From Rheinheimera sp. SA_1 (GTDB lineage Bacteria > Pseudomonadota > Gammaproteobacteria > Enterobacterales > Alteromonadaceae), in NCBI RefSeq assembly GCF_001669775.1, contig NZ_LXWK01000016.1, forward strand, positions 682,001 through 746,000: a stretch of DNA of 64,000 nucleotides, in the 5' to 3' direction. How positions within the stretch are numbered: the first letter of the stretch is position 1; each line of letters opens with the position of its first letter. A program made the position numbers and the translations under genes. Positions 1-64,000 of this stretch are shown here, piece after piece. The notes beneath the pieces are model-generated. The model was not told the DNA's origin. It did no database searches and worked only from the letters and a program-made list of their open reading frames with translations.

Positions 1-1772
1 ACCGAATCGATATGGAATTTCTCTTTATTGCCATAAAGATAAGCTTCCATGGTTTTCACCGATTGCTCGACTTCCACCAGGCTGTAATTACCCTGAATGT
101 TGTAATTCAGGAACAGGCGGTTTTTATCACCACCGTCTTCATCACCACCGGAAATAAAACTCATCGGAATGGCGATACTCGCTAATAATCCAAAAGCAAT
201 AAAGGTTGAAGCGATCGGTTTACGCATAGTCCAGTGCAGGCAACGACTGTAAAAACGGTCAGTAGCACTTTGTGTAATGGCATGTTGCGTGGTCATGCCT
301 TTGATTTTGGTTGATAACCAGGGGATCAGCGTCAACGCCACCAGTAGTGAAACCGCCAGCGAAATGGTAATAGCCACCGCTACGTGTTCCAGAAACACCG
401 TCACATCCACTTTCTGACCAATAATATTGGGCAGAAACACAATCGCCGTGGTGGCAGTACCGGCTAGTACCGCCAGACTAACCCGATACACGCCCCGCTC
501 GGTCGCCCGCACGGTGTCGCTGTCCGCTTCACGTTCCCGGAAAATACTTTCGGTGACCACTACCGAGTTGTCCACCAGCATGCCGACCGCCAGCATCAAT
601 CCCATCATGCTGAGGATATTTAGGCTGTAACCAAGGAAATACATAATGCCAAGAGTGATGGTGATTGATACCGGCACTGAAATAACCACCAAAAAAGTGG
701 TCGGCATATGCCGCAGAAACAGATACAACACGATAAAGGACAACACCGCACCCATGATGCCGGAACTTAATACATTCGACAGCGAATCAGTGACACCCTT
801 AGCCGTATCATCCATCACAAACAAGTTGATGCCAGTAAACGCCGGATCTTTGCCCACTGCGTCAATCACCGCCAACGCAGCTTTGGACACATCAACCAGA
901 TTGGCACCTGATTCTTTGAACACGTTCATGCCCACTGCAAACGATTGGTTCAGCCGGCGTCCTTCGACTCGTTTTGGCAGTTCAAGCTGCAACTCGGCAA
1001 TATCGCCCAGGTGAATGCCACGACCAATCGGGATTTGTTTTATTTCATCCAGCGTGGTCAGTTCACCCACCGGTTTTACCAGCACACTGCTTTCAGTGGT
1101 GCGGATTTCGCCGGCGGTCATCGCAAAGTTTTGTTGCGACAAAATATTCATCAACGAAGCAACATCCACCTGCAAGCTACGGATTTTCTCCGGCTGCAAC
1201 CGAATCGTTACCTGGCGTTTGTCGACGCCGTATAATTCAACTTTGGAAACGCCTGGAACACGTTCCAGTGGGCGTTTTATTTGACGTTCCAATAAATCAT
1301 ACGCCATTGATAAATCACGTTCGCTGGAAATCCGCAGCTGAAAAATCGGCATATCGTTGGTATTAAACTGAAACACCAGCACCCGCTCCACATCGGTCGG
1401 CAGCAAGTGGCGAATACTGTCCAGCCGCTCCCGCACTTCGATGCTTTTGGTATTGATGTTTTCTTCCCAGTTAAATTCCAGGCCAACATCCATGCCGTCT
1501 TCACGGGTGAAGCTGCGCATCGTTTTAATACCGGTGACGGTCGAGAGTGCTTCTTCCACCGGCCGGGTGATCAGCCGCTCCACTTCAGCCGGCGTGGCAT
1601 TCGGGTAAGGCACGTTGACATAAATTTCCGGAATATCGATGCCAGGGAAATTTTCCAGTGGCAACATCCGGCTGGCGAGCATGCCAAACACCAGCATCGA
1701 TAAAAACACCATACAGAGGGTGACCGGGCGTTTCAGCGCCAATCTGGTGATAGCTAAAGGTTTAAAATCCAT
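1..1772 (-). CDS. RND efflux permease, second subunit (partial, C-terminus outside window)
   Basis: The reading frame starts at the ATG whose complement ends at 1772 and stays open to the window edge, giving about 590 residues. It begins MDFKPLAITRLALKRPVTL, the cytoplasmic lead and first membrane helix of RND pumps. Then come a porter domain and a helix cluster containing GMLVDNSVVVTESIFR, the TM4 motif with the proton-relay Asp. The gene starts 5 bp after the stop of a second RND permease and is surely co-transcribed with it. Two permeases behind one adaptor suggest a heteromeric pump like MdtBC. The substrate cannot be read from sequence. Confidence 0.93.
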   Translation of the reverse strand, partial: MDFKPLAITRLALKRPVTLCMVFLSMLVFGMLASRMLPLENFPGIDIPEIYVNVPYPNATPAEVERLITRPVEEALSTVTGIKTMRSFTREDGMDVGLEFNWEENINTKSIEVRERLDSIRHLLPTDVERVLVFQFNTNDMPIFQLRISSERDLSMAYDLLERQIKRPLERVPGVSKVELYGVDKRQVTIRLQPEKIRSLQVDVASLMNILSQQNFAMTAGEIRTTESSVLVKPVGELTTLDEIKQIPIGRGIHLGDIAELQLELPKRVEGRRLNQSFAVGMNVFKESGANLVDVSKAALAVIDAVGKDPAFTGINLFVMDDTAKGVTDSLSNVLSSGIMGAVLSFIVLYLFLRHMPTTFLVVISVPVSITITLGIMYFLGYSLNILSMMGLMLAVGMLVDNSVVVTESIFREREADSDTVRATERGVYRVSLAVLAGTATTAIVFLPNIIGQKVDVTVFLEHVAVAITISLAVSLLVALTLIPWLSTKIKGMTTQHAITQSATDRFYSRCLHWTMRKPIASTFIAFGLLASIAIPMSFISGGDEDGGDKNRLFLNYNIQGNYSLVEVEQSVKTMEAYLYGNKEKFHIDS

Positions 1773-1777
1773 GCGCC

Positions 1778-4700
1778 TTACTCCTGCACCAGAGTATTGA
1801 TAGCCGTGTTATTCACCCTGATGTTGCTCGCGGTCATCCGGTAAATCACCGGAATAAACAGCAGTGTTAACAAGGTTGAACAAGACAAACCAAAAATCAC
1901 AGTGATGGCCATTGGGGCACGGATTTCCGCACCGTCGCCACCAAACATCATCGGTAACAAACCGAGCACTGTGGTTAAAGTGGTCATCAGCACCGGTCTT
2001 AACCGCGTGGCACAAGCGTCTACGATGGCAGTGTCGAGTTCTTGCCCTTCATCCCGTAACTGGTTGATCCGGTCGATCAATACGATAGCGTTGTTGACCA
2101 CAATACCTGCCAGCATGATGAGGCCGATGAACACAATCACAGACACTCGGGTACCGGTTAACCACAAGCCAAGTACCGCACCGGCACCAGCCAGTGGCAC
2201 CGTAAACAGGATCAGCAGTGGCTGCAGCAAATTTTCAAACTGTGATGCCATCACCAGATACACCAGGAATACCGCTAATGTCAGCGCAATCACCAGTGAA
2301 TTAAACGAGCGTTCCATTTCTTCACTTTGGCCAACCATCCGCACCGTCACGCCGTAAGGCAGCACCGTATTGCCAAGTAATTGGCGCACTTCAGCAGCAG
2401 CTTGTTCAATGTCGCCGAAGGCCAGATTGGCACTAATCACCGCAACGCGTTGTTGACCGATACGGGTAATTTCACTGGGGCCAATTTCGCGGCTGATGGT
2501 CGCAACAGCCGATAACGGCAACGGCAATTCACTTTGTGGGTTGATAATGATTTGTGCCAGTTCTTGCTCTGAATTGCGATATTGCTCGGCCAAACGAACC
2601 CGGATATCCACTTTGCGATCAGCAATTGAGAACTGCCCCGCCACTTCGCCACCGACGTAGTTGGCAACACGTTTTGCCACATCAGATGCGGTCATTCCAA
2701 GTTGCGACAGACGCTGATGATCAAAATGCAGGGTAATTTCCGGCTGACCGTCACGCAGACTGGATTTCACATCGGCAAACCGGTCTGTCGCTTCAAGTTT
2801 TGTCGCCAATTCAGCAGCGGCGGTTTTAAGCGCAGCCAGTTCATGGCCAGCCACTTCAATTTCCATTGGCGTGCTTAAGTTGAACAATTCTGGCGTATCA
2901 ATTTTTGCCGTCACATCCGGCATTGCCGCCACGGTATCGCGCAACAACTGCATCAGTTGCTGTTCTTCACCAGCCAAAGCCGTTGGTTTTAATACGATAT
3001 TTAACCGGCCCCAGTGGCTGCCTCCGATTGAGGGATCCACTGTCATCTGCTGACCAGTACCGGCCTGAGCATAAGTACGTTCGACGATAGCTTGCTGTTT
3101 GGCAACTTGCGCCAGTTGTTTCAGTACCACATCCGTACGCTCGATGGCGCTGCCGACCGGCAATTGCACTTCAACGTAAAACTCGCCCTGGCTCATCGCC
3201 GGGATCACATCAAAGCCTAATCTTGGCGCTAAGCTAAAACAAACACCGGTGATGACCAGCGTCAGCACCAACACCAGGCTTTTGGCTTGCAGCGATTTTT
3301 GCAACAACCAGCGGTAGCTTTGTTCCAGTTTCACCAGGCCACGTTGCACCAGGTTAAGAAATGGGTTAAACACAAAACCCAAGCCTTTGGCCAGACCGCG
3401 CCAAATCAGGGTAAAGAACGAAATCAGCATCGAGATTAAGTAGCTCACGCCGACAAATGGCAGCTTTAACCCCCACACCAGCCATTGATACCAACGTTGT
3501 GGCCGGGCTTTTTTCATCGTTTCAGTGGTCACAGTGGTGCTACCAAAACTACGCTCATGCGCCGCCATCGCCGGGATCAGCGTCAACGCCACCACTAACG
3601 AAGCCAACAAGGCATAAGTCACGGTTAAGGCCTGATCTTTAAATAACTGACCGGCAATACCATCAATAAATACCAGCGGGAAAAATACCGCAACTGTGGT
3701 TAACGTTGAGGCAGTAATCGCCATCGACACTTCACTGGCACCTTTTTTCGCCGCTTCCATCGCCGAATAACCTTGTTCTTTGTAGCGGGAGATATTTTCC
3801 AGCACCACGATGGCGTTATCCACCAGCATACCAATCGCCAGCGCAATACCACCGAGGCTCATAATATTCAGGCTGATATCCTGGGCATACATCAGGTTAA
3901 AAGTGGCGATAATCGACAGCGGAATGGAAATAGAGATAACCAGCGTGGTCCATAGATTACGCAGGAACAGATACAACACCAGCATCGCCAACAAACCACC
4001 AGAAATGGCTGCGGATTTGACTTCGGCTATCGCATCGCTGATAAAGGTTGATTGGTCATACACCAGTTTTAATTCATAACCGGCCGGCAGATTTTTTTGC
4101 AGTTCTTCCAGTTTGCCAAGCACAGTTTTCGCAACCTGTACCGTATTGGCATCACCTTCTTTGTACAAAGCAATTTCAATGGCTTCGCGGCCATCGACAT
4201 AAGTAATACTCTGCCGGTCAACGAAGGCATCTTTCACTTCAGCAATATCACTGAGCCGTACATGACTGCCGTTCACGGTCGCGATATACAGGTTACGCAT
4301 TTCATCGAGGGTATTAAATTGGTTGATAGTTCTGACCAGATAGTCGTTGGCGGCAGTTTCCAACCGGCCACCAGCTTGATTAATATTCTGGGCTTTTAAC
4401 CGGTCATTGACGGCGCTGATATCCAGGTTCAGCTGCGACAGTTTTTCATTGTCGACCAGCACCTGAATTTCCTGGGTCAAACCACCGTCCGGGCGCACAG
4501 CGGCAACGCCGGTCAAGGCTTCTAATTTGCGGCGTAATTCTTCGTCGGCATAAGTACGCAGAACAACTTGTTGTGATTGTGACAGTGCCTGTGGCGCTGC
4601 AAGTGCTGTATTGTTTTTGTCAGCTGCTGGCGCTGTTGCATCTTTGCTGACCGTACCTTCATTGCGGCTCAGTGCTAACCGGATGATTGGGTCAAGATTT

Positions 4701-5092
4701 GGGTTAAAGCGCAGTAACAGTGGCTTTTTCACATCCAGCGGCAGCCAAAGCACATCTAGTTTTTCGCGGACTTCGAGACCGGCCAGATCCATATCTGTGC
4801 CCCACTCAAATTCCATAATCACATCGGAACGCCCGGAGCGCGACACCGACTGTACTTTACGAATGCCTTTGACAATACCCACACTTTCTTCAATTGGTTT
4901 GCTGACCAACTGCTCAACTTCAGCCGGCGCAGCACCCAGATAGTCGGTGCGAATAGTTAGCGTTGGGTAAGATAAGTCAGGTAACAGATTGACGGCGAGC
5001 CTTGCCATCGCCACCAGACCGAACAACATAATGCCAAGTGTAAACATCCAGATGGTAACGGGACGGGCAACTGCCAGATTGACCAGTTTCAT
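1778..5092 (-). CDS. RND efflux permease, first subunit
   Basis: A complete 1104-residue inner-membrane RND transporter. It starts MKLVNLAVARPVTIWMFTLG after the ribosome site AGGAAG. Two repeated halves each have a helix, a large periplasmic porter domain and a helix bundle. The TM4 motif GMLVDNAIVVLENI carries the proton-relay Asp, and a matching GIVVNNAIVLIDRI lies in the second half. Residues about 146-172 are a low-complexity Ala/Gln insertion in the first porter domain, unusual for the family. It sits between the adaptor gene (71 bp upstream) and the second permease (5 bp downstream). AcrB/MdtB-type drug or lipid export is likely; metal export cannot be excluded. Confidence 0.95.
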   Translation of the reverse strand: MKLVNLAVARPVTIWMFTLGIMLFGLVAMARLAVNLLPDLSYPTLTIRTDYLGAAPAEVEQLVSKPIEESVGIVKGIRKVQSVSRSGRSDVIMEFEWGTDMDLAGLEVREKLDVLWLPLDVKKPLLLRFNPNLDPIIRLALSRNEGTVSKDATAPAADKNNTALAAPQALSQSQQVVLRTYADEELRRKLEALTGVAAVRPDGGLTQEIQVLVDNEKLSQLNLDISAVNDRLKAQNINQAGGRLETAANDYLVRTINQFNTLDEMRNLYIATVNGSHVRLSDIAEVKDAFVDRQSITYVDGREAIEIALYKEGDANTVQVAKTVLGKLEELQKNLPAGYELKLVYDQSTFISDAIAEVKSAAISGGLLAMLVLYLFLRNLWTTLVISISIPLSIIATFNLMYAQDISLNIMSLGGIALAIGMLVDNAIVVLENISRYKEQGYSAMEAAKKGASEVSMAITASTLTTVAVFFPLVFIDGIAGQLFKDQALTVTYALLASLVVALTLIPAMAAHERSFGSTTVTTETMKKARPQRWYQWLVWGLKLPFVGVSYLISMLISFFTLIWRGLAKGLGFVFNPFLNLVQRGLVKLEQSYRWLLQKSLQAKSLVLVLTLVITGVCFSLAPRLGFDVIPAMSQGEFYVEVQLPVGSAIERTDVVLKQLAQVAKQQAIVERTYAQAGTGQQMTVDPSIGGSHWGRLNIVLKPTALAGEEQQLMQLLRDTVAAMPDVTAKIDTPELFNLSTPMEIEVAGHELAALKTAAAELATKLEATDRFADVKSSLRDGQPEITLHFDHQRLSQLGMTASDVAKRVANYVGGEVAGQFSIADRKVDIRVRLAEQYRNSEQELAQIIINPQSELPLPLSAVATISREIGPSEITRIGQQRVAVISANLAFGDIEQAAAEVRQLLGNTVLPYGVTVRMVGQSEEMERSFNSLVIALTLAVFLVYLVMASQFENLLQPLLILFTVPLAGAGAVLGLWLTGTRVSVIVFIGLIMLAGIVVNNAIVLIDRINQLRDEGQELDTAIVDACATRLRPVLMTTLTTVLGLLPMMFGGDGAEIRAPMAITVIFGLSCSTLLTLLFIPVIYRMTASNIRVNNTAINTLVQE

Positions 5093-5126
5093 CGAATTCT
5101 TCCTGTAGTTTTTATTGTGGGAGTGC

Positions 5127-5146
5127 GCCCGGCACAGAAGCCGGGC
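5127..5146 (-). other. Intergenic hairpin between adaptor and permease genes
   Basis: GCCCGGC at 5127-5133 pairs perfectly with GCCGGGC at 5140-5146 around a 6-nt loop. No T-run follows on the minus strand, so it is not a standard terminator. It may protect or partly attenuate the transcript between adaptor and pump. Confidence 0.5.
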
Positions 5147-5163
5147 AACAGATGACTAAGTGG

Positions 5164-6231
5164 TTAGCTTTTTGCGTTGACGATATTGACGGCGCTTTTA
5201 TCTTTCAGACTCGCCTGACCAGCAGTAACCACCTGATCGCCCTCAGCCAAACCTTCGATTACTTCCAGGAAGGCATCTGACTCATAACCGGTTTTTACCG
5301 TTTTGCGGCTGACTTTGCCATCATTCACCACAAAGACTGAGCTGGTGTTGTCCATCGCTAACACGGCACGTTTTGGTACCAGCAAGGCATCGGCTTTAGC
5401 GTCATACTGCAGTTCAACCTGGGCGAACATGCCCGCTTTTAACACTAAATCATTGTTATCAATACCGATTGTTACCCGAGCTGTACCTGACGTCGCGTCA
5501 ACCACCGGTGAAATCCGCACTATTTGCGCCTGATGTTGTGGCATGCCAGCAAAATTCAGATAAGCAGTCTGGCCAACTTTGGCGCGTTGTAATTGATGTT
5601 CCGGTAAGTTGATCACAGCTTCCAGACGTTGTTGTGACACCACGTGGAACAAAGCTTTTGATGAATATTCGGTGATCAGCTGACCGACTTTGACATAACG
5701 GCGGGCGATCACGCCAGATATCGGGGCGCGGATTTCGGTATCGCGCAATGAAAGTTCCTGCATCTCGACAGCGGCGGTCATCGATTCTAACTGCCATTTT
5801 AATTTGTCATAGACATCAGCGCTTACAAGTTTGCGCTGATACATTTTTTCCATCCGGTCCATTTCGCTTTTCAGCTGACCTAACTCGGCTTTACCTTGCG
5901 CCAGTTGGATCCGTTGGCGTTCAGTGTCTAAAGTTGCCAGGACTTGACCTGCTTCTACATGATCCCCCTCTTCCACCAGAACGGTTTTCACCAGACCGGT
6001 CGCTTTACTGTTCACTTCAGCATCGGCTTTAGCTTCTAACGTCGAGGTGGTGCGGTAAGTACTGCTAATGGCGCCGCGGCTTACTTTGCTGGCTTCAACC
6101 GGAATGCTAACCACCACATCTTTTTTCTCAGTGTCCGGGCTGCCAGAAGCAGATTCACAGCCTGACAGCAACAGAACTGATGCAAGTAACGACACACTGA
6201 TGGCACTGGCTAATTTTGATGGGGTTTTCAT
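5164..6231 (-). CDS. RND efflux periplasmic adaptor lipoprotein
   Basis: Membrane-fusion protein of 355 residues. I start it at the ATG at 6231, behind AAGGAA, because this gives MKTPSKLASAISVSLLASV with the lipobox LLLSGC; an upstream ATG only adds a non-signal extension. The mature part has a Ser/Pro-rich linker, a biotinyl-lipoyl half-motif (LVEEGDHVEAGQVLATLD), a helical hairpin, the second half-motif (IRAPISGVIARRYVKVGQ) and beta-barrel and membrane-proximal domains. It should be anchored in the inner membrane and link the two downstream permeases to an outer-membrane channel. No TolC homologue is in the window. Confidence 0.94.
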   Translation of the reverse strand: MKTPSKLASAISVSLLASVLLLSGCESASGSPDTEKKDVVVSIPVEASKVSRGAISSTYRTTSTLEAKADAEVNSKATGLVKTVLVEEGDHVEAGQVLATLDTERQRIQLAQGKAELGQLKSEMDRMEKMYQRKLVSADVYDKLKWQLESMTAAVEMQELSLRDTEIRAPISGVIARRYVKVGQLITEYSSKALFHVVSQQRLEAVINLPEHQLQRAKVGQTAYLNFAGMPQHQAQIVRISPVVDATSGTARVTIGIDNNDLVLKAGMFAQVELQYDAKADALLVPKRAVLAMDNTSSVFVVNDGKVSRKTVKTGYESDAFLEVIEGLAEGDQVVTAGQASLKDKSAVNIVNAKS

Positions 6232-6391
6232 AAACATTTCCTTGGCTTTAAGAGCAATTTTAAACTTCACTGTGACCGATATAGCATCTGGCATGCCATG
6301 CTTGAATAGCATTATTTTATTCTTTTAAATCATTAAGATAAATCAATTCACCACGCCTAGAGTGCAACAAGATATTTCAGAGCATTAGCGA

Positions 6392-6414
6392 AAATCACTA
6401 TCTATTAGTGATTT
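6392..6414. promoter_or_regulatory. Inverted repeat upstream of fadL (candidate operator)
   Basis: AAATCACT (6392-6399) and AGTGATTT (6407-6414) are perfect 8-bp arms around 7 nt, in the divergent region between the RND adaptor gene and fadL. It could be a transcription-factor site for either gene. The protein that binds it is unknown. Confidence 0.35.
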
Positions 6415-6455
6415 AGCTCAACACCCGGCACGACAGTTCACATATTTCACGAGTT

Positions 6456-6473
6456 TTAGAGCATGTACTCTAA
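6456..6473. promoter_or_regulatory. Inverted repeat next to the fadL promoter
   Basis: TTAGAG and CTCTAA form 6-bp arms with a 6-nt spacer at 6456-6473. A TATACT hexamer (-10-like) follows about 15 bp later. The position suits an operator controlling fadL, for example a fatty-acid-responsive repressor, but I cannot assign the regulator. Confidence 0.35.
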
Positions 6474-6565
6474 GTAAAACAGGCTCTATACTGCGCCGCC
6501 ACAGGTCTGACCACGAACTATAACCAAGATCTGTGACCAATTTTTATCAACCCTCAGGAAGAACT

Positions 6566-8032
6566 ATGTTTAAACCATCGTCTATTGCAGTGGCGATTGC
6601 CTGTTTGCTGCACACCGGCCTGGCGCATGCCGAAGGCTACAAACTTTATGAACAATCGGTCAGTAGTATGGGCAATGCTTATGCCGGCCGTGGCGCGCAA
6701 ATCAGCGATGCCAGTCTGGTCTACTCAAACCCGGCTGCGCTTAGTCAGCTCAAAGGACCACAATGGTCTGGCGGCCTGAATATCATTGACGCAGATACCC
6801 AATACCGCGATGTTGCCGCTGCCAATGCCAACGGCACCTCTGTGATTGGTCGCAGCTCAGGTAAAAATAGTTTAATTGAAGCGGTACCTTTTGCGTTTTT
6901 TGCTGATGAACTGAATAACGACATCCACTACGGCTTCGGCTTTTATGTGCCTTTTGGCTTGTCCAGCGACTATGACAATGACTGGGCCGGCCGCTATTTC
7001 GCCGACGAAACGGCGATTCAGGTGCTGGCACTACAAGGCTCAGTGTCGTATGAATTGACACCACAATGGTCAGTTGGTTTAGGTCTGAATCTGAATCATG
7101 CTGAAGGCACCTTATCCAAATACAAAGATCACAATGGATTGTGCGAAACCGGTAGCAAAATTAACGCTATTTATCAGCGGGATGTCTACAATGCGGCTTA
7201 TTGTGACAGCCATTATGAAGTGTCAGGTGACGATGTCGCCGCAGGTTACAGTTTAGGCTTGCACGGTCAGCCGCTATCTGGCCTGAAAGTGGCCATCGTT
7301 TACCACTCAGAGCTGAAATTCCAACTACGGGGTGATTCGGTCATCACCAATACCCCAATCACCGGTGCCAATGTTGCTGGCTCACCAAATTTTATTGTGG
7401 TTGCTCCGCAACTACCTGCCATCGACAAAGCAACCGGCAAACTGGCAGCACAACCGAAGCTTGTTGAAGCCAGCAGGTTGGCTTTAACGACGCCGGCCAA
7501 TATGATACTGAGTCTGGATCAGCAACTTACCACCGACTGGTCCTGGCAAGCCAGTGTCAACTGGACCGGCTGGAGCGCTTTTAAAAATATTGAAATTGTC
7601 AGTGACGATGCCAATCCATCGCTGTCACTTTCGACCAGCCAACCGCAAAATCTGGCTAAGCCGGGCTACATTGGTTACATCCCGGAATACTGGCGCGATA
7701 GTTGGTCAACAGCGCTTGGTTTGACCTGGCAATACCAACCGGATCTAAGCCTAAAAACCGGTGTCGCTTTTGACGAAAATCCGATCTCACAAAGTCACAA
7801 AACAGCCAGGGTTCCGACTGCTGACCGTTTGTGGTGGACCATCGGCGCCAACTGGACAATCGACAGCCACTGGACATTGGATCTTGCCTACGGTTACATG
7901 TGGATGAGTGCTTTAACAATTGACGAGCATGAGTTTAATGCCAATGATCAACGCATTTATAAATCGCAGTTGCAGGCATCTTTTAAAAACCATGCCCAGG
8001 TATTGGGCATGCAGCTGAATTACCGCTATTAA
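6566..8032 (+). CDS. fadL: FadL-family outer-membrane long-chain fatty acid transporter
   Basis: A 488-residue OmpP1/FadL/TodX protein. The ATG at 6566 follows AGGAAG and gives a clean signal peptide ending HTGLAHA before EGYKLYEQSVSSMGNAYAG, the typical FadL N-terminus whose plug domain enters the barrel. SNPAALS is the conserved motif after it. The rest alternates as beta strands and ends in an aromatic residue (LNYRY), as outer-membrane barrels do. It takes up long-chain fatty acids or other hydrophobic compounds. The gene is monocistronic, convergent with the DUF4097 gene. A longer frame from 6533 lacks the signal peptide at its start and is less likely. Confidence 0.92.
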   Translation: MFKPSSIAVAIACLLHTGLAHAEGYKLYEQSVSSMGNAYAGRGAQISDASLVYSNPAALSQLKGPQWSGGLNIIDADTQYRDVAAANANGTSVIGRSSGKNSLIEAVPFAFFADELNNDIHYGFGFYVPFGLSSDYDNDWAGRYFADETAIQVLALQGSVSYELTPQWSVGLGLNLNHAEGTLSKYKDHNGLCETGSKINAIYQRDVYNAAYCDSHYEVSGDDVAAGYSLGLHGQPLSGLKVAIVYHSELKFQLRGDSVITNTPITGANVAGSPNFIVVAPQLPAIDKATGKLAAQPKLVEASRLALTTPANMILSLDQQLTTDWSWQASVNWTGWSAFKNIEIVSDDANPSLSLSTSQPQNLAKPGYIGYIPEYWRDSWSTALGLTWQYQPDLSLKTGVAFDENPISQSHKTARVPTADRLWWTIGANWTIDSHWTLDLAYGYMWMSALTIDEHEFNANDQRIYKSQLQASFKNHAQVLGMQLNYRY

Positions 8033-8094
8033 AATTTGCCTGACACTTTAGATAACAATTGTGAGTATTACTGTGTGATACGAACAAAAGCAGC

Positions 8095-8124
8095 GATGGT
8101 TGTTGTGGCAACACAACAACCATC
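8095..8124. terminator. Strong hairpin between convergent genes
   Basis: Perfect 13-bp arms GATGGTTGTTGTG (8095-8107) and CACAACAACCATC (8112-8124) around GCAA. It lies between the ends of fadL and the DUF4097 gene and probably ends transcription from one or both sides. There is no strong T-tract, so the mode of termination is uncertain. Confidence 0.55.
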
Positions 8125-8133
8125 TGTTGGTAA

Positions 8134-9129
8134 TTAGCGTGCTTCTACCGTCAGATCGCCGCTAACTGTGGACATATCAATACTGCCATCGCCACTACCA
8201 GTGCTGAATTCCAGGCTACGGCGCGGGCCATATTTGGCTTTGTCAGCTTTTTGTGATGTCAGTTTATTGTCGATATCACCACCGGCGCTGGCCTCCAGCT
8301 TAAACCGCGCGCTCAGTTTTGGTTCCAGTTTTAACTTGGCCGAACCACTGACCGTGCTGGTGTTGATGCGAGGAGTCAGACTACCTTTTAAGTCGGCAGT
8401 AATTTCACCGTTCACCGCACTGAAATCCAGTCGCTCAGTGCCTTCCAGTTTCAGATCGGCTTCACCGTTCACGACTGACACATCAATTTCCGTCGCTTTG
8501 CTTTGCAGCTTAATTTCTCCATTCACCGATTCTGCCGACAGACGGCCACTGGAGCCTTGATCATCAATTTCGCCGTTGACAGTATTCAATTTGATCCGGC
8601 CAGAGTTATCAATGCTGTCGATTTCACCATTCACTGTTTCCAGGCTGATGTCATTTTTTAACTGTTTGCCGACAATGGTACCGTTAACTGTGGTCAGTTT
8701 GCTGCCGCCCTCCACACCACTGGCCGTGACATTGGCATTTACACCGCTAAATTCAATCTGACTGCCGACCGGCACCTCAATCTGCAACATCGAGCCTTCT
8801 TTATCATTGCTGTCGTGCCAGTTGCTGTAGGTACTTTGCGGCATTTTCACTTCAAAACGGGTAAAGCCATCTTTAGAAATCAGCTCAAAGCCTTCAGCTT
8901 TCTCATCAAGTTTGCCTTTGACACTAAACACATTTTTGCTAACGGCCTTAATTTCGACATTGCCGCGCATGTTTTCGATGTATATTTTTTCGTTGGCCCG
9001 AACATCACGCTGTTCGTTAATTTGTTCAGCGGCAAGCGCTGGCTGCGCCAAGCAGATAGCACTAATTAATAACAGCGCAATACGATTAGGGGCAAATGTT
9101 TTCATGGTAGCTCTTTTGATAATAGTCAT
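8134..9129 (-). CDS. DUF4097-type exported repeat protein
   Basis: A 331-residue exported protein. The ATG at 9129 has an excellent AGGAG 7 nt upstream; an internal ATG at 9105 would also give a signal peptide. Cleavage is likely after AQPALA. The mature protein repeats a VNGEI-like unit about every 20 residues (TTVNGT, ETVNGE, NTVNGE, ESVNGE, SVVNGE, SAVNGE, STVSGS), which should stack into a right-handed beta structure as in DUF4097/adhesin-like proteins. It is the last gene of an operon behind an ECF sigma factor and its anti-sigma, so it is probably an envelope protein of that regulon. The exact function is unknown. Confidence 0.85.
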   Translation of the reverse strand: MTIIKRATMKTFAPNRIALLLISAICLAQPALAAEQINEQRDVRANEKIYIENMRGNVEIKAVSKNVFSVKGKLDEKAEGFELISKDGFTRFEVKMPQSTYSNWHDSNDKEGSMLQIEVPVGSQIEFSGVNANVTASGVEGGSKLTTVNGTIVGKQLKNDISLETVNGEIDSIDNSGRIKLNTVNGEIDDQGSSGRLSAESVNGEIKLQSKATEIDVSVVNGEADLKLEGTERLDFSAVNGEITADLKGSLTPRINTSTVSGSAKLKLEPKLSARFKLEASAGGDIDNKLTSQKADKAKYGPRRSLEFSTGSGDGSIDMSTVSGDLTVEAR

Positions 9130-9143
9130 AGTAATTCTCCTGA

Positions 9144-9764
9144 TTAGGTCTGATCCGCAAGGACCACTTTTTGTAAATAAGCCAATTCTTGTTGCTGCAA
9201 CTGGGAAAGTTGTCGTAGTAATCCGGGTTCATCCGGTTGATATTGCAGTGCCAGTAGCACGAGATCTGTCGCCTGCCGCCAAATTTTCAGTTGTTGTTTC
9301 CAGTCCTGATAAACTTCCGGAACTTGTCTGATCTGTGACAGTTGCAAAGCCCGTTGTTGTTCGTAATCGTTGCTCAGCCGCCACTGCGTTTCACTCGAAG
9401 CCCGGACCCGACCCGCAACATGTGCTTGCTGGTAGCCGCCTACGGTAACAGGTGCTGTCGTGGTAGAGCTTCCGGAAAACTCGCCATTATTTTCAGCAAG
9501 TTGTTGGGTATAAACATCATTATTGGCAAGCTGTTGTTCGGTTCCAAACTGCTGCCAAGGTGCCCATACGGTGAAAAGTACCGCTGCTGCAGCTGCCAGC
9601 CACCAGCCCGTCTGAACTTTGGTTGACGGCGGAGCTACCTCAACCGGCATTTGTTGTGGCGTCTGTGCCAGTCTGGCGGCTAGTTCCGGCCATAAATCAC
9701 GTGGCGGCTCTATGCTGTCCGGCAATTGTGCCAGGCGCTGTTGTAAATCCTGTTCAGTTTTCAT
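9144..9764 (-). CDS. Anti-sigma factor-like membrane protein
   Basis: A 206-residue protein with a cytoplasmic N-terminal part, one membrane helix at about residues 52-70 (TGWWLAAAAAVLFTVWAPW) and a Gln-rich periplasmic part likely helical or coiled coil. It overlaps the ECF sigma gene by 11 bp, the usual sign of a sigma/anti-sigma pair made in equal amounts. It would hold the sigma factor at the membrane until an envelope signal arrives. There is no zinc-binding HxxxCxxC motif, so it is not a ZAS-type anti-sigma. The assignment rests on context and topology. Confidence 0.78.
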   Translation of the reverse strand: MKTEQDLQQRLAQLPDSIEPPRDLWPELAARLAQTPQQMPVEVAPPSTKVQTGWWLAAAAAVLFTVWAPWQQFGTEQQLANNDVYTQQLAENNGEFSGSSTTTAPVTVGGYQQAHVAGRVRASSETQWRLSNDYEQQRALQLSQIRQVPEVYQDWKQQLKIWRQATDLVLLALQYQPDEPGLLRQLSQLQQQELAYLQKVVLADQT

Positions 9765-10266
9765 CTAACCAACCTCTTAATAGCTGACGAGCACGATGAT
9801 ATTGTGCTTTGCTGGTGCCCTCGGCAATTTGCAGCATTTCGGCAATTTCCTGATGCAGATAGCCTTCAAGCGCAAACAACACGAACACAGCTCTGGCCTG
9901 GTCCGGTAAGCGCAAGATGGCCTGCTCCAGTTGCGGATCGGCATGATCAAGCTCAAAAGCAATGTCCGGCACCTCGACGTCCAGGTTTAACCTCGACACT
10001 TTGTTTTTGCGAAACAAATCCACTGCCGAGCGACTGGCTATGGTATGCAACCAGGTCGAAAACGCACTGTCGCCACGAAAACCAGGTAACTGCTGCCAGA
10101 CTCTGACAAAAGCTTCCTGGCAGGCATCTTCAGCTTGTGCTCTATCGGCGAGCAATCGTAAGCAAACTGCAAAAACGCGTCCTTTAAAATGATGATATAT
10201 CAGATAAAAACTTTTCTGATCACCATTTTTAGCCTGCTGTATCCAGCCTTCGAGCTGATCCTGCAT
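9754..10266 (-). CDS. ECF-type RNA polymerase sigma factor
   Basis: A 170-residue sigma-70 family protein with only regions 2 and 4. Region 2 shows AEDACQEAFVRVWQQLPGF and FSTWLHTIASRSAVDLFRK. Region 4 shows the helix-turn-helix LHQEIAEMLQIAEGTSKAQ followed by YHRARQLL. Its start follows GGAAG. The gene heads an operon with its anti-sigma and the DUF4097 protein, so it probably drives a small envelope-response regulon and its own transcription. Confidence 0.93.
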   Translation of the reverse strand: MQDQLEGWIQQAKNGDQKSFYLIYHHFKGRVFAVCLRLLADRAQAEDACQEAFVRVWQQLPGFRGDSAFSTWLHTIASRSAVDLFRKNKVSRLNLDVEVPDIAFELDHADPQLEQAILRLPDQARAVFVLFALEGYLHQEIAEMLQIAEGTSKAQYHRARQLLRGWLDEN

Positions 10267-10387
10267 TCGATGTAAACTTCCGGATTTGTAACTGATTTGA
10301 AAGGTTTGTCGTACACCATAGCGGCATGGTTTAAAGGCCGCAAAAAAAAACTGCAGAAATTTGATTAAAAATTTTAGACATAAAAAA

Positions 10388-10409
10388 ACCGGCTGAATTC
10401 AGCCGGTTA
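10388..10409 (-). terminator. Rho-independent terminator after thyA
   Basis: The perfect palindrome AACCGGCTGAATTCAGCCGGTT at 10388-10409 is followed on the minus strand by a run of seven T. It lies 170 bp past the thyA stop and ends the ptsP-lgt-thyA transcript before the sigma-factor promoter. The rest of 10267-10577 shows no gene. Confidence 0.85.
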
Positions 10410-10577
10410 AAAACAAGACAAGCAGGGTATCGCAGGAATGTTACCTTTCACTTCAATCCGTGTCTGGTAAAGCTATTATCCAAAATGTCTGTGACAGTTG
10501 TGACACCAGACGATGACAGTTTTAAGACAGGTCGCTGTTTAGCAACAGCCCTCCGCTATCCAACAGCAATCACAGCT

Positions 10578-11411
10578 TTAAATCGCAATTGGCGCTTTGA
10601 TTGCCGGATGCGACTGATAATTCTGCAATTCGAAATCGGTAAACTTAAAACCGAAAATGTCGGTAACCGCCGGATTGATCTTCATCGTTGGCAATGGATA
10701 AGGCTCACGGCTGAGTTGCAGCTCAACTTGTTTCAAATGATTCAGATACAAATGCGCATCACCAAAAGTATGCACAAAATCGCCCGGCTCTAATTCACAA
10801 ACTTGCGCCACCATCATCGTGAGCAATGCATAACTGGCGATGTTGAACGGCACGCCCAACAAAATGTCGGCACTGCGTTGATACAACTGGCAAGACAATT
10901 TGCCGTCATTAACGTAAAACTGGAATAAAGTATGACAAGGTGGCAACGCCTGACGACCCGCAGCGGCATTGTCTTTCGGTGACAATCGGGTATCAGGCAA
11001 CACCGCCGGATTCCAGCCACTGACGATCAGCCGACGTGAATCCGGTGTACGTTTGATATCGGCAATTAATTGGCTGATTTGGTCAATCACCTGGCCGTCC
11101 GGCGTTTGCCAGCTGCGCCACTGCGCGCCATAGACCGGGCCTAATTCACCGCTGTCGGTGGCCCATTCATCCCAAATCGACACACCGTTTTCTTTAAGAT
11201 AAGCGATATTGGTATCGCCTTGCAAAAACCACAATAGCTCATGAATGATTGATTTTAAATGACATTTTTTAGTGGTCACCAGTGGAAAACCCTGGCTTAA
11301 ATCAAAACGCATCTGATAACCAAACACGCTGATGGTGCCGGTGCCGGTACGATCGGTTTTCTGGTGTCCTTCGGCCAACACATGGCGCATTAAATCTAAA
11401 TACTGTTTCAT
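10578..11411 (-). CDS. thyA: Thymidylate synthase
   Basis: Makes dTMP from dUMP with methylenetetrahydrofolate in the cytoplasm. The start ATG at 11411 overlaps the lgt stop (ATGA), giving [12 protein letters not shown] and 277 residues. Visible motifs: [20 protein letters not shown], the Arg loop [12 protein letters not shown], the catalytic Cys in [12 protein letters not shown], and [20 protein letters not shown]. There is a roughly 13-residue insertion before the catalytic Cys relative to the 264-residue E. coli enzyme. Gene order and overlap with lgt are as in E. coli, so translation is probably coupled. Confidence 0.97.
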
Positions 11412-12214
11412 ATCGCAGCTCCACGTGAGCGACGCAGATATCCCCAAATCATTAAGCCTACACCGGCAAAAATCATCGGCAGGCATAACCACTGCCCCAT
11501 CGACATGCCAAGCGATAACACGCCAAGGTGCGCATCCGGCTCGCGGTAAAACTCCACAATAAAGCGGAAACAGCCATAACCTGCCAGGAATAATCCAGCG
11601 ACATTACCGGCCGGCGGTTGCTTCGAGCGATACCACAACAACATCAAAAACAGCACTAAACCTTCCAGCACAAACTCATAAAGCTGTGATGGATGGCGTG
11701 GTAACGGGCCGGCTCCCGGGAACAATACCGCCCAAGGCACATCGGTCGGACGCCCCCAAAGTTCAGCGTTAATAAAATTACCAATCCGACCAGCGCCTAA
11801 ACCAAGTGGCAGCAACATCACTACAAAATCACCCAGTTGTAGATAGTTTTTCTGGGTACGCCAGGCGAAATATACCATCGCCGTCATTACACCCAGCACA
11901 CCGCCATGGAACGACATACCGCCTTCCCAGATCCGAAACAGATACAGTGGGTCGTCTAAAAATAGGCCAAATTGGTAAAACAACACATAACCAATACGGC
12001 CGCCCAGCACCACACCGAGAAAGCCGAAAAACATTAAGTCGCTGACCTGATCACGGGTCCAGCCAGAATTTGGTTTATCGGCAGCACGATTGGCAATGAG
12101 ATTTGCCATCAGAAAGGCGATCAGATACATCAGGCCATACCAACGTACGCTCAGCGGGCCGAGGCTGAAAATAACCGGATCAATTTGTGGGAATACGATA
12201 TAGCTGGAAGACAT
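11408..12214 (-). CDS. lgt: Phosphatidylglycerol-prolipoprotein diacylglyceryl transferase
   Basis: Inner-membrane enzyme that attaches diacylglycerol to the lipobox Cys of prolipoproteins. The 268-residue frame has about seven membrane helices, the MSFHGGVLG motif and the Lgt signature [16 protein letters not shown]. The start ATG follows AGGG. It overlaps thyA by 4 bp and is preceded by ptsP, the usual arrangement in this class. Confidence 0.97.
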
Positions 12215-12336
12215 GCACTACCCTTGTGTCGATGGATGAATGATTGCGGTCGCAGGATAACACTGGCGCAGACATTTTCAAGCGGCAAAACCACGATAAA
12301 GTAACGGCCAAATATTACAGTTGCAATGAAACCAAC

Positions 12337-14601
12337 TCAGGCCCGCAGTTGATTCAGCAATTGTTTTTGGTCGAGGAAACGTTGCACTTGCAGCCGGACT
12401 TGTTTTGGCGACTGACAGGCCAGAATTTCCGGTAACAATAATTTAAGTTCAGATAAATCAATCCGGCGCAGCAACCATTTGATTTTTGCCAGGTTGCGAT
12501 GGTTCATACTAAAACGGTTAAAACCCATTGCTGCCAGGATCAACACGCCGATCGGTTCGCCAGCCAGTTCTCCACAGATACTGGTCGGGAATTGCAGCCC
12601 ATGGGTTTGTTGTCCTAATTGATGTAAGGCACGTAATACCGATGGGTGCAGCGCATCGTATAAATTGCCAACTCTTGGATTGTTGCGATCCACCGCCAGC
12701 AAATACTGGGTTAAATCATTGGTGCCAACCGAGCAAAAATCGACCTTGCGCGCGAGTTCCGGCAGTTGATACATAATCGAAGGAACTTCAATCATCACCC
12801 CGACTTTGGGTTTGGGTACCACATGCTGATGATTGACTTCATCATCCACTTCGAACCAGGCTTGTTTAATCAGCCGCAGCGATTCATCGACTTCGGCTAA
12901 ATCGGAAATCATCGGCAATAAAATATGCAAATTGCCATTGCCGATATTTGATTTGAGCATGGCACGAATTTGCACCAGGAAAATTTCCGGATGATCCAGC
13001 GTTAAGCGAATACCGCGCCAGCCTAAAAATGGGTTTTCTTCAGAAATCGGGAAATATGGCAAAGGTTTATCACCTCCAACATCCAGAGTACGCATCACCA
13101 CCGGTTTATCCGGATAACCATTCAGCACTTTGCGATACAGTTCGACCTGCTCTTGTTCAGTTGGAAAACGGCTGCGGATAATAAAAGGAAATTCAGTCCG
13201 GTATAAACCTACTCCATCGGTAAATTCCGATTGGGTGGTTTCAAGCTCAATGGCAAGCCCGGAGTTCACCATCAGATTAAAGCGGGCGCCACAGGCACTT
13301 TGCCCCGGTAAATGTAGTTCCGCCTGATAACGGGCATTCAGCTCGGCGTCTTTACTCATTAATTGCCGGTATTCATGACAAATGGCGTCGGCTGGCGACA
13401 CCAGAATATTGCCTTGATAACCATCGACAATCAGTTGCTGGCCTTGCCATTGCATTAATGGCAGTTCGTCGACACCCATGACGGCCGGAATACCCAAGGC
13501 CCGCGCCATAATGGCAGCATGCGAATTGACTGAGCCTTTCAGCGATACAATAGCCACCAGCTGTGCCCGCGGAATTTCCGCCAACATGGTCGCAGTGACG
13601 TTTTCGGCCACCAGTACCACGTGTTCCGGCAATTTATGATGACGCTGTTCGGTTTCGAGTAAATGATTGAGAACCCGCTGGCCTAAATCACGGATATCGG
13701 TACCGCGTTCACGCAGATAAGCATCGTCCATGTCGTCAAATTGGCGGGCAAACTTTTCCACTACCCGTTTTAGCGAACTTTTGGCACACCAGCCTTCAGC
13801 AATTTGCGCTTCAATCTCGTTGCCCAAACTCGCGGCATCTAGTAGCTGATGGTAAACATCAAAAATCGCCAGCGCGTCAGGAGGTAAATGTCCTGACATC
13901 CGCTCGGCCAGCCGATTAAATTCGGCTTTAGTGACTTTTACTGCGCGGTAAAAGCGCGATAGTTCTTTTTCCGGATCGTCAGATTTTTGCAGGGAAATCG
14001 CATCAAAATCACTGGCCGGTTGCAGTACAAACCCCTGACCAATCGCAATGCCCGGCGCGCCGATTAAGCCTTGCAACTGCCCGACATGCACATGTTTTGG
14101 CGAGCTTTGACTGGCCAGTTCGCGCATTTCAGCATTCACCAGCACCGAGGCTAGCTGCACGCCTAAAGTGACTAAAAACGATTCTTCATCTTCACTAAAT
14201 ACCCGCGACGCCGATTGCTGAATGGTCAACACGCCTAGCACTTTACGGTGATGAATAATGGGGCAACCTAAAAATGCGGAGAAACAGTCTTCACTGACTT
14301 CGGGGGTCACTTTAAATCGGGGATGTAAATGAGCGGCAGCTAAGTTGATCGGTTCTTCACGTTGGCCGACCCAGCCAATCAGACCTTCGGAAAAGCCAAT
14401 CGCCACTTTACCAATCGCGTCTTTATTCAGGCCATCGGTGGCCATCAACATGAATTGTTGTTGTTGGTAGTCGGCCAGATAAACCGAGCAGCACTCCGTT
14501 TGCAGCGCATTTTTAACGTTCGAGACCAAACCGGCTAAAGCATTAGCCAGTGATGGTTCTTGCGCAACGTCCTGTACAATACGCCTCAGCTGGCCCAGCA
14601 T
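12337..14601 (-). CDS. ptsP: PEP-protein phosphotransferase of the nitrogen PTS (EI-Ntr)
   Basis: A 754-residue GAF-EI fusion. Residues about 15-165 form a GAF sensory domain. The EI part follows, with the phospho-accepting His in VNSHAAIMARALGIPAVMG and the PEP-binding TIM barrel (RTEFPFI, VMRTLDVGGDKPLPYF, CSVGTNDLTQYLLAVDRN, CGELAG). It passes phosphate from PEP to NPr and then EIIA-Ntr, linking nitrogen status to K+ transport and stress. The start ATG lies 27 bp after the rppH stop, so the two genes are probably co-transcribed. Confidence 0.96.
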   Translation of the reverse strand: MLGQLRRIVQDVAQEPSLANALAGLVSNVKNALQTECCSVYLADYQQQQFMLMATDGLNKDAIGKVAIGFSEGLIGWVGQREEPINLAAAHLHPRFKVTPEVSEDCFSAFLGCPIIHHRKVLGVLTIQQSASRVFSEDEESFLVTLGVQLASVLVNAEMRELASQSSPKHVHVGQLQGLIGAPGIAIGQGFVLQPASDFDAISLQKSDDPEKELSRFYRAVKVTKAEFNRLAERMSGHLPPDALAIFDVYHQLLDAASLGNEIEAQIAEGWCAKSSLKRVVEKFARQFDDMDDAYLRERGTDIRDLGQRVLNHLLETEQRHHKLPEHVVLVAENVTATMLAEIPRAQLVAIVSLKGSVNSHAAIMARALGIPAVMGVDELPLMQWQGQQLIVDGYQGNILVSPADAICHEYRQLMSKDAELNARYQAELHLPGQSACGARFNLMVNSGLAIELETTQSEFTDGVGLYRTEFPFIIRSRFPTEQEQVELYRKVLNGYPDKPVVMRTLDVGGDKPLPYFPISEENPFLGWRGIRLTLDHPEIFLVQIRAMLKSNIGNGNLHILLPMISDLAEVDESLRLIKQAWFEVDDEVNHQHVVPKPKVGVMIEVPSIMYQLPELARKVDFCSVGTNDLTQYLLAVDRNNPRVGNLYDALHPSVLRALHQLGQQTHGLQFPTSICGELAGEPIGVLILAAMGFNRFSMNHRNLAKIKWLLRRIDLSELKLLLPEILACQSPKQVRLQVQRFLDQKQLLNQLRA

Positions 14602-14628
14602 AACGACCCCTTGATGTCACAGGGTGAG

Positions 14629-15141
14629 CTACCTCACCCCATTACTTTTTTTAACTTCACGACGAATAAACGGCAAAGCGACCGGGGCAAACTCTTTCAT
14701 TACTTTACGGTAAACTTCCCGTTTAAAAGCAACGACCTGACGCACTGGATACCAATAACTGACCCAACGCCAGTCATCAAATTCCGGATGTGTAGTTTTT
14801 AGCAGATTAACATCTTCGTCCTTGCAGGTCAGACGCAATAAAAACCATTTTTGCTTCTGACCAATACATACCGGGTTTGAATCGCGACGAATTAACCGTT
14901 TCGGTAGTTTATATCTCAGCCAATGTTTGGTGACTGCCACTATTTCTACATCAGCGGGCGATAAACCTACTTCTTCATTTAATTCGCGATACATGGCTTG
15001 CTCCGGTGATTCACCGTCGTCTATGCCACCCTGCGGGTACTGCCAGGAATGTTGTCCATATCTGCGAGCCCAAAACACCTGTCCCTGGTGATTACAAATC
15101 ACTATGCCGACATTGGCCCGAAAACCTTCGGCATCGATCAC
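14629..15141 (-). CDS. rppH: RNA pyrophosphohydrolase (Nudix)
   Basis: Removes pyrophosphate from the 5' end of triphosphorylated mRNA and so triggers RNase E decay. The 170-residue protein has the Nudix box GGIDDGES followed by REL.EEVGL. It starts at a GTG (15141) with GAGG just upstream, giving [15 protein letters not shown], which matches the RppH N-terminus. The C-terminal basic tail (FIRREVKKS) is typical. First gene of the rppH-ptsP-lgt-thyA cluster, divergent from mutH. Confidence 0.96.
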
Positions 15142-15235
15142 ACTAACCTCTAGCTAATTTACAGCAGCTTGTGAAAAGATTCTTTCACAAAGTCGCTGCC
15201 ACGGCAAACGGTATTTGGCGATGGGTTTACAAAAG

Positions 15236-15244
15236 TTATCCACA
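15236..15244 (+). promoter_or_regulatory. DnaA box (perfect)
   Basis: TTATCCACA is the high-affinity DnaA box sequence. It lies in the 379-bp rppH-mutH divergent region, together with a second perfect-consensus box at 15433-15441 and several near matches. Confidence 0.6.
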
Positions 15245-15432
15245 GTTCAGTAAACATACAGCCACCCATTGTGCACTTCTACACAGGAGTTGTAGATAAA
15301 TCTGTGCACATCCTTGTTCTTATCCATGAATAACTTTTGAAAGAGTGGCCGGTTGCCACAGTGAATTATAAATTTATAGATGAATATCATTGAGTTAGGT
15401 AGATCACACCTTCATTGCAGTTGCTTGCACAC

Positions 15433-15441
15433 TGTGCATAA
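15433..15441 (-). promoter_or_regulatory. DnaA box (consensus TTWTNCACA)
   Basis: TGTGCATAA on the plus strand is TTATGCACA on the minus strand, a full match to the DnaA consensus. It is 80 bp before the mutH start codon, on the opposite strand to the box at 15236. Confidence 0.5.
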
Positions 15442-15520
15442 GTTGGATTGCCGATAAAATAACCAGTCAAAGTCCAAAAAAAATGTTAGTTTGCCGATAG
15501 TTATTGCATAGGTGCTGCCA

Positions 15521-16189
15521 ATGATTTTGCCCCCGGTTGATGTTGCTGAATTAATGTACCGTGCCCGGCAATTAGCGGGCCTGACGCTTGGCGAATTAGC
15601 CGCCAAGCTAGAGTTGTCATTGCCCCAGGATCTGAAACGCGATAAAGGTATGGTCGGACAAATGCTGGAGCAGGCGTTAGGCGCCAGCAGTGGTTCCAAA
15701 GCAGAGCCTGATTTTCCGCAACTGGGGATTGAACTCAAAACCCTGCCCATCGACAACGCCGGTAAACCGCTTGAAAGTACCTACGTTTGTGTAGCTGCAC
15801 TGACTGATCTGAGCCTGCAACGCTGGCAAGACTCCTGGGTTTATCGCAAGTTACAACAGGTGCTTTGGGTGCCGGTGTGGGCGGAGCGCAGTTTGCCATT
15901 GGCTGAACGGGTAATAGGTTCAGCTTTTTTGTGGCAGCCTGATCAACAACAACAACTATCACTGCAGCAAGACTGGGAAGAACTAATGGAGCTGATTGTG
16001 CTCGGCGGTATCGATCAGATCCGCGGTGCGCACGGTAAAGTGTTGCAACTCAGACCCAAAGCCGCCAACGCCAAAGCACTGACCGCAGCTGTTGGTAGCG
16101 ACGGCCAGCCTATTCAGACCTTACCCCGTGGCTTTTATCTGAAAGCCAACTTCACGGCAGAGATCCTGCAACGGCAGTTTGGAACCTGA
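15521..16189 (+). CDS. mutH: MutH, methyl-directed mismatch repair endonuclease
   Basis: Nicks the unmethylated strand at hemimethylated GATC after MutS/MutL activation. I prefer the ATG at 15521, with AGGTG 6 nt upstream, over the GTG at 15512; this gives 222 residues, close to the 229 of E. coli. The active site is visible as EPDFPQLGIELKTLPID: Asp64, Glu71 and Lys73 match the D-E-K catalytic triad. Presence of MutH predicts a Dam methylase elsewhere in the genome. Divergent from rppH. Confidence 0.95.
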   Translation: MILPPVDVAELMYRARQLAGLTLGELAAKLELSLPQDLKRDKGMVGQMLEQALGASSGSKAEPDFPQLGIELKTLPIDNAGKPLESTYVCVAALTDLSLQRWQDSWVYRKLQQVLWVPVWAERSLPLAERVIGSAFLWQPDQQQQLSLQQDWEELMELIVLGGIDQIRGAHGKVLQLRPKAANAKALTAAVGSDGQPIQTLPRGFYLKANFTAEILQRQFGT

Positions 16190-16205
16190 TACGGTTATGG
16201 CTGAC

Positions 16206-16246
16206 GCTGGCGGCGTTTTAAAAGATCGTTTTTAACAACCGCCAGC
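16206..16246. terminator. Possible hairpin between mutH and the convergent lipoprotein gene
   Basis: GCTGGCGG (16206-16213) and CCGCCAGC (16239-16246) are perfect 8-bp arms, but the loop is 25 nt. It could end convergent transcription. The signal is weak. Confidence 0.3.
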
Positions 16247-16296
16247 TTCAACCCAAGATCCACACTAGATAAACAACCAGTACTCAATGACCACAG

Positions 16297-17169
16297 CTAC
16301 TGCTGGTAACGCGCCATAATAGCGTCGTATTCACCGTTCTGACGGATCGCAGCCATTGCAGCATTAAAGGCGCCGACTTTGCTGTCAGCTACCGTTGTTT
16401 TACTGAACATGACATACACATCGTTATCACCCAGCGTAATGCTGTGTGGGCTGACTGTTTTGTCCAGCCCTTTGCGTCTGAGCATGGATGCAGCAACAAA
16501 CCTGTCTTCCAGCATACCGTCAATTTCTTCATCGATCAGTCGTGCCAGATTTAATTCGCTCAACGACGCTTCAACAAAATTGGTTTTGAGTTTGTCATCA
16601 CTGTATAGCTGCGTAAACTCTTCACCGTAATAGTACTCGCTGACAATGCCAAGCTTTTTACCGGCGCTTAAAAAGTCGGTCATGGTATTTTGCGGTAGTT
16701 CTGCCACTTCGGCTGTACGAACAAAGAGTACAAACTGCTCTTTACGGTAGGGTTCTGAGAAAAATGCATATTCCTCACGGGCCGCCGTTTTCGAAGCACC
16801 GAGCAACATATCAACTTCTCCCGCTTTTAACCCGGCAATCAGATCAACCCAAGTGCCTTGTTGGGGGGTAATTTCACAATTCATTTTGGTGGCAACTGCT
16901 TGTACCAGTTCGATATCAAGACCCGCTGGTTTTTGATCCATACCTACATATTGGTAGGGTTCCCATGCTTCAAAGCCGAGTTTTAACACACAGGCTTGTG
17001 CCACAGGTTCAGTGGTCGTGGCCGCAGGTTGCGCGGTTGGAGCTGGAGCGGTTTCTGTGACCGGGGGAGTCGCTGCATCAGCAGGAGCTGACGGGGTTAC
17101 AGGCGCTGGCTTACAACCAATTTGTAATAAAACCAGCGTGATGCACGAGAGGAGGGTTAGAATTTTCAT
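16297..17169 (-). CDS. Solute-binding (SBP_bac_3-like) lipoprotein
   Basis: A 290-residue periplasmic amino-acid-binding-fold protein. It has a lipoprotein signal (LLQIGC) and a Pro/Ala/Thr-rich linker of about 40 residues. The type-2 binding domain follows, with LKLGFEAWEPYQYVGMD, GLDIELVQAVATKM and GLKAGEVDMLLGASKTAARE. No permease or ATPase gene is adjacent, so it may be a stand-alone sensor or scavenging protein instead of part of a transporter. The ligand is unknown. Confidence 0.87.
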   Translation of the reverse strand: MKILTLLSCITLVLLQIGCKPAPVTPSAPADAATPPVTETAPAPTAQPAATTTEPVAQACVLKLGFEAWEPYQYVGMDQKPAGLDIELVQAVATKMNCEITPQQGTWVDLIAGLKAGEVDMLLGASKTAAREEYAFFSEPYRKEQFVLFVRTAEVAELPQNTMTDFLSAGKKLGIVSEYYYGEEFTQLYSDDKLKTNFVEASLSELNLARLIDEEIDGMLEDRFVAASMLRRKGLDKTVSPHSITLGDNDVYVMFSKTTVADSKVGAFNAAMAAIRQNGEYDAIMARYQQ

Positions 17170-17252
17170 ATGCTGCCTCTTGGTTTAGTCTATCCAAAGC
17201 AAGCTTAGTGCATATTTTCCAAATTAGTATTGTGCCGGATCGGGTTGTTGTT

Positions 17253-17705
17253 TCAAATTGCTTCAACCAGTTGCCAGACCTGCTCCACAACTTGCTGCTG
17301 AGCTTCACTACGCTGATACCAAAGGCCTTGTTCCAGACGCCATTCGTAATGTTGCTGCTTCTGTGTCTCTGCCACAGCCGATAGTTCCACCGATTCTGAA
17401 TAGCGATTTTTCACCAGTTCAAAAGTGCCGGCAGCAGCTTGTAACAATTCACCGGTCGTGGTTTTACTGACAAAACTGAAGTGCTGATTCGCAACTACTT
17501 TAATCGACTGTAACTGGGTTGAGTCCTTTTCCGACAATAACTTACCGTCAAGTGTCAGTATCCGGGTTGACACTAATCGCCAGGTCCCGTCCAGCACAGA
17601 ACTTACTGGCTGATATTTTTTGTCATTGTTGGTTAAAGCCAACCCATAAAACAGACTTGAACAAATCAACATCAAGCCTAATAAAAATCCAGAGTAATAA
17701 TTCAT
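17253..17705 (-). CDS. Small membrane-anchored lipocalin-like hypothetical protein
   Basis: I start at the ATG at 17705, with GGAA 8 nt upstream; an in-frame TTG two codons earlier is a poor start. The 150 residues begin with one hydrophobic segment (FLLGLMLICSSLFYGLAL), then DGTWRLVSTRILTLDGKLL and FSFVSKTTTGELLQAAAGTF. That pattern resembles small lipocalin-like DUF4488-type domains. The protein is probably anchored or exported to the periplasm. No function can be given. Confidence 0.7.
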   Translation of the reverse strand: MNYYSGFLLGLMLICSSLFYGLALTNNDKKYQPVSSVLDGTWRLVSTRILTLDGKLLSEKDSTQLQSIKVVANQHFSFVSKTTTGELLQAAAGTFELVKNRYSESVELSAVAETQKQQHYEWRLEQGLWYQRSEAQQQVVEQVWQLVEAI

Positions 17706-17881
17706 CGCCAACTTTCCTATCTGGCTGCTTTACATCGCACTTGATACTAGCGACATTGCCAAAGACCTACCAGTGAAAAATCAACTGAAAAACCGAAATA
17801 TCAAGTTTCTATCAGGTTTTTTGGATCGGCAGATTTACCACATGCAGGCAGTTAACCTTCTGTAGCTAATTCTCTAAATTT

Positions 17882-19072
17882 TTATAATGTGGTGGCAACT
17901 TGACGTTGTTTCCCCGGCACTGAATAACGCAAAATGCGTTGCAGCACACTCAGGTACTGCCGGGCAAAACTGTTACTGTGGTATGGAATACCGTGTTTGT
18001 TGGCGATAGCTGCGACCTGTGGTGCTAGTTGTAAATAACGATAAGCCGGCAAGTCGGGAAACAGATGATGTTCAATCTGACAGCTTAAATGACCGGATAA
18101 AATATGGAACCAGCGCGGCCCGCTAAAATTCGATGAGCCCAGCATTTGCCGGTAATACCAATGGCCACGGCTTTCGTTGTCACAAACTTCGGGCTTAAAA
18201 ATATGCACTTCAGCAGTAAAATGGCCACAAAAGATGATGGTCGACGTCCACCAGTTGCGTAGTAAATTCGCCAGAAAATTACCAAACAACACCGGTAAAA
18301 ACATCGGTCCCGCCAACAATGGAAACAGCAGATAATCTTTCAGCAACTGGCGGCCACCTTTGCCAAAAAAGGCTTTTTTAAGTTCAGCATCCGTGACTTG
18401 CGCCACCCGACCGGCTTTTTTCCGGCCGAAAAATACCCGCTCTGCCGCCATTTCATGGTACGACACGCCCCACTGAAACAGTGTACTGAGCATAAAATAG
18501 GTGACAATTTGCCAGCTATTTTGCAACCGCCAGCGAAAATCATCACTCAGTCGCAGCAATCCATACCCAAAATCGCGGTCTTTTCCGATGACATTGGTAT
18601 AGGTGTGATGTTCAAAATTGTGGGTGCGTTGCCAGGATTTAGCATCACAGGCGATATCCCACTCAAAATTGCGGGAATTCAGGTACGGATGATTCATAAA
18701 ATCATACTGACCATGCAATACATTGTGGCCAATTTCCATATTGTCGAGAATTTTCGCCAGCGCCAACAGCAGTACCCCCAGCCCCCACCACCAGGCCGAC
18801 CAAAAACCGGCCACCATCAACAATCGACCGCTGATCGCAGCCAGCCGCTGGATCTGCAGCATTCGGAGCAAATAATGACTATCGGCACTGCCCACTTCAG
18901 CACGAGTTTTATGGGCGAGCGCATCTAAATCGGCTGCCAGCGCGCTGGCCTGTGTTTCGCTAAAATGCCCGTCAGTTGCAAGCGAGCCAACTTGCTCCGC
19001 TGCTACCGCATTTTCTACTGCTGTTTGTTGCCTTTGATCTTGCTGCTTATATTGCTGTTGTTGATCGTTCAT
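17882..19072 (-). CDS. Membrane fatty acid desaturase
   Basis: A 396-residue di-iron desaturase. The three His boxes are GHNVLHGQ, THNFEHHTYTN and CQIEHHLFPD, separated by hydrophobic segments. The Gln-rich N-terminus is low complexity. The gene lies 76 bp downstream of a ferredoxin-reductase fusion in the same direction, so the pair probably forms one electron-transfer unit inserting double bonds into acyl chains, like mycobacterial DesA3 with Rv3230c or Pseudomonas DesB-DesC. The QIEHH third box is also seen in front-end desaturases, but no cytochrome b5 domain is present. Regiospecificity is unknown. Confidence 0.9.
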   Translation of the reverse strand: MNDQQQQYKQQDQRQQTAVENAVAAEQVGSLATDGHFSETQASALAADLDALAHKTRAEVGSADSHYLLRMLQIQRLAAISGRLLMVAGFWSAWWWGLGVLLLALAKILDNMEIGHNVLHGQYDFMNHPYLNSRNFEWDIACDAKSWQRTHNFEHHTYTNVIGKDRDFGYGLLRLSDDFRWRLQNSWQIVTYFMLSTLFQWGVSYHEMAAERVFFGRKKAGRVAQVTDAELKKAFFGKGGRQLLKDYLLFPLLAGPMFLPVLFGNFLANLLRNWWTSTIIFCGHFTAEVHIFKPEVCDNESRGHWYYRQMLGSSNFSGPRWFHILSGHLSCQIEHHLFPDLPAYRYLQLAPQVAAIANKHGIPYHSNSFARQYLSVLQRILRYSVPGKQRQVATTL

Positions 19073-19148
19073 TCTGCTTATTCCGAGATTAAATTCTGCA
19101 CATTTTTAGCGGCTCGCCTGTGGTCATTGCGACCGCTAGAAAGCACGT

Positions 19149-20339
19149 TCAAACCAAGCTCAGTTCCACGGCAGACAGCGGCTGACTGATACATAACTGA
19201 ATTTGGCCTGGCCCGGCATCCGAAGTCTCGCCAGTGACCAGATTACGCACCAAGCCCTGACTTTTCTGGCAAAGACACTGCATGCAAATACCGCGTCGAC
19301 AGCCATAAGCCGGATCCAGACCCGCCGCTTCCAGGCTTTGTAATAAACTGCCCTCGCCGCTTTGAACGGTCAGTCTTTGTGCGGCCAAAGTCACAGTAAT
19401 GTGATGCGGTCTTCGATCGCCATTCGCTGAAGGCACAGCACCTAAGCCAAAGGATTCCTGGTTGATGTTCGACGCCGGAACAGGCAATAACGCCAACTGT
19501 TGCTGCCAGCACTGGCTAAAAGAGGCCGGCCCGCAAAGATAAACCTGACTAGCCGGTTGGTGCAGCAACCAAGCTGTCACTTCAGCGACTGTGACGCGAC
19601 CGCGACTTTGGGTATCAATGAGCTGCACCTTTAACAGTGGAAATTTTTGCTGTAACTCACGCCAACTAGCAGCAAATAGCAACTGATCAGCACCGCGATA
19701 GCTGTAAATGAGCAGCAGTGGCTGAGTCAGCCGGGAGATGGACGTTAACATGGCATGGATGGGCGTAATGCCTGAGCCAGCGGCTAGTAGCAACGCCGGC
19801 TGGTGTTGGGAAAGCGTAAAAGCGCCCCGTGCAGCGCTTAGGTGTAGCGACAGCTTTGGTGCTGAACCTGTAACTGGCACCGGTTGCATCGGCGGCTGCA
19901 ACAATTGCTGCAACTGGTTGCTGATTACGCCCTGTGGCTGCTGCTGAATGGTCAGTGTGATCAGTCCCTGTTGCAAAAACAGCTGCAGCGACGAGCTGAT
20001 ACTAAAAGTACGACTGACGGCACGGCCATCAATTTCCAGCACCAGCTGCAGATGTTGCCCTGGAATAAAACCTTGCCAACGATGACCAGGTCGCAACGTC
20101 AGATGCAGGAAGTTGCCTTGTTGCTGTAACTTCAGCAGTTTCGCGTGGCTTAAATGCGCCCGAAATGTGGGTCGCACGAACCGGATCAGAGGCTCAAGAT
20201 AACTAAGCAGCGATGGTTGCACCAATGCCACTTGGCAACACCAACGCCAGCATTGTTGCAACAACGCTGCGGCGGTGACGGATTTCTTGGTGATCTGTTG
20301 GTTTAACCGCTTGGGTTGCGGGGTAGAAAATAACGTCAT
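19149..20339 (-). CDS. Flavin/2Fe-2S oxidoreductase partner of the desaturase
   Basis: A 396-residue reductase: a variable N-terminus, an FAD-binding barrel with RTFSISSS, an NAD(P) domain with LLAAGSGITPIHAML and VYLCGPASF, and a C-terminal plant-type ferredoxin domain with CRRGICMQC and a fourth Cys near IQLCISQP. It should pass electrons from NAD(P)H through FAD and the iron-sulfur cluster to the desaturase downstream. The start ATG follows CAGGTG. Two palindromes upstream may bind a lipid-responsive repressor. Confidence 0.92.
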   Translation of the reverse strand: MTLFSTPQPKRLNQQITKKSVTAAALLQQCWRWCCQVALVQPSLLSYLEPLIRFVRPTFRAHLSHAKLLKLQQQGNFLHLTLRPGHRWQGFIPGQHLQLVLEIDGRAVSRTFSISSSLQLFLQQGLITLTIQQQPQGVISNQLQQLLQPPMQPVPVTGSAPKLSLHLSAARGAFTLSQHQPALLLAAGSGITPIHAMLTSISRLTQPLLLIYSYRGADQLLFAASWRELQQKFPLLKVQLIDTQSRGRVTVAEVTAWLLHQPASQVYLCGPASFSQCWQQQLALLPVPASNINQESFGLGAVPSANGDRRPHHITVTLAAQRLTVQSGEGSLLQSLEAAGLDPAYGCRRGICMQCLCQKSQGLVRNLVTGETSDAGPGQIQLCISQPLSAVELSLV

Positions 20340-20415
20340 GTGGTTGCACCTGAAAACTTCAGCGCACAGTTGTACTCTATTTTATTTTTATATTCCAGTG
20401 AATATTTTTAAACCT

Positions 20416-20431
20416 AGCTTATTAATAAGCT
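20416..20431. promoter_or_regulatory. Perfect 16-bp palindrome upstream of the desaturase operon
   Basis: AGCTTATTAATAAGCT is a perfect palindrome 77 bp upstream of the reductase start. It is a reasonable operator for a TetR- or FabR/DesT-type regulator; no such regulator gene is in the window. Confidence 0.4.
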
Positions 20432-20450
20432 TATGTTTAGCGAGCTTAGG

Positions 20451-20469
20451 TGCATCTACCTGAGATGCA
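20451..20469. promoter_or_regulatory. Inverted repeat between desaturase operon and the large membrane gene
   Basis: TGCATCT (20451-20457) and AGATGCA (20463-20469) are 7-bp arms with a 5-bp spacer, 20 bp from the palindrome at 20416. The pair sits in the divergent promoter region and could serve either direction. Confidence 0.35.
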
Positions 20470-20682
20470 TCAGATATTTTTCATAAAATAAATTTCTAAA
20501 AAGATTACAGTTGTGCGCTGGCATGGCCGTCATTGAGATTTACAGGAAAATGTAAATATCCGGTAACTTCCCCCAACAACAATCTGGTTATCTATATAAA
20601 AATCAATGCTATATTATGATTGCGTTGTGACATCAACCGGCACTGGCAACGCAGTGCCCTTATGCTCAGGAAGGATTCACCC

Positions 20683-23600
20683 ATGTTGGCTGTTGTGGCA
20701 TTTCTTACATTAAACCATCCGTTTTGGCAAAAATTACCACACTGGTGCAGCCAGTTACTTCTGGCAACGCTAATGAGCAGCCTAGTTAGCTTTGCGGCAT
20801 CGGCCCAAACCGCCACCACCAGTCAGCTGCAAAACAGCAATATTCCCGGGCAAATTCCACCGGCATTACAACCCTGGCAGGCATGGGTGCTGGCAAAGCA
20901 TCCGAATCATTCTTGTCCCTGGCTGGATGGCGAAGAGCAACAATGCTTATGGATTGGTCAGACTCGCATTGACGCCAGCCCCACCGGTGGCGAATTCAGC
21001 ATCAATCTGCAGTTATTTCGACAAGGCTGGGTCACTTTGCCGGGTGATGTGCGGCATTGGCCGCAAGAAGTTGTAGCCCGCAATCGGATAGACGAAGCAA
21101 GCTCACCCGCTATTCGTGACCTCAATGGTGAACCGCAAATCTGGCTCACTGCCGGCAACTGGCGATTAACCGGGAAATTTCACTGGCAGCAAGCTCCGGA
21201 ATATCTGCAGATCCCGACCCAAAGCGGCATATTGCAATTGCAGTGGCTGCAGCAAAAGGTCGCCCAACCGAAAAGACTCGGTCGCCAGGTCTGGTTACAA
21301 CCTACCGACCAACAGAGTGCAGATTTGGCGCAGGACCAATTACAGATCCAGGTGTTTCGGTTACTCGAAGACCATATTCCGGCACGCCTCACTACCGTTC
21401 TCCAGCTCGATATCAGCGGTAATTCCCGTGAAATCGTATTATCCGGTGCCTTGTTACCCTCATTTCAGGCGTTGTCACTCAACAGCGAATTACCGGCTTT
21501 GCTCAATGCCGATGGTCAGTTGCGACTGCAATTGCAACCCGGGCGTTTTCAGGTTGAATTAGTCAGCCAAAGTTTTGCCCCCTTAGCTAGCCTGGCGTTG
21601 CCAGAGGCTAAAGCTCCATGGCCCGAAACGGAAATTCTGGCTTTTGTGGCAGCGCCTGAACTTCGCACCGTGCGGATCAGCGGCGCGCCAGCTCTCGACC
21701 CTAATCAAACGCAGGTACCACAGCACTGGCGGCAATATCCGTTGTATCAAATGACTGTCGGTAGCAGTCTCCAGCTGGAACAACAAAGCCGCGGTGCCAC
21801 CCAAAGTCAGGATCAACTGCAATTGAATAAAACCGCCTGGCTTAATTTTAATGGCGATACGCTGACAGTCGCAGATACGCTGACCGGCGAGTTAGCCAGC
21901 AGCAGCCGCTTAGAGGTGATGGCACCTTATCAACTTGGCAGAGCCGAACTTGCCGGTGAGCCGCAGCTAATTACACAATTACCTCAACAACAACCTGGGG
22001 TTGAATTACGGCAAAACCCGCTACTATTGACCACAGTGAATACAGTGCCGTTGCCATCCGCACTGCCCGCTGCTTTACCGGTCAGCGGTTGGCAAGCCAG
22101 ATTTTCGCAAGTAGAAATGCAGTTACAATTGCCACCCGGCTGGTCCTTATTTACTGCGACCGGTGCCGATGAAATTTACGGTGGTTACATCCAAAACTGG
22201 ACCTTATGGGACATCTTTTTTGTGTTGCTGTTAGCCACTGCCTGCGGCCGAATGTTTGGCTGGCAACTGGCGCTATTAGCATTGAGTTGCATGTTGCTAA
22301 TGTATCAACGTCCTGATGCGCCGCAGTGGTTGTGGCTGGTGTTGGTGTCGTTATTGGCGCTGCTGAAAATTGCTTCCGGCCGCGCCTTAAAATGGCTGCA
22401 ACGGGCCAGCCAACTTTGCGCGGTGATGTTATTGCTGCTGTTATTGCCGTTTGCGATTGATCAAGTCCGGCTGGCAATTTACCCGCAATTGGAAAAACCA
22501 TGGCACAGCATTCAATATCAGAACAGTTCAAACACCGACGAGCAACGTAGCGCAGCTTATGAACGTGCTGAGCGTCAGGCCTCCGCAAAAATGGCCGAAC
22601 AACAGGTGGCAGCGGCACCGCCGGTGGCGAGTGTAGCTGGTGCCATGAGTTCGGTTGCCGTCAATGAATATCAGAAATTGAGCAAAAAATTAGCTGATCC
22701 CCTACCCACGCCATCCTTAGCGCAAGATCCAACAGCGCGGATCCAGACCGGCCCCGCCCGGCCGGATTGGCAATGGCAAACGGTTACGCTGCGCTGGCAA
22801 GGTCCGGTTCTGGCGGAAGAACAAACGCAATTGTATCTGGTACCGGCCTGGTTAAACCGACTCGGGTCGTTGGTGACCGTGCTGCTGACGTTGGCTTTTT
22901 GGTGGCTGTTAAGCCGTCAGTTATGGCGTGTTGACTGGAAGGTATTGGTACAAAAACCAGCGCCTGGCTCTGTGTCAGTATCGGTCATGGCATTGTTGCC
23001 GGCATTACTGTTACTGGGCGCAACCATCAGCCCTAGCCCGGCATTCGGTCAGAGTTTGCCGGATGCAGAGTTATTAGCCGAACTTGAACAACGTCTGCTC
23101 AAACGTCCCGCATGTCTGCCGGAGTGCAGCAGTATTTCGCAGCTGCATCTGAACGCCAACGATGATGAAATCACAGTGACGCTGACTTTGCATAGCCAGG
23201 AAGATACCGCCTGGCCGTTGCCGGTGGCTCTGAATCTAATCAGTCAAATCACCCTGGATCAATTTCCGGCCACTTTATACAGCAAGGACGAACAACATTG
23301 GTTGTTGTTGCCCAAAGGCCAGTATCAGCTGCAGCTGCAACTTCACGTGGCCAATATTTCGCAGTTAAATCTACAGTTTGCCCACCCCTGGCATCAACTA
23401 ACCAGTCAACTACAGGGCTGGAGTCTGAGCCTCGATACGACCAATGCCGACGATCTGCCATCCTTATTGGAAAGCCGCAAGCAACTGCAATTGCAGCGCA
23501 CCAGTAAAATTGCCACCCAACAACGGCTGGATCCGTCACAAAGTTCTATTGCACCAGTCGCAGTGCTGACCCGGCGTTTGCAACTTGGCTTGGAATGGCA

Positions 23601-25020
23601 GCTACATTCCACTTTAGAACGCCAAGGCCAGTCCAACGCCAGTTTGCAAATTGCGTTGCCACTGCTGCCAGGTGAGACACCAATCAGTAAACAAACGGTG
23701 CTGGATGGCAAAATTCAGCTGCAATTAGCGCCCGATCAATACTCGGTCAGCTGGGTATCGCGTCTGGCAAAAGCCGATCAACTGCAGCTGACAGCGCAAC
23801 AACCGTCAGTACCACAACCACAATTAACCGAAGTGTGGCAACTGGCGGCAGGTCCGCAGTGGCATATCAGCAGCAGTGGCATTGCTGCCATCGCCGATGC
23901 CACAAGCCCGATGCCACAGCTGTGGCGGCCTTGGCCTGGCGAACAGTTGCAGTTACAGATCAGCCAGCCACCGGCCATTACCGGCGAAACCATCACCATT
24001 CACCGCGCGCTGCTTAGCCAACAGCAAGGAAAACGCAGTGCTGAACTGCGGTTGGTGTTGGATATCACGGCCAGCACAGCCCAAACTTACACTTTGCAAC
24101 TTCCTGCTGCGGCAGAGGTTACTCAACTGCAGGCCGATAGCGACCTATTGCCGGCACCGGCATCCACATTATTACAATTGCCAATCCGGCCCGGTACCCA
24201 ACAGCTGAGTATCAACTGGCAGCAACCAAGCGATTCGTTCTGGCAACATCAGACACCTGAGATCAATCTAGGTCAGGCCGCCGGTAATATTTATCTGCAA
24301 TTGCAGTTGCCACCCGATCGCTGGTTGTGGGCAGTTAATGGACCTGCAATTGGTCCGGCGATTTTATTCTGGGGCATGTTATTGGTAGTGCTGGGGCTGG
24401 CGATAGTGTTAGCGCGCGTGATCGCGTCGCCATTAACCAAAAGGCATTGGCTATTATTGTTTGCCGGCATCAGTACCGTCAGTTTATGGATCCCGGTGTT
24501 AATTGCGTTGTGGCTGTTCAGTCTGAGCAAAAGAGGTCAGCTGCAACTGCCGTTGATGGGCGTGAAAGGTCGCCTGCAACAACTGAGTTTATTGCTGCTG
24601 TCGCTGACCGCTGTCGGCGCCTTGTTGCTGGCAATTCCTTATGGCTTGTTGTCACAACCGGACATGCATCTGACCGGTAACGGCTCCTATCTGCAAAACT
24701 TACAATGGTATCAGGATGCTGCAACCGGTGAATTGCCGGTCGCCACCAGTTGGTCACTGCCACTTTGGTGTTATCAGTTAGCGATGTTGTTGTGGTCGTT
24801 ATGGCTGGCGACGGCATTAGTGCGTTGGTTGCCATGGGCCTGGCGTCAGTTAAGTGCCGGTGGTTTCTGGCCCGCACCAGCGAACTTGGTGACACCGGAC
24901 ATTAATACAGCAGTTGCTGATCAGGAAGTCGTTCAGCAGGATGTTGTTGACAAGGAAATTGTTGACCAGGAAGTTGTTGATCATAAAATTGCAAAAGACG
25001 ATCTGACCGATAAAACGTAA
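20683..25020 (+). CDS. Very large Gln-rich membrane protein of unknown function
   Basis: A 1445-residue protein. I choose the ATG at 20683 because AGGAAGG lies 9 nt upstream and a signal-like segment (LLLATLMSSLVSFAASAQ) follows. Long periplasmic stretches with repeated LQLQLP-type strands alternate with membrane segments: a cluster near residues 510-620, two near 740-800, and at least four in the last 270 residues. Two half-proteins of similar layout suggest an internal duplication. The tail is a short acidic VVD-type repeat (EVVQQDVVDKEIVDQEVVD). I do not recognise the family. Monocistronic, ending at a shared terminator with tpx. Confidence 0.85.
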   Translation: MLAVVAFLTLNHPFWQKLPHWCSQLLLATLMSSLVSFAASAQTATTSQLQNSNIPGQIPPALQPWQAWVLAKHPNHSCPWLDGEEQQCLWIGQTRIDASPTGGEFSINLQLFRQGWVTLPGDVRHWPQEVVARNRIDEASSPAIRDLNGEPQIWLTAGNWRLTGKFHWQQAPEYLQIPTQSGILQLQWLQQKVAQPKRLGRQVWLQPTDQQSADLAQDQLQIQVFRLLEDHIPARLTTVLQLDISGNSREIVLSGALLPSFQALSLNSELPALLNADGQLRLQLQPGRFQVELVSQSFAPLASLALPEAKAPWPETEILAFVAAPELRTVRISGAPALDPNQTQVPQHWRQYPLYQMTVGSSLQLEQQSRGATQSQDQLQLNKTAWLNFNGDTLTVADTLTGELASSSRLEVMAPYQLGRAELAGEPQLITQLPQQQPGVELRQNPLLLTTVNTVPLPSALPAALPVSGWQARFSQVEMQLQLPPGWSLFTATGADEIYGGYIQNWTLWDIFFVLLLATACGRMFGWQLALLALSCMLLMYQRPDAPQWLWLVLVSLLALLKIASGRALKWLQRASQLCAVMLLLLLLPFAIDQVRLAIYPQLEKPWHSIQYQNSSNTDEQRSAAYERAERQASAKMAEQQVAAAPPVASVAGAMSSVAVNEYQKLSKKLADPLPTPSLAQDPTARIQTGPARPDWQWQTVTLRWQGPVLAEEQTQLYLVPAWLNRLGSLVTVLLTLAFWWLLSRQLWRVDWKVLVQKPAPGSVSVSVMALLPALLLLGATISPSPAFGQSLPDAELLAELEQRLLKRPACLPECSSISQLHLNANDDEITVTLTLHSQEDTAWPLPVALNLISQITLDQFPATLYSKDEQHWLLLPKGQYQLQLQLHVANISQLNLQFAHPWHQLTSQLQGWSLSLDTTNADDLPSLLESRKQLQLQRTSKIATQQRLDPSQSSIAPVAVLTRRLQLGLEWQLHSTLERQGQSNASLQIALPLLPGETPISKQTVLDGKIQLQLAPDQYSVSWVSRLAKADQLQLTAQQPSVPQPQLTEVWQLAAGPQWHISSSGIAAIADATSPMPQLWRPWPGEQLQLQISQPPAITGETITIHRALLSQQQGKRSAELRLVLDITASTAQTYTLQLPAAAEVTQLQADSDLLPAPASTLLQLPIRPGTQQLSINWQQPSDSFWQHQTPEINLGQAAGNIYLQLQLPPDRWLWAVNGPAIGPAILFWGMLLVVLGLAIVLARVIASPLTKRHWLLLFAGISTVSLWIPVLIALWLFSLSKRGQLQLPLMGVKGRLQQLSLLLLSLTAVGALLLAIPYGLLSQPDMHLTGNGSYLQNLQWYQDAATGELPVATSWSLPLWCYQLAMLLWSLWLATALVRWLPWAWRQLSAGGFWPAPANLVTPDINTAVADQEVVQQDVVDKEIVDQEVVDHKIAKDDLTDKT

Positions 25021-25032
25021 CCTCAAAAAATA

Positions 25033-25050
25033 GGGCCGCAATTGCGGCCC
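25033..25050. terminator. Bidirectional terminator between the large membrane gene and tpx
   Basis: GGGCCGCAATTGCGGCCC is a perfect 18-bp palindrome with TTTTT on its right and AAAAAA on its left. It terminates both convergent transcripts. Confidence 0.9.
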
Positions 25051-25076
25051 GTTTTTATTCAGTTGCGACGAACAGT

Positions 25077-25574
25077 TTAGTTTAAAGCAGCCACTGCCGC
25101 TTCATAAGACGGTTCATTCGCTGTTTCGGCGACTTGTTCGGTGTAAATTACTTTGCCTTGTTCATCCAGCACTACTACAGCGCGTGATAACAAACCAGTT
25201 AACGGGCCTGTAGCGAAAACTACACCGTAATCTTTGCCAAAAGTTGAACGGAAGCTGCTGCCGCTTAACACGTTCTCAAGGCCTTCAGCGCCACAAAAAC
25301 GCGCCTGGGCAAAAGGCAAATCAGCAGAAATGTTCAGCACCGCAGTGTTGGTAAGGCTGCTTAACACCTGATTAAATTTACGCACTGAAGTTGCGCACGT
25401 TGGTGTGTCAACGCTTGGGAAAATGTTCAGCACCAGTCGTTTACCGGCAAAATCTGCCAGTTTCACATCAGCAAGACCTGCGCCAGTCAGCGTAAAATCC
25501 GGAGCCTTGCTGCCGATAGCCGGTAAATCGGCCAGTGTGGTAATTGGGTTGCCTTTTAAAGTAACAGTTGCCAT
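25077..25574 (-). CDS. tpx: Thiol peroxidase (Tpx, 2-Cys peroxiredoxin)
   Basis: A 165-residue periplasmic or cytoplasmic peroxidase that reduces H2O2 and lipid peroxides with thioredoxin. The peroxidatic Cys is in [15 protein letters not shown] and the resolving Cys in [10 protein letters not shown]. The length matches the family. The gene stands alone, with three 15-bp direct repeats in its upstream region. Confidence 0.96.
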
Positions 25575-25627
25575 CTTTTGCTCTCCTTGGTGTCAACCTA
25601 TGGCTGACGGTTAATGTTCTGCAGATT

Positions 25628-25672
25628 ATTAAAGTTCAGTGAATTAAAGCTCAGTGGATTAAAGTTCGCACC
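25628..25672. repeat. Three 15-bp direct repeats upstream of tpx
   Basis: ATTAAAGTTCAGTGA, ATTAAAGCTCAGTGG and ATTAAAGTTCGCACC follow each other without gaps, 54-98 bp upstream of the tpx start. They may be a slipped tandem duplication or repeated half-sites for a regulator. Confidence 0.6.
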
Positions 25673-25728
25673 ATGATTGATGCTGTCAGACATGGTGCCA
25701 TCCTCCCGGCATTTCAACCCCTTTGACG

Positions 25729-26367
25729 CTAATAATTATTGCCAAAACCTTTTTTCGGACGACTTGGTTTTTCCTGCCGGGTGACCGCGATTTTAAATTC
25801 CGTCTCAGTTAAAGGTACTTTCACCGATTGCGCTGTAACGTCCTGATCTTGCCACGGATGCCAGAGTTTAAGCTGGTAATCAGCTGCCGGCAGTTCGGCG
25901 AACTTAGCAATGCCCTGCTCATCCGTCACGGCTAAAAATGGACTTTGTCCAACATAAACATAAGCTTGCATATAATCGTGAATATTGCAGCCGAGCGCGA
26001 CAATACCTGGAGTATCAAACAGCACCGGCGCTTCGGGTTTACCCGCGTACAATTTTAGTTCAAACACTTTGGCCGGTGAAAAGGAATAAACATGATGGCG
26101 GGTTTTGTCCTGATTCGGAAAATCCACCGGTGTGCCAACCTGCACTGCCGAAACAAAAGGTCGGAAAGTGAGATCCTGCTGAGCCACCTCGGCAGTGACA
26201 CTGCGAAAGGCTTTATTGGCCGGATCCAGTAATTCAACGACGGCGTCTGCCAGGGGCTGCCCCTGCTGATCGGTGATGCGAAGTTGCAGCGGAGCCGCCT
26301 GCAACGGCGTTATCGGTAATAACGTTGCACTAAGCAACAAGCCACAACTCAATAATTTCAACAACAT
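25729..26367 (-). CDS. MauL-like / cupredoxin-fold methylamine-utilization-type protein
   Basis: The start at 26367 gives MLLKLLSCGLLLSATLLP and a signal peptide ending PLQA; the longer frame lacks it at the N-terminus. The 212-residue protein has a beta-sandwich start (LRITDQQGQPLADAVVELLD) and then a plastocyanin-like core with TPVDFPNQDKTRHHVYSFS and ALGCNIHDYMQAYVYV. The His, Cys and His are possible copper ligands. Such proteins are often annotated 'methylamine utilization protein' in this group and lie beside porins and GGDEF proteins. It diverges from a porin gene here. No true mau genes are near. Confidence 0.8.
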   Translation of the reverse strand: MLLKLLSCGLLLSATLLPITPLQAAPLQLRITDQQGQPLADAVVELLDPANKAFRSVTAEVAQQDLTFRPFVSAVQVGTPVDFPNQDKTRHHVYSFSPAKVFELKLYAGKPEAPVLFDTPGIVALGCNIHDYMQAYVYVGQSPFLAVTDEQGIAKFAELPAADYQLKLWHPWQDQDVTAQSVKVPLTETEFKIAVTRQEKPSRPKKGFGNNY

Positions 26368-26508
26368 AGCAGTCTGCCTACCTATCAATTGCATCAGTGA
26401 TGTTCGAGTATAACAGGCGAATTCAGCCTGAATACCAGCAAGCACTGTTTTGTACCAACAAACAGAACTGCTATGCTTGAGTGCTATCTGGGTCAGGCGC
26501 CTTTATTC

Positions 26509-27789
26509 ATGATATATATCAATAAACTGAATCTGTTACCAAAAAAATTGCTGCCATCAGCGGTGGTCTGCACTATGGGGGCGCTGCCTTTACAAGGACT
26601 TGCAGCCGAGCTGACGCCTAACATCACCCTCAAAGGTAAAGGCGAGTTCAGCGTCATGCAAGTGCAGCAACAACCCCATGGCTTACAGCCGTGGTGGCAA
26701 GGTGGCACCGGCCAGCTTGCTTATGAAAAAAATGGGGTGCAGGCCGGGCCACAACTGCTGGCACTGCAAATTGATACAGACAGCAGCTTATCAGCCACTT
26801 TACATGGCCAGTGGCATCGCATTCCAACCGCCGATTTAGGTGTCACCGAAGCCTGGCTTAGCTATCAGCCTTTGCCCATTGCAGGCTACCGGCTGCGTGC
26901 TAGAGCCGGATATTTTTACCCGGCGATGTCGCTGGAAAATACCGATACCGCCTGGTCGTCACCCTATAGCAGCAATTTTTCGGTGATCAACAGCTGGCTC
27001 GCCGAAGAATTACGTGCCCGGGGCCTGGAATTTAGCCTGAGCCGACCCGGCCGTTTCTTCAACTCAAACTCCAGCTGGCAAGGCGTTGTTGGTTTATTTC
27101 AGGGTAATGACCCACTGGGTTCAATCATCAGTTGGCGTGGTTTTGCCAGCCATCCATTTCAAACCAATCTTGGGGAAGAAGTGCGTTTTTCCAATTATCC
27201 CAGTATTCGCGAAGGCTTGCTGGCGCCGCAACCGGCCTGGGTGCAGCCAACGCGCGAACTGGACCATCGCACCGGCTACTATCTCGGTCTGCACTGGACC
27301 CATCAATCTGATACCGAATTGCGCCTTTATCATTACGACAACAACGGCGATCCGCTGGTATTCCGCCATGGCCAATATGCCTGGGATACGCAATTTCAAA
27401 GTCTGGCCTGGCAACAACAGCTCAGCGAAAACTGGCGGCTGGTTAGCCAATATCTTACCGGCAGTACCGAAATGGGTCCGCAAGCAGTGCTGCTGGATTA
27501 TCAAAGCTGGTTTAGTCTGCTGCATTATGATGGCGGCAATTACCGGTTAAACCTGCGCTATGATCACTGGCAGCAGCAGGATTTGGATCAGTTTCCCGGC
27601 GATGACAATAACGGCAATGGCCATGGCTGGAATATCAGTCTGCAGCTGCCTTTAAGTACCGCATGGATGCTGGCGCTGGAATGGAGCCGGCTGAACAGCC
27701 ATCAGGCCAATCGTGCACAATGGGATGGCTGGCCGGTACAGCAGAGTTTTCAGCAGCTGCAGCTGGTCGTCAATTGGCGATTTGATTAG
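26509..27789 (+). CDS. Outer-membrane beta-barrel (porin-like) protein
   Basis: Exported protein of about 426 residues. Starting at the ATG at 26509 gives a signal sequence (LLPSAVVCTMGALPLQGLAA). An ATG 36 bp earlier is possible, and neither has a strong ribosome site. Alternating strands rich in Trp/Tyr and a final NWRFD suggest a barrel. It resembles in layout the second barrel protein at 59136-60338: an ARAGYFYPAMS strand and loops mentioning a transected Trp/Ser-rich region. It diverges from the MauL-like gene, so the two probably work together in an unknown outer-membrane process. Confidence 0.75.
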   Translation: MIYINKLNLLPKKLLPSAVVCTMGALPLQGLAAELTPNITLKGKGEFSVMQVQQQPHGLQPWWQGGTGQLAYEKNGVQAGPQLLALQIDTDSSLSATLHGQWHRIPTADLGVTEAWLSYQPLPIAGYRLRARAGYFYPAMSLENTDTAWSSPYSSNFSVINSWLAEELRARGLEFSLSRPGRFFNSNSSWQGVVGLFQGNDPLGSIISWRGFASHPFQTNLGEEVRFSNYPSIREGLLAPQPAWVQPTRELDHRTGYYLGLHWTHQSDTELRLYHYDNNGDPLVFRHGQYAWDTQFQSLAWQQQLSENWRLVSQYLTGSTEMGPQAVLLDYQSWFSLLHYDGGNYRLNLRYDHWQQQDLDQFPGDDNNGNGHGWNISLQLPLSTAWMLALEWSRLNSHQANRAQWDGWPVQQSFQQLQLVVNWRFD

Positions 27790-27866
27790 AGTCGATAGCG
27801 CGAGCAAATCATTACTTTTAAATCAATTTACTTTAAATCAATGAATTACTCGAGATTGGCAGCAGT

Positions 27867-28487
27867 TCAGGATAATGCCAGCCACACCCCAACCAGCAAC
27901 ATCAGGCTACCGGCGATGCGATTGAGTAACCGCACATTATGCTCTTGGGCGAAAATCAGCCGCAGCGCTTTACCGCCACTGGCGTACAGCAGCAAGCAGC
28001 CAAATTCCAACAGCAGAATGATGCACATCAACACCGCCAGTTGCGGCCAGAACGGTAATTTAGCATCGATAAAAGGCGGCAATAACGCCATATGAAAGGC
28101 CCAACCTTTGGGGTTGGACACCGCGGTTAAAAAACCTTGCCAAAAAAGCTGTCGGCGGGACACCTCAATTACAGTACCAGCCGCCGGAATAGCCAATTTT
28201 CCTTTGGACTGCCACATCTGCACACCGACATAACAAAGATAAGCCCCGCCCAGCCATTTAAACGCCACTAACAGCTGTGGCATTCCGAGCAATATCGCAG
28301 CCACCCCCAGCACAGCTGAAGTTGCCACCAGTGCCACGCCGAGCATTTCACCCCACATCATCCACAAAGTGCGCCGCACGCCAAGGCTAATGCCCAGTGT
28401 CATCGACAACGTCATACAAAGGCCGGGAGTAATAGATACAAATAAAAAGGTCGGAATAAACACAGATAACAAAGTTAAATTAATCAT
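27867..28487 (-). CDS. LysE-family amino acid exporter
   Basis: A 206-residue inner-membrane exporter of the LysE/RhtB family with about six helices. The start at 28487 gives MINLTLLSVFIPTFLFVSITPG, whose TPG is the family hallmark; LGISLGVRRT and FLTAVSNPKGWAF follow. The start overlaps the stop of the sterol-desaturase-like gene by 8 bp, so translation is coupled. It may export a basic or branched amino acid. Confidence 0.92.
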   Translation of the reverse strand: MINLTLLSVFIPTFLFVSITPGLCMTLSMTLGISLGVRRTLWMMWGEMLGVALVATSAVLGVAAILLGMPQLLVAFKWLGGAYLCYVGVQMWQSKGKLAIPAAGTVIEVSRRQLFWQGFLTAVSNPKGWAFHMALLPPFIDAKLPFWPQLAVLMCIILLLEFGCLLLYASGGKALRLIFAQEHNVRLLNRIAGSLMLLVGVWLALS

Positions 28488-29361
28488 GGAGTTGATCACC
28501 GGCTTCGTTGCTGGCTGCAGCCTCGGTACGACCTTTGGGTGGGCCAAACAAAATGGCTATTTTTGTTTTGAGTCCAGTGCCCTGCTGCCGGTCTTGTTGT
28601 AAATCAAGCCACATCCGCCGCCATTCAAAAAAAGTGATGGTCAGTGGATTCACCGATTCAAAATCTTCGGTGATGCCATAGACACAAGGCACTTCAGCCA
28701 CTTCGGGTTGAAAAGTACCAAACAAACGATCCCAAATCACCAACACCCCAGCGTAATTTTTGTCGATATACAAAGGGTTACAGGCATGGTGCACCCGATG
28801 CCATGCTGGGGTATTAAAAATCAGCCCCAGCACGCCCCAATTAGCGCCCCAGCGGGTATGCACAAAAAACTGGAACGCCAGATTAATTGCCACCACCGCC
28901 AGCACCAGCTGCACGTCAAAACCGAGCAACACCAGCGGTGTCCAGAATAACCACATACCGGAAATTGGGTAAGTCAGACTTTGCCGAAACGCAGTGCTGA
29001 AGTTCATCAGCCGTGAGCTGTGATGCACCACATGCGACGCCCACAACCAGCGAATTTGATGCGAAGCGCGATGAAACCAGTAATAGAGAAAATCCTGCAG
29101 GATAAACAACAGCACTAAGTTGGTCAGATTAAACGGCAGCGAATACACTGCAAACTGGCTCAGCCAAAAGAAAAACGGTAATAACAACAGCAACGACAGC
29201 GCATCACCGGCCTGGTGCATTGCAGCCAGCCCGAGATTGGCCAGACTGTCACGCCAGTGATAAACGCTTTGGCGCTTGCGCTCCGACTGATACCACTCAA
29301 AGGCGATAAACAGGAAAAAAATCGGACTTAACAGGATTAAAATCAATTCAACCGGGATCAC
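28480..29361 (-). CDS. Sterol desaturase / fatty acid hydroxylase family protein
   Basis: A membrane di-iron oxygenase with the His motifs HRASH, HVVHHSS and HRVHHA and about four membrane helices. I prefer the GTG at 29361, which has AGAGG 6 nt upstream and gives about 293 residues. The in-frame ATG at 29391 lies inside a dispersed repeat and has no ribosome site. The substrate is a lipid, but true sterols are unlikely in this organism. Its stop overlaps the LysE-type gene. Confidence 0.88.
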   Translation of the reverse strand: MIPVELILILLSPIFFLFIAFEWYQSERKRQSVYHWRDSLANLGLAAMHQAGDALSLLLLLPFFFWLSQFAVYSLPFNLTNLVLLFILQDFLYYWFHRASHQIRWLWASHVVHHSSRLMNFSTAFRQSLTYPISGMWLFWTPLVLLGFDVQLVLAVVAINLAFQFFVHTRWGANWGVLGLIFNTPAWHRVHHACNPLYIDKNYAGVLVIWDRLFGTFQPEVAEVPCVYGITEDFESVNPLTITFFEWRRMWLDLQQDRQQGTGLKTKIAILFGPPKGRTEAAASNEAGDQLHD

Positions 29362-29379
29362 GGACAACCTCTGCACAAA

Positions 29380-29506
29380 TATACCCGTCATCCTTGAAGA
29401 TTCGGGGTTGTTGCCTTCGCTCGCTCGCCCCAGTCACATAGGACAACTATGCTCCTGGGGTCTCGCTCCTCGTCGCCTACCCGAATCTTCAATGATTTTG
29501 GGTATA
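29380..29506. repeat. Dispersed hairpin repeat, copy A (127 bp)
   Basis: Bounded by TATACCC and GGGTATA. Arms GAAGATTCGGG and CCCGAATCTTC pair perfectly; the centre shares CAGTCACATAGGACAACTAT with copies B and C. It lies between the sterol-desaturase-like gene and the DUF3422 gene. Confidence 0.9.
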
Positions 29507-29839
29507 CTGCTGCGTCAGCAACTGCTTAAACTTCACGTCAATTACAGCGACTTTACGCCAACAGCCCAGTGCTGCAAACCATCCGGCCACAAAAAAACCA
29601 TAATTTTTGCACTGCTTTTGTGCTTTGCTGCGCAATTTGCAGGCATTTCACAGGCCGCTCGAAACATCAAACTTAAAAGTCTTTTAAATTCAATTTCTTG
29701 CATCATGCTTTTGCTGGTATAGCCATTGCAGCACCGTTCACAGACATTGTCGCGAGACTGCCATCTGGCATCGCTAGACTGGCGCCATGCCAACTGCCAG
29801 CAGCCTGCATCAAGCGGCGCAATTCAAGGAGTGTCAATT

Positions 29840-31114
29840 ATGTCTGAATTATGGCTACGCAATCATCCGCAACGCGACTTACTGGAAAAAGAACTGCAAC
29901 AGCGCTTTTTTAAGGCACTGACCGCGCCTTGCCGCATCTGTCATTTTATGCTGACGCTCAACGGAAGTTCGCGCAGCGCCGAGTTTCAATTAATGCAACA
30001 ACGGGCCCGGCAACACGGCATTGAGCTACAAGAAGGCGACACCGATTTAGAGCTGCAATTGGGTGATATTCAGCTGCGCTGGGAGCGGCACAGCGAGTTT
30101 TCCACTTACAGTTTTATTCATCCTGGCGCCAGCGCCAGCTTTGTCGACCCAATGCAGTTGCTACCGGATTTACACTGGTTCAGCGAGCTGCCAGGTCAGT
30201 TATTTAGAGTGGTGCAGCTGATTGTGCTGCCGTCGAGCAGCATCAAGTCCGAACCGGAAATTGCCGGCTTATTTGCCGCCGAACACTGTATCTCCAGTCT
30301 GGTGGCCAGTAATCAGGCACGTATTTGGACCGATTTTCGCAAACACCCTGAAGGCTCCGGCCGGATGCTGGTACAGGACGAAGGGTTGTCGCCAAGCGCA
30401 CTGGCACGATTAGTCCAGCAGCTGTTTGATTTGGGAAACTATCGTAAACTCAGTCTATTAGGCTGGCCATTAACGCGTCAGGCGGTGCACCAGTTGCATC
30501 AACTCGAACAGCAGTTGTCAGATATCACCCACCGCATCGAGCAAAAACAAGGCTCGGACGAGCAACTATTGCAGGAAATCAGTCAGATGGCGGCGCAAAC
30601 CGAACATCTGATCGCCAACAATAGCGCCCGGCTTGAAGCCAGTGGCGCTTATTATCAACTGACGCTGGACCGGCTCAAAGCGCTACGTGAAACACCGTTA
30701 GCCGGGCTGATGTCATTGCAGGATTTTTCAGAGCGAAGGTTAACCCCGGCATTTCGCACGGCGCAGTCGGTGTTGAGTCGTCAGCGCAGTTTATCCAACC
30801 GGCTCGGGCGCTCGACCGAACTGCTACGCACCCGGATTAACCTACAGCTGGAGCGGCAAAATACTGCATTATTGGCGTCGATGGATAAACGAGCTCGCCA
30901 GCAGCTGCATCTGCAAACTGCTGTCGAACGGTTATCAACGGTGGCGATTTGTTATTACGCGGTGCAGTTGTTAGACAAAGCGCTGACGTCGTTAGCAGCG
31001 TTTTATCCACCCTTACCCCTGCAAATTTTACAGGCTTTGAGTTTACCGCTGGTGATTGTCGCGACCGGCTGGGTTTGGTACCGCTTGCGAAAACCAGCGA
31101 AACAGCCGGTTTAA
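29840..31114 (+). CDS. DUF3422 family protein
   Basis: A 424-residue protein starting at the ATG at 29840 behind AAGGAG; the upstream extension is not credible. It begins MSELWLRNHPQRDLLEKELQ, the typical DUF3422 N-terminus, has long helical segments with coiled-coil character (residues about 250-350) and ends with two membrane helices and a basic tail. The family is widespread in proteobacteria without a known function. Its end overlaps the convergent CHASE/PAS gene by 4 bp. The 330 bp upstream (29507-29839) hold only promoter sequence and no gene that I can support. Confidence 0.88.
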   Translation: MSELWLRNHPQRDLLEKELQQRFFKALTAPCRICHFMLTLNGSSRSAEFQLMQQRARQHGIELQEGDTDLELQLGDIQLRWERHSEFSTYSFIHPGASASFVDPMQLLPDLHWFSELPGQLFRVVQLIVLPSSSIKSEPEIAGLFAAEHCISSLVASNQARIWTDFRKHPEGSGRMLVQDEGLSPSALARLVQQLFDLGNYRKLSLLGWPLTRQAVHQLHQLEQQLSDITHRIEQKQGSDEQLLQEISQMAAQTEHLIANNSARLEASGAYYQLTLDRLKALRETPLAGLMSLQDFSERRLTPAFRTAQSVLSRQRSLSNRLGRSTELLRTRINLQLERQNTALLASMDKRARQQLHLQTAVERLSTVAICYYAVQLLDKALTSLAAFYPPLPLQILQALSLPLVIVATGWVWYRLRKPAKQPV

Positions 31115-33390
31115 CCGGCAGCCGGAAACTGCAACTGTAAACTCAGTTGTTGCGATTGTTGCTCTGGAGCTTGAGTTTGCTGATAACTGAATTCACCAGC
31201 CAGCTGCGCTGCCCAAAACCGTGCCGCTTGCAGCCGTTGCTGTAGCAACGTTGTGGCTTGAGCCGGGTTTACCACAAGTGCTGCAAGTTCTTGCGCGCAT
31301 TGTCGGGCTATCACGTCACTCAGCTGCAGTTGCAGCCGGAAGGTTATCCGGGTCTGGAATGGCAGCAGTTCAAGTGTCACGGCACTACCCGGCGTGGCCA
31401 GCACACAAGCCAACTCCAGCAAACCGCAAGCCATTTGCCAGCCGCGATGGCGATCCAGCTTCAACAGTTCACTGATAGATTGCGGCTGCCAGAGCAGCTG
31501 AAGATCTCTGGTTGTGGCTTGTGGCTGATACAACTGCACCACATCGGCAATCAGTTGCACGACTTGGGCCACTGGTACCGAAGGTGGAGAGCTTACTGAC
31601 GGTAAAGGCTGCACCACAGGCTCAGTGCCGGCGAGTGCTTCACAATAAAACTGCAGTAACCAGCTCAGATGCTGCTGCAAAAATAGTCCGCTATCGGCGG
31701 TGGCTGAAGGTGCGGCACAATGTGCCACCGCCAGGCTCACTTCCAACTGACACAAAGCCGCCAGCTGGCGTCGCGTATCCGTCTGTTGTTGCTGCAACGT
31801 CTGATCCTGTATGGTGCAGCAAAGCCTGATCGCATCGCCTTCTGCCGCCCGCACTACATAAAAATGCACCAGACAATACAGCTGCCGTCCCTGGCGGCTA
31901 ACAAACCGGTAATGCTGCAGATCCTGATCCGGGCCATGTGCCAGTAACCGTTGTAAATCCTGCCGAAACAGCGCCAACGCCGATGGATGCAGCAAATCAA
32001 ACAACTGTTGTGGCTCGGGGTTCGGCTGTGGGCCGGTAAAATCGAACATTCGCCACCAGATATCGGCATAGAAGGCGCTGCCAGTGCGTAAATCAAACTC
32101 AAACCAGGCCAGCTGACTGGCTTTGAGTGCCAGACTTTGCCGTTGTTCGTCCAGCAACAGTAATTGGCGTTGTTGCTGCACGTGTTGCTGCAACTGGTCC
32201 GCATGACATTCCGCCTGATACCGGCGTAAGTTCAAATGGCTCAACAACAAAAACAGCAGCACTAAAGCAGCAGAGCCCAACAACACCAATTCGTATTCGG
32301 CCAGCGGTAACAACTCGCGCTCGAACATCTGGTTATTTTTGATGTGTAAAACAAAAGGTTGACCATACCAATCCAGATGACGGTGTTGGTGTAATGCCAC
32401 GGAAGGCAACAACGAAGCGGCCGCTGCTGTTGTGGTGGAAGTTGTGGTTGACGTTGCGGTCGAAGCTACGGCAACACTCCCGCTGCGACGTTCAAACAAC
32501 AACTGCCCGGCATCCACTTCTAAGCCACTTGACCACCGTAGATCAGGCAACACCGTTGCCGGATCACGCCAGCCATCTGGCAAAATATCCTGCACCCGAA
32601 AGGCCGCGTAGACAAAACCTAATAGTGCCGCTTGTTTTTGCTCAGCGGTGGTTAAAGGCACATTGTGTTGATAAAGCGGCAACATCAACACTAAACCGGG
32701 TTGCTGCGCCCGTTCGCCATCCTGTTGCAATGAAACTTTGCCAGTGATGGCCGGCTGATTCAGACTGGCGGCGCGCATCGCGGTTTGCGTCCGTAATGGG
32801 TCGGTTAGCATGTCATAACCCAGCACCTGGCTATTTTGTGGCGTTGCAGGCTGAATATGACTGACGATGGCATAGTGCGAACGATCGCCGCCGGGGTGCA
32901 AAGTGACGGTTGCAACGGATTGCGCTAACCCCTGGCGGCGCTGTAACTCGCGGTTCAGCTGCTCCAGTAAGATCGGTAATTCGACCGCCCGACGGTAACT
33001 GACGACGCCAAGTGCCTGAATACCCGGGTAAAGCTGGGGTAACTTTAAGCTTTCGACATAATGTTGCCATTCGGCCTGACTGACATACTCAGACGACGAC
33101 ACATAAGCCGCATTCGCCGCCAGCAATAATTCGATATGTTTCAGTCGTTGCTGCAGTTGCTGTTCGATCCGGTCGGCATGTTGTTGAAAAACAGCATGCT
33201 GTTGTTGCCGCAAATGTTCGCTGTAATGCTGCCAGTAATAAATAACCAGCGGCAAAATAAAACACAATCCGAGCCAGGTTAGCCAGTTATGGCGACTAAA
33301 CCATAACCGCCAGCCATGGCCAGATACCGGCTGACCAGGCTGACTGTGGTTGAGCGTCGATGGCAGCAACGGTTCGGTGATCAAGGACAA
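31111..33390 (-). CDS. CHASE-PAS membrane sensor with a degenerate kinase-like C-terminus
   Basis: 759 residues: one N-terminal helix (about 33-51), a periplasmic CHASE domain (about 80-300, with YPGIQALGVVSYR), a second helix (about 365-390), a PAS domain (about 415-530, SALALFRQDLQRLL and a PAC-like LYCLVHFYVV) and a Gln-rich C-terminal part. No H-box His and no N or G boxes are visible, so it is probably not an active histidine kinase. Only a TTG fits the frame start, 9 bp after the upp stop, so the exact start is uncertain. Confidence 0.78.
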   Translation of the reverse strand: MSLITEPLLPSTLNHSQPGQPVSGHGWRLWFSRHNWLTWLGLCFILPLVIYYWQHYSEHLRQQQHAVFQQHADRIEQQLQQRLKHIELLLAANAAYVSSSEYVSQAEWQHYVESLKLPQLYPGIQALGVVSYRRAVELPILLEQLNRELQRRQGLAQSVATVTLHPGGDRSHYAIVSHIQPATPQNSQVLGYDMLTDPLRTQTAMRAASLNQPAITGKVSLQQDGERAQQPGLVLMLPLYQHNVPLTTAEQKQAALLGFVYAAFRVQDILPDGWRDPATVLPDLRWSSGLEVDAGQLLFERRSGSVAVASTATSTTTSTTTAAAASLLPSVALHQHRHLDWYGQPFVLHIKNNQMFERELLPLAEYELVLLGSAALVLLFLLLSHLNLRRYQAECHADQLQQHVQQQRQLLLLDEQRQSLALKASQLAWFEFDLRTGSAFYADIWWRMFDFTGPQPNPEPQQLFDLLHPSALALFRQDLQRLLAHGPDQDLQHYRFVSRQGRQLYCLVHFYVVRAAEGDAIRLCCTIQDQTLQQQQTDTRRQLAALCQLEVSLAVAHCAAPSATADSGLFLQQHLSWLLQFYCEALAGTEPVVQPLPSVSSPPSVPVAQVVQLIADVVQLYQPQATTRDLQLLWQPQSISELLKLDRHRGWQMACGLLELACVLATPGSAVTLELLPFQTRITFRLQLQLSDVIARQCAQELAALVVNPAQATTLLQQRLQAARFWAAQLAGEFSYQQTQAPEQQSQQLSLQLQFPAAG

Positions 33391-33399
33391 ACACCCATG

Positions 33400-34053
33400 T
33401 TATTCTTTGCGTCCATAACATAGATCGCCGGCATCACCCAGCCCGGGCACAATATAGGCCTGCTCGTTCAGGCACTGATCGACAGCGCCAAGCCAGAAGG
33501 AAACCGGGAAGTCGAGCTGTTGCTGCAACAAAGCCAGACCTTCCGGCGCCGCTATTGCAGCCGCAATATGTAAACTGCGGGGTTCGCCGTGACGTTTGAG
33601 CAGCTCCCATACTTTTAATAATGACGAACCAGTGGCGAGCATCGGGTCAATTAAAATTAAATCCCGTCCGGCAATCTCCGGCGCAGCGCTGTAACCTAAG
33701 AAAATATCCAGCTCGCTGGCATTGGCGCCTTCCTGTCGATAAGCGCCGACAAAACCACTATCAGCCTGGTCAAACATTTGCAGAAAACCTTCATAAAACG
33801 GTAACCCAGCGCGCATCACACAAATTAATACCGGTTGTTGTTCTAAATTGGCGACGGTGGCAGTGCCAAGACCGGTTTGCAAGGTTGTTTGCTGATAAGG
33901 CAGTTGTTTCGAGACTTCATACGCCAACAATGCGCCCAAGCGTTGTAAATTCTGCCGAAAACGCCAGCGATCTTGCTGAATTTGCGGATCCCGCAGTTGC
34001 CGCAGTATGGTTTGCGCGATGGAAAGTTGTTGTTGTAATTGGAAAATATTCAT
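33400..34053 (-). CDS. upp: Uracil phosphoribosyltransferase
   Basis: Salvages uracil to UMP with PRPP. The start ATG at 34053 follows GGAACC and gives about 217 residues. The PRPP loop ILIDPMLATGSSL and the uracil-binding PGLGDAGDLCYG near the C-terminus are both present. It is followed at 9 bp by the CHASE/PAS gene, probably by chance of operon organisation and not shared function. Confidence 0.94.
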   Translation of the reverse strand: MNIFQLQQQLSIAQTILRQLRDPQIQQDRWRFRQNLQRLGALLAYEVSKQLPYQQTTLQTGLGTATVANLEQQPVLICVMRAGLPFYEGFLQMFDQADSGFVGAYRQEGANASELDIFLGYSAAPEIAGRDLILIDPMLATGSSLLKVWELLKRHGEPRSLHIAAAIAAPEGLALLQQQLDFPVSFWLGAVDQCLNEQAYIVPGLGDAGDLCYGRKE

Positions 34054-34240
34054 AGCAGGTTCCGAAAATGACACTGCCTACAGTGTATACAAGGATTTAG
34101 CAATTTGCGTCTGAAAAATACCGGCTTTTACAACGCTGAACAGTTTGCCCTTGAAAAATAGTGGCCGCTCTCCCATTTCTGACGATAGCCGCGCTGATGG
34201 CAGCGTCTCTTTAACAAGGGTCTTTAGACTTGGGTTTTGA

Positions 34241-35071
34241 ATGAACTGGCAAACCGCAATTATTTTAGTCGTTATGAGCCTGATGATTGGCTGGCTGTTA
34301 TCACCTGTTTGGCGGCAATCGCTTAGAAAACAACGCATTGCCGCGACTCCGTTTCCAACCCGCTGGCGCAAAATTTTAAAGCAGCAATTGCCGTTGTATC
34401 GTGCATTACCGGCAGATTTACAGCTGCGACTGAAAAAACTCATTCAGCTGTTTCTGGCGGAAAAGCAATTTATTGGCTGTGAAGGCCTGGAAATAACCGA
34501 CGAAATCCGCATCAATATTGCTGCACAAGCCTGTTTATTAATGCTGAATCGCCCCACCCAACTGTTTCCGAATTTAAAAACTATTCTGGTGTACCCGGCG
34601 GCTTATCAGGTGCCACAAACCCAGCCAGATGCAGCCGGTGTGGTGCATGACCAGGTGCAAATCAGGCTCGGCGAGTCCTGGCAACAAGGTAAAGTGGTGT
34701 TATCTTGGCCAGACAGTCAGCACGGCGCCGCCGATCCAACTGACGGCCACAATGTGGTGCTGCATGAATTTGCCCATCAACTGGATCAGGAAAATGGTGC
34801 TGCCAACGGGGCGCCGTTTCTGGCCAGCACTGAAGCGTATCGGGTGTGGAGCAAGGTTTTGGGCAGCGAATTTCAGACGTTGCAGCAGCGTTTGGCGCAA
34901 GGACTGCCTTCGTTATTTGACCCTTATGCAGCAACCAATCCAGCGGAATTTTTTGCGGTAATCACCGAAGTGTTTTTTGAACAAGGCCAGTTATTTCAGC
35001 AACAACATCCGGCGCTTTATCAGCAACTCAAGCAATATTACCGGCTGGATCCGGCGTTATGGAGCCAATAA
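34241..35071 (+). CDS. mtfA: MtfA-family zinc peptidase
   Basis: A 276-residue M90-family protein. The zinc motif HEFAHQLDQENG is visible at about residue 173, and the downstream Glu in AVITEVFFEQ completes the site. Unlike E. coli MtfA it begins with a membrane helix (IILVVMSLMIGWLL), as in many environmental homologues. In E. coli MtfA binds the repressor Mlc and has aminopeptidase activity. The upstream ribosome site is weak. A short CCTCGG/CCGAGG hairpin lies just after the gene (35084-35097). Confidence 0.9.
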   Translation: MNWQTAIILVVMSLMIGWLLSPVWRQSLRKQRIAATPFPTRWRKILKQQLPLYRALPADLQLRLKKLIQLFLAEKQFIGCEGLEITDEIRINIAAQACLLMLNRPTQLFPNLKTILVYPAAYQVPQTQPDAAGVVHDQVQIRLGESWQQGKVVLSWPDSQHGAADPTDGHNVVLHEFAHQLDQENGAANGAPFLASTEAYRVWSKVLGSEFQTLQQRLAQGLPSLFDPYAATNPAEFFAVITEVFFEQGQLFQQQHPALYQQLKQYYRLDPALWSQ

Positions 35072-35200
35072 GGTTTTTTAGAGCCTCGGAGCCGAGGATG
35101 ACGGGTTTAAATTAGGTTTTCCTTATTCAGCCATGATTCAGTGGCTGACGACGATATTCATTGCAACGCCATCGTTGGAATATCGCCGCAGGAGGCATAT

Positions 35201-35857
35201 ATGAACAACACTCGTCCAGACAGCGCTCATCATCAAAGTAACCAGCCGAAGCTGTTACTTGCGCAAACTCACCGCGTGATCCAATGCGACATCAATCCTG
35301 AACTGGATCACCGCGGCAATGCAGGCAACAGCAATATGGATCGCCAACCTGCCAAGCAACATCTGGCAGAAAATGCCCAAGGCGGCCGCTGGCAGCAACT
35401 GCTGCAAAGCCTGAAAAAAATCATCCTGCCCGGGTTATTGACGTTAAGCACAGTACTGGTGCCGCAGGCTCAGGCGCGGGATGTCAGCATCAGCGTGCAA
35501 GGGCAAATTCAGCCGGGCGTTTATGGTCAAATCCAGGTCGGTCAACCGACGGTGCGGGTTTACCAGCAGCCGGTTTACCAACAACCTGTTTATCGTGAAC
35601 CGGTGCACGTACATCAGGATTACGCGCCACAATTCGCACCACAAACAGTATACGTGCAGACTGTGCTGGTGCAGGCACCGAAAAAACATCGCAAACACTG
35701 GAAAAAATATTGCCATCATTACGGCGCCTGTCAGCAACGGGTGCAGTTTGTGGAAGTGGATTACCGGCCACGTCAGTATGAAAAAGTCTATGTTTACCAT
35801 GAACGTGACCACGGCCGTCGTGAGGAAAAACGCCATTACCACCGTGGTCATGATTAA
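35201..35857 (+). CDS. Hypothetical His/Tyr-rich exported protein
   Basis: The ATG at 35201 has a full AGGAGG upstream, so this start is sure. The 218 residues begin with a polar, Gln/Asn/His-rich stretch of about 75 residues before a single hydrophobic segment (ILPGLLTLSTVLVPQAQA). The rest holds short VYQQP repeats and a basic His-rich tail (KKHRKHWKKYCHHYG and REEKRHYHRGHD). It is probably exported, and metal or nucleic-acid binding is possible. The long polar N-region before the export signal is odd. I do not recognise a family. Confidence 0.75.
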   Translation: MNNTRPDSAHHQSNQPKLLLAQTHRVIQCDINPELDHRGNAGNSNMDRQPAKQHLAENAQGGRWQQLLQSLKKIILPGLLTLSTVLVPQAQARDVSISVQGQIQPGVYGQIQVGQPTVRVYQQPVYQQPVYREPVHVHQDYAPQFAPQTVYVQTVLVQAPKKHRKHWKKYCHHYGACQQRVQFVEVDYRPRQYEKVYVYHERDHGRREEKRHYHRGHD

Positions 35858-35973
35858 TTCATGCAGCGGAGTTCAGCGCTCTGACTAAAAACGACAACCG
35901 GAAAAAAAGGTCGCACTTTGCCTGACAACTCAGGATAATGGCGGCCTTTTCGTCCATCAGGAACTTTTTATTC

Positions 35974-36456
35974 ATGAAGATCAGCCAAAATACCGTGGTG
36001 CAACTGCACTATAAACTCAGTGATGAAAACGGCTTGCTGGAAAGCTCAGCCCAAAGCGAACCGCTGTTATATCTGCACGGTCACCAAAATATGTTACCGG
36101 CAATTGAAGCTGCACTTACCGACAAAACCATCGGCGATAAGCTGGATCTGGTGTTAGCACCAGCCGATGCATACGGCGAGCGCCGTGACGACGCAGTACA
36201 AAGCGTGATGGTCAAACATCTGCAAGGCGCCAAAAAATGGAAAGCCGGCATGACCGCAGTGGTTGAGACCGAACAAGGCCCACGCCAGGTGACTATCGTC
36301 AAAATCGGCATGTTTAAAGCTGAAGTCGATACCAACCACCCACTGGCTGGTAAAACGCTGACCTTCAACTTTGAAGTGCTGGATGTACGTGCCGCCTCTG
36401 ACGAAGAAATTGCCCATGGTCATGCGCACGGTGTTGGCGGTCATCACCACCACTGA
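35974..36456 (+). CDS. slyD: SlyD-type FKBP peptidyl-prolyl isomerase
   Basis: A 160-residue FKBP-type prolyl isomerase and chaperone with an IF (insert-in-flap) domain. Starting at the ATG at 35974 gives MKISQNTVVQLHYKLSDENG, the SlyD N-terminus; the frame runs 36 bp further upstream without support. The His-rich tail HGHAHGVGGHHHH binds nickel or zinc, as in SlyD, but is shorter than in E. coli. It stands alone, followed by repeat copy B. Confidence 0.92.
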   Translation: MKISQNTVVQLHYKLSDENGLLESSAQSEPLLYLHGHQNMLPAIEAALTDKTIGDKLDLVLAPADAYGERRDDAVQSVMVKHLQGAKKWKAGMTAVVETEQGPRQVTIVKIGMFKAEVDTNHPLAGKTLTFNFEVLDVRAASDEEIAHGHAHGVGGHHHH

Positions 36457-36462
36457 TATCTG

Positions 36463-36590
36463 TATACCCTTCATCCTTGAAGTTGCAGGGTTGTTGCCGT
36501 CGCTCGCTCGCCCCAGTCACATAGGACAACTATGCTCCTGGGGTCTCGTTCACTCGTCGCCTACCTGCAACGTCAATGATTTTGGGTATA
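36463..36590. repeat. Dispersed hairpin repeat, copy B (128 bp)
   Basis: Begins TATACCC and ends GGGTATA. Arms TTGAAGTTGCAGG and CCTGCAACGTCAA pair with one mismatch. Most similar to copy A in the centre. It lies between slyD and the penicillin-binding protein gene. Confidence 0.9.
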
Positions 36591-36696
36591 GTTTTAGTGC
36601 AAAACATTAGTGACAAACGAAGATGGATTAGAAAATTCAGCTGCAATGACCGGCCAAACCAGTTAAAATCCGCCGCTGAGCCAGCCGCCACTCTAA

Positions 36697-39600
36697 ATGG
36701 AAATTACGTTGCCTACGCCCCCGTCAGTTGAAAAAATGCAGTTTGATAACTACCGTGAACCTTCCGCGCCGAAATCGTATAGCAGCGAAGCCGACACAAC
36801 TGCACGTCAGCCGAAAAAAGTCCGTCGTAGCCTCATTCCCTGGCTGTTGCTGTTATTGCTGATCGCCGGAACTGTCTTGGTTGCATATGAAATGCACACC
36901 GCCAACTACAGCGCCAAACCCATCAGCGACTATGCCAAAACTCTGACTTATCAATTAAAATCTGGCCCGTCCAACAACATCGTTTACCCGCAAGCCGGCC
37001 CGTTCGATGAACGCCATGGTTACAGCCGACTGCCGCAATTATTACCCCGGCTGCTGGACCGTAATTTCCGCATTATGGCACAAACTGAATTTTCTCCGGC
37101 GCTGCAACACTACGCTGAACAAGGCTTGTTCCCGCCTTATCGCGAAAAAGTGCAATCAGGCTTATTTTTAGCCGATTGTCGTAACGAAACCTTATTCGAT
37201 TTTAATTACCCACAACGGGTCTATCGTGACCCACGCGAAATCCCATTGGTCGTCGCGCATAGCCTGCTGTTTATTGAAAACCGTAATTTGCTGCGTATTC
37301 CGCCAATGGCCAACCCGGTGATGGACTGGCCACGTTTTATCATGGCGGCAGCCAGTCAAGTGGGTAAAGTGTTGTCGGTGGGCGGCCAGTCCGCCGGTGG
37401 TAGTACCTTGGCCACCCAGATTGAAAAATTCCGCCACTCGCCGCAGGGTTTAACCCGCAGCTTTAAAGATAAAGCGGTGCAGATTATTTCCGGTACCATC
37501 CGCGTTTATGCACACGGCACCAATACCATGGGTATGCGCACACGAATTGTGCAGGATTATTTAAACACAGTGCCGTTATCATCAGCACCAGGCCATGGTG
37601 AAGTGCATGGCGTGGGTGATGCGCTGTATGCCTGGTTTGGCAGTGATTTTGCCAAAGCCAATCAGTTACTCAGTAACCCGGAACAACCGGCAACCGCCAG
37701 TGAACGGGCGCAATATTTCCGCCAGATTGTTGCGCTGATGATTGCGCAGCGCCGCCCTTCTTATTATTTGCTGCAAGGCCATGATGATCTGGAAGAGCTC
37801 ACCAACAGCCATATCCGGCTGTTGGCGAACGCCGGTATTGTCGATGCTTCCTTACGCGATTTAGCATTGTCACAGAAACTCACCTTCGTCCGCGCGAAAC
37901 CGAACCAGTCACAAGCCGAACAGGATGCGCGAAAAGGCATCAACGCCGCCCGGTTGCGTTTAGGGAATTTGTTGAATCAACCAATGTACGATCTGGACCG
38001 GTTAGATCTCAACGCTCACAGCGCCTTACACGGTGAAGTGCAGCAAAAAGTCAGCGCCTATTTACGTAGCCTGGCGAACCCGGACACGGCCGCCAAATAT
38101 GGTCTGATTGGTGAGCGGCTGTTAAGCGCCAAAGGCACCGCCGAAGTACTGTACAGTTTTACCTTGTTTGAAAAAACCAGTGACGGTAACAGAGTGCGGG
38201 TGCAAACCGACAGTACAGATCAACCTTTTGATTTAAATGAACATAGTAAACTGGAGCTGGGTTCTACCGCCAAACTGCGGGTGCTGGCCACTTACCTGGA
38301 AATTGTCGCCGAGCTGCACCAGAGTTTCGCTGACGAATTACCGGTCAACTTGCTGAATCTGGATATTGCGCCGCAAGACCATATCACCCGTTGGGCTTCA
38401 CAATATATGGCGCAAACTTCAGATCGCAGCCTGACCGCCATGCTGGATGCAGCTTTACAGCGCACCTATTCAGCCTCCCCTGCCGAACGGTTTTTTACCG
38501 GTGGTGGTTTGCAGGTATTTAATAACTTCGATAATAAAGAAAACGGCAAGGTGCCAACTGTGGCCGAGTCGTTACAGCAATCGCACAACCTGCCATTTGT
38601 GCGGTTGATGCGCGATATCGTGGCATATTCCAGCAGTTATCAAACCCTTGGCAGCAGCTCGTTGTTACTGCGCAGCGATAAAGATCCAAAACGGGAAGAA
38701 TACCTGCGCCGGTTTATCGATAAAGAAGGCACCGAATTTTTACGCAAATTCTGGCGCAAGTACCAGCAAAAACCGGCCGATGAACGTCTCGAAGTATTTT
38801 TTGACGGCTTAAAACAAACACCGGATCGCTTGGCCGCAGTGCACCGCTATTTATTACCGGAGTCTGATTTTGCGCTATTCAGCCGTTTTTTAATCGACAA
38901 ACTGCCGGATGAACAACTGACACCGAAAAAACTGAACGAGTTGTATAACAAATACGGTCCGGGTAAATTCAGCCTGCCGGATCAGGGTTATATCGCCAAA
39001 GTGCACCCGCTGGAACTGTGGTTACTTAGCTACATGAACAAAAACCCGGATGCTAAGTTTAACGACGCCGTGGCGCAAAGCAGCGAGCAACGCCAGCAAG
39101 TGTATCGCTGGTTGTTTAAAACCAGTAACCGTAGCGCCCGCGACAACCGCATCCGCATTATGCTGGAAGTTGAAGCCTTTCTCGACATCCACCAGCGCTG
39201 GGCCAAACTGGGTTACGCCTTTGACCACTTAGTGCCGTCATTGGGCACGGCGTTGGGCAGCTCCGGCGACCGCCCGGCTGCGCTGGCTGAACTGATGGGG
39301 ATTATCCAGAATGATGGCGTGAAGCTGCCCACCATCCGCATCGACAGCCTGCATTTTGCCGCCAAAACACCGTACGAAACCATGCTGCAATATAACGCCA
39401 GCGCGGGTGAACGGGTGATGCGACCAGAAGTGGCACGGGCGCTGAAGAAAACTTTGGGTCAGGTGGCTGAGCTTGGTACCGCGAGGCGGTTGACCGGCAG
39501 TTTTATCAAAGCCGATGGCAGCGCGCTGAAAATTGGCGGCAAAACCGGCACCGGTGATAACCGGGTCGCCACGCAAGTAGTACGTGGCAAAGTGATGGCA

Positions 39601-39807
39601 TCAACCGTTAACAACCGCACTGCCACTTTTGTGTTCTTCTTAGGCGACAACTATTTTGGCACTCTGACCGCTTTTGTGCCGGGCAAAGGCGCCGACGGTT
39701 TCAGCTTCACCTCCGCCCTGCCACTACAAGTGCTCAAAGGCATGGCACCGCTGATTAAGCCTTATGTGGTGAAAAATAGCCCGATGTGTGCAGTCCCAAC
39801 TAAATAA
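36697..39807 (+). CDS. Class A penicillin-binding protein (GT51 transglycosylase plus transpeptidase)
   Basis: A 1036-residue membrane protein. A cytoplasmic N-terminus, one helix (SLIPWLLLLLLIAGTVLVA) and a GT51 domain with the catalytic Glu in LFIENRNLL and QSAGGSTLATQIEKFRHSPQG come first. The transpeptidase part carries SxxK in LGSTAKLRVLATYLE and KTG in KIGGKTGTGDNR. It makes and cross-links peptidoglycan. It is longer than PBP1a/b and has a large middle insertion, so it may be a specialised cell-wall enzyme. Monocistronic, with a hairpin after the stop. Confidence 0.9.
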   Translation: MEITLPTPPSVEKMQFDNYREPSAPKSYSSEADTTARQPKKVRRSLIPWLLLLLLIAGTVLVAYEMHTANYSAKPISDYAKTLTYQLKSGPSNNIVYPQAGPFDERHGYSRLPQLLPRLLDRNFRIMAQTEFSPALQHYAEQGLFPPYREKVQSGLFLADCRNETLFDFNYPQRVYRDPREIPLVVAHSLLFIENRNLLRIPPMANPVMDWPRFIMAAASQVGKVLSVGGQSAGGSTLATQIEKFRHSPQGLTRSFKDKAVQIISGTIRVYAHGTNTMGMRTRIVQDYLNTVPLSSAPGHGEVHGVGDALYAWFGSDFAKANQLLSNPEQPATASERAQYFRQIVALMIAQRRPSYYLLQGHDDLEELTNSHIRLLANAGIVDASLRDLALSQKLTFVRAKPNQSQAEQDARKGINAARLRLGNLLNQPMYDLDRLDLNAHSALHGEVQQKVSAYLRSLANPDTAAKYGLIGERLLSAKGTAEVLYSFTLFEKTSDGNRVRVQTDSTDQPFDLNEHSKLELGSTAKLRVLATYLEIVAELHQSFADELPVNLLNLDIAPQDHITRWASQYMAQTSDRSLTAMLDAALQRTYSASPAERFFTGGGLQVFNNFDNKENGKVPTVAESLQQSHNLPFVRLMRDIVAYSSSYQTLGSSSLLLRSDKDPKREEYLRRFIDKEGTEFLRKFWRKYQQKPADERLEVFFDGLKQTPDRLAAVHRYLLPESDFALFSRFLIDKLPDEQLTPKKLNELYNKYGPGKFSLPDQGYIAKVHPLELWLLSYMNKNPDAKFNDAVAQSSEQRQQVYRWLFKTSNRSARDNRIRIMLEVEAFLDIHQRWAKLGYAFDHLVPSLGTALGSSGDRPAALAELMGIIQNDGVKLPTIRIDSLHFAAKTPYETMLQYNASAGERVMRPEVARALKKTLGQVAELGTARRLTGSFIKADGSALKIGGKTGTGDNRVATQVVRGKVMASTVNNRTATFVFFLGDNYFGTLTAFVPGKGADGFSFTSALPLQVLKGMAPLIKPYVVKNSPMCAVPTK

Positions 39808-39818
39808 AACTGTTAAGC

Positions 39819-39850
39819 CCTTGTCCTTCAACTGTTTTTGAAGGACAAGG
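39819..39850 (+). other. Hairpin after the penicillin-binding protein gene
   Basis: Perfect 12-bp arms CCTTGTCCTTCA (39819-39830) and TGAAGGACAAGG (39839-39850) around an 8-nt loop, 11 bp after the stop codon. No T-run follows. It may stabilise the 3' end or terminate with a factor. Confidence 0.5.
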
Positions 39851-40020
39851 CCGCAATGCCAAGCTGCCCAACCGGCCAACCGGCCAACCTTGACCTAGTG
39901 TTCCAAAAGCGTTATTACACTTGCCAACTGGCTGCAAACGCCCCGAATCCCTGCATCAGCAGCTCCTGCCTTAAAGCAATCATTGGTCCTTCAGCACTTC
40001 GCACAGTACCTGTTTTTTTC

Positions 40021-40050
40021 CTTTTCAAAACAAGCGACTTCAGTTAGTCT
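40021..40050 (+). promoter_or_regulatory. Conserved promoter block upstream of precursor 1
   Basis: A 30-bp block (CTTTTCAAAACAAGCGACTT and onward) that differs by one base from the block at 40637-40666 upstream of precursor 2. It probably contains the promoter or activator site. Precursor 3 lacks it. Confidence 0.55.
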
Positions 40051-40079
40051 TAACCAGCGTATTACCTATTAACAAAACG

Positions 40080-40119
40080 TTGATGTTACAACCGACTGAA
40101 GCTTTTGGTTCAGCATCAA
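40080..40119 (+). promoter_or_regulatory. 5' leader hairpin of precursor 1
   Basis: TTGATG (40080-40085) pairs with CATCAA (40114-40119), with an extended upper stem ACAACC/GGTT. The hairpin ends 37 nt before the start codon. Equivalent hairpins precede precursors 2 and 3. Confidence 0.6.
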
Positions 40120-40155
40120 TTCGAAGTTCCAACTCAGCTAATTTTAGGGATAGAT

Positions 40156-40422
40156 ATGTCACTGATCCATGTTATCGAGCAACTGGGTACCAATGCAGCA
40201 TTACAGCAATTAAGTCAGGCACAACTGATGGCGATGTTTAGTGATGCGGCTACCGATAAAAATCAACTGGAAGCACTTTTAAAAGGCAACGTTGATGGTT
40301 TGTCAGAGTTGCTGGAAGTTCCGGTTTATCGTTGCGTAACGGAAGTCGCGTCGCAAGATGATGATTCTGCTGAAGAAGAAAAAGTAGAACATACCATCCA
40401 ACAGTCTATCAATTTACAGTAA
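40156..40422 (+). CDS. Split-borosin precursor peptide 1
   Basis: An 88-residue small protein. The start ATG at 40156 follows the leader TTTTAGGGATAGAT; the longer frame from 40105 contains the leader hairpin and is not coding. MSLIHVIEQLGTNAALQQL begins a helical region (about 1-54) resembling the borosin-binding domain of split precursors. A hydrophobic beta-branched stretch PVYRCVTEVA (56-65) is the likely core, followed by an acidic tail and IQQSINLQ. The function as methyltransferase substrate is inferred from the borosin N-methyltransferase 3.7 kb downstream. Its own promoter and terminator suggest separate, probably high, expression. Confidence 0.75.
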   Translation: MSLIHVIEQLGTNAALQQLSQAQLMAMFSDAATDKNQLEALLKGNVDGLSELLEVPVYRCVTEVASQDDDSAEEEKVEHTIQQSINLQ

Positions 40423-40450
40423 CTCATGAACTGAAAATTTTAATTGAACC

Positions 40451-40511
40451 CCGAGGCGGTACTGGCAGTTGTCAGATTATTGAGATTGCCAGTACCAACT
40501 CGGTGTTTTTT
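40451..40511 (+). terminator. Terminator of precursor 1
   Basis: Outer stem CCGAG/CTCGG and inner stem GGTACTGGCA (40458-40467) with TGCCAGTACC (40487-40496), then TGTTTTTT. A textbook intrinsic terminator 29 bp after the stop. Confidence 0.85.
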
Positions 40512-40636
40512 CGCAAAGTAGACCAAGTCTATTTGTTTTGAATTTTACGGATAAATCTAAACTTCTTCAAATAACTGAAATTGAAAAAAATGTGACGATA
40601 ATTTGTATCTGTGCATTTCGCCTAGTTACTATTTTT

Positions 40637-40666
40637 CTTTTCAAAACAAACGACTTCAGTTAGTCT
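40637..40666 (+). promoter_or_regulatory. Conserved promoter block upstream of precursor 2
   Basis: CTTTTCAAAACAAACGACTT and onward, 29 of 30 bases identical to the block at 40021-40050. The same distance to the leader hairpin shows that promoter, leader and gene were duplicated together. Confidence 0.55.
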
Positions 40667-40696
40667 AAATAGGCTTATGAGCTATTAACAATAGCG

Positions 40697-40736
40697 TTGA
40701 TGTGAGAACTGATTTAGGCTTGTGGTTCAACATCAA
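40697..40736 (+). promoter_or_regulatory. 5' leader hairpin of precursor 2
   Basis: TTGATGT (40697-40703) pairs with ACATCAA (40730-40736) and GAAC with GTTC above it. It ends 36 nt before the ATG. The upper stem sequence differs from precursor 1 but stays paired. Confidence 0.6.
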
Positions 40737-40771
40737 ATCGAATTTCCAATCAGCTAATTTTAGGGATAGAT

Positions 40772-41050
40772 ATGTCACTGATCCATGTTATCGAGCAACT
40801 AGGCACGAATTCCGCATTACAGCAATTAAGTAAAGTGCAATTGATGGACATTTTTAGTGATGCGACCACAGATTCAAATCAATTAGAAGCATTGTTAAAT
40901 GGCAATGTTGAAAAACTCTCTGATTTACTTCAAGTTCCGGTTTATCGTTGTGTAACAGAACACGCAACCGAAGAAGAGGAGTTGCCTGGTAATAATGAGT
41001 GTGAGAAATCAATTCAACAGTCTGTCAATTTGCCACAACTCCTGAACTGA
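40772..41050 (+). CDS. Split-borosin precursor peptide 2
   Basis: A 92-residue paralogue of precursor 1. Residues 1-60 align without gaps (MSLIHVIEQLGTNSALQQLS, NQLEALLNGN, PVYRCVTEHA with Cys60). The tail after the core is acidic and differs (EEEE, a GNN segment, a second Cys), then IQQSVNL. The stop TAA of copy 1 reads CAA here, so PQLLN is added. Leader identical in layout to precursor 1. Probably modified by the same N-methyltransferase. Confidence 0.75.
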   Translation: MSLIHVIEQLGTNSALQQLSKVQLMDIFSDATTDSNQLEALLNGNVEKLSDLLQVPVYRCVTEHATEEEELPGNNECEKSIQQSVNLPQLLN

Positions 41051-41069
41051 AAATTTTAATTGAACCACG

Positions 41070-41128
41070 AGATCGGTACTGGCAATTTCAGACTACTGAT
41101 ATTGCCAGAAACCGTTTCGGAGTGTTTT
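41070..41128 (+). terminator. Terminator of precursor 2
   Basis: Homologous to the precursor 1 terminator but with a changed stem: CTGGCAAT pairs with ATTGCCAG, with outer CGGT/ACCG and then a T-rich tail. The base changes keep pairing. Confidence 0.7.
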
Positions 41129-41340
41129 CAAATAGAATACCGAAGTTATTAATTTGAAACTTCAGGAATAGAGTTTTAGCTAGATCTATTAACTGAAATT
41201 GAAAAGATTTAGACTCCATCAGAGCGTTGAAAACTTTGCCATAACAGGTTAAATGTTCCTTCTTCGTTTGATGGATCCATGTCTTTTAAAAATAGCCTGG
41301 TTCGGTTACGCTGAGCGGGCTTGTTAATTTTTTACAAATT

Positions 41341-41382
41341 TTTGATGTTAATAAAGATTTTTATGCCCATTTAAACATCAAA
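41341..41382 (+). promoter_or_regulatory. 5' leader hairpin of precursor 3
   Basis: TTTGATGTT (41341-41349) pairs with AACATCAAA (41374-41382). It ends 36 nt before the ATG, as for precursors 1 and 2, although the rest of this upstream region is unrelated to theirs. Confidence 0.6.
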
Positions 41383-41417
41383 TCATAGATCCAACGTAGC
41401 TAATTTTGGAGTTAAAT

Positions 41418-41684
41418 ATGTCACTTATTCAGGTTATCGAACAACTGGGCGCCAACTCGGCATTACAACAATTAACCCCGGCAGAACTTAAATCTTTATT
41501 TACCAACGACGAGATCGACAATATCCAACTGGAAGCAGTTGTAAGTGGTGACATTGAAAATTTAAATGCACTATTGAATACGATAGTATATCAGTGTGTT
41601 GTACAGGTTCCTGCTGAACAAGAAGATGAGCCTGTAGAGGAAGATGAACAAGAATCATCGAAACAATCTATTCATTTACAATAA
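41418..41684 (+). CDS. Split-borosin precursor peptide 3
   Basis: An 88-residue diverged paralogue. The ATG at 41418 follows GGAG with 7 nt spacing. MSLIQVIEQLGANSALQQLT and NIQLEAVVSGDIENLNALL keep the putative binding domain. The core region is IVYQCVVQVP with Cys60 in the same position; the tail is strongly acidic and ends SKQSIHLQ. No terminator follows: the next gene starts 10 bp later, so this copy heads the operon with the sensor, acetyltransferase and methyltransferase. Confidence 0.75.
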   Translation: MSLIQVIEQLGANSALQQLTPAELKSLFTNDEIDNIQLEAVVSGDIENLNALLNTIVYQCVVQVPAEQEDEPVEEDEQESSKQSIHLQ

Positions 41685-41694
41685 CTGAGATTCC

Positions 41695-43443
41695 GTGAAC
41701 AGCCTTATTTCTATTTTGGGTGTGGTGTTACTACTCATAGTAACACCGGTTCTGGCCAATGAAAAATTATCTGAATTATTTGCTAAAATAGACCAGATTA
41801 AAGCATCAGACCCTGCGCAATTTAAAGTTTTATTGCAACAGATTGGTCAGTATGACCTCGCTTCCAACGATCTACAATACTATCTGTATTTACAAGGCTA
41901 CCACGCTCAATATCTCGGCGAACATGACAAAGCTTTCACATTTTATGAAAAATCTTTATTAGCCGGTAATTCAATAGATATAGAGTACAAAGTTCTAGCA
42001 CTACTTTCAAACTTAATGACTGTTAGACAAAATATTACAGCGGCGTTTAGCTACCTTTTTCAGGCTATGGCTCTGGCCGACAAAGTCTCGGATCCCAATC
42101 TTAGACCCATGGCAAAAGTAACAGCGTTAACAACATATATGAGCATGAAGCTCTATCAAGAAACACAAAACATTAGCTTGGAATTGATCGAAGATGATAT
42201 CCAAGGCAGGTACAGATGCGTTGCTATTTTTTATAATGATTACAGTACGCAAGAATTGACACCAGACAAAGTATCGTTGGAACGTTTGCAAAAAGGTGCT
42301 GACTATTGCATTAGCCAGAATGATCCTTTAACTGCGTTGTTCGCACAAGCATTGGTAGCCAGATACTACCTATTCCATCAAGACTATACCCAAGTGGAAA
42401 AAGTTATTAATGCCCATCTTCCCGCAGTTGAAAAACTTGGTTTTGCTCACCTTATAGGTCATTATTATGTGCTTCTTACTCAGGCGCAATTGGCATTGAA
42501 TCAGCCAGATTCAGCTGAAAAAACCTTAGGACTGCTTTTTACACTGCAGCATCAATTGTCTACTAGTGAACCTATGGTCGAAGGGTACCGTCTAAAAGCT
42601 CAGCTTGACGAAATACAGGGTCGTGACACTAAAGCATTGCTAGCTTACAAACAGTATGTACAAGCTGACAAAATTTACAAAAACACACTATCACTCCAGC
42701 AAACTGCTTATCATCTTGCAAAAAATGAAATCCTTAATAAAAACCAGCAAATCGCCCTGTTGGAGAAAAATAACACTTTACTGACATTGGAAAATGAACT
42801 GGCTGTTGCAGAAAATGACAATAAAAAACTACTGATTGCCTTACTATTAACCACCTTGGTTTTTATAAGTTATGTCGCCTTCAGAGCATTTCGTAATAGC
42901 AGTATCTACCGAAAAATTGCCGAAAATGACAGTTTGCTTGGCATTAGTAACAGATACTATTTTACAAAAACAGTGTCCGCATTGTTGGTGACCAGCAAAC
43001 CAGCCCAGCAGATTGATGCCTTTATTATTTTTGATTTAGACTGGTTTAAACAGGTAAATGATCGACATGGTCATTTAACCGGTGACTGGGTGTTAAAAGC
43101 GGTCGTTGAGCATTGCCGGCAATTTGTTCGTAACGTCGATGTTTTTGGACGGATCGGCGGTGAAGAATTCGCGATTTTTTTACCGGCCTGTACCGCGGAG
43201 AAAGCCGCATTGCTGGCGGAAATTCTACGGGATGTGATTGAGCAAATTGACTGCAGCGGCAGTGGCCATCCGATAAAAACTAGCGCCAGTTTTGGGGTCA
43301 CTTGCACCGACCGCTCTGGTTATGAACTGCGGCAACTGTTCCGTGATGCCGATATCGCCCTTTATCTGTCAAAAAACCAGGGGCGTAATAAAGTGACTTT
43401 ATTTGAACCCACTCAACAAAAAGAAAACCCTGCAGCACTATGA
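41695..43443 (+). CDS. TPR-containing membrane diguanylate cyclase
   Basis: A 582-residue protein starting at a GTG. Signal peptide (ILGVVLLLIVTPVLA), a periplasmic TPR-like helical repeat domain (about 25-330), a short coiled coil, one membrane helix (about 378-398) and a GGDEF domain. The GGDEF motif is GRIGGEEFAIF at about residue 485 and looks active; there is no obvious RxxD inhibitory site. It should make c-di-GMP in response to a periplasmic signal. It sits inside the borosin operon: 10 bp after precursor 3, overlapping the GNAT gene by 4 bp. Confidence 0.88.
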   Translation: MNSLISILGVVLLLIVTPVLANEKLSELFAKIDQIKASDPAQFKVLLQQIGQYDLASNDLQYYLYLQGYHAQYLGEHDKAFTFYEKSLLAGNSIDIEYKVLALLSNLMTVRQNITAAFSYLFQAMALADKVSDPNLRPMAKVTALTTYMSMKLYQETQNISLELIEDDIQGRYRCVAIFYNDYSTQELTPDKVSLERLQKGADYCISQNDPLTALFAQALVARYYLFHQDYTQVEKVINAHLPAVEKLGFAHLIGHYYVLLTQAQLALNQPDSAEKTLGLLFTLQHQLSTSEPMVEGYRLKAQLDEIQGRDTKALLAYKQYVQADKIYKNTLSLQQTAYHLAKNEILNKNQQIALLEKNNTLLTLENELAVAENDNKKLLIALLLTTLVFISYVAFRAFRNSSIYRKIAENDSLLGISNRYYFTKTVSALLVTSKPAQQIDAFIIFDLDWFKQVNDRHGHLTGDWVLKAVVEHCRQFVRNVDVFGRIGGEEFAIFLPACTAEKAALLAEILRDVIEQIDCSGSGHPIKTSASFGVTCTDRSGYELRQLFRDADIALYLSKNQGRNKVTLFEPTQQKENPAAL

Positions 43444-44048
43444 CTTATCCCATTCAAAAGTTTATTCGAAGCGCCCGTTTAAGTTTATCTGCAATGACCC
43501 AGGCAGAACTGACGCTGTACCAGAATTTGTATGCTGATCCTGTCACGATGCAATATATCGGTCCCTGTTTTGACAAAGAACAAAGTGCGGTGTTTTTTCA
43601 GAACTGCCTGAAAAGGATCAAAAAAGCCGATTCCGGCTGGCATTTTTTTGCTATTCAGCTTCATAACCAAAAAGATGCCATTGGGTTTATATCGCTGATA
43701 AAAAAACCATTTGTTGAGGCTCCATTTGAGCTTGGCATTATATTAAGTGCAACCGCCCGGGGTTTAGGTTATGCCGACGAAGCATTAACGGCATTATTTT
43801 TACACTGTTTTATTGGAGCCAAGGTACCGGCTTTATTGGCTTGTGTAGACCCACGCAACCTTGGCGCCGTGAAACATATCAAACACTTTGGTTTTGTTGA
43901 CGCCCCTGCTGTGCTTAAAAAAAGTGCTGAGCTCAATAGCTATTTATTACATGCAACTGCTGACAACATCAGCTACCTGCGCACACTCAGCCAACAATTT
44001 TCCGAACAACAATTTGACAAACCGCAACCCGCTCTGGCTGAAGCCTGA
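43440..44048 (+). CDS. GNAT-family acetyltransferase (RimJ/RimL-like)
   Basis: A 202-residue GNAT protein. IRSARLSLSAMTQAELTLYQ and FELGIILSATARGLGYADEAL fit the acceptor and acetyl-CoA-binding region (RGLGYADEA is the R/Q-x-x-G-x-G/A loop), and VDPRNLGAVKHIKHFGF is the C-terminal motif. The start overlaps the GGDEF stop as ATGA, implying translational coupling. It may acetylate a peptide N-terminus or side chain, possibly of the precursor, but the substrate is unknown. Confidence 0.85.
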   Translation: MTYPIQKFIRSARLSLSAMTQAELTLYQNLYADPVTMQYIGPCFDKEQSAVFFQNCLKRIKKADSGWHFFAIQLHNQKDAIGFISLIKKPFVEAPFELGIILSATARGLGYADEALTALFLHCFIGAKVPALLACVDPRNLGAVKHIKHFGFVDAPAVLKKSAELNSYLLHATADNISYLRTLSQQFSEQQFDKPQPALAEA

Positions 44049-44090
44049 ACTTAACAGCAGTTTCATTTGATAACACTCTAAGGAATTCCC

Positions 44091-44948
44091 ATGCAGCCAG
44101 GCAGCATTGTGATCGTTGGCACCGGTATTACGTTAGGCTCGCACATCAGTCCGTTATCACGCAGTTATATTGAAAATGCCGATGTGGTCTTTGCCGGGGT
44201 GGCCGATGGCATTACCGAACTTTGGCTCAAAGAAATGCATCCAGATGTGCGTAGTTTTGCACCGCTGTATGCTGAAGGTAAATCACGCCATATAACCTAT
44301 CAAGAGATGATTGATTTAATGCTAGTCGAAGTGAGGCTCGGCAAAAAGGTTGTTTGTGCTTTTTATGGTCACCCCGGCGTCTTTGCTTACGCACCACATA
44401 AAGTGATTGAACTGGCTCGTGCCGAAGGTTATGCCGCTCATATGGAGCCTGGCATCAGCTCTGCTGACTGTTTACATGCTGCGCTAGGTATTGACCCGGG
44501 TAAAGTCGGTTGTCAGTATTTTGAAGCCAGCCAGTATATGTTTTATCAACGTAATATCGACCCAACAGCCTATCTGGTGTTGTGGCAAGTAGGCATCGCC
44601 GGCGATAAAAGCCATGCCCGTTTTGCCACCGGCGCCGCCTATCGCCAGGTGTTGGTTGACTTGCTGGCCGAGCACTACCCGCTCAGCCACGAAGTTATTT
44701 TATACGAAGCCGCCAGCCTGCCCTTTCAACAAGCGCGGATCACCCATTTACCACTCTCAGCATTACCCGACGCCGAGATGAACCTGAAAACCACCATGGT
44801 GGTGCCCCCTGCCCGCAAGCTGGAGAAAAACTTGCAGGTTCTGGCACGGCTGGCAGCTATACGCGCTGCTGAGTTGGAAGCTGCGGCATCCACTGCCGAG
44901 TTTGAAGTTCCTGAGGGCGAATATCAGGCCGCTGAGATTAGCAACTGA
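44091..44948 (+). CDS. Borosin-type peptide backbone alpha-N-methyltransferase (split form)
   Basis: A 285-residue SAM-dependent enzyme of the tetrapyrrole-methylase fold. It matches the fungal OphMA core closely: GSIVIVGTGI, EGKSRHITYQEM, EVRLGKKVV, FYGHPGVFAY, EGYAAHMEPGISSADCL and GCQYFEAS. The four OphMA catalytic residues (Tyr66, Arg72, Tyr76, Tyr98, from memory) correspond to Tyr60, Arg66, Tyr70 and Tyr92. It lacks a C-terminal substrate domain, so it acts on a separate precursor, as in the split borosins. Start ATG behind AAGGAA, 42 bp after the GNAT gene. A normal precorrin or uroporphyrin methylase role is unlikely because of the GKSR/FYGHPG set. Confidence 0.9.
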   Translation: MQPGSIVIVGTGITLGSHISPLSRSYIENADVVFAGVADGITELWLKEMHPDVRSFAPLYAEGKSRHITYQEMIDLMLVEVRLGKKVVCAFYGHPGVFAYAPHKVIELARAEGYAAHMEPGISSADCLHAALGIDPGKVGCQYFEASQYMFYQRNIDPTAYLVLWQVGIAGDKSHARFATGAAYRQVLVDLLAEHYPLSHEVILYEAASLPFQQARITHLPLSALPDAEMNLKTTMVVPPARKLEKNLQVLARLAAIRAAELEAAASTAEFEVPEGEYQAAEISN

Positions 44949-44958
44949 AGCATCAGCG

Positions 44959-46605
44959 CTAAGCCGCAACAACCTCCTGCATGGCGCTGCGCACTGCAGG
45001 GATCAACCGCCGACTGACTGGCACCTGCTGCCCGCCAACGAGTAACAACACCGCACCACTGCCACTGTCGGTATCGGTGGTGGTACGAAATTGCCGGACA
45101 TGCCGGACATTCACCAGGTAAGAGCGGTGCACCCGGATAAATCGCGCCGGTAATTGCTCTTCCAGCGCTCTAAGCGTTCCGCTATAGAGCTGCTGACGAC
45201 CATCCAACAGCAAGATTTCGGTATAGTCGCGTGCTGCCTGACAATAAGCAATCTCGTCAATCGGCAACAGCTGCACTTTACCGGCACTGGTTAAGGTTAG
45301 ATTCGCCTTTGGCTCGGTGGCGCCATGTTGTTGCAGCTGTTGCTGTAATTGCAGAATTAACTGTTGATCGGCCAGTTGCAATTGCTGCTGGTGCTGATGT
45401 TGCACCGCCTGCTCAATAAACAACGCGCACAGCAGTAGTGTCATCAGTACAAAGGCCAGGATCTCCTGGAAAATACCGGTTAGCAGCACCGCGAGCAGCA
45501 CATACAACAACAATAACAACGCACTGCTACCGGCACCGTTCGCAACCGGATAATCCACGTCCTCGGGCGTGCGCCAGCGTAAGGCAGCCAACACCGCGGC
45601 AATGCACACCGGTAAAAAAGTTGCGACGGCAATGCGCGCATCAAAACTGTCCAGCCAAAGCAGCACCGGCAGCGTCAGCAGCACAGTCGCTACCAGCCAG
45701 TAGTGCCATTGTGCGCGTTGATACCGTAGCGCCGTAAGTAACAACAGGCAACCGCCAAAACCGCAGGAACAGCACAAAATGGCCAGCAGCCGTAGATCGT
45801 GCATAGGATAAGGATATCCCACCAGACCCCGCACCATTTCCAGCCATAACTGACCTGCAGCAAAAAAACAGAGCAGCGCTAACAGTGTATTCTGCCAGCG
45901 TCGTGGCATGATCGCCGAATTGGCAAACACCGACGTTGCTGATTGCTGACTACGCAGCGCCAACACACTGAAATACAACAGCCCTGTCAGTAAAATGCCC
46001 AGCAGTACCAGACCCAGTTCGCTATGTTGCTGCAGATATGCATTGGCATCGCGATAGGGGCCAATGCCAATAAAATGAATGGGCTGGGCCAGTGTCAGCC
46101 AGCCATGTTGGGCCGACATCTGCACCACCAGTTGATTCTGGCCAGGGCGCAATAAGGACGATGGCAGATAAAAACGGCTATCCATCGCCCCCGGCACTTC
46201 ATCTGCCGCCAGACCAGGACGACCATTGCGACCAATCAGTTGACCATTCAGATAAACCGCACTGGAGGCTCTGGCGTTAATAAACAGTGCCTGCGGCGTT
46301 GTTGGTTCTACTGTGGGATCGTGCGGCTGCGCTGAGGGCAACTCAAATGGTAACTGCAACCACAGCAGCCGCCCTTGTGGATCCGCAGTAACGTCGCTTT
46401 GCTGCTGACAGCCCACTTCTTGAAAGTCTGTTGGCATTGCTTGAACTTGCTGACCATCACACCAGGCCACAATCGCAAGCTGTTGCAACTGCGCTGGCAT
46501 CATCGGCTGGCGCAATACCAGCCACAGGCAAGCCAATAACAACAACAGCAGCGTGATCCCACCATAACGGGAAAAATGAACTTTGGTCGGGTGCAACGTC
46601 TGCAT
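44959..46605 (-). CDS. Membrane LytTR-domain regulator (7TM-DISM-like)
   Basis: A 548-residue protein: an N-terminal helix, an extracytoplasmic beta-sandwich (about 60-190, with ALFINARASSAVYLNG), seven membrane helices (about 200-390), a Gln-rich coiled coil and a C-terminal LytTR DNA-binding domain (about 440-548, with IDEIAYCQAARDYTEILL and RFIRVHRSYLVNVRHV). It combines sensor and DNA binding in one polypeptide. Start ATG behind GGAG. Divergent from the alpha/beta hydrolase gene; a TACCGCT motif occurs twice between them (about 46655 and 46687). Confidence 0.9.
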   Translation of the reverse strand: MQTLHPTKVHFSRYGGITLLLLLLACLWLVLRQPMMPAQLQQLAIVAWCDGQQVQAMPTDFQEVGCQQQSDVTADPQGRLLWLQLPFELPSAQPHDPTVEPTTPQALFINARASSAVYLNGQLIGRNGRPGLAADEVPGAMDSRFYLPSSLLRPGQNQLVVQMSAQHGWLTLAQPIHFIGIGPYRDANAYLQQHSELGLVLLGILLTGLLYFSVLALRSQQSATSVFANSAIMPRRWQNTLLALLCFFAAGQLWLEMVRGLVGYPYPMHDLRLLAILCCSCGFGGCLLLLTALRYQRAQWHYWLVATVLLTLPVLLWLDSFDARIAVATFLPVCIAAVLAALRWRTPEDVDYPVANGAGSSALLLLLYVLLAVLLTGIFQEILAFVLMTLLLCALFIEQAVQHQHQQQLQLADQQLILQLQQQLQQHGATEPKANLTLTSAGKVQLLPIDEIAYCQAARDYTEILLLDGRQQLYSGTLRALEEQLPARFIRVHRSYLVNVRHVRQFRTTTDTDSGSGAVLLLVGGQQVPVSRRLIPAVRSAMQEVVAA

Positions 46606-46763
46606 TTACAACTCCAGAGTGGGGAAAAAGTCCGCCATTTAGCGGAAAAAACACTACCGCTCAGCGTTTGCGCTGTACTTTCCAATACCGCTGGCAGAAT
46701 AGCACTCGCCGGCCGGTAACGGGCTTGCTTTACTTCGACAAAGTAAACCAAGGAGAGCATGTT

Positions 46764-48395
46764 ATGTTATTGAAATATATAAGTACAAGCAGTCAATGTC
46801 GCCAAAAGATTGGCCGGGTATTATTGCTGAGCGTCAGTGCTGTTGCGGCAAGCGTTGTTCCGGCCTATGCGCTGGCTGTCAGTGGTACAGCTAGCAGCGT
46901 AGCGACACTCGCAACCAGCATTGCTTCGACAGCCGCAGTCACCAAAAAACCACGGCAGTACGCCAACGAAACAGCCATCAAGTTTACGGCTGGCAACGGC
47001 GATAGCATTGCCGCGTTCAGTGGATTCTTTATGGTGCCGGAAAACCGCCAGCGTGCTGGTAGCCGTCAGCTTAAACTGCATTATGTGCGTTTCCCGGCAC
47101 ACACCGATCAGCCGGGCTCACCGGTGGTCTATCTGGCCGGTGGACCTGGCGGTTCTGGTATTCACACGGCGAAAGGCCCGCGTTATCCGCTGTTTACTGG
47201 CCTCGGCCAACATGCTGATGTGATTGCGCTGGACCAACGCGGCACCGGTTTGTCCGCCGACATGCCAAATTGTGTGTCGAAGGTGGTGGTGGACGTGGCT
47301 TATGTATTGAACATGCCGGCTCAGGAGCAGCAACCGCTGGATGAGCAAAAGTTTGCGGCGCTGCACCAACAAGCAGCCCAGGAATGCAGCCAGTTCTGGC
47401 AGCAACAAGGCGCGGATGTACTCGGTTATACCACAGTGCAAAATGCGCTGGATTTAGATGATTTGCGTCAGCATCTGGGTGCCAACAAACTCACATTATG
47501 GGGCATTTCTTATGGCACTCATCTGGCGTTGGCGGCCAGCAAAATAATGCCGGAACGGCTGGATAAACTGATCTTAGCCAGTGTTGAAGGGTTAGACCAA
47601 ACCGTCAAACTTCCCGAGCAAACCAGCCTTTATCTAAAGCGCGTGCAACAACTGATTGCACTGGATCCGGCGCAGCAAGCACGCTGGCCAGACATTGCAG
47701 CGCTGATGCAACAAGTGCTAACCCAACTGAAACGTGAACCCATTCAGCTTTATCTGCCGCAAGCTGACGGTAAAACCAGCCCATTTTTATTTCAGAGCTT
47801 ACATTTACAACTGCTGACCTCAATGTCTTTGGCCGATCCGAATCAGCGTTTGGGTCAGTTGTTGCAGTTATATCAAGGTCTGCAAGCGCAACCCGAGGCG
47901 ATGAAACCAATGCTGACCGAACTTATCAGCAGCGGCATCTTCGACGGGTTCGCCGCCGGCCCTATCCAGCTACGATTAATGCCGTTAATGACCGATCTGG
48001 CATCCGGCATCTCCCCAAAGCGGCAGCTGTTGTTTAATCAGCAGCAACCCAGCGCTCTGATCGGCGGCATGCTGAATTTCCCGATGCCACAGTTAAACGG
48101 CAGCATCCCGGGGCTTGATTTGGGCGAAGCCTTTCGTCAGGAAGCCAGCCACGCTATCCCTACCCTGGTGCTCAGTGGCACCCTCGACGGCCGCACTTAT
48201 CTGGCCGAGCAACAACAGGCAGTGGCCGGACTCACCGCAAAACAACTGGTGACAGTGCGTTACGGCGGCCACAATTTGCTGGAAAGTTCACCGCAAGTGC
48301 TCACACTTATCCAACAGTTTTTAGCCACCGGAAAAGTGAACCAGCACCTGATTGAATTACCAGTCCCTGACTTAAAACTGTCAGCGGCTCAGTGA
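46764..48395 (+). CDS. Exported alpha/beta hydrolase (TAP-like peptidase)
   Basis: A 543-residue protein. The start ATG at 46764 lies behind AAGGAG; the longer frame has no ribosome site. The signal peptide is a long hydrophobic stretch (VLLLSVSAVAASVVPAYA). VVYLAGGPGGSGI is the oxyanion strand, LTLWGISYGTHLAL has the nucleophile Ser (GxSxG), LSGTLDGRTY the Asp and VRYGGHNLLES the His. It resembles S33/TAP proline or tripeptidyl peptidases. It is probably periplasmic or secreted. Divergent from the LytTR regulator, which may control it. Confidence 0.87.
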   Translation: MLLKYISTSSQCRQKIGRVLLLSVSAVAASVVPAYALAVSGTASSVATLATSIASTAAVTKKPRQYANETAIKFTAGNGDSIAAFSGFFMVPENRQRAGSRQLKLHYVRFPAHTDQPGSPVVYLAGGPGGSGIHTAKGPRYPLFTGLGQHADVIALDQRGTGLSADMPNCVSKVVVDVAYVLNMPAQEQQPLDEQKFAALHQQAAQECSQFWQQQGADVLGYTTVQNALDLDDLRQHLGANKLTLWGISYGTHLALAASKIMPERLDKLILASVEGLDQTVKLPEQTSLYLKRVQQLIALDPAQQARWPDIAALMQQVLTQLKREPIQLYLPQADGKTSPFLFQSLHLQLLTSMSLADPNQRLGQLLQLYQGLQAQPEAMKPMLTELISSGIFDGFAAGPIQLRLMPLMTDLASGISPKRQLLFNQQQPSALIGGMLNFPMPQLNGSIPGLDLGEAFRQEASHAIPTLVLSGTLDGRTYLAEQQQAVAGLTAKQLVTVRYGGHNLLESSPQVLTLIQQFLATGKVNQHLIELPVPDLKLSAAQ

Positions 48396-48483
48396 TTAAG
48401 GAGATGGCGCCGCCTGCGATGCGGGCGGTGCTTTTTATGATTGGTAGTAAAGGTTGAAGTTTGAGCCTGCGACTAGCTTTTGT

Positions 48484-49242
48484 TTACCCAATTTTTTGAC
48501 CCAAACCCAGTGCCAATAAAGTGCCGACCAGGGTTGTGATTACCACCGATACTAAGGATCCAATCAACACATACTCGGTCATGCTGCGGTCTTTGCTTTT
48601 ATTCAATTCACCAAATCTGAAAATTGATTTCGCCGCCAATACAAAACCCACGGCTTCATAACTTCCGACCAGGGTAAAGGTCAGAATTAACAAGCGCTCT
48701 AAATAGCCGATTAATTCGCCCCCAGCGACAATACCACTGACCTGACTTCCCCCGCTGCCGCTGGATATTGGGTACTTTTTTAAGATGCTTCCAATCACAA
48801 TCGAGGTGGGTTTAAGAATAAGCAAATAACCAAACAGTACCATCACCGCGTCCGGGAACTTCGGGTGCTGCAATACTGCATCCACCGTGACACCGCCAGT
48901 CAGATAAAGCGCAATGGCCGCAAGTACCAATACATGTAAAGCCTGATCAATCATAAAGGCTGAAAAGGTCTCACCATTCGGTATCGTGACCTTCCACAGA
49001 TCAATCATAAAATGGCTCACTGCGACGATACCAACCCAGCAAGCAGCGACGCGCCAATCAACGCCTAGCACTATTGCCGGAATTAATATCGCCACACCAT
49101 GCAACAGTGAGTGAAAGTACAGCTCCGGTGAGCGGTAGGTGTGCGCTTTTTTGGCTTTGACCCATTGCAGCGGTTGCAGGTAAAAGTCACAGAGGATGTG
49201 CATCAGCAAGAACAGCATCAGCACACTTAAAAATTCAGCCAT
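48484..49242 (-). CDS. DUF3307 membrane protein
   Basis: A 252-residue inner-membrane protein with about six to seven helices. It begins MAEFLSVLMLFLLMHILCDF, typical of DUF3307, with YFHSLLHGVAI and VSHFMIDLWKV as conserved His/Asp motifs that could be a metal site. It overlaps the SatD-like gene by 8 bp. DUF3307 proteins are frequently paired with SatD-like regulators. The function is unknown. Confidence 0.87.
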   Translation of the reverse strand: MAEFLSVLMLFLLMHILCDFYLQPLQWVKAKKAHTYRSPELYFHSLLHGVAILIPAIVLGVDWRVAACWVGIVAVSHFMIDLWKVTIPNGETFSAFMIDQALHVLVLAAIALYLTGGVTVDAVLQHPKFPDAVMVLFGYLLILKPTSIVIGSILKKYPISSGSGGSQVSGIVAGGELIGYLERLLILTFTLVGSYEAVGFVLAAKSIFRFGELNKSKDRSMTEYVLIGSLVSVVITTLVGTLLALGLGQKIG

Positions 49243-49885
49243 GTTTTAGCCCTGCAACCTGGTTGATAAACCGCCAATTGAGTTCATTAATCAGCGGCCA
49301 ACCTGAAGCTTTTAGTGACTTACTCGCAGTAGCGGTTGCCACATCCAGCTGTTCGGCCAATTCGTTAATCGATAAAACTTCCGTTGCTTGCAGCATCGGC
49401 AGCATGACTGCACATTGCCGCGAAGTTAATGCAGTGAGTTGGCGGTCAAGGTACTTAAAAAGCAACTCAAACTGTTCAGTCAGCTCTTGGCTCTCAGAGC
49501 TAAAAACCAACCTGTCACCCTTCAGGGCTTTTAAACCACGACCAGAAAGCACAAATGCTTTTCCCATCGATTGTGACACCAACGCCCGCAGATCAGCCTG
49601 CGAAGCGATGGCAAAACTTATTCGGCTATCAAATTCTTTACCAAGCGCTTTAATGCCAATTCGATAAATAAGGGTATATTTCAAAGCGCATTCAATATCA
49701 TGCACCACCGACTGAAACTCATCGCCCCGCTCAATACTGTGTGCGTTTGCTACATTGCCCGCAGTGATCAATTGTTGGATATCTTTGATCCGCTGCAGCA
49801 GTGTTTCAAACTGCGCTGAGCTCAGCTTCGTTGAATTGACAATATCACCACTGATCACGGCAATAGCTTGCTGGGTAAGCTCCAC
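49235..49885 (-). CDS. SatD-like regulator with winged helix-turn-helix
   Basis: The true start is the GTG at 49885, where AAGGAG has good spacing; the longer frame starts in its own operator region. The 216 residues begin VELTQQAIAVISGDIVNSTKL, a SatD-type nucleotidyl-cyclase-like fold. A C-terminal HTH follows (LSINELAEQLDVATATASKS). Four 18-bp operators with the motif TTAGCC-N6-GGCTAA upstream are consistent with autoregulation. Overlaps the DUF3307 gene. Confidence 0.82.
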   Translation of the reverse strand: MELTQQAIAVISGDIVNSTKLSSAQFETLLQRIKDIQQLITAGNVANAHSIERGDEFQSVVHDIECALKYTLIYRIGIKALGKEFDSRISFAIASQADLRALVSQSMGKAFVLSGRGLKALKGDRLVFSSESQELTEQFELLFKYLDRQLTALTSRQCAVMLPMLQATEVLSINELAEQLDVATATASKSLKASGWPLINELNWRFINQVAGLKHG

Positions 49886-49917
49886 AAAAAAACTCCTTTT
49901 TATATCCGAAACCAAAT

Positions 49918-49935
49918 TTAGCCATTTTCAGCTAA
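49918..49935. promoter_or_regulatory. Operator 1 of the SatD-like gene
   Basis: TTAGCCATTTTCAGCTAA: arms TTAGC(C) and (A)GCTAA with a 6-bp spacer. One of four copies, 28 bp from the next. Confidence 0.6.
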
Positions 49936-49945
49936 AAATGCAAAT

Positions 49946-49963
49946 TTAGCCATTTTCGGCTAA
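49946..49963. promoter_or_regulatory. Operator 2 of the SatD-like gene
   Basis: TTAGCCATTTTCGGCTAA, the perfect consensus inverted repeat. Start 28 bp from operator 1. Confidence 0.65.
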
Positions 49964-50000
49964 TAACGAGCGACGGAGTGTGTGAGTGAAATATGGATCA

Positions 50001-50018
50001 TTAGCCATATTTGGCTAA
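50001..50018. promoter_or_regulatory. Operator 3 of the SatD-like gene
   Basis: TTAGCCATATTTGGCTAA, perfect arms. Start 55 bp (about twice 28) from operator 2. Confidence 0.65.
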
Positions 50019-50028
50019 TTTTAGCAAA

Positions 50029-50046
50029 TTAGCTGTTTGCGGCTAA
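50029..50046. promoter_or_regulatory. Operator 4 of the SatD-like gene
   Basis: TTAGCTGTTTGCGGCTAA, one arm with one mismatch. Start 28 bp from operator 3. The rest of 50047-50279 has no gene. Confidence 0.55.
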
Positions 50047-50279
50047 ACGTTATCAGGGGTTTGATTGCGGCTTTGTTGTTTTAATACGTGACACTTTATC
50101 GGGTTTAAAAGCAGAGATTTTTGCGTAGATCTAATTTGAGCGAATTATAGTCGTTCAGATCAGGTGCTCTCGAAATAACGAATCTCAGCTTTGCCTTAGT
50201 TGCGGATATTAGTTTTTTTAAGAACCAGGCATGCCATCGGAACTAAATTGCAAAGCGTCTCCAAGAAACCACAGTGTTA

Positions 50280-50948
50280 TTACACTTTAAAAAATGAAAT
50301 TTCTGGGATATACCGAATGGCAAGGTATATAAGAATTGGTGGGACAATAATGCACATTGAGTAAGGACCCCATATATGCCAGAAGTATTCACCTCTATAA
50401 AATATACGCTTAGTTAGCCCTAGTTTCTCAAGGTCAAAGTATGACGGATGATTGACCTGAAAATAACGATAGTCAATTTCCTCATGATTCACCTCAAAAT
50501 CCATCAATACTTGGTTGTAATGTTCGATTATTACCGCCAATGTTTCTTTCGCTATAGAGCCTTGGTTGATATTTAGTTCTAAATCGTCATGCATTTTTGA
50601 CAGCAATTGCGCCCCACGAAGCATTCTCTCAGCCTCAACACTATAATTCTTTGCAAATTCCAGATTGCTGAGGACAAGAATGAAAATTGAAGCGTTTATT
50701 GCAAGTATACTAATGAAGTCCGAAAGCTTCTTGTTGTCAGGACTTACGACAAGCAAGCTTATACTTGCGGCAATAACTCCAATAGAAAACAATGATATGA
50801 CCAGCTGCGAAGCATGATTTCTTTCTCGAAGGCGCCGATGAGCAATAAACCTGCAACCTTTACTAACCCACATTTTTTTTAAATAACGCCGTGCATACTT
50901 GTCAAGATCACTAGCGATGTTTAATTCTGGCGTTGGAGTGTCATTCAT
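50280..50948 (-). CDS. SLATT-type membrane protein
   Basis: A 222-residue protein with two close helices (about 48-67 and 77-95), a helical cytoplasmic part (NYSVEAERMLRGAQLLSKMH) and a third helix near the C-terminus. This is the layout of SLATT domains, membrane effectors linked to bacterial conflict systems. The gene is alone, AT-rich, and lies at the left end of the cassette-like cluster. A pore-forming or membrane-disrupting role is inferred from family, not shown. Confidence 0.68.
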   Translation of the reverse strand: MNDTPTPELNIASDLDKYARRYLKKMWVSKGCRFIAHRRLRERNHASQLVISLFSIGVIAASISLLVVSPDNKKLSDFISILAINASIFILVLSNLEFAKNYSVEAERMLRGAQLLSKMHDDLELNINQGSIAKETLAVIIEHYNQVLMDFEVNHEEIDYRYFQVNHPSYFDLEKLGLTKRIFYRGEYFWHIWGPYSMCIIVPPILIYLAIRYIPEISFFKV

Positions 50949-51075
50949 TATGTAATCTCCTCAATTGCGGCAGGTTGATATACCATTTGTTAAAATGCCC
51001 TGTGAGTTTTAAACTTCGACCACTATGGAGTAACAGAAACATTTGGTTGGATCATTTCTTCGCCCTGTAGCAAAA

Positions 51076-51204
51076 CCAACGGGGGTCAGGTCTTGCCCCG
51101 TGCCCTACAATAAACGTTAGCTGATCAACGCCGGACATCCACATTTTACAGTGTGTGTGTCTTTTTTTACTGTCGGGCACGGCGCAAGACCTAATCCTGT
51201 TTTT
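51076..51204. repeat. Inverted-repeat element, copy 1
   Basis: About 129 bp with terminal arms GGTCAGGTCTTGCCCCGTGC and GCACGGCGCAAGACCT. The inner part shares TAAACGTTAGCTGATCAACG and CCGGACATCCACATTTTACA with copy 2. Not coding. It lies beside a broken attC-like site. Confidence 0.85.
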
Positions 51205-51236
51205 CCTGCTGTTTTTCTGGGAACGAAAAATGCGTC

Positions 51237-51258
51237 CGAGTTTATGGCCTTGTTAGGT
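51237..51258 (-). other. attC-like half site
   Basis: On the minus strand ACCTAAC (51258-51252) is a perfect R'' box, followed by AAGGCCATAAACTCGG. The other half of the site is replaced by the inverted-repeat element. AAAAATGCG/CGCATTTTT flank it. Confidence 0.5.
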
Positions 51259-51282
51259 GTCCGCATTTTTCTCTTGTTTTCT

Positions 51283-52053
51283 TTAGATATCTTGATATTT
51301 GGAGTAAATGATCATAATTGTTCCGACAAAATACAGGAAGAATGATATTGTCGTAAATATGGATGCTTGGCGCGCACTTGCGCTCGCTATAGATTCTGCC
51401 GTTACTACCATTTCGGATGAGAGCCTTAGTGCAGTATTAACGAAGTCAAGATAGCCACTGTTGTACAGATTTTCATAGCGGCTTACTATATCTCTTGCCA
51501 AAGTCTCCATTTCTTCGACTTGATCTGCACGTACAGCATTAACGCTCAGGCCTGTGCCGATTATCCCTCCCTCTCTTTTTCGTCGCTCTTTATTCAAATC
51601 AGAAATCTCATGGAACCATATATCAAAGTTTAACTTCAAGATCTGAATTTCATCCGAGATTTGCAGCGTCTGGGAAAGCCCATTGCTATTTCTTGTTAAT
51701 TCATGAATAAATGAGAAAAGATACTGAACTTCTAAATTGGGAGCATTAAGCTTACCCAATCGTTCCGTAGCCCAATACAAACGTTTTTGCATTTCTGTCT
51801 TAAATGTATCACCATCCAAGTTTCCACGCTGCACAAGCAAAGATAACGAACGCTCAGCGTTTGTCTGCCAATCATAAATTCTACGAAAATTCTCAAACTG
51901 TCGTTCTTGTGCTGCAATTGCATTCGCACTTCTTGAATCTGATGCAGCTCGATCAACTAGGTAACTATTAGTAACCCATGAAAAGAAAACGAGCAGGGCT
52001 CCAAGAAGCCCTGCATAGGGCTCGATGCTTTTTGCGAAAGATTTAGTAGCCAT
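51283..52053 (-). CDS. Two-helix coiled-coil membrane protein (cassette gene)
   Basis: A 256-residue protein with one helix near the N-terminus (YAGLLGALLVFFSWVTNSYLV), a long helical region (about 45-220) and a C-terminal helix (ISFFLYFVGTIMIIYS). No known family. Flanked on both sides by copies of the inverted-repeat element, inside the cassette cluster. Role unknown; topology resembles membrane effectors. Confidence 0.7.
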   Translation of the reverse strand: MATKSFAKSIEPYAGLLGALLVFFSWVTNSYLVDRAASDSRSANAIAAQERQFENFRRIYDWQTNAERSLSLLVQRGNLDGDTFKTEMQKRLYWATERLGKLNAPNLEVQYLFSFIHELTRNSNGLSQTLQISDEIQILKLNFDIWFHEISDLNKERRKREGGIIGTGLSVNAVRADQVEEMETLARDIVSRYENLYNSGYLDFVNTALRLSSEMVVTAESIASASARQASIFTTISFFLYFVGTIMIIYSKYQDI

Positions 52054-52081
52054 TTGCTTTGCCTAAGATTTGGCATAGGGT

Positions 52082-52212
52082 CAACGGGGTCAGGTCTTGC
52101 CCCGTGCACCGTGCCCCACAATAAACGTTAGCTGATCAACGCCGGACATCCACATTTTACAGTGTGAGTCTTTTTTACTGTCGGGCACGGCGCAAGACCT
52201 GACCCTGTTTTT
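52082..52212. repeat. Inverted-repeat element, copy 2
   Basis: About 131 bp, near-identical to copy 1 and in the same orientation, with a small insertion (CACCGTGC) near the left arm. The right end is followed by a GTTAGAA half site at 52230. Confidence 0.85.
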
Positions 52213-52248
52213 CCGCCGCGCCTGCGATTGTTAGAAGCGGCATGAAAG

Positions 52249-52884
52249 TCACTCACTAACCAACAAGCCTCCCTTTGAAAATTTTAAGCCAATGCTACTC
52301 AGCAATAGACTTGTAAGATTTACAAAGGCAATAGTAACGCTAATAGATTGTTCTGCATCACTTTTACTGCAAGTTTTAGCCTGATGAAGAACTTTATTTC
52401 GCAAGCCTTGAATGCTTTCCCTTTCTTGCCAGAGAGGAACACTAGCACCTTCACGGCAATAGCTTCTAACGCCACTATCAAACTCGATATGGTGCTCGAG
52501 AATTCCGAAAACCAATTCCTTAAATCGATCAATACCTGTTTGTTTAACAAGCCCAGATGAAATCAGCTCAGCCAACGATTCCGTATGGACAAGGCCATAC
52601 ACTATCGGTTTTATCAAAACAGACTTTAATAAAACTTCTGTAGCTGTGGATGAAAATATTAGCGATGCAGTGGGCTCACTCTCTTGAAGTGACTGAGCCT
52701 TCTTCAGGAAAATTATTGCTTCCTCTGCCATATGAACATCCTTTTTATAGTATGACGCGAGACGCTCTGATACAAATTCGGCGATTGCTTGTTCTTTGTG
52801 TTCATCATATAGTTCAGCGGCAAGGGAATTTACAAACTCAGAGTATGCCTGCTCCTGTTCCGCTTCATACCAATCCATAGACAT
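52249..52884 (-). CDS. HEPN-motif protein (cassette gene)
   Basis: The start at 52884 follows AAGGAG and gives 211 residues; the longer frame runs through the upstream gene. All-helical. LRNKVLHQAK at residues 161-170 has Arg162-Asn163 and His167, the RNxxxH form of the HEPN nuclease motif. HEPN proteins are RNases in toxin-antitoxin and defence systems, but some are inactive adaptors. No antitoxin gene is adjacent that I recognise. Confidence 0.68.
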   Translation of the reverse strand: MSMDWYEAEQEQAYSEFVNSLAAELYDEHKEQAIAEFVSERLASYYKKDVHMAEEAIIFLKKAQSLQESEPTASLIFSSTATEVLLKSVLIKPIVYGLVHTESLAELISSGLVKQTGIDRFKELVFGILEHHIEFDSGVRSYCREGASVPLWQERESIQGLRNKVLHQAKTCSKSDAEQSISVTIAFVNLTSLLLSSIGLKFSKGGLLVSE

Positions 52885-52932
52885 AACGATTCGCTCCTTC
52901 TGAAATGACATCGGCTTCAGGCTGGGACTAAT

Positions 52933-52954
52933 CCTCTCGATGGAAGGGTTAGGT
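52933..52954 (-). other. Truncated attC site
   Basis: On the minus strand ACCTAACCCTTCCATCGAGAGG: R'' followed by a typical L'' of well known cassettes, with the matching right half missing. GTTAGGT (plus strand, 52948-52954) matches GTTRRRY exactly. The upstream gene's stop TAA lies inside R''. Confidence 0.6.
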
Positions 52955-53560
52955 TTCGTCTTTTTGACATTCTCGGTTGAGACACGCCCACTTGCAGTTC
53001 GCTCCCGACATGGAGCAGTACTGAATCTTGACGCCAACTACCTTCCGATAGAACTGTATGCTAGTAATTCGCGAGGGCATGATCCCTCTTTGAGTCACGA
53101 GAAGTGACCCGCGATAGTTTGCGGGAATGACATCATCAGCCTTCCAGGTCGCATGAGGTGCTTCGTTGTACAGCCTATCAATCGTGCCTTCGTCAAGTCC
53201 ATACCAAAGTCGAAGTTTCGTCTTGTTCTCTAGTAGGTGAGTCATCACGCCAGCAAAATCAGCGAACTCCTGTTCAGAGAAGTAGACTTTGAATGAGAGA
53301 ACCTTTGCAGGACCGAACCCACCGTTATCAAGGTAGATGCCTTCTTCAGCGAAGTTCCCAACCTGGGTCCGAATACTCAGGTGCGGTGAGATGAGAAATT
53401 CGGCTTGGCGTTTGTTTTCGAACAGTTGCCAGCCTGATACAAAAATCGAAACAAGCGATAAAACGAGAGCGCAGACGCTCACGATGTGCTCATTCGATTT
53501 TGATGCTCCTCCTGTTTTCTCAAGCGCTACTGCTTCTTCTGCATAATCTGACTTGGACAT
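52949..53560 (-). CDS. Single-helix membrane protein (cassette gene)
   Basis: Starting at the ATG at 53560, with AGAGGG 6 nt upstream, gives 203 residues. One helix (IVSVCALVLSLVSIFVSGW) comes after a short polar N-terminus, then a mixed beta domain (LSIRTQVGNFAEEGIYLDNG). The family is unknown. Its stop is inside the attC half site at 52948. Confidence 0.7.
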   Translation of the reverse strand: MSKSDYAEEAVALEKTGGASKSNEHIVSVCALVLSLVSIFVSGWQLFENKRQAEFLISPHLSIRTQVGNFAEEGIYLDNGGFGPAKVLSFKVYFSEQEFADFAGVMTHLLENKTKLRLWYGLDEGTIDRLYNEAPHATWKADDVIPANYRGSLLVTQRGIMPSRITSIQFYRKVVGVKIQYCSMSGANCKWACLNRECQKDET

Positions 53561-53598
53561 GTGAGCCCTCTCTTTCACGCCTTGCGACATGGGCGAAA

Positions 53599-53631
53599 TC
53601 TAAAACCAAGCGCACGGGCGCCTTGTTAGCA
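53599..53631 (-). other. Degenerate attC-like site
   Basis: Plus strand: CTAAAAC, then AAGCGC/GCGC(C)TT arms and GTTAGCA. Short for an attC. It marks the junction upstream of the gene ending at 52949. The 390 bp 53591-53981 hold no gene that I can support, only such cassette-type sequence; a second GCTAAC/GCGTTGG pair frames 53878-53961. Confidence 0.35.
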
Positions 53632-53981
53632 AACCGTGCAGCAACCAGCGCCTGCCGTGCAATTTAAAAACTAACAACTGCGCGATAACAAAACCACGCT
53701 GCCGACCCCGGGTCGTTGGCGCAAGACGCCAACGGTTTGAATTACTTTTACTGCCCTTTAAGGCAAGTTGCGCGATGAAAACCGGCGTTGCCGTAACGAA
53801 CGGGTTAACCCACCGAACGTACCGCAAATGCGCAATTGCACCGACTTTGCTTTTGCAAACTAATGCCCGATTAAGATGCTAACAACACTTTACAAAAAAA
53901 ACAAAATAACGGCCTTAACCACTGAAACACATTAAAATCAAATCCGCCAAGCGTTGGTAGCCCCTCTTGAACTGAATTGTT

Positions 53982-54587
53982 CTACTGTTTTTCTGGAATG
54001 AGCGAACGAATTAGACTAGCTAGTTCAATAGTAGTTTTAACATACCGTTCTGCTTCGTTCTCAGTAAGTACAAACTCTTCTTTATGTATTGCTTGGTTTC
54101 GCAACATCATTAACCTGCGATAGTCTTCATACAACGAAACAGGAAGATTCTGCTCGTAAACAATGCCTCGGAAGACTTTAGACATTTGCACGTTTGACGG
54201 CTCGTAGCCATGCGCCTGAATTAACATCGCTGTACTTGCCTCAACTTCTCTCCACGCTTCCGTAACAGCTGAGCGAGGTGATATTTCAATTAGCTGATTA
54301 ATCTTGTTCAGTACATAGTTATAGCTATTACCGACACCATTCGTTTGTATCCCCATTTGTTCGTTAGTTTGAGCCAAACTAACTTCAGCTTGTGCCAAAT
54401 CTTTGTCAAAATCAGCTTCAAAGTCCCCATACTTAAAGCGACTCAAGCTAGGTAGTAATTGACGAAGTTGACGCTTAAACAATAGCAAAGATACGAATAT
54501 AACCAACGGCCAAACCGTAACTTCCCAGAAATTAATAAACAACTCAATAGAGCAATAAATTAGTTCAAAGGTTGTCTTCCCTTCCAT
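53982..54587 (-). CDS. Membrane-anchored HEPN-motif protein (cassette gene)
   Basis: A 201-residue protein with one helix (about 20-38) then a helical cytoplasmic domain. MLRNQAIHKEEF has Arg163-Asn164 and His168, the same RNxxxH pattern as the cassette gene at 52249, and the flanking sequence (LTENEAERYVKTTIELA) fits a DUF4145/HEPN-type end. The two are otherwise unrelated. An RNase-type effector tied to the membrane is possible. Confidence 0.65.
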   Translation of the reverse strand: MEGKTTFELIYCSIELFINFWEVTVWPLVIFVSLLLFKRQLRQLLPSLSRFKYGDFEADFDKDLAQAEVSLAQTNEQMGIQTNGVGNSYNYVLNKINQLIEISPRSAVTEAWREVEASTAMLIQAHGYEPSNVQMSKVFRGIVYEQNLPVSLYEDYRRLMMLRNQAIHKEEFVLTENEAERYVKTTIELASLIRSLIPEKQ

Positions 54588-54613
54588 TTATATACCTCGG
54601 ATCTACCGTATTC

Positions 54614-54682
54614 ATATAACTACTAGCGCATGAGCGACAAACCGCCTGCAGTTTGGCGTCCCTGTGGCACACATTGTTATGC
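54614..54682 (-). other. attC site A
   Basis: Minus strand: GCATAAC, a central hairpin with ACGCCAAACTGCAGGCGGTTTG, then GTTATAT; 69 bp. R'' and R' are complementary over five bases. Shares the 30-base core with site B. The stop codon of the 98-residue gene is in its R''. Confidence 0.65.
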
Positions 54683-54973
54683 ATTTAATTTTTGCCAAAC
54701 TTCTTTCTCGGTTGGAGCCATTGTTTTATTTTTAAGCTGAACTCGACCGCCATTAGATATTGCAGTTGCCCAAGAGATGATGTTTTTAATAGGCTTCGCT
54801 TGCCAAGAATTAGCAATTAACCATTGTTCAATAGCAGCTGGAGCGATGACAACTCCATTCTTAATGAGAACTCGAAGAGTTACTTTTATACGATCTTCAT
54901 CGCTTGGATGAAGAGCTGATTTACTGCATGTGACTGAAAGTAACTTAAGTGCTTTTTCTAGTATTGGATGCAT
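54677..54973 (-). CDS. Small DUF1889 (YoaC)-like protein (cassette gene)
   Basis: 98 residues, no signal or helix segments. ILEKALKLLSV, LRVLIKNGVVIAPAAIEQWL and IKNIISWATAISNGGRV resemble E. coli YoaC in order and spacing. Function unknown. Its stop codon lies in attC site A. Typical small cassette product. Confidence 0.6.
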   Translation of the reverse strand: MHPILEKALKLLSVTCSKSALHPSDEDRIKVTLRVLIKNGVVIAPAAIEQWLIANSWQAKPIKNIISWATAISNGGRVQLKNKTMAPTEKEVWQKLNA

Positions 54974-54993
54974 AATTTGACCTTATTTATATT

Positions 54994-55068
54994 GCATAAC
55001 TATTAGCGCACGGGCGACAAACTGCCTGCGGTTTGGCGTCCCATCGACAGCAGGCCTCGAGTTGATGC
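54994..55068 (-). other. attC site B
   Basis: Minus strand ends GTTATGC (55000-54994) after GGGACGCCAAACC, CAGGCAGTTTG and TGCGCTAATA. The R'' half is degenerate. Nearly the same core as site A, so the two are related. Confidence 0.5.
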
Positions 55069-55084
55069 GCCTTATTATACTTGC

Positions 55085-55372
55085 CTAGACATTATTTAGC
55101 CGCCAACGCGCGGCCTGTAGTTCCTGAGCTGTAAATAATGAAGAGTACCGCTCTTCAAGCATTATTGATTCAATCGTTAAGTCGGGCCGCCCCATTGCTA
55201 TAACAGCTCTAAACCCATCCTGAAAATCGCCAGAGACCACAAGTCTTTTGGCCACCTCTACAGGGTGAGACGCATCAAACATTTGCCTAATTCGATTGGG
55301 CGGGTAACCTAAGTTTGCACATTCGTCCATTGCCGCTCGCAATCTCGCATTAAATTCATCTCTGATCGTCAT
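55085..55372 (-). CDS. Small hypothetical protein (cassette gene)
   Basis: 95 residues, soluble and helical. NARLRAAMDECANLGYPPNR and FRAVIAMGRPDLTIESIML are the best conserved-looking parts. The start lies 24 bp after the attC at 55396 with GGGAGA upstream, as for a cassette gene. Family unknown. Confidence 0.65.
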   Translation of the reverse strand: MTIRDEFNARLRAAMDECANLGYPPNRIRQMFDASHPVEVAKRLVVSGDFQDGFRAVIAMGRPDLTIESIMLEERYSSLFTAQELQAARWRLNNV

Positions 55373-55395
55373 TGATCAATTCTCCCTGTGGATTT

Positions 55396-55452
55396 GCATA
55401 ACGCTCGCCTCAAATGCGCGCTTGCGCGTCACTTTGAAGGTGTTTGTTATGT
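55396..55452 (-). other. attC site C
   Basis: Minus strand: R'' ACATAAC, L'' CCTTCAAAGTG, loop ACGCGCAAGCGCGC, L' ATTTGAGGCG, R' GTTATGC. The L arms CCTTCAAA and TTTGAGG leave one unpaired base, the extrahelical base of true attC sites. 57 bp. Confidence 0.85.
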
Positions 55453-55458
55453 GCGATA

Positions 55459-56154
55459 TCACTCGTTCAATAGAATCTCATCGACTGTCTTCTTTATACC
55501 TTCCGCAACACTCGCAAATGCCTCATCTACATCAAGCCACGACTTAACGGCTTTTCCATCCTTGGGAAGGGCTTGATACTTTGCAAAGGGCATGTGCTGC
55601 CACATACAACTCCGAAGAATAACGGGAATGACTTTTGACGCGCCCTTTTCATGAAGATCAAGAGCCTTCTCTAGCTCAATATCGTAGCAGTATTCAGAGT
55701 TTATGAAGTCGATGCTCACGAGCAACACAATGATTTTAGAAGTTGCAAGGTTTTTTGAAATTTCCTGAGCCCATTTGTCTCCTGCGAGTATCTTTCTATC
55801 GTGCCATTCTGCAATCAGACCCATTCTTTTCAACGGATTCAAATGCTTCACAAACTGATCCTTGAGTGCCTCGTCTGCATGCGAGTACGAGATGAATATG
55901 TTGAGCGGATTGGATCCTATTCCAAAGGAGAGCCCAATCTTTCCACCATGTCCCCGGCCGCTGACAATCTGCTCCTCGTCTAGAAGCTGCCTCTTTATTT
56001 GCCTATATTTGTCTTCATCCCACCCGAGCGCATCTCTCAGTGCCTGGTTGGTTGTAAGGGGGCTATCCTTGTCCACAAGCGACTTGAGCTTGTCGAGAAA
56101 TAGATCCCGATTAGTTCTCCTCGGTCTTTTTTTTACGACATTCCTTTCTGCCAT
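55459..56154 (-). CDS. TIR-domain protein with N-terminal winged helix (cassette gene)
   Basis: 231 residues from the ATG at 56154 (GGGGAAG upstream). Residues 1-80 form a wHTH-like domain, basic at the start (VVKKRPRRTN). Residues 85-225 are a TIR domain: NIFISYSHADEALKDQF, then SIDFINSEYCYDIELEKAL, where Glu160 matches the catalytic Glu of NAD+-cleaving TIRs. The usual partners (STAND, Thoeris ThsA) are not adjacent. Defence or toxin function is inferred from family. First gene of the cassette cluster, 22 bp after a GTTAAAT site. Confidence 0.82.
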   Translation of the reverse strand: MAERNVVKKRPRRTNRDLFLDKLKSLVDKDSPLTTNQALRDALGWDEDKYRQIKRQLLDEEQIVSGRGHGGKIGLSFGIGSNPLNIFISYSHADEALKDQFVKHLNPLKRMGLIAEWHDRKILAGDKWAQEISKNLATSKIIVLLVSIDFINSEYCYDIELEKALDLHEKGASKVIPVILRSCMWQHMPFAKYQALPKDGKAVKSWLDVDEAFASVAEGIKKTVDEILLNE

Positions 56155-56175
56155 TATCACTTCCCCTCGTTGGGC

Positions 56176-56182
56176 ATTTAAC
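56176..56182 (-). other. Core site at the right end of the cassette cluster
   Basis: GTTAAAT on the minus strand matches GTTRRRY exactly. No palindromic arm pair is evident upstream of it, so it may be an attI remnant or a degraded attC. Confidence 0.4.
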
Positions 56183-56458
56183 AGTATTTTTTCAACGGCA
56201 AACAACCCGCAACCTTTCGCTACATTCAATGCAGCAAGCTATCCGCTTTTTATATAAACTTCAACAATATATAAATACTCGTCCCGTTTCAGGGGGGCAA
56301 GAAAGAAGGCATTGCGCCCGCAAGACTTAGAAAATTGACTTATGGTTAGTACTTAAGCATTTAAGGTTTGTATCCATAAAGTCTAATAGTACGATCTTGG
56401 CACAAAGTTACTTTCCAGCTGCTTTTGTCCCCGTAAAGCGAGCCGGTGGTTTGGCCGG

Positions 56459-56535
56459 TTTTGAGGTTTTAAAAATGCGCACTGTTTGAGCGATTTGACG
56501 TTAGCAAATCGCGAGTTTGCGCATTTGCCTCAAAA
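56459..56535. other. Large nested hairpin
   Basis: Three perfect 8-bp arm pairs stack: TTTTGAGG/CCTCAAAA, AATGCGCA/TGCGCATT and GCGATTTG/CAAATCGC. Part of the gene-less stretch 56230-56709. No coding sequence is seen there. Confidence 0.6.
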
Positions 56536-56584
56536 TCGAGCCAAACTTCCGGGCTTTCGAGCGATCAGGGGTCGCCTTTTGTTG

Positions 56585-56616
56585 GTTACTTATTTTGGCG
56601 AAGCAAAATAAGTAAC
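56585..56616. other. Perfect hairpin (13-bp arms)
   Basis: GTTACTTATTTTG (56585-56597) and CAAAATAAGTAAC (56604-56616) around GCGAAG. A second small palindrome GTTGTTTcAAACAAC lies at 56645-56659. They may end the GGDEF-EAL operon. Confidence 0.55.
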
Positions 56617-56709
56617 TCGCCGTAGGCGAAACCCGCGCAACGCAGTTGTTTCAAACAACAAAACCGTTGTCCAACATACCAAAAGCGAAAGCGCTTCGCC
56701 AAGCGCCGA

Positions 56710-59133
56710 TCAAGTCAGCATCAAATACCCATTCGGAACTTTATGTTCCAGAAACTCCGCCAGCTGGGCTTCATTTAACGGACGGGCGAAATAATAACCC
56801 TGACCAAAATCACAGCGGTGTTGTTTTAGTAGTTGCAGCTGGGCGCGGTTTTCGACGCCTTCGGCCACCACTTTGAGTTCAAGCTTCTGTACCATGGCGA
56901 TGGTGGAGACGATGATTTGATAGTCGGCATCGTTTTCGAGCATGCCAAAGATAAAGCTTTTATCAATTTTGATAATGTCGACCGGCATTTGTTTGAGGTA
57001 ACTTAACGACGAGTAGCCGGTGCCAAAATCGTCAATCGAGAAGTAAAAACCTTGCGCTTTCAGCTGGCGCATTGCACTTAAGGTGATGTCAATATTTTGT
57101 ACCAGAGTACGTTCGGTCAGCTCCAGCTCAAAGTGCTGTGCCGATAAACCCAAATCGTCCAGCCACAATTCCAGCAGCGCTGGTAACGCCGGATCTAAAA
57201 ACTGCTCGGCCGACAGGTTAATCGAAATACGGATGTCCGGATAACCCTTACCAATCAATTCTTTGGCCAGCTGAAAACTGCGCTGGAACACCCAATAACC
57301 CAGCTCAATCATTTGTGGTGAATTTTCTAAAATGCCAATAAATTCGTCCGGCGTCACGGTGCCCCGTACCGGATGTTGCCAGCGTAACAAGGCTTCAAAA
57401 CCCGCCAGCCGGCCAGTGCTCAGTTCGATTTGTGGTTGCAGACTTAAACTGAACTGTTTGAATTTAATCGCTTCTTTAATTTCACTTTCCAGCACCAACC
57501 GCTGCGCCAGTCGTTGATACATTTCCTGATCGTACAGCAGCGCCACATTGCCGCCACGATCCTTGGCTTCATACATCGCCATATCGGCCTGGCGCACCAG
57601 TTCATCCGGCGACACATCATGATGTTCAGTGGTGGTCATGCCGATGCTGGTCGAGATGTAAAATAGCTGCGCCCCCAGGCTTATCGGTTGTTTAAACGCA
57701 TCAAAAATCCGATCAGCCACCTGATAGGGGTAATCCAGTTCGTTTGATTGCGTCAGCACCACTACAAATTCATCACCGCCAAAGCGACAAGCAATATCGG
57801 CGCTGCGGATACAAGCACGCAGACGCTGTGCTACTTCAACCAGCAGCTGATCACCGGCGGCGTGGCCTTTACTGTCATTAATCTTTTTAAAATCATCCAG
57901 ATCCAAAAACAGCACCGCAATAGAGCCTGTTTGCCGCTCCAGCCCGGCCAGACATTTTTTCAACTGAAATTGCAGCATATTGCGATTGGGTAAACCGGTC
58001 AGCAGGTCAAACATCGCGATGTTTTCCAGCTCCTGGGTATTCACTTCAATTTGCTGATGCAGTTGCTCCAATTCCACACTGAGCTGATAAGCGGCCTGGG
58101 TTAACACATCCAGTTCGTCCTGAAATAACAAAGGATCATAAGCGCTATGCTGCCGGAATTGCCGGAACTGGCGCTGCGCCAACAAGGGTAAATGTTGTGC
58201 CAACGCCAGCAAACGCCGGCTTAAACGCAGCGTGCTGAAATAAATCAGCACTGCCAGCAGTACAAAACAACCACAGGCAAACAAAATAATCTGCCGCTGA
58301 TATGCCGCCTGCGCCTGCACGAACTTGGTGGTGTCATCCACCAGCGCCAGGTAATAACTGCGGTTTTGCGCCAGCAGCGGCAGTAAACTAATCAAATAAT
58401 GTTGCTCAGCCAGTTCTACATCAATGCCCTGCGACCGCGCTTCCTGCAGCGAGGGTTGATTCGATAATGCCCGGAACACTGGTCGCATCAGCTCCGGATT
58501 CGACAACGACAATAGTTCAAATTGCCGCAACGGGCTGTTGTCCGCACTGTCAATTCGAACTATTGCCACTTCTGAGCCAATGCCTTGTTTCAGCGACGAT
58601 AAAATATCCAATAAGGTGGTGGAGAGCGCTACTACTGCGATGTCGGCATTGGCATTTTGCACCGGTACCAGAATTAATTTAGTGCATTGGGTGGCGCAGA
58701 AAATCGCCGATTGCGGCTGTTGCTCGGTCATCACCTGCCGCGCGACATCCAGCACCGAGGGCGGAATTTGCTCGGTCGAGGCATACAACGAATTCAGATT
58801 GGCATCCAATAACCAGATACTTTCGACATTCAAATGGACCGCAATCGCATCGTAGTGACTGGCCAAAGCTTTGGCAAAAGCGGTGAAATCGGGTTGCGAG
58901 CGCAGTTCCACTAAGTCAGTAAAAGACTCAAGCCAACTGCGTAGTTGATTTTCCAGCAGTAAATTCAGATGGTTAAACTGTTGTTGTCGCAGCTGCAGCT
59001 GTTTGTCCTGTTGCAGCCGGAAATCCTGCTCCATTTTTACCAAGGTAAAACTGGTCAGCAAAATACTCATCAGCAATAACGCGCCCAGCGTAATGCCCAA
59101 TATTTTCCACGGCAGGCTTAAAAACGGCCGCAT
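56710..59133 (-). CDS. Membrane GGDEF-EAL protein
   Basis: 807 residues: one helix, a periplasmic sensory domain (about 35-270), a second helix (about 280-300), a HAMP-like coiled segment, a GGDEF domain (RFGGDEFVVVL) and an EAL domain (GFEALLRWQHP, NLSAEQFL, ELTERTLV, IDDFGTGYSSLSYLK, IIKIDKSFI). Both active sites look intact, so it may make or break c-di-GMP. It starts 2 bp after the porin stop (TGATCATG) and is the third gene of the operon. Confidence 0.93.
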   Translation of the reverse strand: MRPFLSLPWKILGITLGALLLMSILLTSFTLVKMEQDFRLQQDKQLQLRQQQFNHLNLLLENQLRSWLESFTDLVELRSQPDFTAFAKALASHYDAIAVHLNVESIWLLDANLNSLYASTEQIPPSVLDVARQVMTEQQPQSAIFCATQCTKLILVPVQNANADIAVVALSTTLLDILSSLKQGIGSEVAIVRIDSADNSPLRQFELLSLSNPELMRPVFRALSNQPSLQEARSQGIDVELAEQHYLISLLPLLAQNRSYYLALVDDTTKFVQAQAAYQRQIILFACGCFVLLAVLIYFSTLRLSRRLLALAQHLPLLAQRQFRQFRQHSAYDPLLFQDELDVLTQAAYQLSVELEQLHQQIEVNTQELENIAMFDLLTGLPNRNMLQFQLKKCLAGLERQTGSIAVLFLDLDDFKKINDSKGHAAGDQLLVEVAQRLRACIRSADIACRFGGDEFVVVLTQSNELDYPYQVADRIFDAFKQPISLGAQLFYISTSIGMTTTEHHDVSPDELVRQADMAMYEAKDRGGNVALLYDQEMYQRLAQRLVLESEIKEAIKFKQFSLSLQPQIELSTGRLAGFEALLRWQHPVRGTVTPDEFIGILENSPQMIELGYWVFQRSFQLAKELIGKGYPDIRISINLSAEQFLDPALPALLELWLDDLGLSAQHFELELTERTLVQNIDITLSAMRQLKAQGFYFSIDDFGTGYSSLSYLKQMPVDIIKIDKSFIFGMLENDADYQIIVSTIAMVQKLELKVVAEGVENRAQLQLLKQHRCDFGQGYYFARPLNEAQLAEFLEHKVPNGYLMLT

Positions 59134-59135
59134 GA

Positions 59136-60338
59136 TCAGAACCAGTACATGAGCTGGACTGCCCAGAGCTGATGGTATTTCGAACGGTTCACAACGGTAT
59201 CCGGCACCACATTCGGCCCCAACCGACCGGTGCCGATAGCCCAGTGGTATTCCGCCGTGATGCGCCAGTTGCCGCCAAAGTCATGGCTGACTGAAAGCGC
59301 AGTATCACGTTGATAACCAAAGTAATCTGCAACCAAACCGCCGGTTTGCAGAGGTAACAGACTGCCTCCTTTGTCGTCTTTATTGCCATAAAAATGATCA
59401 TAACTGGCATAGAGTGTGGTTTGTGGACTCAGGTTGTACCGCGCCAGTAGATAAGCGCCCTGTGCGAACTGCGTGCGCTGCACACCTGGGGCGTAAAACC
59501 CATACACCGATACCCGTTCCTGAAACAGCTCGCTCGACAGTTCCCAGTTCTCTTCACTGTAACGCCAGTTCAGCATCACCCGCTGTACGGTAAAATCACC
59601 ATCGGCGAAAATATCGGTCATGGTGCGACGGTAGTTAAAATCTGAATCCAGTAAACTGACACCCCACTGACTTTTTGAACCGGTCGGCCGGAAAAAACTA
59701 CTGATCTGATGCACAAAATCTTGCTTGGTGGCACCGGTAATAAAATTGCTGATAATGCGCTGACTTTGCTCTTTCGGGGTGGGCGTCGCGCCAAGGCTCC
59801 AGTTCAAATCAAGCTCGCCCAGAGTGCTGCTGTAGGTTGATTGCAGGGCAATCCCATCGGAACCAACGGCAATATCACGGAATGAATCAAAATATACAGA
59901 CTGCGGTAACACGATCATCGGCCTGGTGATCGCTACATCACGGGTACTGGAAAAGAGCCAATGACTGTTTTTATAGCGGCCAGCATATAAATCGACCTGC
60001 CAATCCAGGGTATTGATGGCGGTCCAGTTCAGAAACAAATAATCAATCCGCAAACCTTGCTGAAATCTGTTGCCGCCATCGAGGTACATCAGCTGACCGG
60101 CCAATCGGAACGATGGGTCCAGTTGCCAGACCGAGTTCAGACCAAATTCGGTTAGTTTGGCCGACACATCACCATCGTTATTGACGAAGTTGCTGTCTTT
60201 GGCCTGCATTAATCCTTGTGCGACAAAACCATGCCAGTGCCAGTCGTCGGCTGCCATAGCCAGCTGCGCCTGCCCTAATGTCACGGCAAGCAACGCTTTT
60301 GCCAGTAACTTAGGGTTGAATTTCAATAACTTTTGCAT
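59136..60338 (-). CDS. Outer-membrane beta-barrel (porin-like) protein
   Basis: 400 residues with a signal peptide ending AQLAMA and beta strands ending LMYWF, a barrel-type C-terminus. It contains RIDYLFLNW, LYAGRYKNSHWLF and VLPQSVYFDSFRDIA, strands found in this class of porins. The start ATG is 29 bp inside the end of the PstS-like gene. Similar in layout to the barrel at 26509. Probably a specific outer-membrane channel of the same operon. Confidence 0.8.
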   Translation of the reverse strand: MQKLLKFNPKLLAKALLAVTLGQAQLAMAADDWHWHGFVAQGLMQAKDSNFVNNDGDVSAKLTEFGLNSVWQLDPSFRLAGQLMYLDGGNRFQQGLRIDYLFLNWTAINTLDWQVDLYAGRYKNSHWLFSSTRDVAITRPMIVLPQSVYFDSFRDIAVGSDGIALQSTYSSTLGELDLNWSLGATPTPKEQSQRIISNFITGATKQDFVHQISSFFRPTGSKSQWGVSLLDSDFNYRRTMTDIFADGDFTVQRVMLNWRYSEENWELSSELFQERVSVYGFYAPGVQRTQFAQGAYLLARYNLSPQTTLYASYDHFYGNKDDKGGSLLPLQTGGLVADYFGYQRDTALSVSHDFGGNWRITAEYHWAIGTGRLGPNVVPDTVVNRSKYHQLWAVQLMYWF

Positions 60339-60741
60339 TGTTTATCTCATTTCCGTGCGGTAAATAACCAATGGCACCAGGGGTAGTCTGGATCAGTTGT
60401 AACATTTGCGCTGCGGTCGCAACTTCAATGGGTGGTGTGCCAATGCCAGAAAAGGTTAGTTTTTGCCAGGTTTGCTCCAGCTGATAAGGAAACATTTGCA
60501 GGTCGGCCTGGCTAAATTGCTGATGGGTCACCGATTTTGCGGGCAGCATATAAACTTTGATTTTATCGCCGTTCGGCCAGATCACTTGTCGTTTTAAATA
60601 AATACTGCGAAGTTGTGACTTGCTCAGGCGATCGACTGCGACAGCGGTATGCGCCACTACCAGCGGCGGCTGTGGTGGATTATCGGCATACACCAGCATG
60701 CTCGGGAAGATTAGCAACAGGATTTTGGCTGACTTAATCAC
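60310..60741 (-). CDS. PstS-like short substrate-binding protein
   Basis: 143 residues, starting at a GTG with AAGGA 5 nt upstream, with a signal peptide ending MLVYA. LSKSQLRSIYLKRQVIWPNG and QTTPGAIGYLPHG are the phosphate-binding-like motifs of the 'phosphate ABC transporter substrate-binding' family. No permease is near, and the length is that of a single-lobe protein. It is the first gene of an operon with a porin and a GGDEF-EAL protein, so it may sense a ligand for c-di-GMP signalling. Confidence 0.8.
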   Translation of the reverse strand: MIKSAKILLLIFPSMLVYADNPPQPPLVVAHTAVAVDRLSKSQLRSIYLKRQVIWPNGDKIKVYMLPAKSVTHQQFSQADLQMFPYQLEQTWQKLTFSGIGTPPIEVATAAQMLQLIQTTPGAIGYLPHGNEINNAKVIEIQP

Positions 60742-60812
60742 GCTGTCCTTCTGGAATTTTGGTCAGTTTAGGAATGATGCCGAAGTCTGCACAACCAGGA
60801 TCTGGCAGAGTA

Positions 60813-60940
60813 TATACTCTTCATCCTTGAAGTTGCAGGGGTGTTGGCTGCCTTCACTCATCCCAGTCGCATAGGACAACTATGCTCATGGGAATTCGTT
60901 CAGTTGCCGCCTACCTGCATCTTCAATGATTTTGAGTATA
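60813..60940. repeat. Dispersed hairpin repeat, copy C (128 bp)
   Basis: Ends are TATACTC and GAGTATA, where copies A and B have TATACCC and GGGTATA, so both ends changed together. Arms TTGAAGTTGCAGG and CCTGCATCTTCAA. It lies in the divergent region between the PstS-like and HDOD genes. Confidence 0.85.
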
Positions 60941-61103
60941 GTTGAAGCTTTTATATAATATCCAACAAAGCTATAAAAAGCAGCCATTTACGAAACCCAG
61001 TTTGCAATGTTACCGCTTGGGGAAAAAAAACCAAGGCTTTGCTTGTAAAACGGTGGTTTAAAGCGACACTATAGGAAACCGGTAGGATGCAGGAGAAGAC
61101 AGC

Positions 61104-61949
61104 GTGAGCGCTTTTGAATTTGCCAGACAAGTCGGTGATGTATTTGTGTTACCCGATACCTGTTTAAAAATTAAAGAAGTCATCGACAACAAAATCAGTA
61201 GCCTGGATGAAATTGCGGAAATTATCGCTTTGGATCCGGCACTGGCTTCCCGTCTGCTAAAACTTGCCAACAGCGCTTTATATAATTTCCCCAACCCGGT
61301 TGATTCGGTTAGCAAAGCCGTGCTGCTGCTGGGCGAAACGCAAGTGTACAACCTGGTCGTCGCTTATGGCTCCACTGAGGCTTTTTCGAAAACACCGCCC
61401 GATGTGATTGATTTAGAAAGATTTTGGGAAATCAGTATTCATGCGGCGTTGATTGCCAAATTTTTAGGCGCCGTGGTTGGCATCAAACAAAGCGAGCCAT
61501 TGTATTTATCTGGTCTGCTGCACAATATCGGTGAACTGGTGGTGGTTGAGGTGAATCCTGATGTGGCAAGGCTGTGCGCTCACTATAAAAAAGGTGTGTT
61601 GCCATGGATGCGCCAACAAGAGCTACTTGGTTTCAGCTATGCCGATTGCAGCGTGGCGTTGCTAAAACTTTGGCGCTTGCCGGATTCCCTGATTGAACCG
61701 CTGAATTACCTTAATTCGCCACAACTGCAACCGAAAAATAAAGTGGTGCAGGTGCTGCATTTGGCGTCCCGGTTATCATTATTAAATGCTGCTTTTGGTC
61801 AGTTTGAACTGGAAGATTTAATTGATCAGCAAATTATCAGTGGTCTGGGCTTAAAACGCCGTGATGTCGATGAAGCGCGTGCTTTTGCCAGTCTCGAAGG
61901 GATGTCGATTTTAAGTCTGCTGAACCCTAAAGGCTCAATGATTATTTAG
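61104..61949 (+). CDS. HDOD-domain signalling protein
   Basis: 281 residues from a GTG with GGAGAAG upstream. HDOD core: IAEIIALDPALASRLLKLAN and VDSVSKAVLLLGETQVYNLV; the degenerate HD region has LLHNIGELVVVE. HDOD proteins are scaffold or regulatory proteins in signal transduction, often beside c-di-GMP genes. Monocistronic. Confidence 0.9.
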   Translation: MSAFEFARQVGDVFVLPDTCLKIKEVIDNKISSLDEIAEIIALDPALASRLLKLANSALYNFPNPVDSVSKAVLLLGETQVYNLVVAYGSTEAFSKTPPDVIDLERFWEISIHAALIAKFLGAVVGIKQSEPLYLSGLLHNIGELVVVEVNPDVARLCAHYKKGVLPWMRQQELLGFSYADCSVALLKLWRLPDSLIEPLNYLNSPQLQPKNKVVQVLHLASRLSLLNAAFGQFELEDLIDQQIISGLGLKRRDVDEARAFASLEGMSILSLLNPKGSMII

Positions 61950-61990
61950 CAGCTGCCAACCATAGATGTACCCCAAAAGTTTCATCTTTG

Positions 61991-62026
61991 AAAAAGGGCT
62001 CCGGATACATTTCCGGGCCCTTTTTT
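61991..62026. terminator. Bidirectional terminator between HDOD and S46 genes
   Basis: GGGCTCCGGA and TTCCGGGCCC pair with one bulge, flanked by AAAAA on the left and TTTTTT on the right. It ends both convergent transcripts. Confidence 0.88.
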
Positions 62027-62043
62027 GTCTGCCAGCTACATCG

Positions 62044-64000
62044 TCAGTTGTGAACTATGCTCATCTCCGCCAGTAAATTATCCGCATTATCCACATATTG
62101 CATCAGCCACAATACATAACGAATGTCGACATGAATGGCGCGGGTGACCGCTTCGTTAAAGTACCAATCTTTACTGATTGACTCGTAAGTAGAATCAAAA
62201 TTCAGTCCGATCAATTCGCCTTTGGCATTGAGCACTGCCGATCCGGAGTTGCCGCCGGTGGTATCGGCACTGGACAGGAAGTTTAACGGTACAGAATTTA
62301 CCGGCACAGCGGCAGGTTTAGCGCAGTTCACCACACCACACCACCAGCTATCATCAGCCTTGGCGGCCAAATCCTGATGATAAAACCCCTGATACCGTTG
62401 CTGCTGATAAGCTTGCACTAACTTGTCCGGCACCAGAAATGGCGCGCTTTGTTGTTGTTTCGCCAGCATGCCGGCCACAGTGGTAAATGGTGTTTTATAC
62501 ACCCCATCAGCCGCCGGATAGCCATCAACATGACCATAGGTGATACGCAAAGTACCGTTGGCATCCGGATACACCGGGCGACCTAAGGTTTTGTTGTAGG
62601 CAATAACCGCCTGCATGTATGCCGGTCTGACGCTGGCGAATTCACCGGCCAGTTGATTTTTCTGCTGCTCCTGCTGCATTTGGGTTTCAAATAACGCCAC
62701 CGCTAGTTTAATAAATGGATCATCACTTTGCGCAAATTGGGCGGGCGTTTTACCCAGCCAAGCCATCCTGCCGCTTAAGCTGGTTAAATCGCTGCGACTA
62801 TACCAGTCTTGCAATAAGGTACTGATTTGCGCCGGAGTTTGGCCAGGCTTAAGCTGTAACGCCTGATCCAGTGCCTTGCTGCGTACAGCTTCAGGCTGCG
62901 CCAGATACACCGCCAGTTGCTCCGACCATAACGCCAGATCAACTTCGGCGGCAAACCGGGTGTCGAGCCGTTTTAACTTGCCCTGAAACATCGTCAGATC
63001 ACGGTCCTGATAGCCCATTTCCCGCGCCGCATCTGGTTTTTGTTGCTCGACAGCTAACCGGTACAAATCACTGGCAGTCTGCAATAAATCGCTGCGTCTG
63101 GCGTTATCAAAATAATAGGTTTGCTGCAAAAACTGCTGCTCTTTGGCAACCAAGGCGCCAAGCTGCGTTACCGCCTGTTGATAAGCAGGTACTTCTGAGC
63201 TGGCAATCCACTGTTGCAGTTCTTGCTGCTGCTGGCGCTTAATGCTCTGAATATCGGTGGCCTTAAAGCCATCCAGTAAACCTTTGAGCTTTTTCATCCG
63301 GTTGTGATGACCTTTCACCACCGAGGCATACTTCACCTGATAATCGGCATTTTGCTGCCCTAACCGCTCAATGGTGCCAATCAACTCGGTGTATGTCTGA
63401 ATGTTTGCCGGATATTCCCAACTCGCGGCAAAGTCGATTTCTTCGGCTAAGCGGTAACGGCTGGTTTTCCCAGGATAACCGGCCAGCAAAATACCATCAC
63501 CGGCCCGCACACCACTGGCATTTACTTTCAGGAAATTTTTTGGCTGATACGGCACGTTATCGACGGAGTAGGCTGCCGGTTTGCCATCTTTCGCTACATA
63601 ACCACGTAAAAAGGTAAAGTCGCCGGTATGGCGTGGATATTCGTAATTATCAATATCCCCACCAAAATTGCCCACCGATTCTGGCGGCGCGTACACCAGG
63701 CGCACGTCCTGGATCATCAGCTGTTTGATCAGAAAATATTCCATACCATGGTGAAAGCTCACCACATTACAGCGATAGTTCGCGTCGGTTTCGCAGTCTT
63801 TGATCACTGTTTTACGATTATTTTCAATCGCCTGGTAACGCGCTAACGGCGTTATATCAGCTGCCAGCCCACCACTGACTTTCGCGGTAACATCCAGCAC
63901 CTGCTCGGTGATATACAGCCGCTCTTGTGGGCCGGCCGGTAATTCTTCGGCCAGCGTTTTGGCCAGAAAGCCCTGCGCCATTAAATTGCGCTCTTTGCTG
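62044..64000 (-). CDS. S46 family dipeptidyl-peptidase (partial, N-terminus outside window)
   Basis: The frame is open across the right edge, so the internal ATG at 63981 is not the start. About 652 residues are visible. The nucleophile Ser is in TTGGNSGSAVLNAKGELIG near the C-terminus, with the helical cap before it and YFLIKQLMIQDVRLVYAP upstream. The catalytic Ser context is that of DPP7/DPP11. These periplasmic enzymes remove N-terminal dipeptides; whether hydrophobic or acidic residues are preferred cannot be read here. Confidence 0.9.
   Translation of the reverse strand, partial: SKERNLMAQGFLAKTLAEELPAGPQERLYITEQVLDVTAKVSGGLAADITPLARYQAIENNRKTVIKDCETDANYRCNVVSFHHGMEYFLIKQLMIQDVRLVYAPPESVGNFGGDIDNYEYPRHTGDFTFLRGYVAKDGKPAAYSVDNVPYQPKNFLKVNASGVRAGDGILLAGYPGKTSRYRLAEEIDFAASWEYPANIQTYTELIGTIERLGQQNADYQVKYASVVKGHHNRMKKLKGLLDGFKATDIQSIKRQQQQELQQWIASSEVPAYQQAVTQLGALVAKEQQFLQQTYYFDNARRSDLLQTASDLYRLAVEQQKPDAAREMGYQDRDLTMFQGKLKRLDTRFAAEVDLALWSEQLAVYLAQPEAVRSKALDQALQLKPGQTPAQISTLLQDWYSRSDLTSLSGRMAWLGKTPAQFAQSDDPFIKLAVALFETQMQQEQQKNQLAGEFASVRPAYMQAVIAYNKTLGRPVYPDANGTLRITYGHVDGYPAADGVYKTPFTTVAGMLAKQQQSAPFLVPDKLVQAYQQQRYQGFYHQDLAAKADDSWWCGVVNCAKPAAVPVNSVPLNFLSSADTTGGNSGSAVLNAKGELIGLNFDSTYESISKDWYFNEAVTRAIHVDIRYVLWLMQYVDNADNLLAEMSIVHN

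What the first reader, a model, noticed from the sequence alone, without database searches (positions are those of the whole stretch)
40021..44948. Split-borosin RiPP locus with three precursor peptides
A borosin-type backbone N-methyltransferase (44091-44948) lies downstream of three tandem 88-92-residue paralogues whose N-terminal helical half, hydrophobic beta-branched stretch after it, and acidic tail match the layout of split-borosin precursors (SonA of Shewanella, from memory). A GGDEF sensor and a GNAT acetyltransferase are in the same operon. Split borosins are known, but three precursors plus this accessory set is, to my knowledge, not a described architecture.
Basis: partly seen in the sequence, partly recalled or inferred. 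Interest (0 to 1): 0.92.

Follow-up and report, generated by a model that had tools for sequence, protein, structure and literature searches.

The report
Split-borosin locus with paired c-di-GMP sensor
A bacterium carries three copies of a small peptide gene, an enzyme of the kind that methylates peptide backbones, and a membrane sensor whose predicted outer part varies in step with the peptide between related genomes, which suggests, but does not prove, that these little-understood peptides are signals between cells.

Summary
The window (genus Rheinheimera) encodes a SonM-type backbone N-methyltransferase (44091-44948; 2e-80 to SonM) and three tandem SonA-type precursors (40156-40422, 40772-41050, 41418-41684) with the borosin-binding leader: a type IV split borosin locus.

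The GGDEF protein is no exotic accessory: a GGDEF gene directly follows a precursor gene, same strand, in 56 of 59 precursor-bearing loci; in the other three the contig ends. It encodes a predicted periplasmic TPR domain, one membrane helix and an intact GGEEF motif.

Among 12 Rheinheimera loci, methyltransferase and GGDEF domain average about 95% identity, but TPR domain (59%), precursor tail (62%) and GNAT (58%) differ sharply. TPR domain and tail vary together (partial Mantel r 0.87). The sensor region is exchanged between lineages, and two precursor-free TPR-GGDEF paralogues lack this pattern. Pheromone-receptor loci such as comQXPA behave so.

Best reading: borosin peptides are ligands of the linked diguanylate cyclase. 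The three precursors look like signal-gene duplication plus allele exchange: P3 and the sensor resemble other relatives' genes more than R. riviphila's, P2 and P1's leader resemble R. riviphila's. Methylation, export and binding are untested.

The parts
40016..40075 (+). conserved upstream box of P1 (also before P2 and before the precursor of three relatives), perhaps promoter region
   Evidence: repeat family D2, 85% to the P2 copy, 60% to the P3 region; alignment with L002, L003, L005. No sigma-70-like site was listed here
40156..40422 (+). P1, split-borosin precursor, 88 aa; leader 94% identical to the single precursor of R. riviphila (L002), the rest only 42%
40446..40508 (+). terminator-like hairpin after P1
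   Evidence: -35.6 kcal/mol, z -6.7; inverted repeat I1
40632..40691 (+). second copy of the conserved upstream box, before P2
40772..41050 (+). P2, split-borosin precursor, 92 aa; nearest to the L002 precursor (leader 80%, rest 61%)
41060..41131 (+). terminator-like hairpin after P2
   Evidence: -29.6 kcal/mol, z -6.5
41418..41684 (+). P3, split-borosin precursor, 88 aa, directly upstream of the sensor; its part after the leader is nearest to L003 and L005 (62% each; L002 55%)
41695..43443 (+). sensor diguanylate cyclase: signal-peptide-like residues 1-21, TPR superhelix (about residues 25-307), long helix (311-410) with TM segment, GGEEF domain with RxxD I-site; Cys175 and Cys205 invariant in 38 aligned sensors
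43440..44048 (+). GNAT-fold acetyltransferase, hypervariable between relatives
   Evidence: PF13302 8.6e-20
44091..44948 (+). SonM-type peptide backbone alpha-N-methyltransferase, with a C-terminal extension of about 25-30 residues relative to SonM
   Evidence: PF00590 8.5e-22; 7ltc_A 2.2e-80; active-site residues

Best explanation
The locus is a type IV split-borosin pathway that most likely works as a polymorphic peptide-signalling system with c-di-GMP output. Steps: (1) the MT docks the five-helix leader of P1, P2 or P3 and methylates backbone amides just after it, about residues 60-65, the C-V-T-E-V / C-V-V-Q-V stretch (homology, conserved residues and predicted leader fold shown; the methylation itself inferred). 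(2) An unknown peptidase frees a C-terminal peptide; the GNAT may acetylate it or help set its specificity (inferred). (3) The methylated peptide reaches the periplasm and neighbouring cells, perhaps by membrane permeation, since no dedicated exporter recurs in the clusters (inferred). (4) It binds the periplasmic TPR domain of the adjacent sensor; the signal passes through a 100-residue helix and TM segment to the GGEEF cyclase and changes c-di-GMP (predicted architecture and co-variation shown; binding inferred). (5) Precursor tail plus sensor form an exchangeable specificity cassette. In the window a P3-sensor pair nearer to L003/L005 sits beside P2 and a P1 leader nearer to L002, as expected of signal-gene duplication and allele exchange during a change of specificity (inferred).
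For: Type IV borosin. A same-strand GGDEF gene directly follows a precursor in 56 of 59 precursor-bearing loci, the other three at contig ends, while MT position and orientation vary. Sensors: GGEEF in 55 of 57, RxxD in 49 of 57, a hydrophobic peak before the GGDEF domain in 57 of 57 and near the N-terminus in 48; model mean pLDDT 90.7. Variability in 12 Rheinheimera sensors is high in the TPR part and drops at residue 290 of the model. Coupling in these 12 loci: TPR vs precursor tail Mantel r 0.90, partial given MT and GGDEF 0.87, p 0.0002; post-core segment, cut on an alignment, 0.86. Exchange: sharp edges; dS of the TPR domain above that of MT in 6 of 6 different-allele pairs, below it in 3 of 3 same-allele pairs; on a gap-free upstream flank three of five sensor groups are rejected (AU p 1.1e-11, 4.4e-5, 0.0008), the other two are groups there too. 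Controls: two TPR-GGDEF paralogues without a precursor hit are not hypervariable (G007-G015: 98% vs 29% for the borosin sensor; G000-G004: 86% and 92% vs 55%). Precedents: phr duplications in Rap-Phr (PMC5199041 section 12); ComX and the ComP N-terminus variable, cytoplasmic part conserved (PMC4008528 passages).
Against: No binding, methylation, secretion or c-di-GMP data. Precursor tail and TPR domain are neighbours, so exchange of one DNA tract alone would give correlated divergence; the leader, which lies towards the GNAT in these loci, tracks the GNAT as well (0.74), which fits linkage. dN/dS in the TPR domain is below 1 wherever dS is not saturated: no direct sign of positive selection. 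Synonymous divergence is also raised in the GGDEF part of different-allele pairs (0.99-1.65), so the whole sensor gene is exchanged and part of the TPR-GGDEF contrast is constraint on GGDEF. A first flank alignment, with gaps, rejected only two of the five groups (p 0.061 and 0.39 for two others). Three control comparisons show no difference (G000-G007, G000-G018, G007-G018), as expected if these share an allele type, but they are not support. P1's part after the leader is no nearer to L002 (42%) than to L003/L005 (47%, 44%). Over all 54 usable loci the tail-TPR partial correlation is weak (0.20). No exporter or peptidase in the window's cluster; a pepsin-like peptidase was not found in this genome. 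Of 9 other class-level genomes with an MT hit only 2 loci have a GGDEF gene.
Confidence: 0.6

Rival explanations
1. The locus makes an antimicrobial or other bioactive borosin; the sensor senses an outside cue (competitor, envelope state, metal) and c-di-GMP tunes production, so the sensor is upstream of the peptide, not its receptor.
For: A fungal borosin paper reports bioactivity of its products (PMC7878506, title and start of abstract in the listings). Sensor and biosynthesis genes are co-located. Toxin-type genes also diversify fast (general knowledge).
Against: A sensor of an outside cue has no obvious reason to co-vary with the precursor C-terminus or to be exchanged with it. No immunity gene or dedicated exporter was seen among the 40 largest neighbour clusters (read by eye).
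Confidence: 0.2
2. Linkage only: a recombination hot spot swaps the GNAT-precursor-sensor tract, and peptide and sensor share no function; variability reflects for example avoidance of phage or predators that use the TPR domain.
For: Tail and TPR domain are adjacent; dN/dS below 1 where measurable; GNAT tracks the leader.
Against: Precursor-sensor adjacency is kept through several gene orders and across genera while the MT moves and flips. Control TPR-GGDEF paralogues do not show the excess. The GNAT ends only 110-162 bp before the precursor, yet tail vs GNAT given the TPR domain is -0.24.
Confidence: 0.12
3. The uncleaved precursor or its BBD leader is itself the sensor's partner; no small natural product is made.
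For: BBD-like folds cap the active sites of dioxygenases (PMC8429565 section 7); the leader also co-varies with the TPR domain (partial r 0.69); no peptidase in the window's cluster.
Against: The window precursors begin directly with the BBD, without a signal peptide, while the TPR domain is predicted periplasmic.
Confidence: 0.06

Closest known systems
SonM-SonA type IV split borosin of Shewanella oneidensis (PMC8429565; outline, sections 6-9 and 16 and passages read)
   Same: Separately encoded MT; precursor with five-helix BBD; active-site residues conserved. In the Shewanella loci fetched here (other species) a GGDEF gene also follows the precursor. GGDEF does not occur in that paper's main text.
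   Different: Three tandem precursors; an acidic stretch and C-terminal tail after the core; GNAT present; gene order precursor-sensor-GNAT-MT; MT has a C-terminal extension.
comQXPA quorum sensing of Bacillus (PMC4008528, passages read)
   Same: Small precursor, modifying enzyme and membrane receptor in one locus; signal and receptor input domain highly variable, output domain conserved.
   Different: Other protein families; backbone methyltransferase in place of isoprenyl transferase; diguanylate cyclase in place of histidine kinase; Gram-negative hosts.
Rap-Phr (PMC5199041, abstract and section 12 read)
   Same: Duplicated, diverging signal genes beside one receptor; TPR-type receptor (the TPR fold of Rap is recalled).
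   Different: Rap is cytoplasmic and Phr is unmodified and imported (recalled); no N-methylation, no c-di-GMP.
RcbA-RcbB of Vibrio vulnificus (PMC12282931, abstract and passages read)
   Same: TPR-GGDEF cyclase whose TPR domain represses the cyclase and is relieved by a gene-neighbour partner.
   Different: Predicted cytoplasmic; the partner is a TPR protein, not a peptide. The same paper mentions Vibrio parahaemolyticus cyclases with predicted periplasmic TPR domains, so that domain layout is not new by itself.
Borosin types 0-X(XI) with GGDEF as a label in the architecture figure of PMC11395268 (sections 3, 9, 28 and passages read; figure not held)
   Same: At least one published borosin architecture carries a GGDEF domain.
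   Different: Which type, and whether fused or neighbouring, could not be read; no function or polymorphism in the parts read.

Membership tests
Type IV split borosin | Separately encoded alpha-N-methyltransferase and precursor | tested here: met
   MT 44091-44948, precursors as separate ORFs
Type IV split borosin | MT homologous to SonM with the active-site residues Y58, R67, Y71, Y93 | tested here: met
   phmmer 2.2e-80; residue check on that alignment
Type IV split borosin | Precursor with five-helix borosin-binding domain homologous to SonA | tested here: met
   Profile without Shewanella hits SonA, E 2e-6; with six more Shewanella precursors 1.7e-14; model with five helices in residues 3-53. 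Foldseek top match is a SonA chain but E 1.2, not significant alone
Type IV split borosin | Core peptide shortly after the BBD | tested here: inconclusive
   Hydrophobic stretch at residues 60-64 of P1 lies where the SonA core begins; the true core is not known
Type IV split borosin | Backbone N-methylation of the precursor (+14 Da) | not testable with these tools
   needs co-expression and mass spectrometry
Peptide pheromone-receptor system (functional class) | Precursor gene paired with its receptor gene | tested here: met
   Pairing with the candidate receptor: 56 of 59 precursor-bearing loci, the other three at contig ends; that it is the receptor is inferred
Peptide pheromone-receptor system (functional class) | Extracytoplasmic input domain joined to an intracellular output domain | tested here: met
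   Prediction only: hydrophobicity, model, invariant Cys pair
Peptide pheromone-receptor system (functional class) | Matched polymorphism of signal and receptor input domain | tested here: met
   In 12 Rheinheimera loci with controls; weak over all 54 loci (0.20); linkage not excluded as cause
Peptide pheromone-receptor system (functional class) | Released signal that changes receptor output | not testable with these tools
   needs binding and c-di-GMP assays
comQXPA or agr | Homologous ComQ/ComX/ComP or AgrB/D/C components | tested here: not met
   Pfam and NCBIfam scans give TP methylase, GNAT and GGDEF/TPR families and none of these
RcbB-type cytoplasmic TPR-GGDEF | Cytoplasmic location | tested here: not met
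   signal-peptide-like start and TM peak in the window sensor; prediction only

The most novel reading that the evidence does not exclude
A class of Gram-negative peptide pheromones: backbone N-methylated RiPPs sensed by a periplasmic TPR diguanylate cyclase, diversified into exchangeable pherotypes in Rheinheimera and probably in Shewanella, Paraglaciecola and xanthomonad relatives, so that a borosin pathway feeds c-di-GMP decisions between kin. The window's three-precursor locus would be a snapshot of a specificity switch.
Probability: 0.5. Interest if true: 0.93.

Novelty: new variant of a known kind. Interest (0 to 1): 0.8.

Why it matters
Miller et al. [quoted passage not shown] a Shewanella product has since been reported as far as I recall, without a function that I know of. 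If the sensor is the receptor, the biological role becomes directly testable, with a defined ligand, receptor and read-out (c-di-GMP). It would also add a peptide-pheromone system with c-di-GMP output in Gram-negative bacteria, with natural allele series for mapping specificity, and would give a reason why one genome stacks three precursors.

Tried and rejected
Single-sequence searches of the precursors: Pfam and NCBIfam gave nothing usable for P1-P3, and phmmer of P2 against the PDB gave only leucine-rich-repeat-type proteins (best E 1.6e-4, spread over many weak repeats), rejected as composition; profile searches settled it.

Iterated precursor HMM: six hits were RseA-like ORFs by eye (drift) and were dropped, leaving 67 precursor ORFs. 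Five of the 24 regions repeated loci already held and were dropped (L071-L075). For the identity comparison 54 loci were used: L026 (two clusters), L036 (motif not recognised) and loci without an adjacent sensor were left out. That comparison used stop-to-stop ORFs for MT and GNAT, which lowers some identities, and cut precursors at residue 54 with a few misplaced starts; an alignment-based cut gave the same picture in the 12 main loci.

Profile A2 (E 7e-6) was first taken as free of Shewanella but contained one (L031, S. fodinae); it was rebuilt without it (E 2e-6). The first flank tree rested on a gappy alignment; it was redone on homologous stretches. Both results are given.

A pepsin-like peptidase (shewasin type; its link to borosins is recalled) as the window's leader peptidase was rejected: PF00026 was not found in this genome and matched in 2 of 22 genus genomes, in both beside a second borosin locus; a similar ORF lies in L027. 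Defence role: no PADLOC match for the six proteins scanned. The consensus scan found fewer promoter- and terminator-like sites than shuffles. The dN/dS check for positive selection on the TPR domain gave none. Foldseek of the whole sensor showed GGDEF structures in the 50 rows listed, so no TPR-peptide template was seen; the sensor profile does match TPR proteins by sequence (GPSM2, 1.5e-10), while the window sensor alone has no TPR match at E 0.01 (best 0.091).

Literature: 'borosin' plus 'GGDEF' gives one paper, which uses GGDEF as a figure label. None of the papers listed (10 of 1,997; 10 of 169) or (8 of 2,169) contains 'borosin'. Recalled, from no call: the Shewanella borosin product, the shewasin-borosin link, agr polymorphism.


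Full report
WHAT IS THERE. The window lies in a Rheinheimera genome (closest named relative by the MT is R. riviphila, L002, 98%). On the + strand it holds P1 (40156-40422), P2 (40772-41050), P3 (41418-41684), a TPR-GGDEF sensor (41695-43443), a GNAT (43440-44048) and a borosin-type methyltransferase (44091-44948). The genome has one MT and three precursors of this kind at the thresholds used. The precursor units repeat at 616 and 646 bp, including about 110 bp upstream. P1 and P2 are each followed by a terminator-like hairpin; P3 runs into the sensor with a 10-nt gap. So P1 and P2 are probably separate transcripts, and P3-sensor-GNAT-MT an operon (inference; the consensus scan listed neither promoter nor terminator there).

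IT IS A SPLIT BOROSIN. The MT matches SonM of Shewanella oneidensis at 2e-80 in the PDB sequence search, and the residues matching SonM Y58, R67, Y71 and Y93 are all kept (their roles from PMC8429565 section 9). A profile of P1-P3 plus 17 relatives, none from Shewanella, has SonA as best PDB match (E 2e-6); with Shewanella sequences included E is 7e-6 (one) and 1.7e-14 (seven). AlphaFold2 of P1 gives five helices within residues 3-53 (mean pLDDT 80, pTM 0.57), as described for the SonA BBD (residues 1-53; PMC8429565 section 7). Foldseek ranks a SonA chain first and 13 of its 26 matches are SonA chains, but its E-values (1.2 and up) are not significant for so small a domain. In 22 Rheinheimera genomes 32 precursor hits were found; 31 lie within 4 kb of an MT hit by coordinates, and the 32nd is cut off by the end of a contig that otherwise resembles this locus. 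The MT is found in 21 of 22 genomes of the genus.

THE ACCESSORY GENES ARE THE RULE. I compared 62 loci: the window, 42 from the genome collection and 19 further Rheinheimera loci (24 regions, five duplicates dropped). All have an MT by construction; 59 have a precursor by iterated HMM, 58 a GGDEF gene within 4.5 kb of the MT, 33 a GNAT within 1.5 kb. Precursors per locus: 52 loci with one, 6 with two, the window alone with three, 3 with none found. In 56 of the 59 a same-strand GGDEF gene directly follows a precursor; in the other three (L008, L040, L076) the contig ends. Gene order otherwise varies: MT before, MT after, or MT divergent. The precursor-sensor pair is therefore the constant unit. 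Clustering of neighbours within 5.5 kb (40 largest clusters printed) showed no other family in more than 12 loci. Those shared between genera look, by eye, like a signal peptidase I and LepA (12 and 10 loci, nearly all one Rheinheimera chromosomal neighbourhood), an FKBP-type isomerase, a membrane GGDEF-like protein and a pepsin-like peptidase (3 loci).

THE SENSOR. Of 38 sensors scanned all match GGDEF and 24 match TPR_12 in Pfam; the window's own sensor reaches a TPR model only at E 0.09, but the family profile matches TPR proteins in the PDB (1.5e-10). Of 57 sensors, 55 read GGEEF, one AGEEF and one was not recognised; 49 have an RxxD inhibition site; all 57 have a hydrophobic peak before the GGDEF domain, 48 also one near the N-terminus. 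Two cysteines in the TPR part are invariant in 38 aligned sensors, which fits a periplasmic disulphide. The model (mean pLDDT 90.7, pTM 0.61) shows an all-helical TPR-like superhelix, one helix of 100 residues that contains the TM segment, and the cyclase domain.

MATCHED POLYMORPHISM. In 12 loci of the main Rheinheimera clade (L078, L080-L090) mean identities are: MT 94%, GGDEF domain 95%, TPR domain 59%, precursor leader 74%, precursor tail 62%, GNAT 58%. Within the precursor, cut on an alignment, the core is conserved (82%) and the end is not (post-core 47%, last nine residues 38%). TPR and tail identities correlate at r 0.90, and at 0.87 after removing MT and GGDEF (p 0.0002). Tail against GNAT, given the TPR domain, is -0.24, although the GNAT ends only 110-162 bp before the precursor. 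Over all 54 usable loci the partial tail-TPR value is only 0.20; tails may be saturated at long range, but this is weak. Variation in the 12 sensors is high across the TPR helices and falls at residue 290, where the long helix begins, with a smaller rise at the TM segment. Six pairs were profiled along the DNA. In the different-allele pairs identity drops from about 84-96% in MT (and homologous flanks) to about 45-68% from GNAT or the precursor through the TPR region and recovers in the GGDEF domain; a second dip follows the sensor gene in the Rheinheimera main-clade pairs. L080 has other upstream neighbours (about 50%, not homologous), and the same-allele pair L084-L088 shows no drop in the cassette. 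The same contrast of MT against TPR appears in Shewanella and Paraglaciecola pairs (L030-L034 MT 86, GGDEF 61, TPR 23; L016-L019 MT 79, GGDEF 87, TPR 35), less so in some xanthomonads (L011-L012 MT 91, TPR 76).

EXCHANGE OF THE CASSETTE. Eleven pairs were used for dN/dS. In six with different alleles (TPR identity under 60%) TPR dS exceeds 2 while MT dS is 0.20-0.73. In three with the same allele TPR dS is 0.06-0.16 while MT dS is 0.17-0.91. Two intermediate pairs (TPR about 80% identical) have TPR dS above MT dS. GGDEF dS is raised as well in the six (0.99-1.65), so the whole sensor gene is exchanged and GGDEF is held by constraint. On a gap-free 3-kb upstream flank the sensor groups L082/83/84/86/88 (AU p 1.1e-11), L082/L083 (4.4e-5) and L085/89/90 (0.0008) are rejected; L084/L088 and L089/L090 are groups there too. 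A first, gappy flank alignment gave 2.6e-5, 0.0007 and 0.061 for the same three, and 0.39 for L084/L088. Two control TPR-GGDEF paralogues, which lie away from any precursor hit, follow the genomes: G007-G015 98% (borosin sensor 29%), G001-G019 95% (55%), G000-G004 86% and 92% (55%), G009-G021 87% (57%); in G000-G007, G000-G018 and G007-G018 controls and sensor are alike.

THE THREE PRECURSORS. P2 is nearest to the single precursor of L002 in leader (80%) and rest (61%). P1 shares its leader (94%) but not its tail (42%, against 47% and 44% to L003 and L005). P3 is nearest to L003/L005 in the part after the leader (62% each; L002 55%). The window's TPR domain is also closer to L003 (65%) and L005 (62-64%) than to its sister genome L002 (55%). 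Against L002, the DNA from about 39600 to 40350 (95-98%) and from about 43850 to 44600 (96-99%) is more alike than the flanks (82-93%), so recombination seems to have acted on both sides of the divergent part. This fits one cognate pair (P3-sensor) beside signal genes of partly another type; P1's tail fits neither parent well. Rap-Phr shows duplicated and diverged signal genes beside one receptor (PMC5199041, section 12).

LIMITS. Linkage could explain part of the co-variation. There is no evidence here for methylation, cleavage, export, binding or cyclase response. Two steps are open: the peptidase (a pepsin-like one was not found in this genome) and the exporter. The GGDEF link belongs to the SonM-like clade: of nine other class-level genomes with an MT hit, two loci have a GGDEF gene. 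GGDEF is already a label in a published borosin architecture figure (legend of PMC11395268), so I do not claim the neighbour gene itself as new; the receptor reading, the matched polymorphism and the meaning of the triple array are what I did not find in print (searches, within the held open-access library only).

Noticed in passing
L043:6956-8733: Two borosin methyltransferase ORFs in tandem before a GGDEF gene; a short ORF at 8726-8917 resembles a precursor start but scores at chance.
   Followed up: no
L038:6986-9814: Methyltransferase split over two frames and a short GGDEF ORF, with a weak precursor-like ORF at 7810-8037: a decaying locus or sequencing errors.
   Followed up: no
L091, L093 (G013, G014) and L027:9853-11109: A pepsin-like aspartic peptidase ORF lies beside a second type of borosin locus; the family was not found in the window's genome.
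   Followed up: partly
44856-44945: The methyltransferase has an acidic C-terminal extension of about 25-30 residues beyond the SonM match; the match to relatives L002-L005 includes it.
   Followed up: no
L081, L082, L084, L089: A second precursor upstream of the methyltransferase, with similar leaders in these four genomes although their sensor alleles differ: perhaps a product with another target.
   Followed up: no
L154:1-4404 (G012): The one genus genome without an MT hit has a contig that ends inside a precursor gene after the same upstream neighbour as in the window: probably an assembly gap.
   Followed up: yes
44959-46605, minus strand: Membrane protein with a LytTR DNA-binding domain, convergent to the locus; a close homologue lies beside the locus only in L002 among the loci (a weak LytTR match in L011).
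   Followed up: no
window genome: 46 matches to the sensor, nearly all in its GGDEF region, in one genome: a large c-di-GMP network.
   Followed up: no
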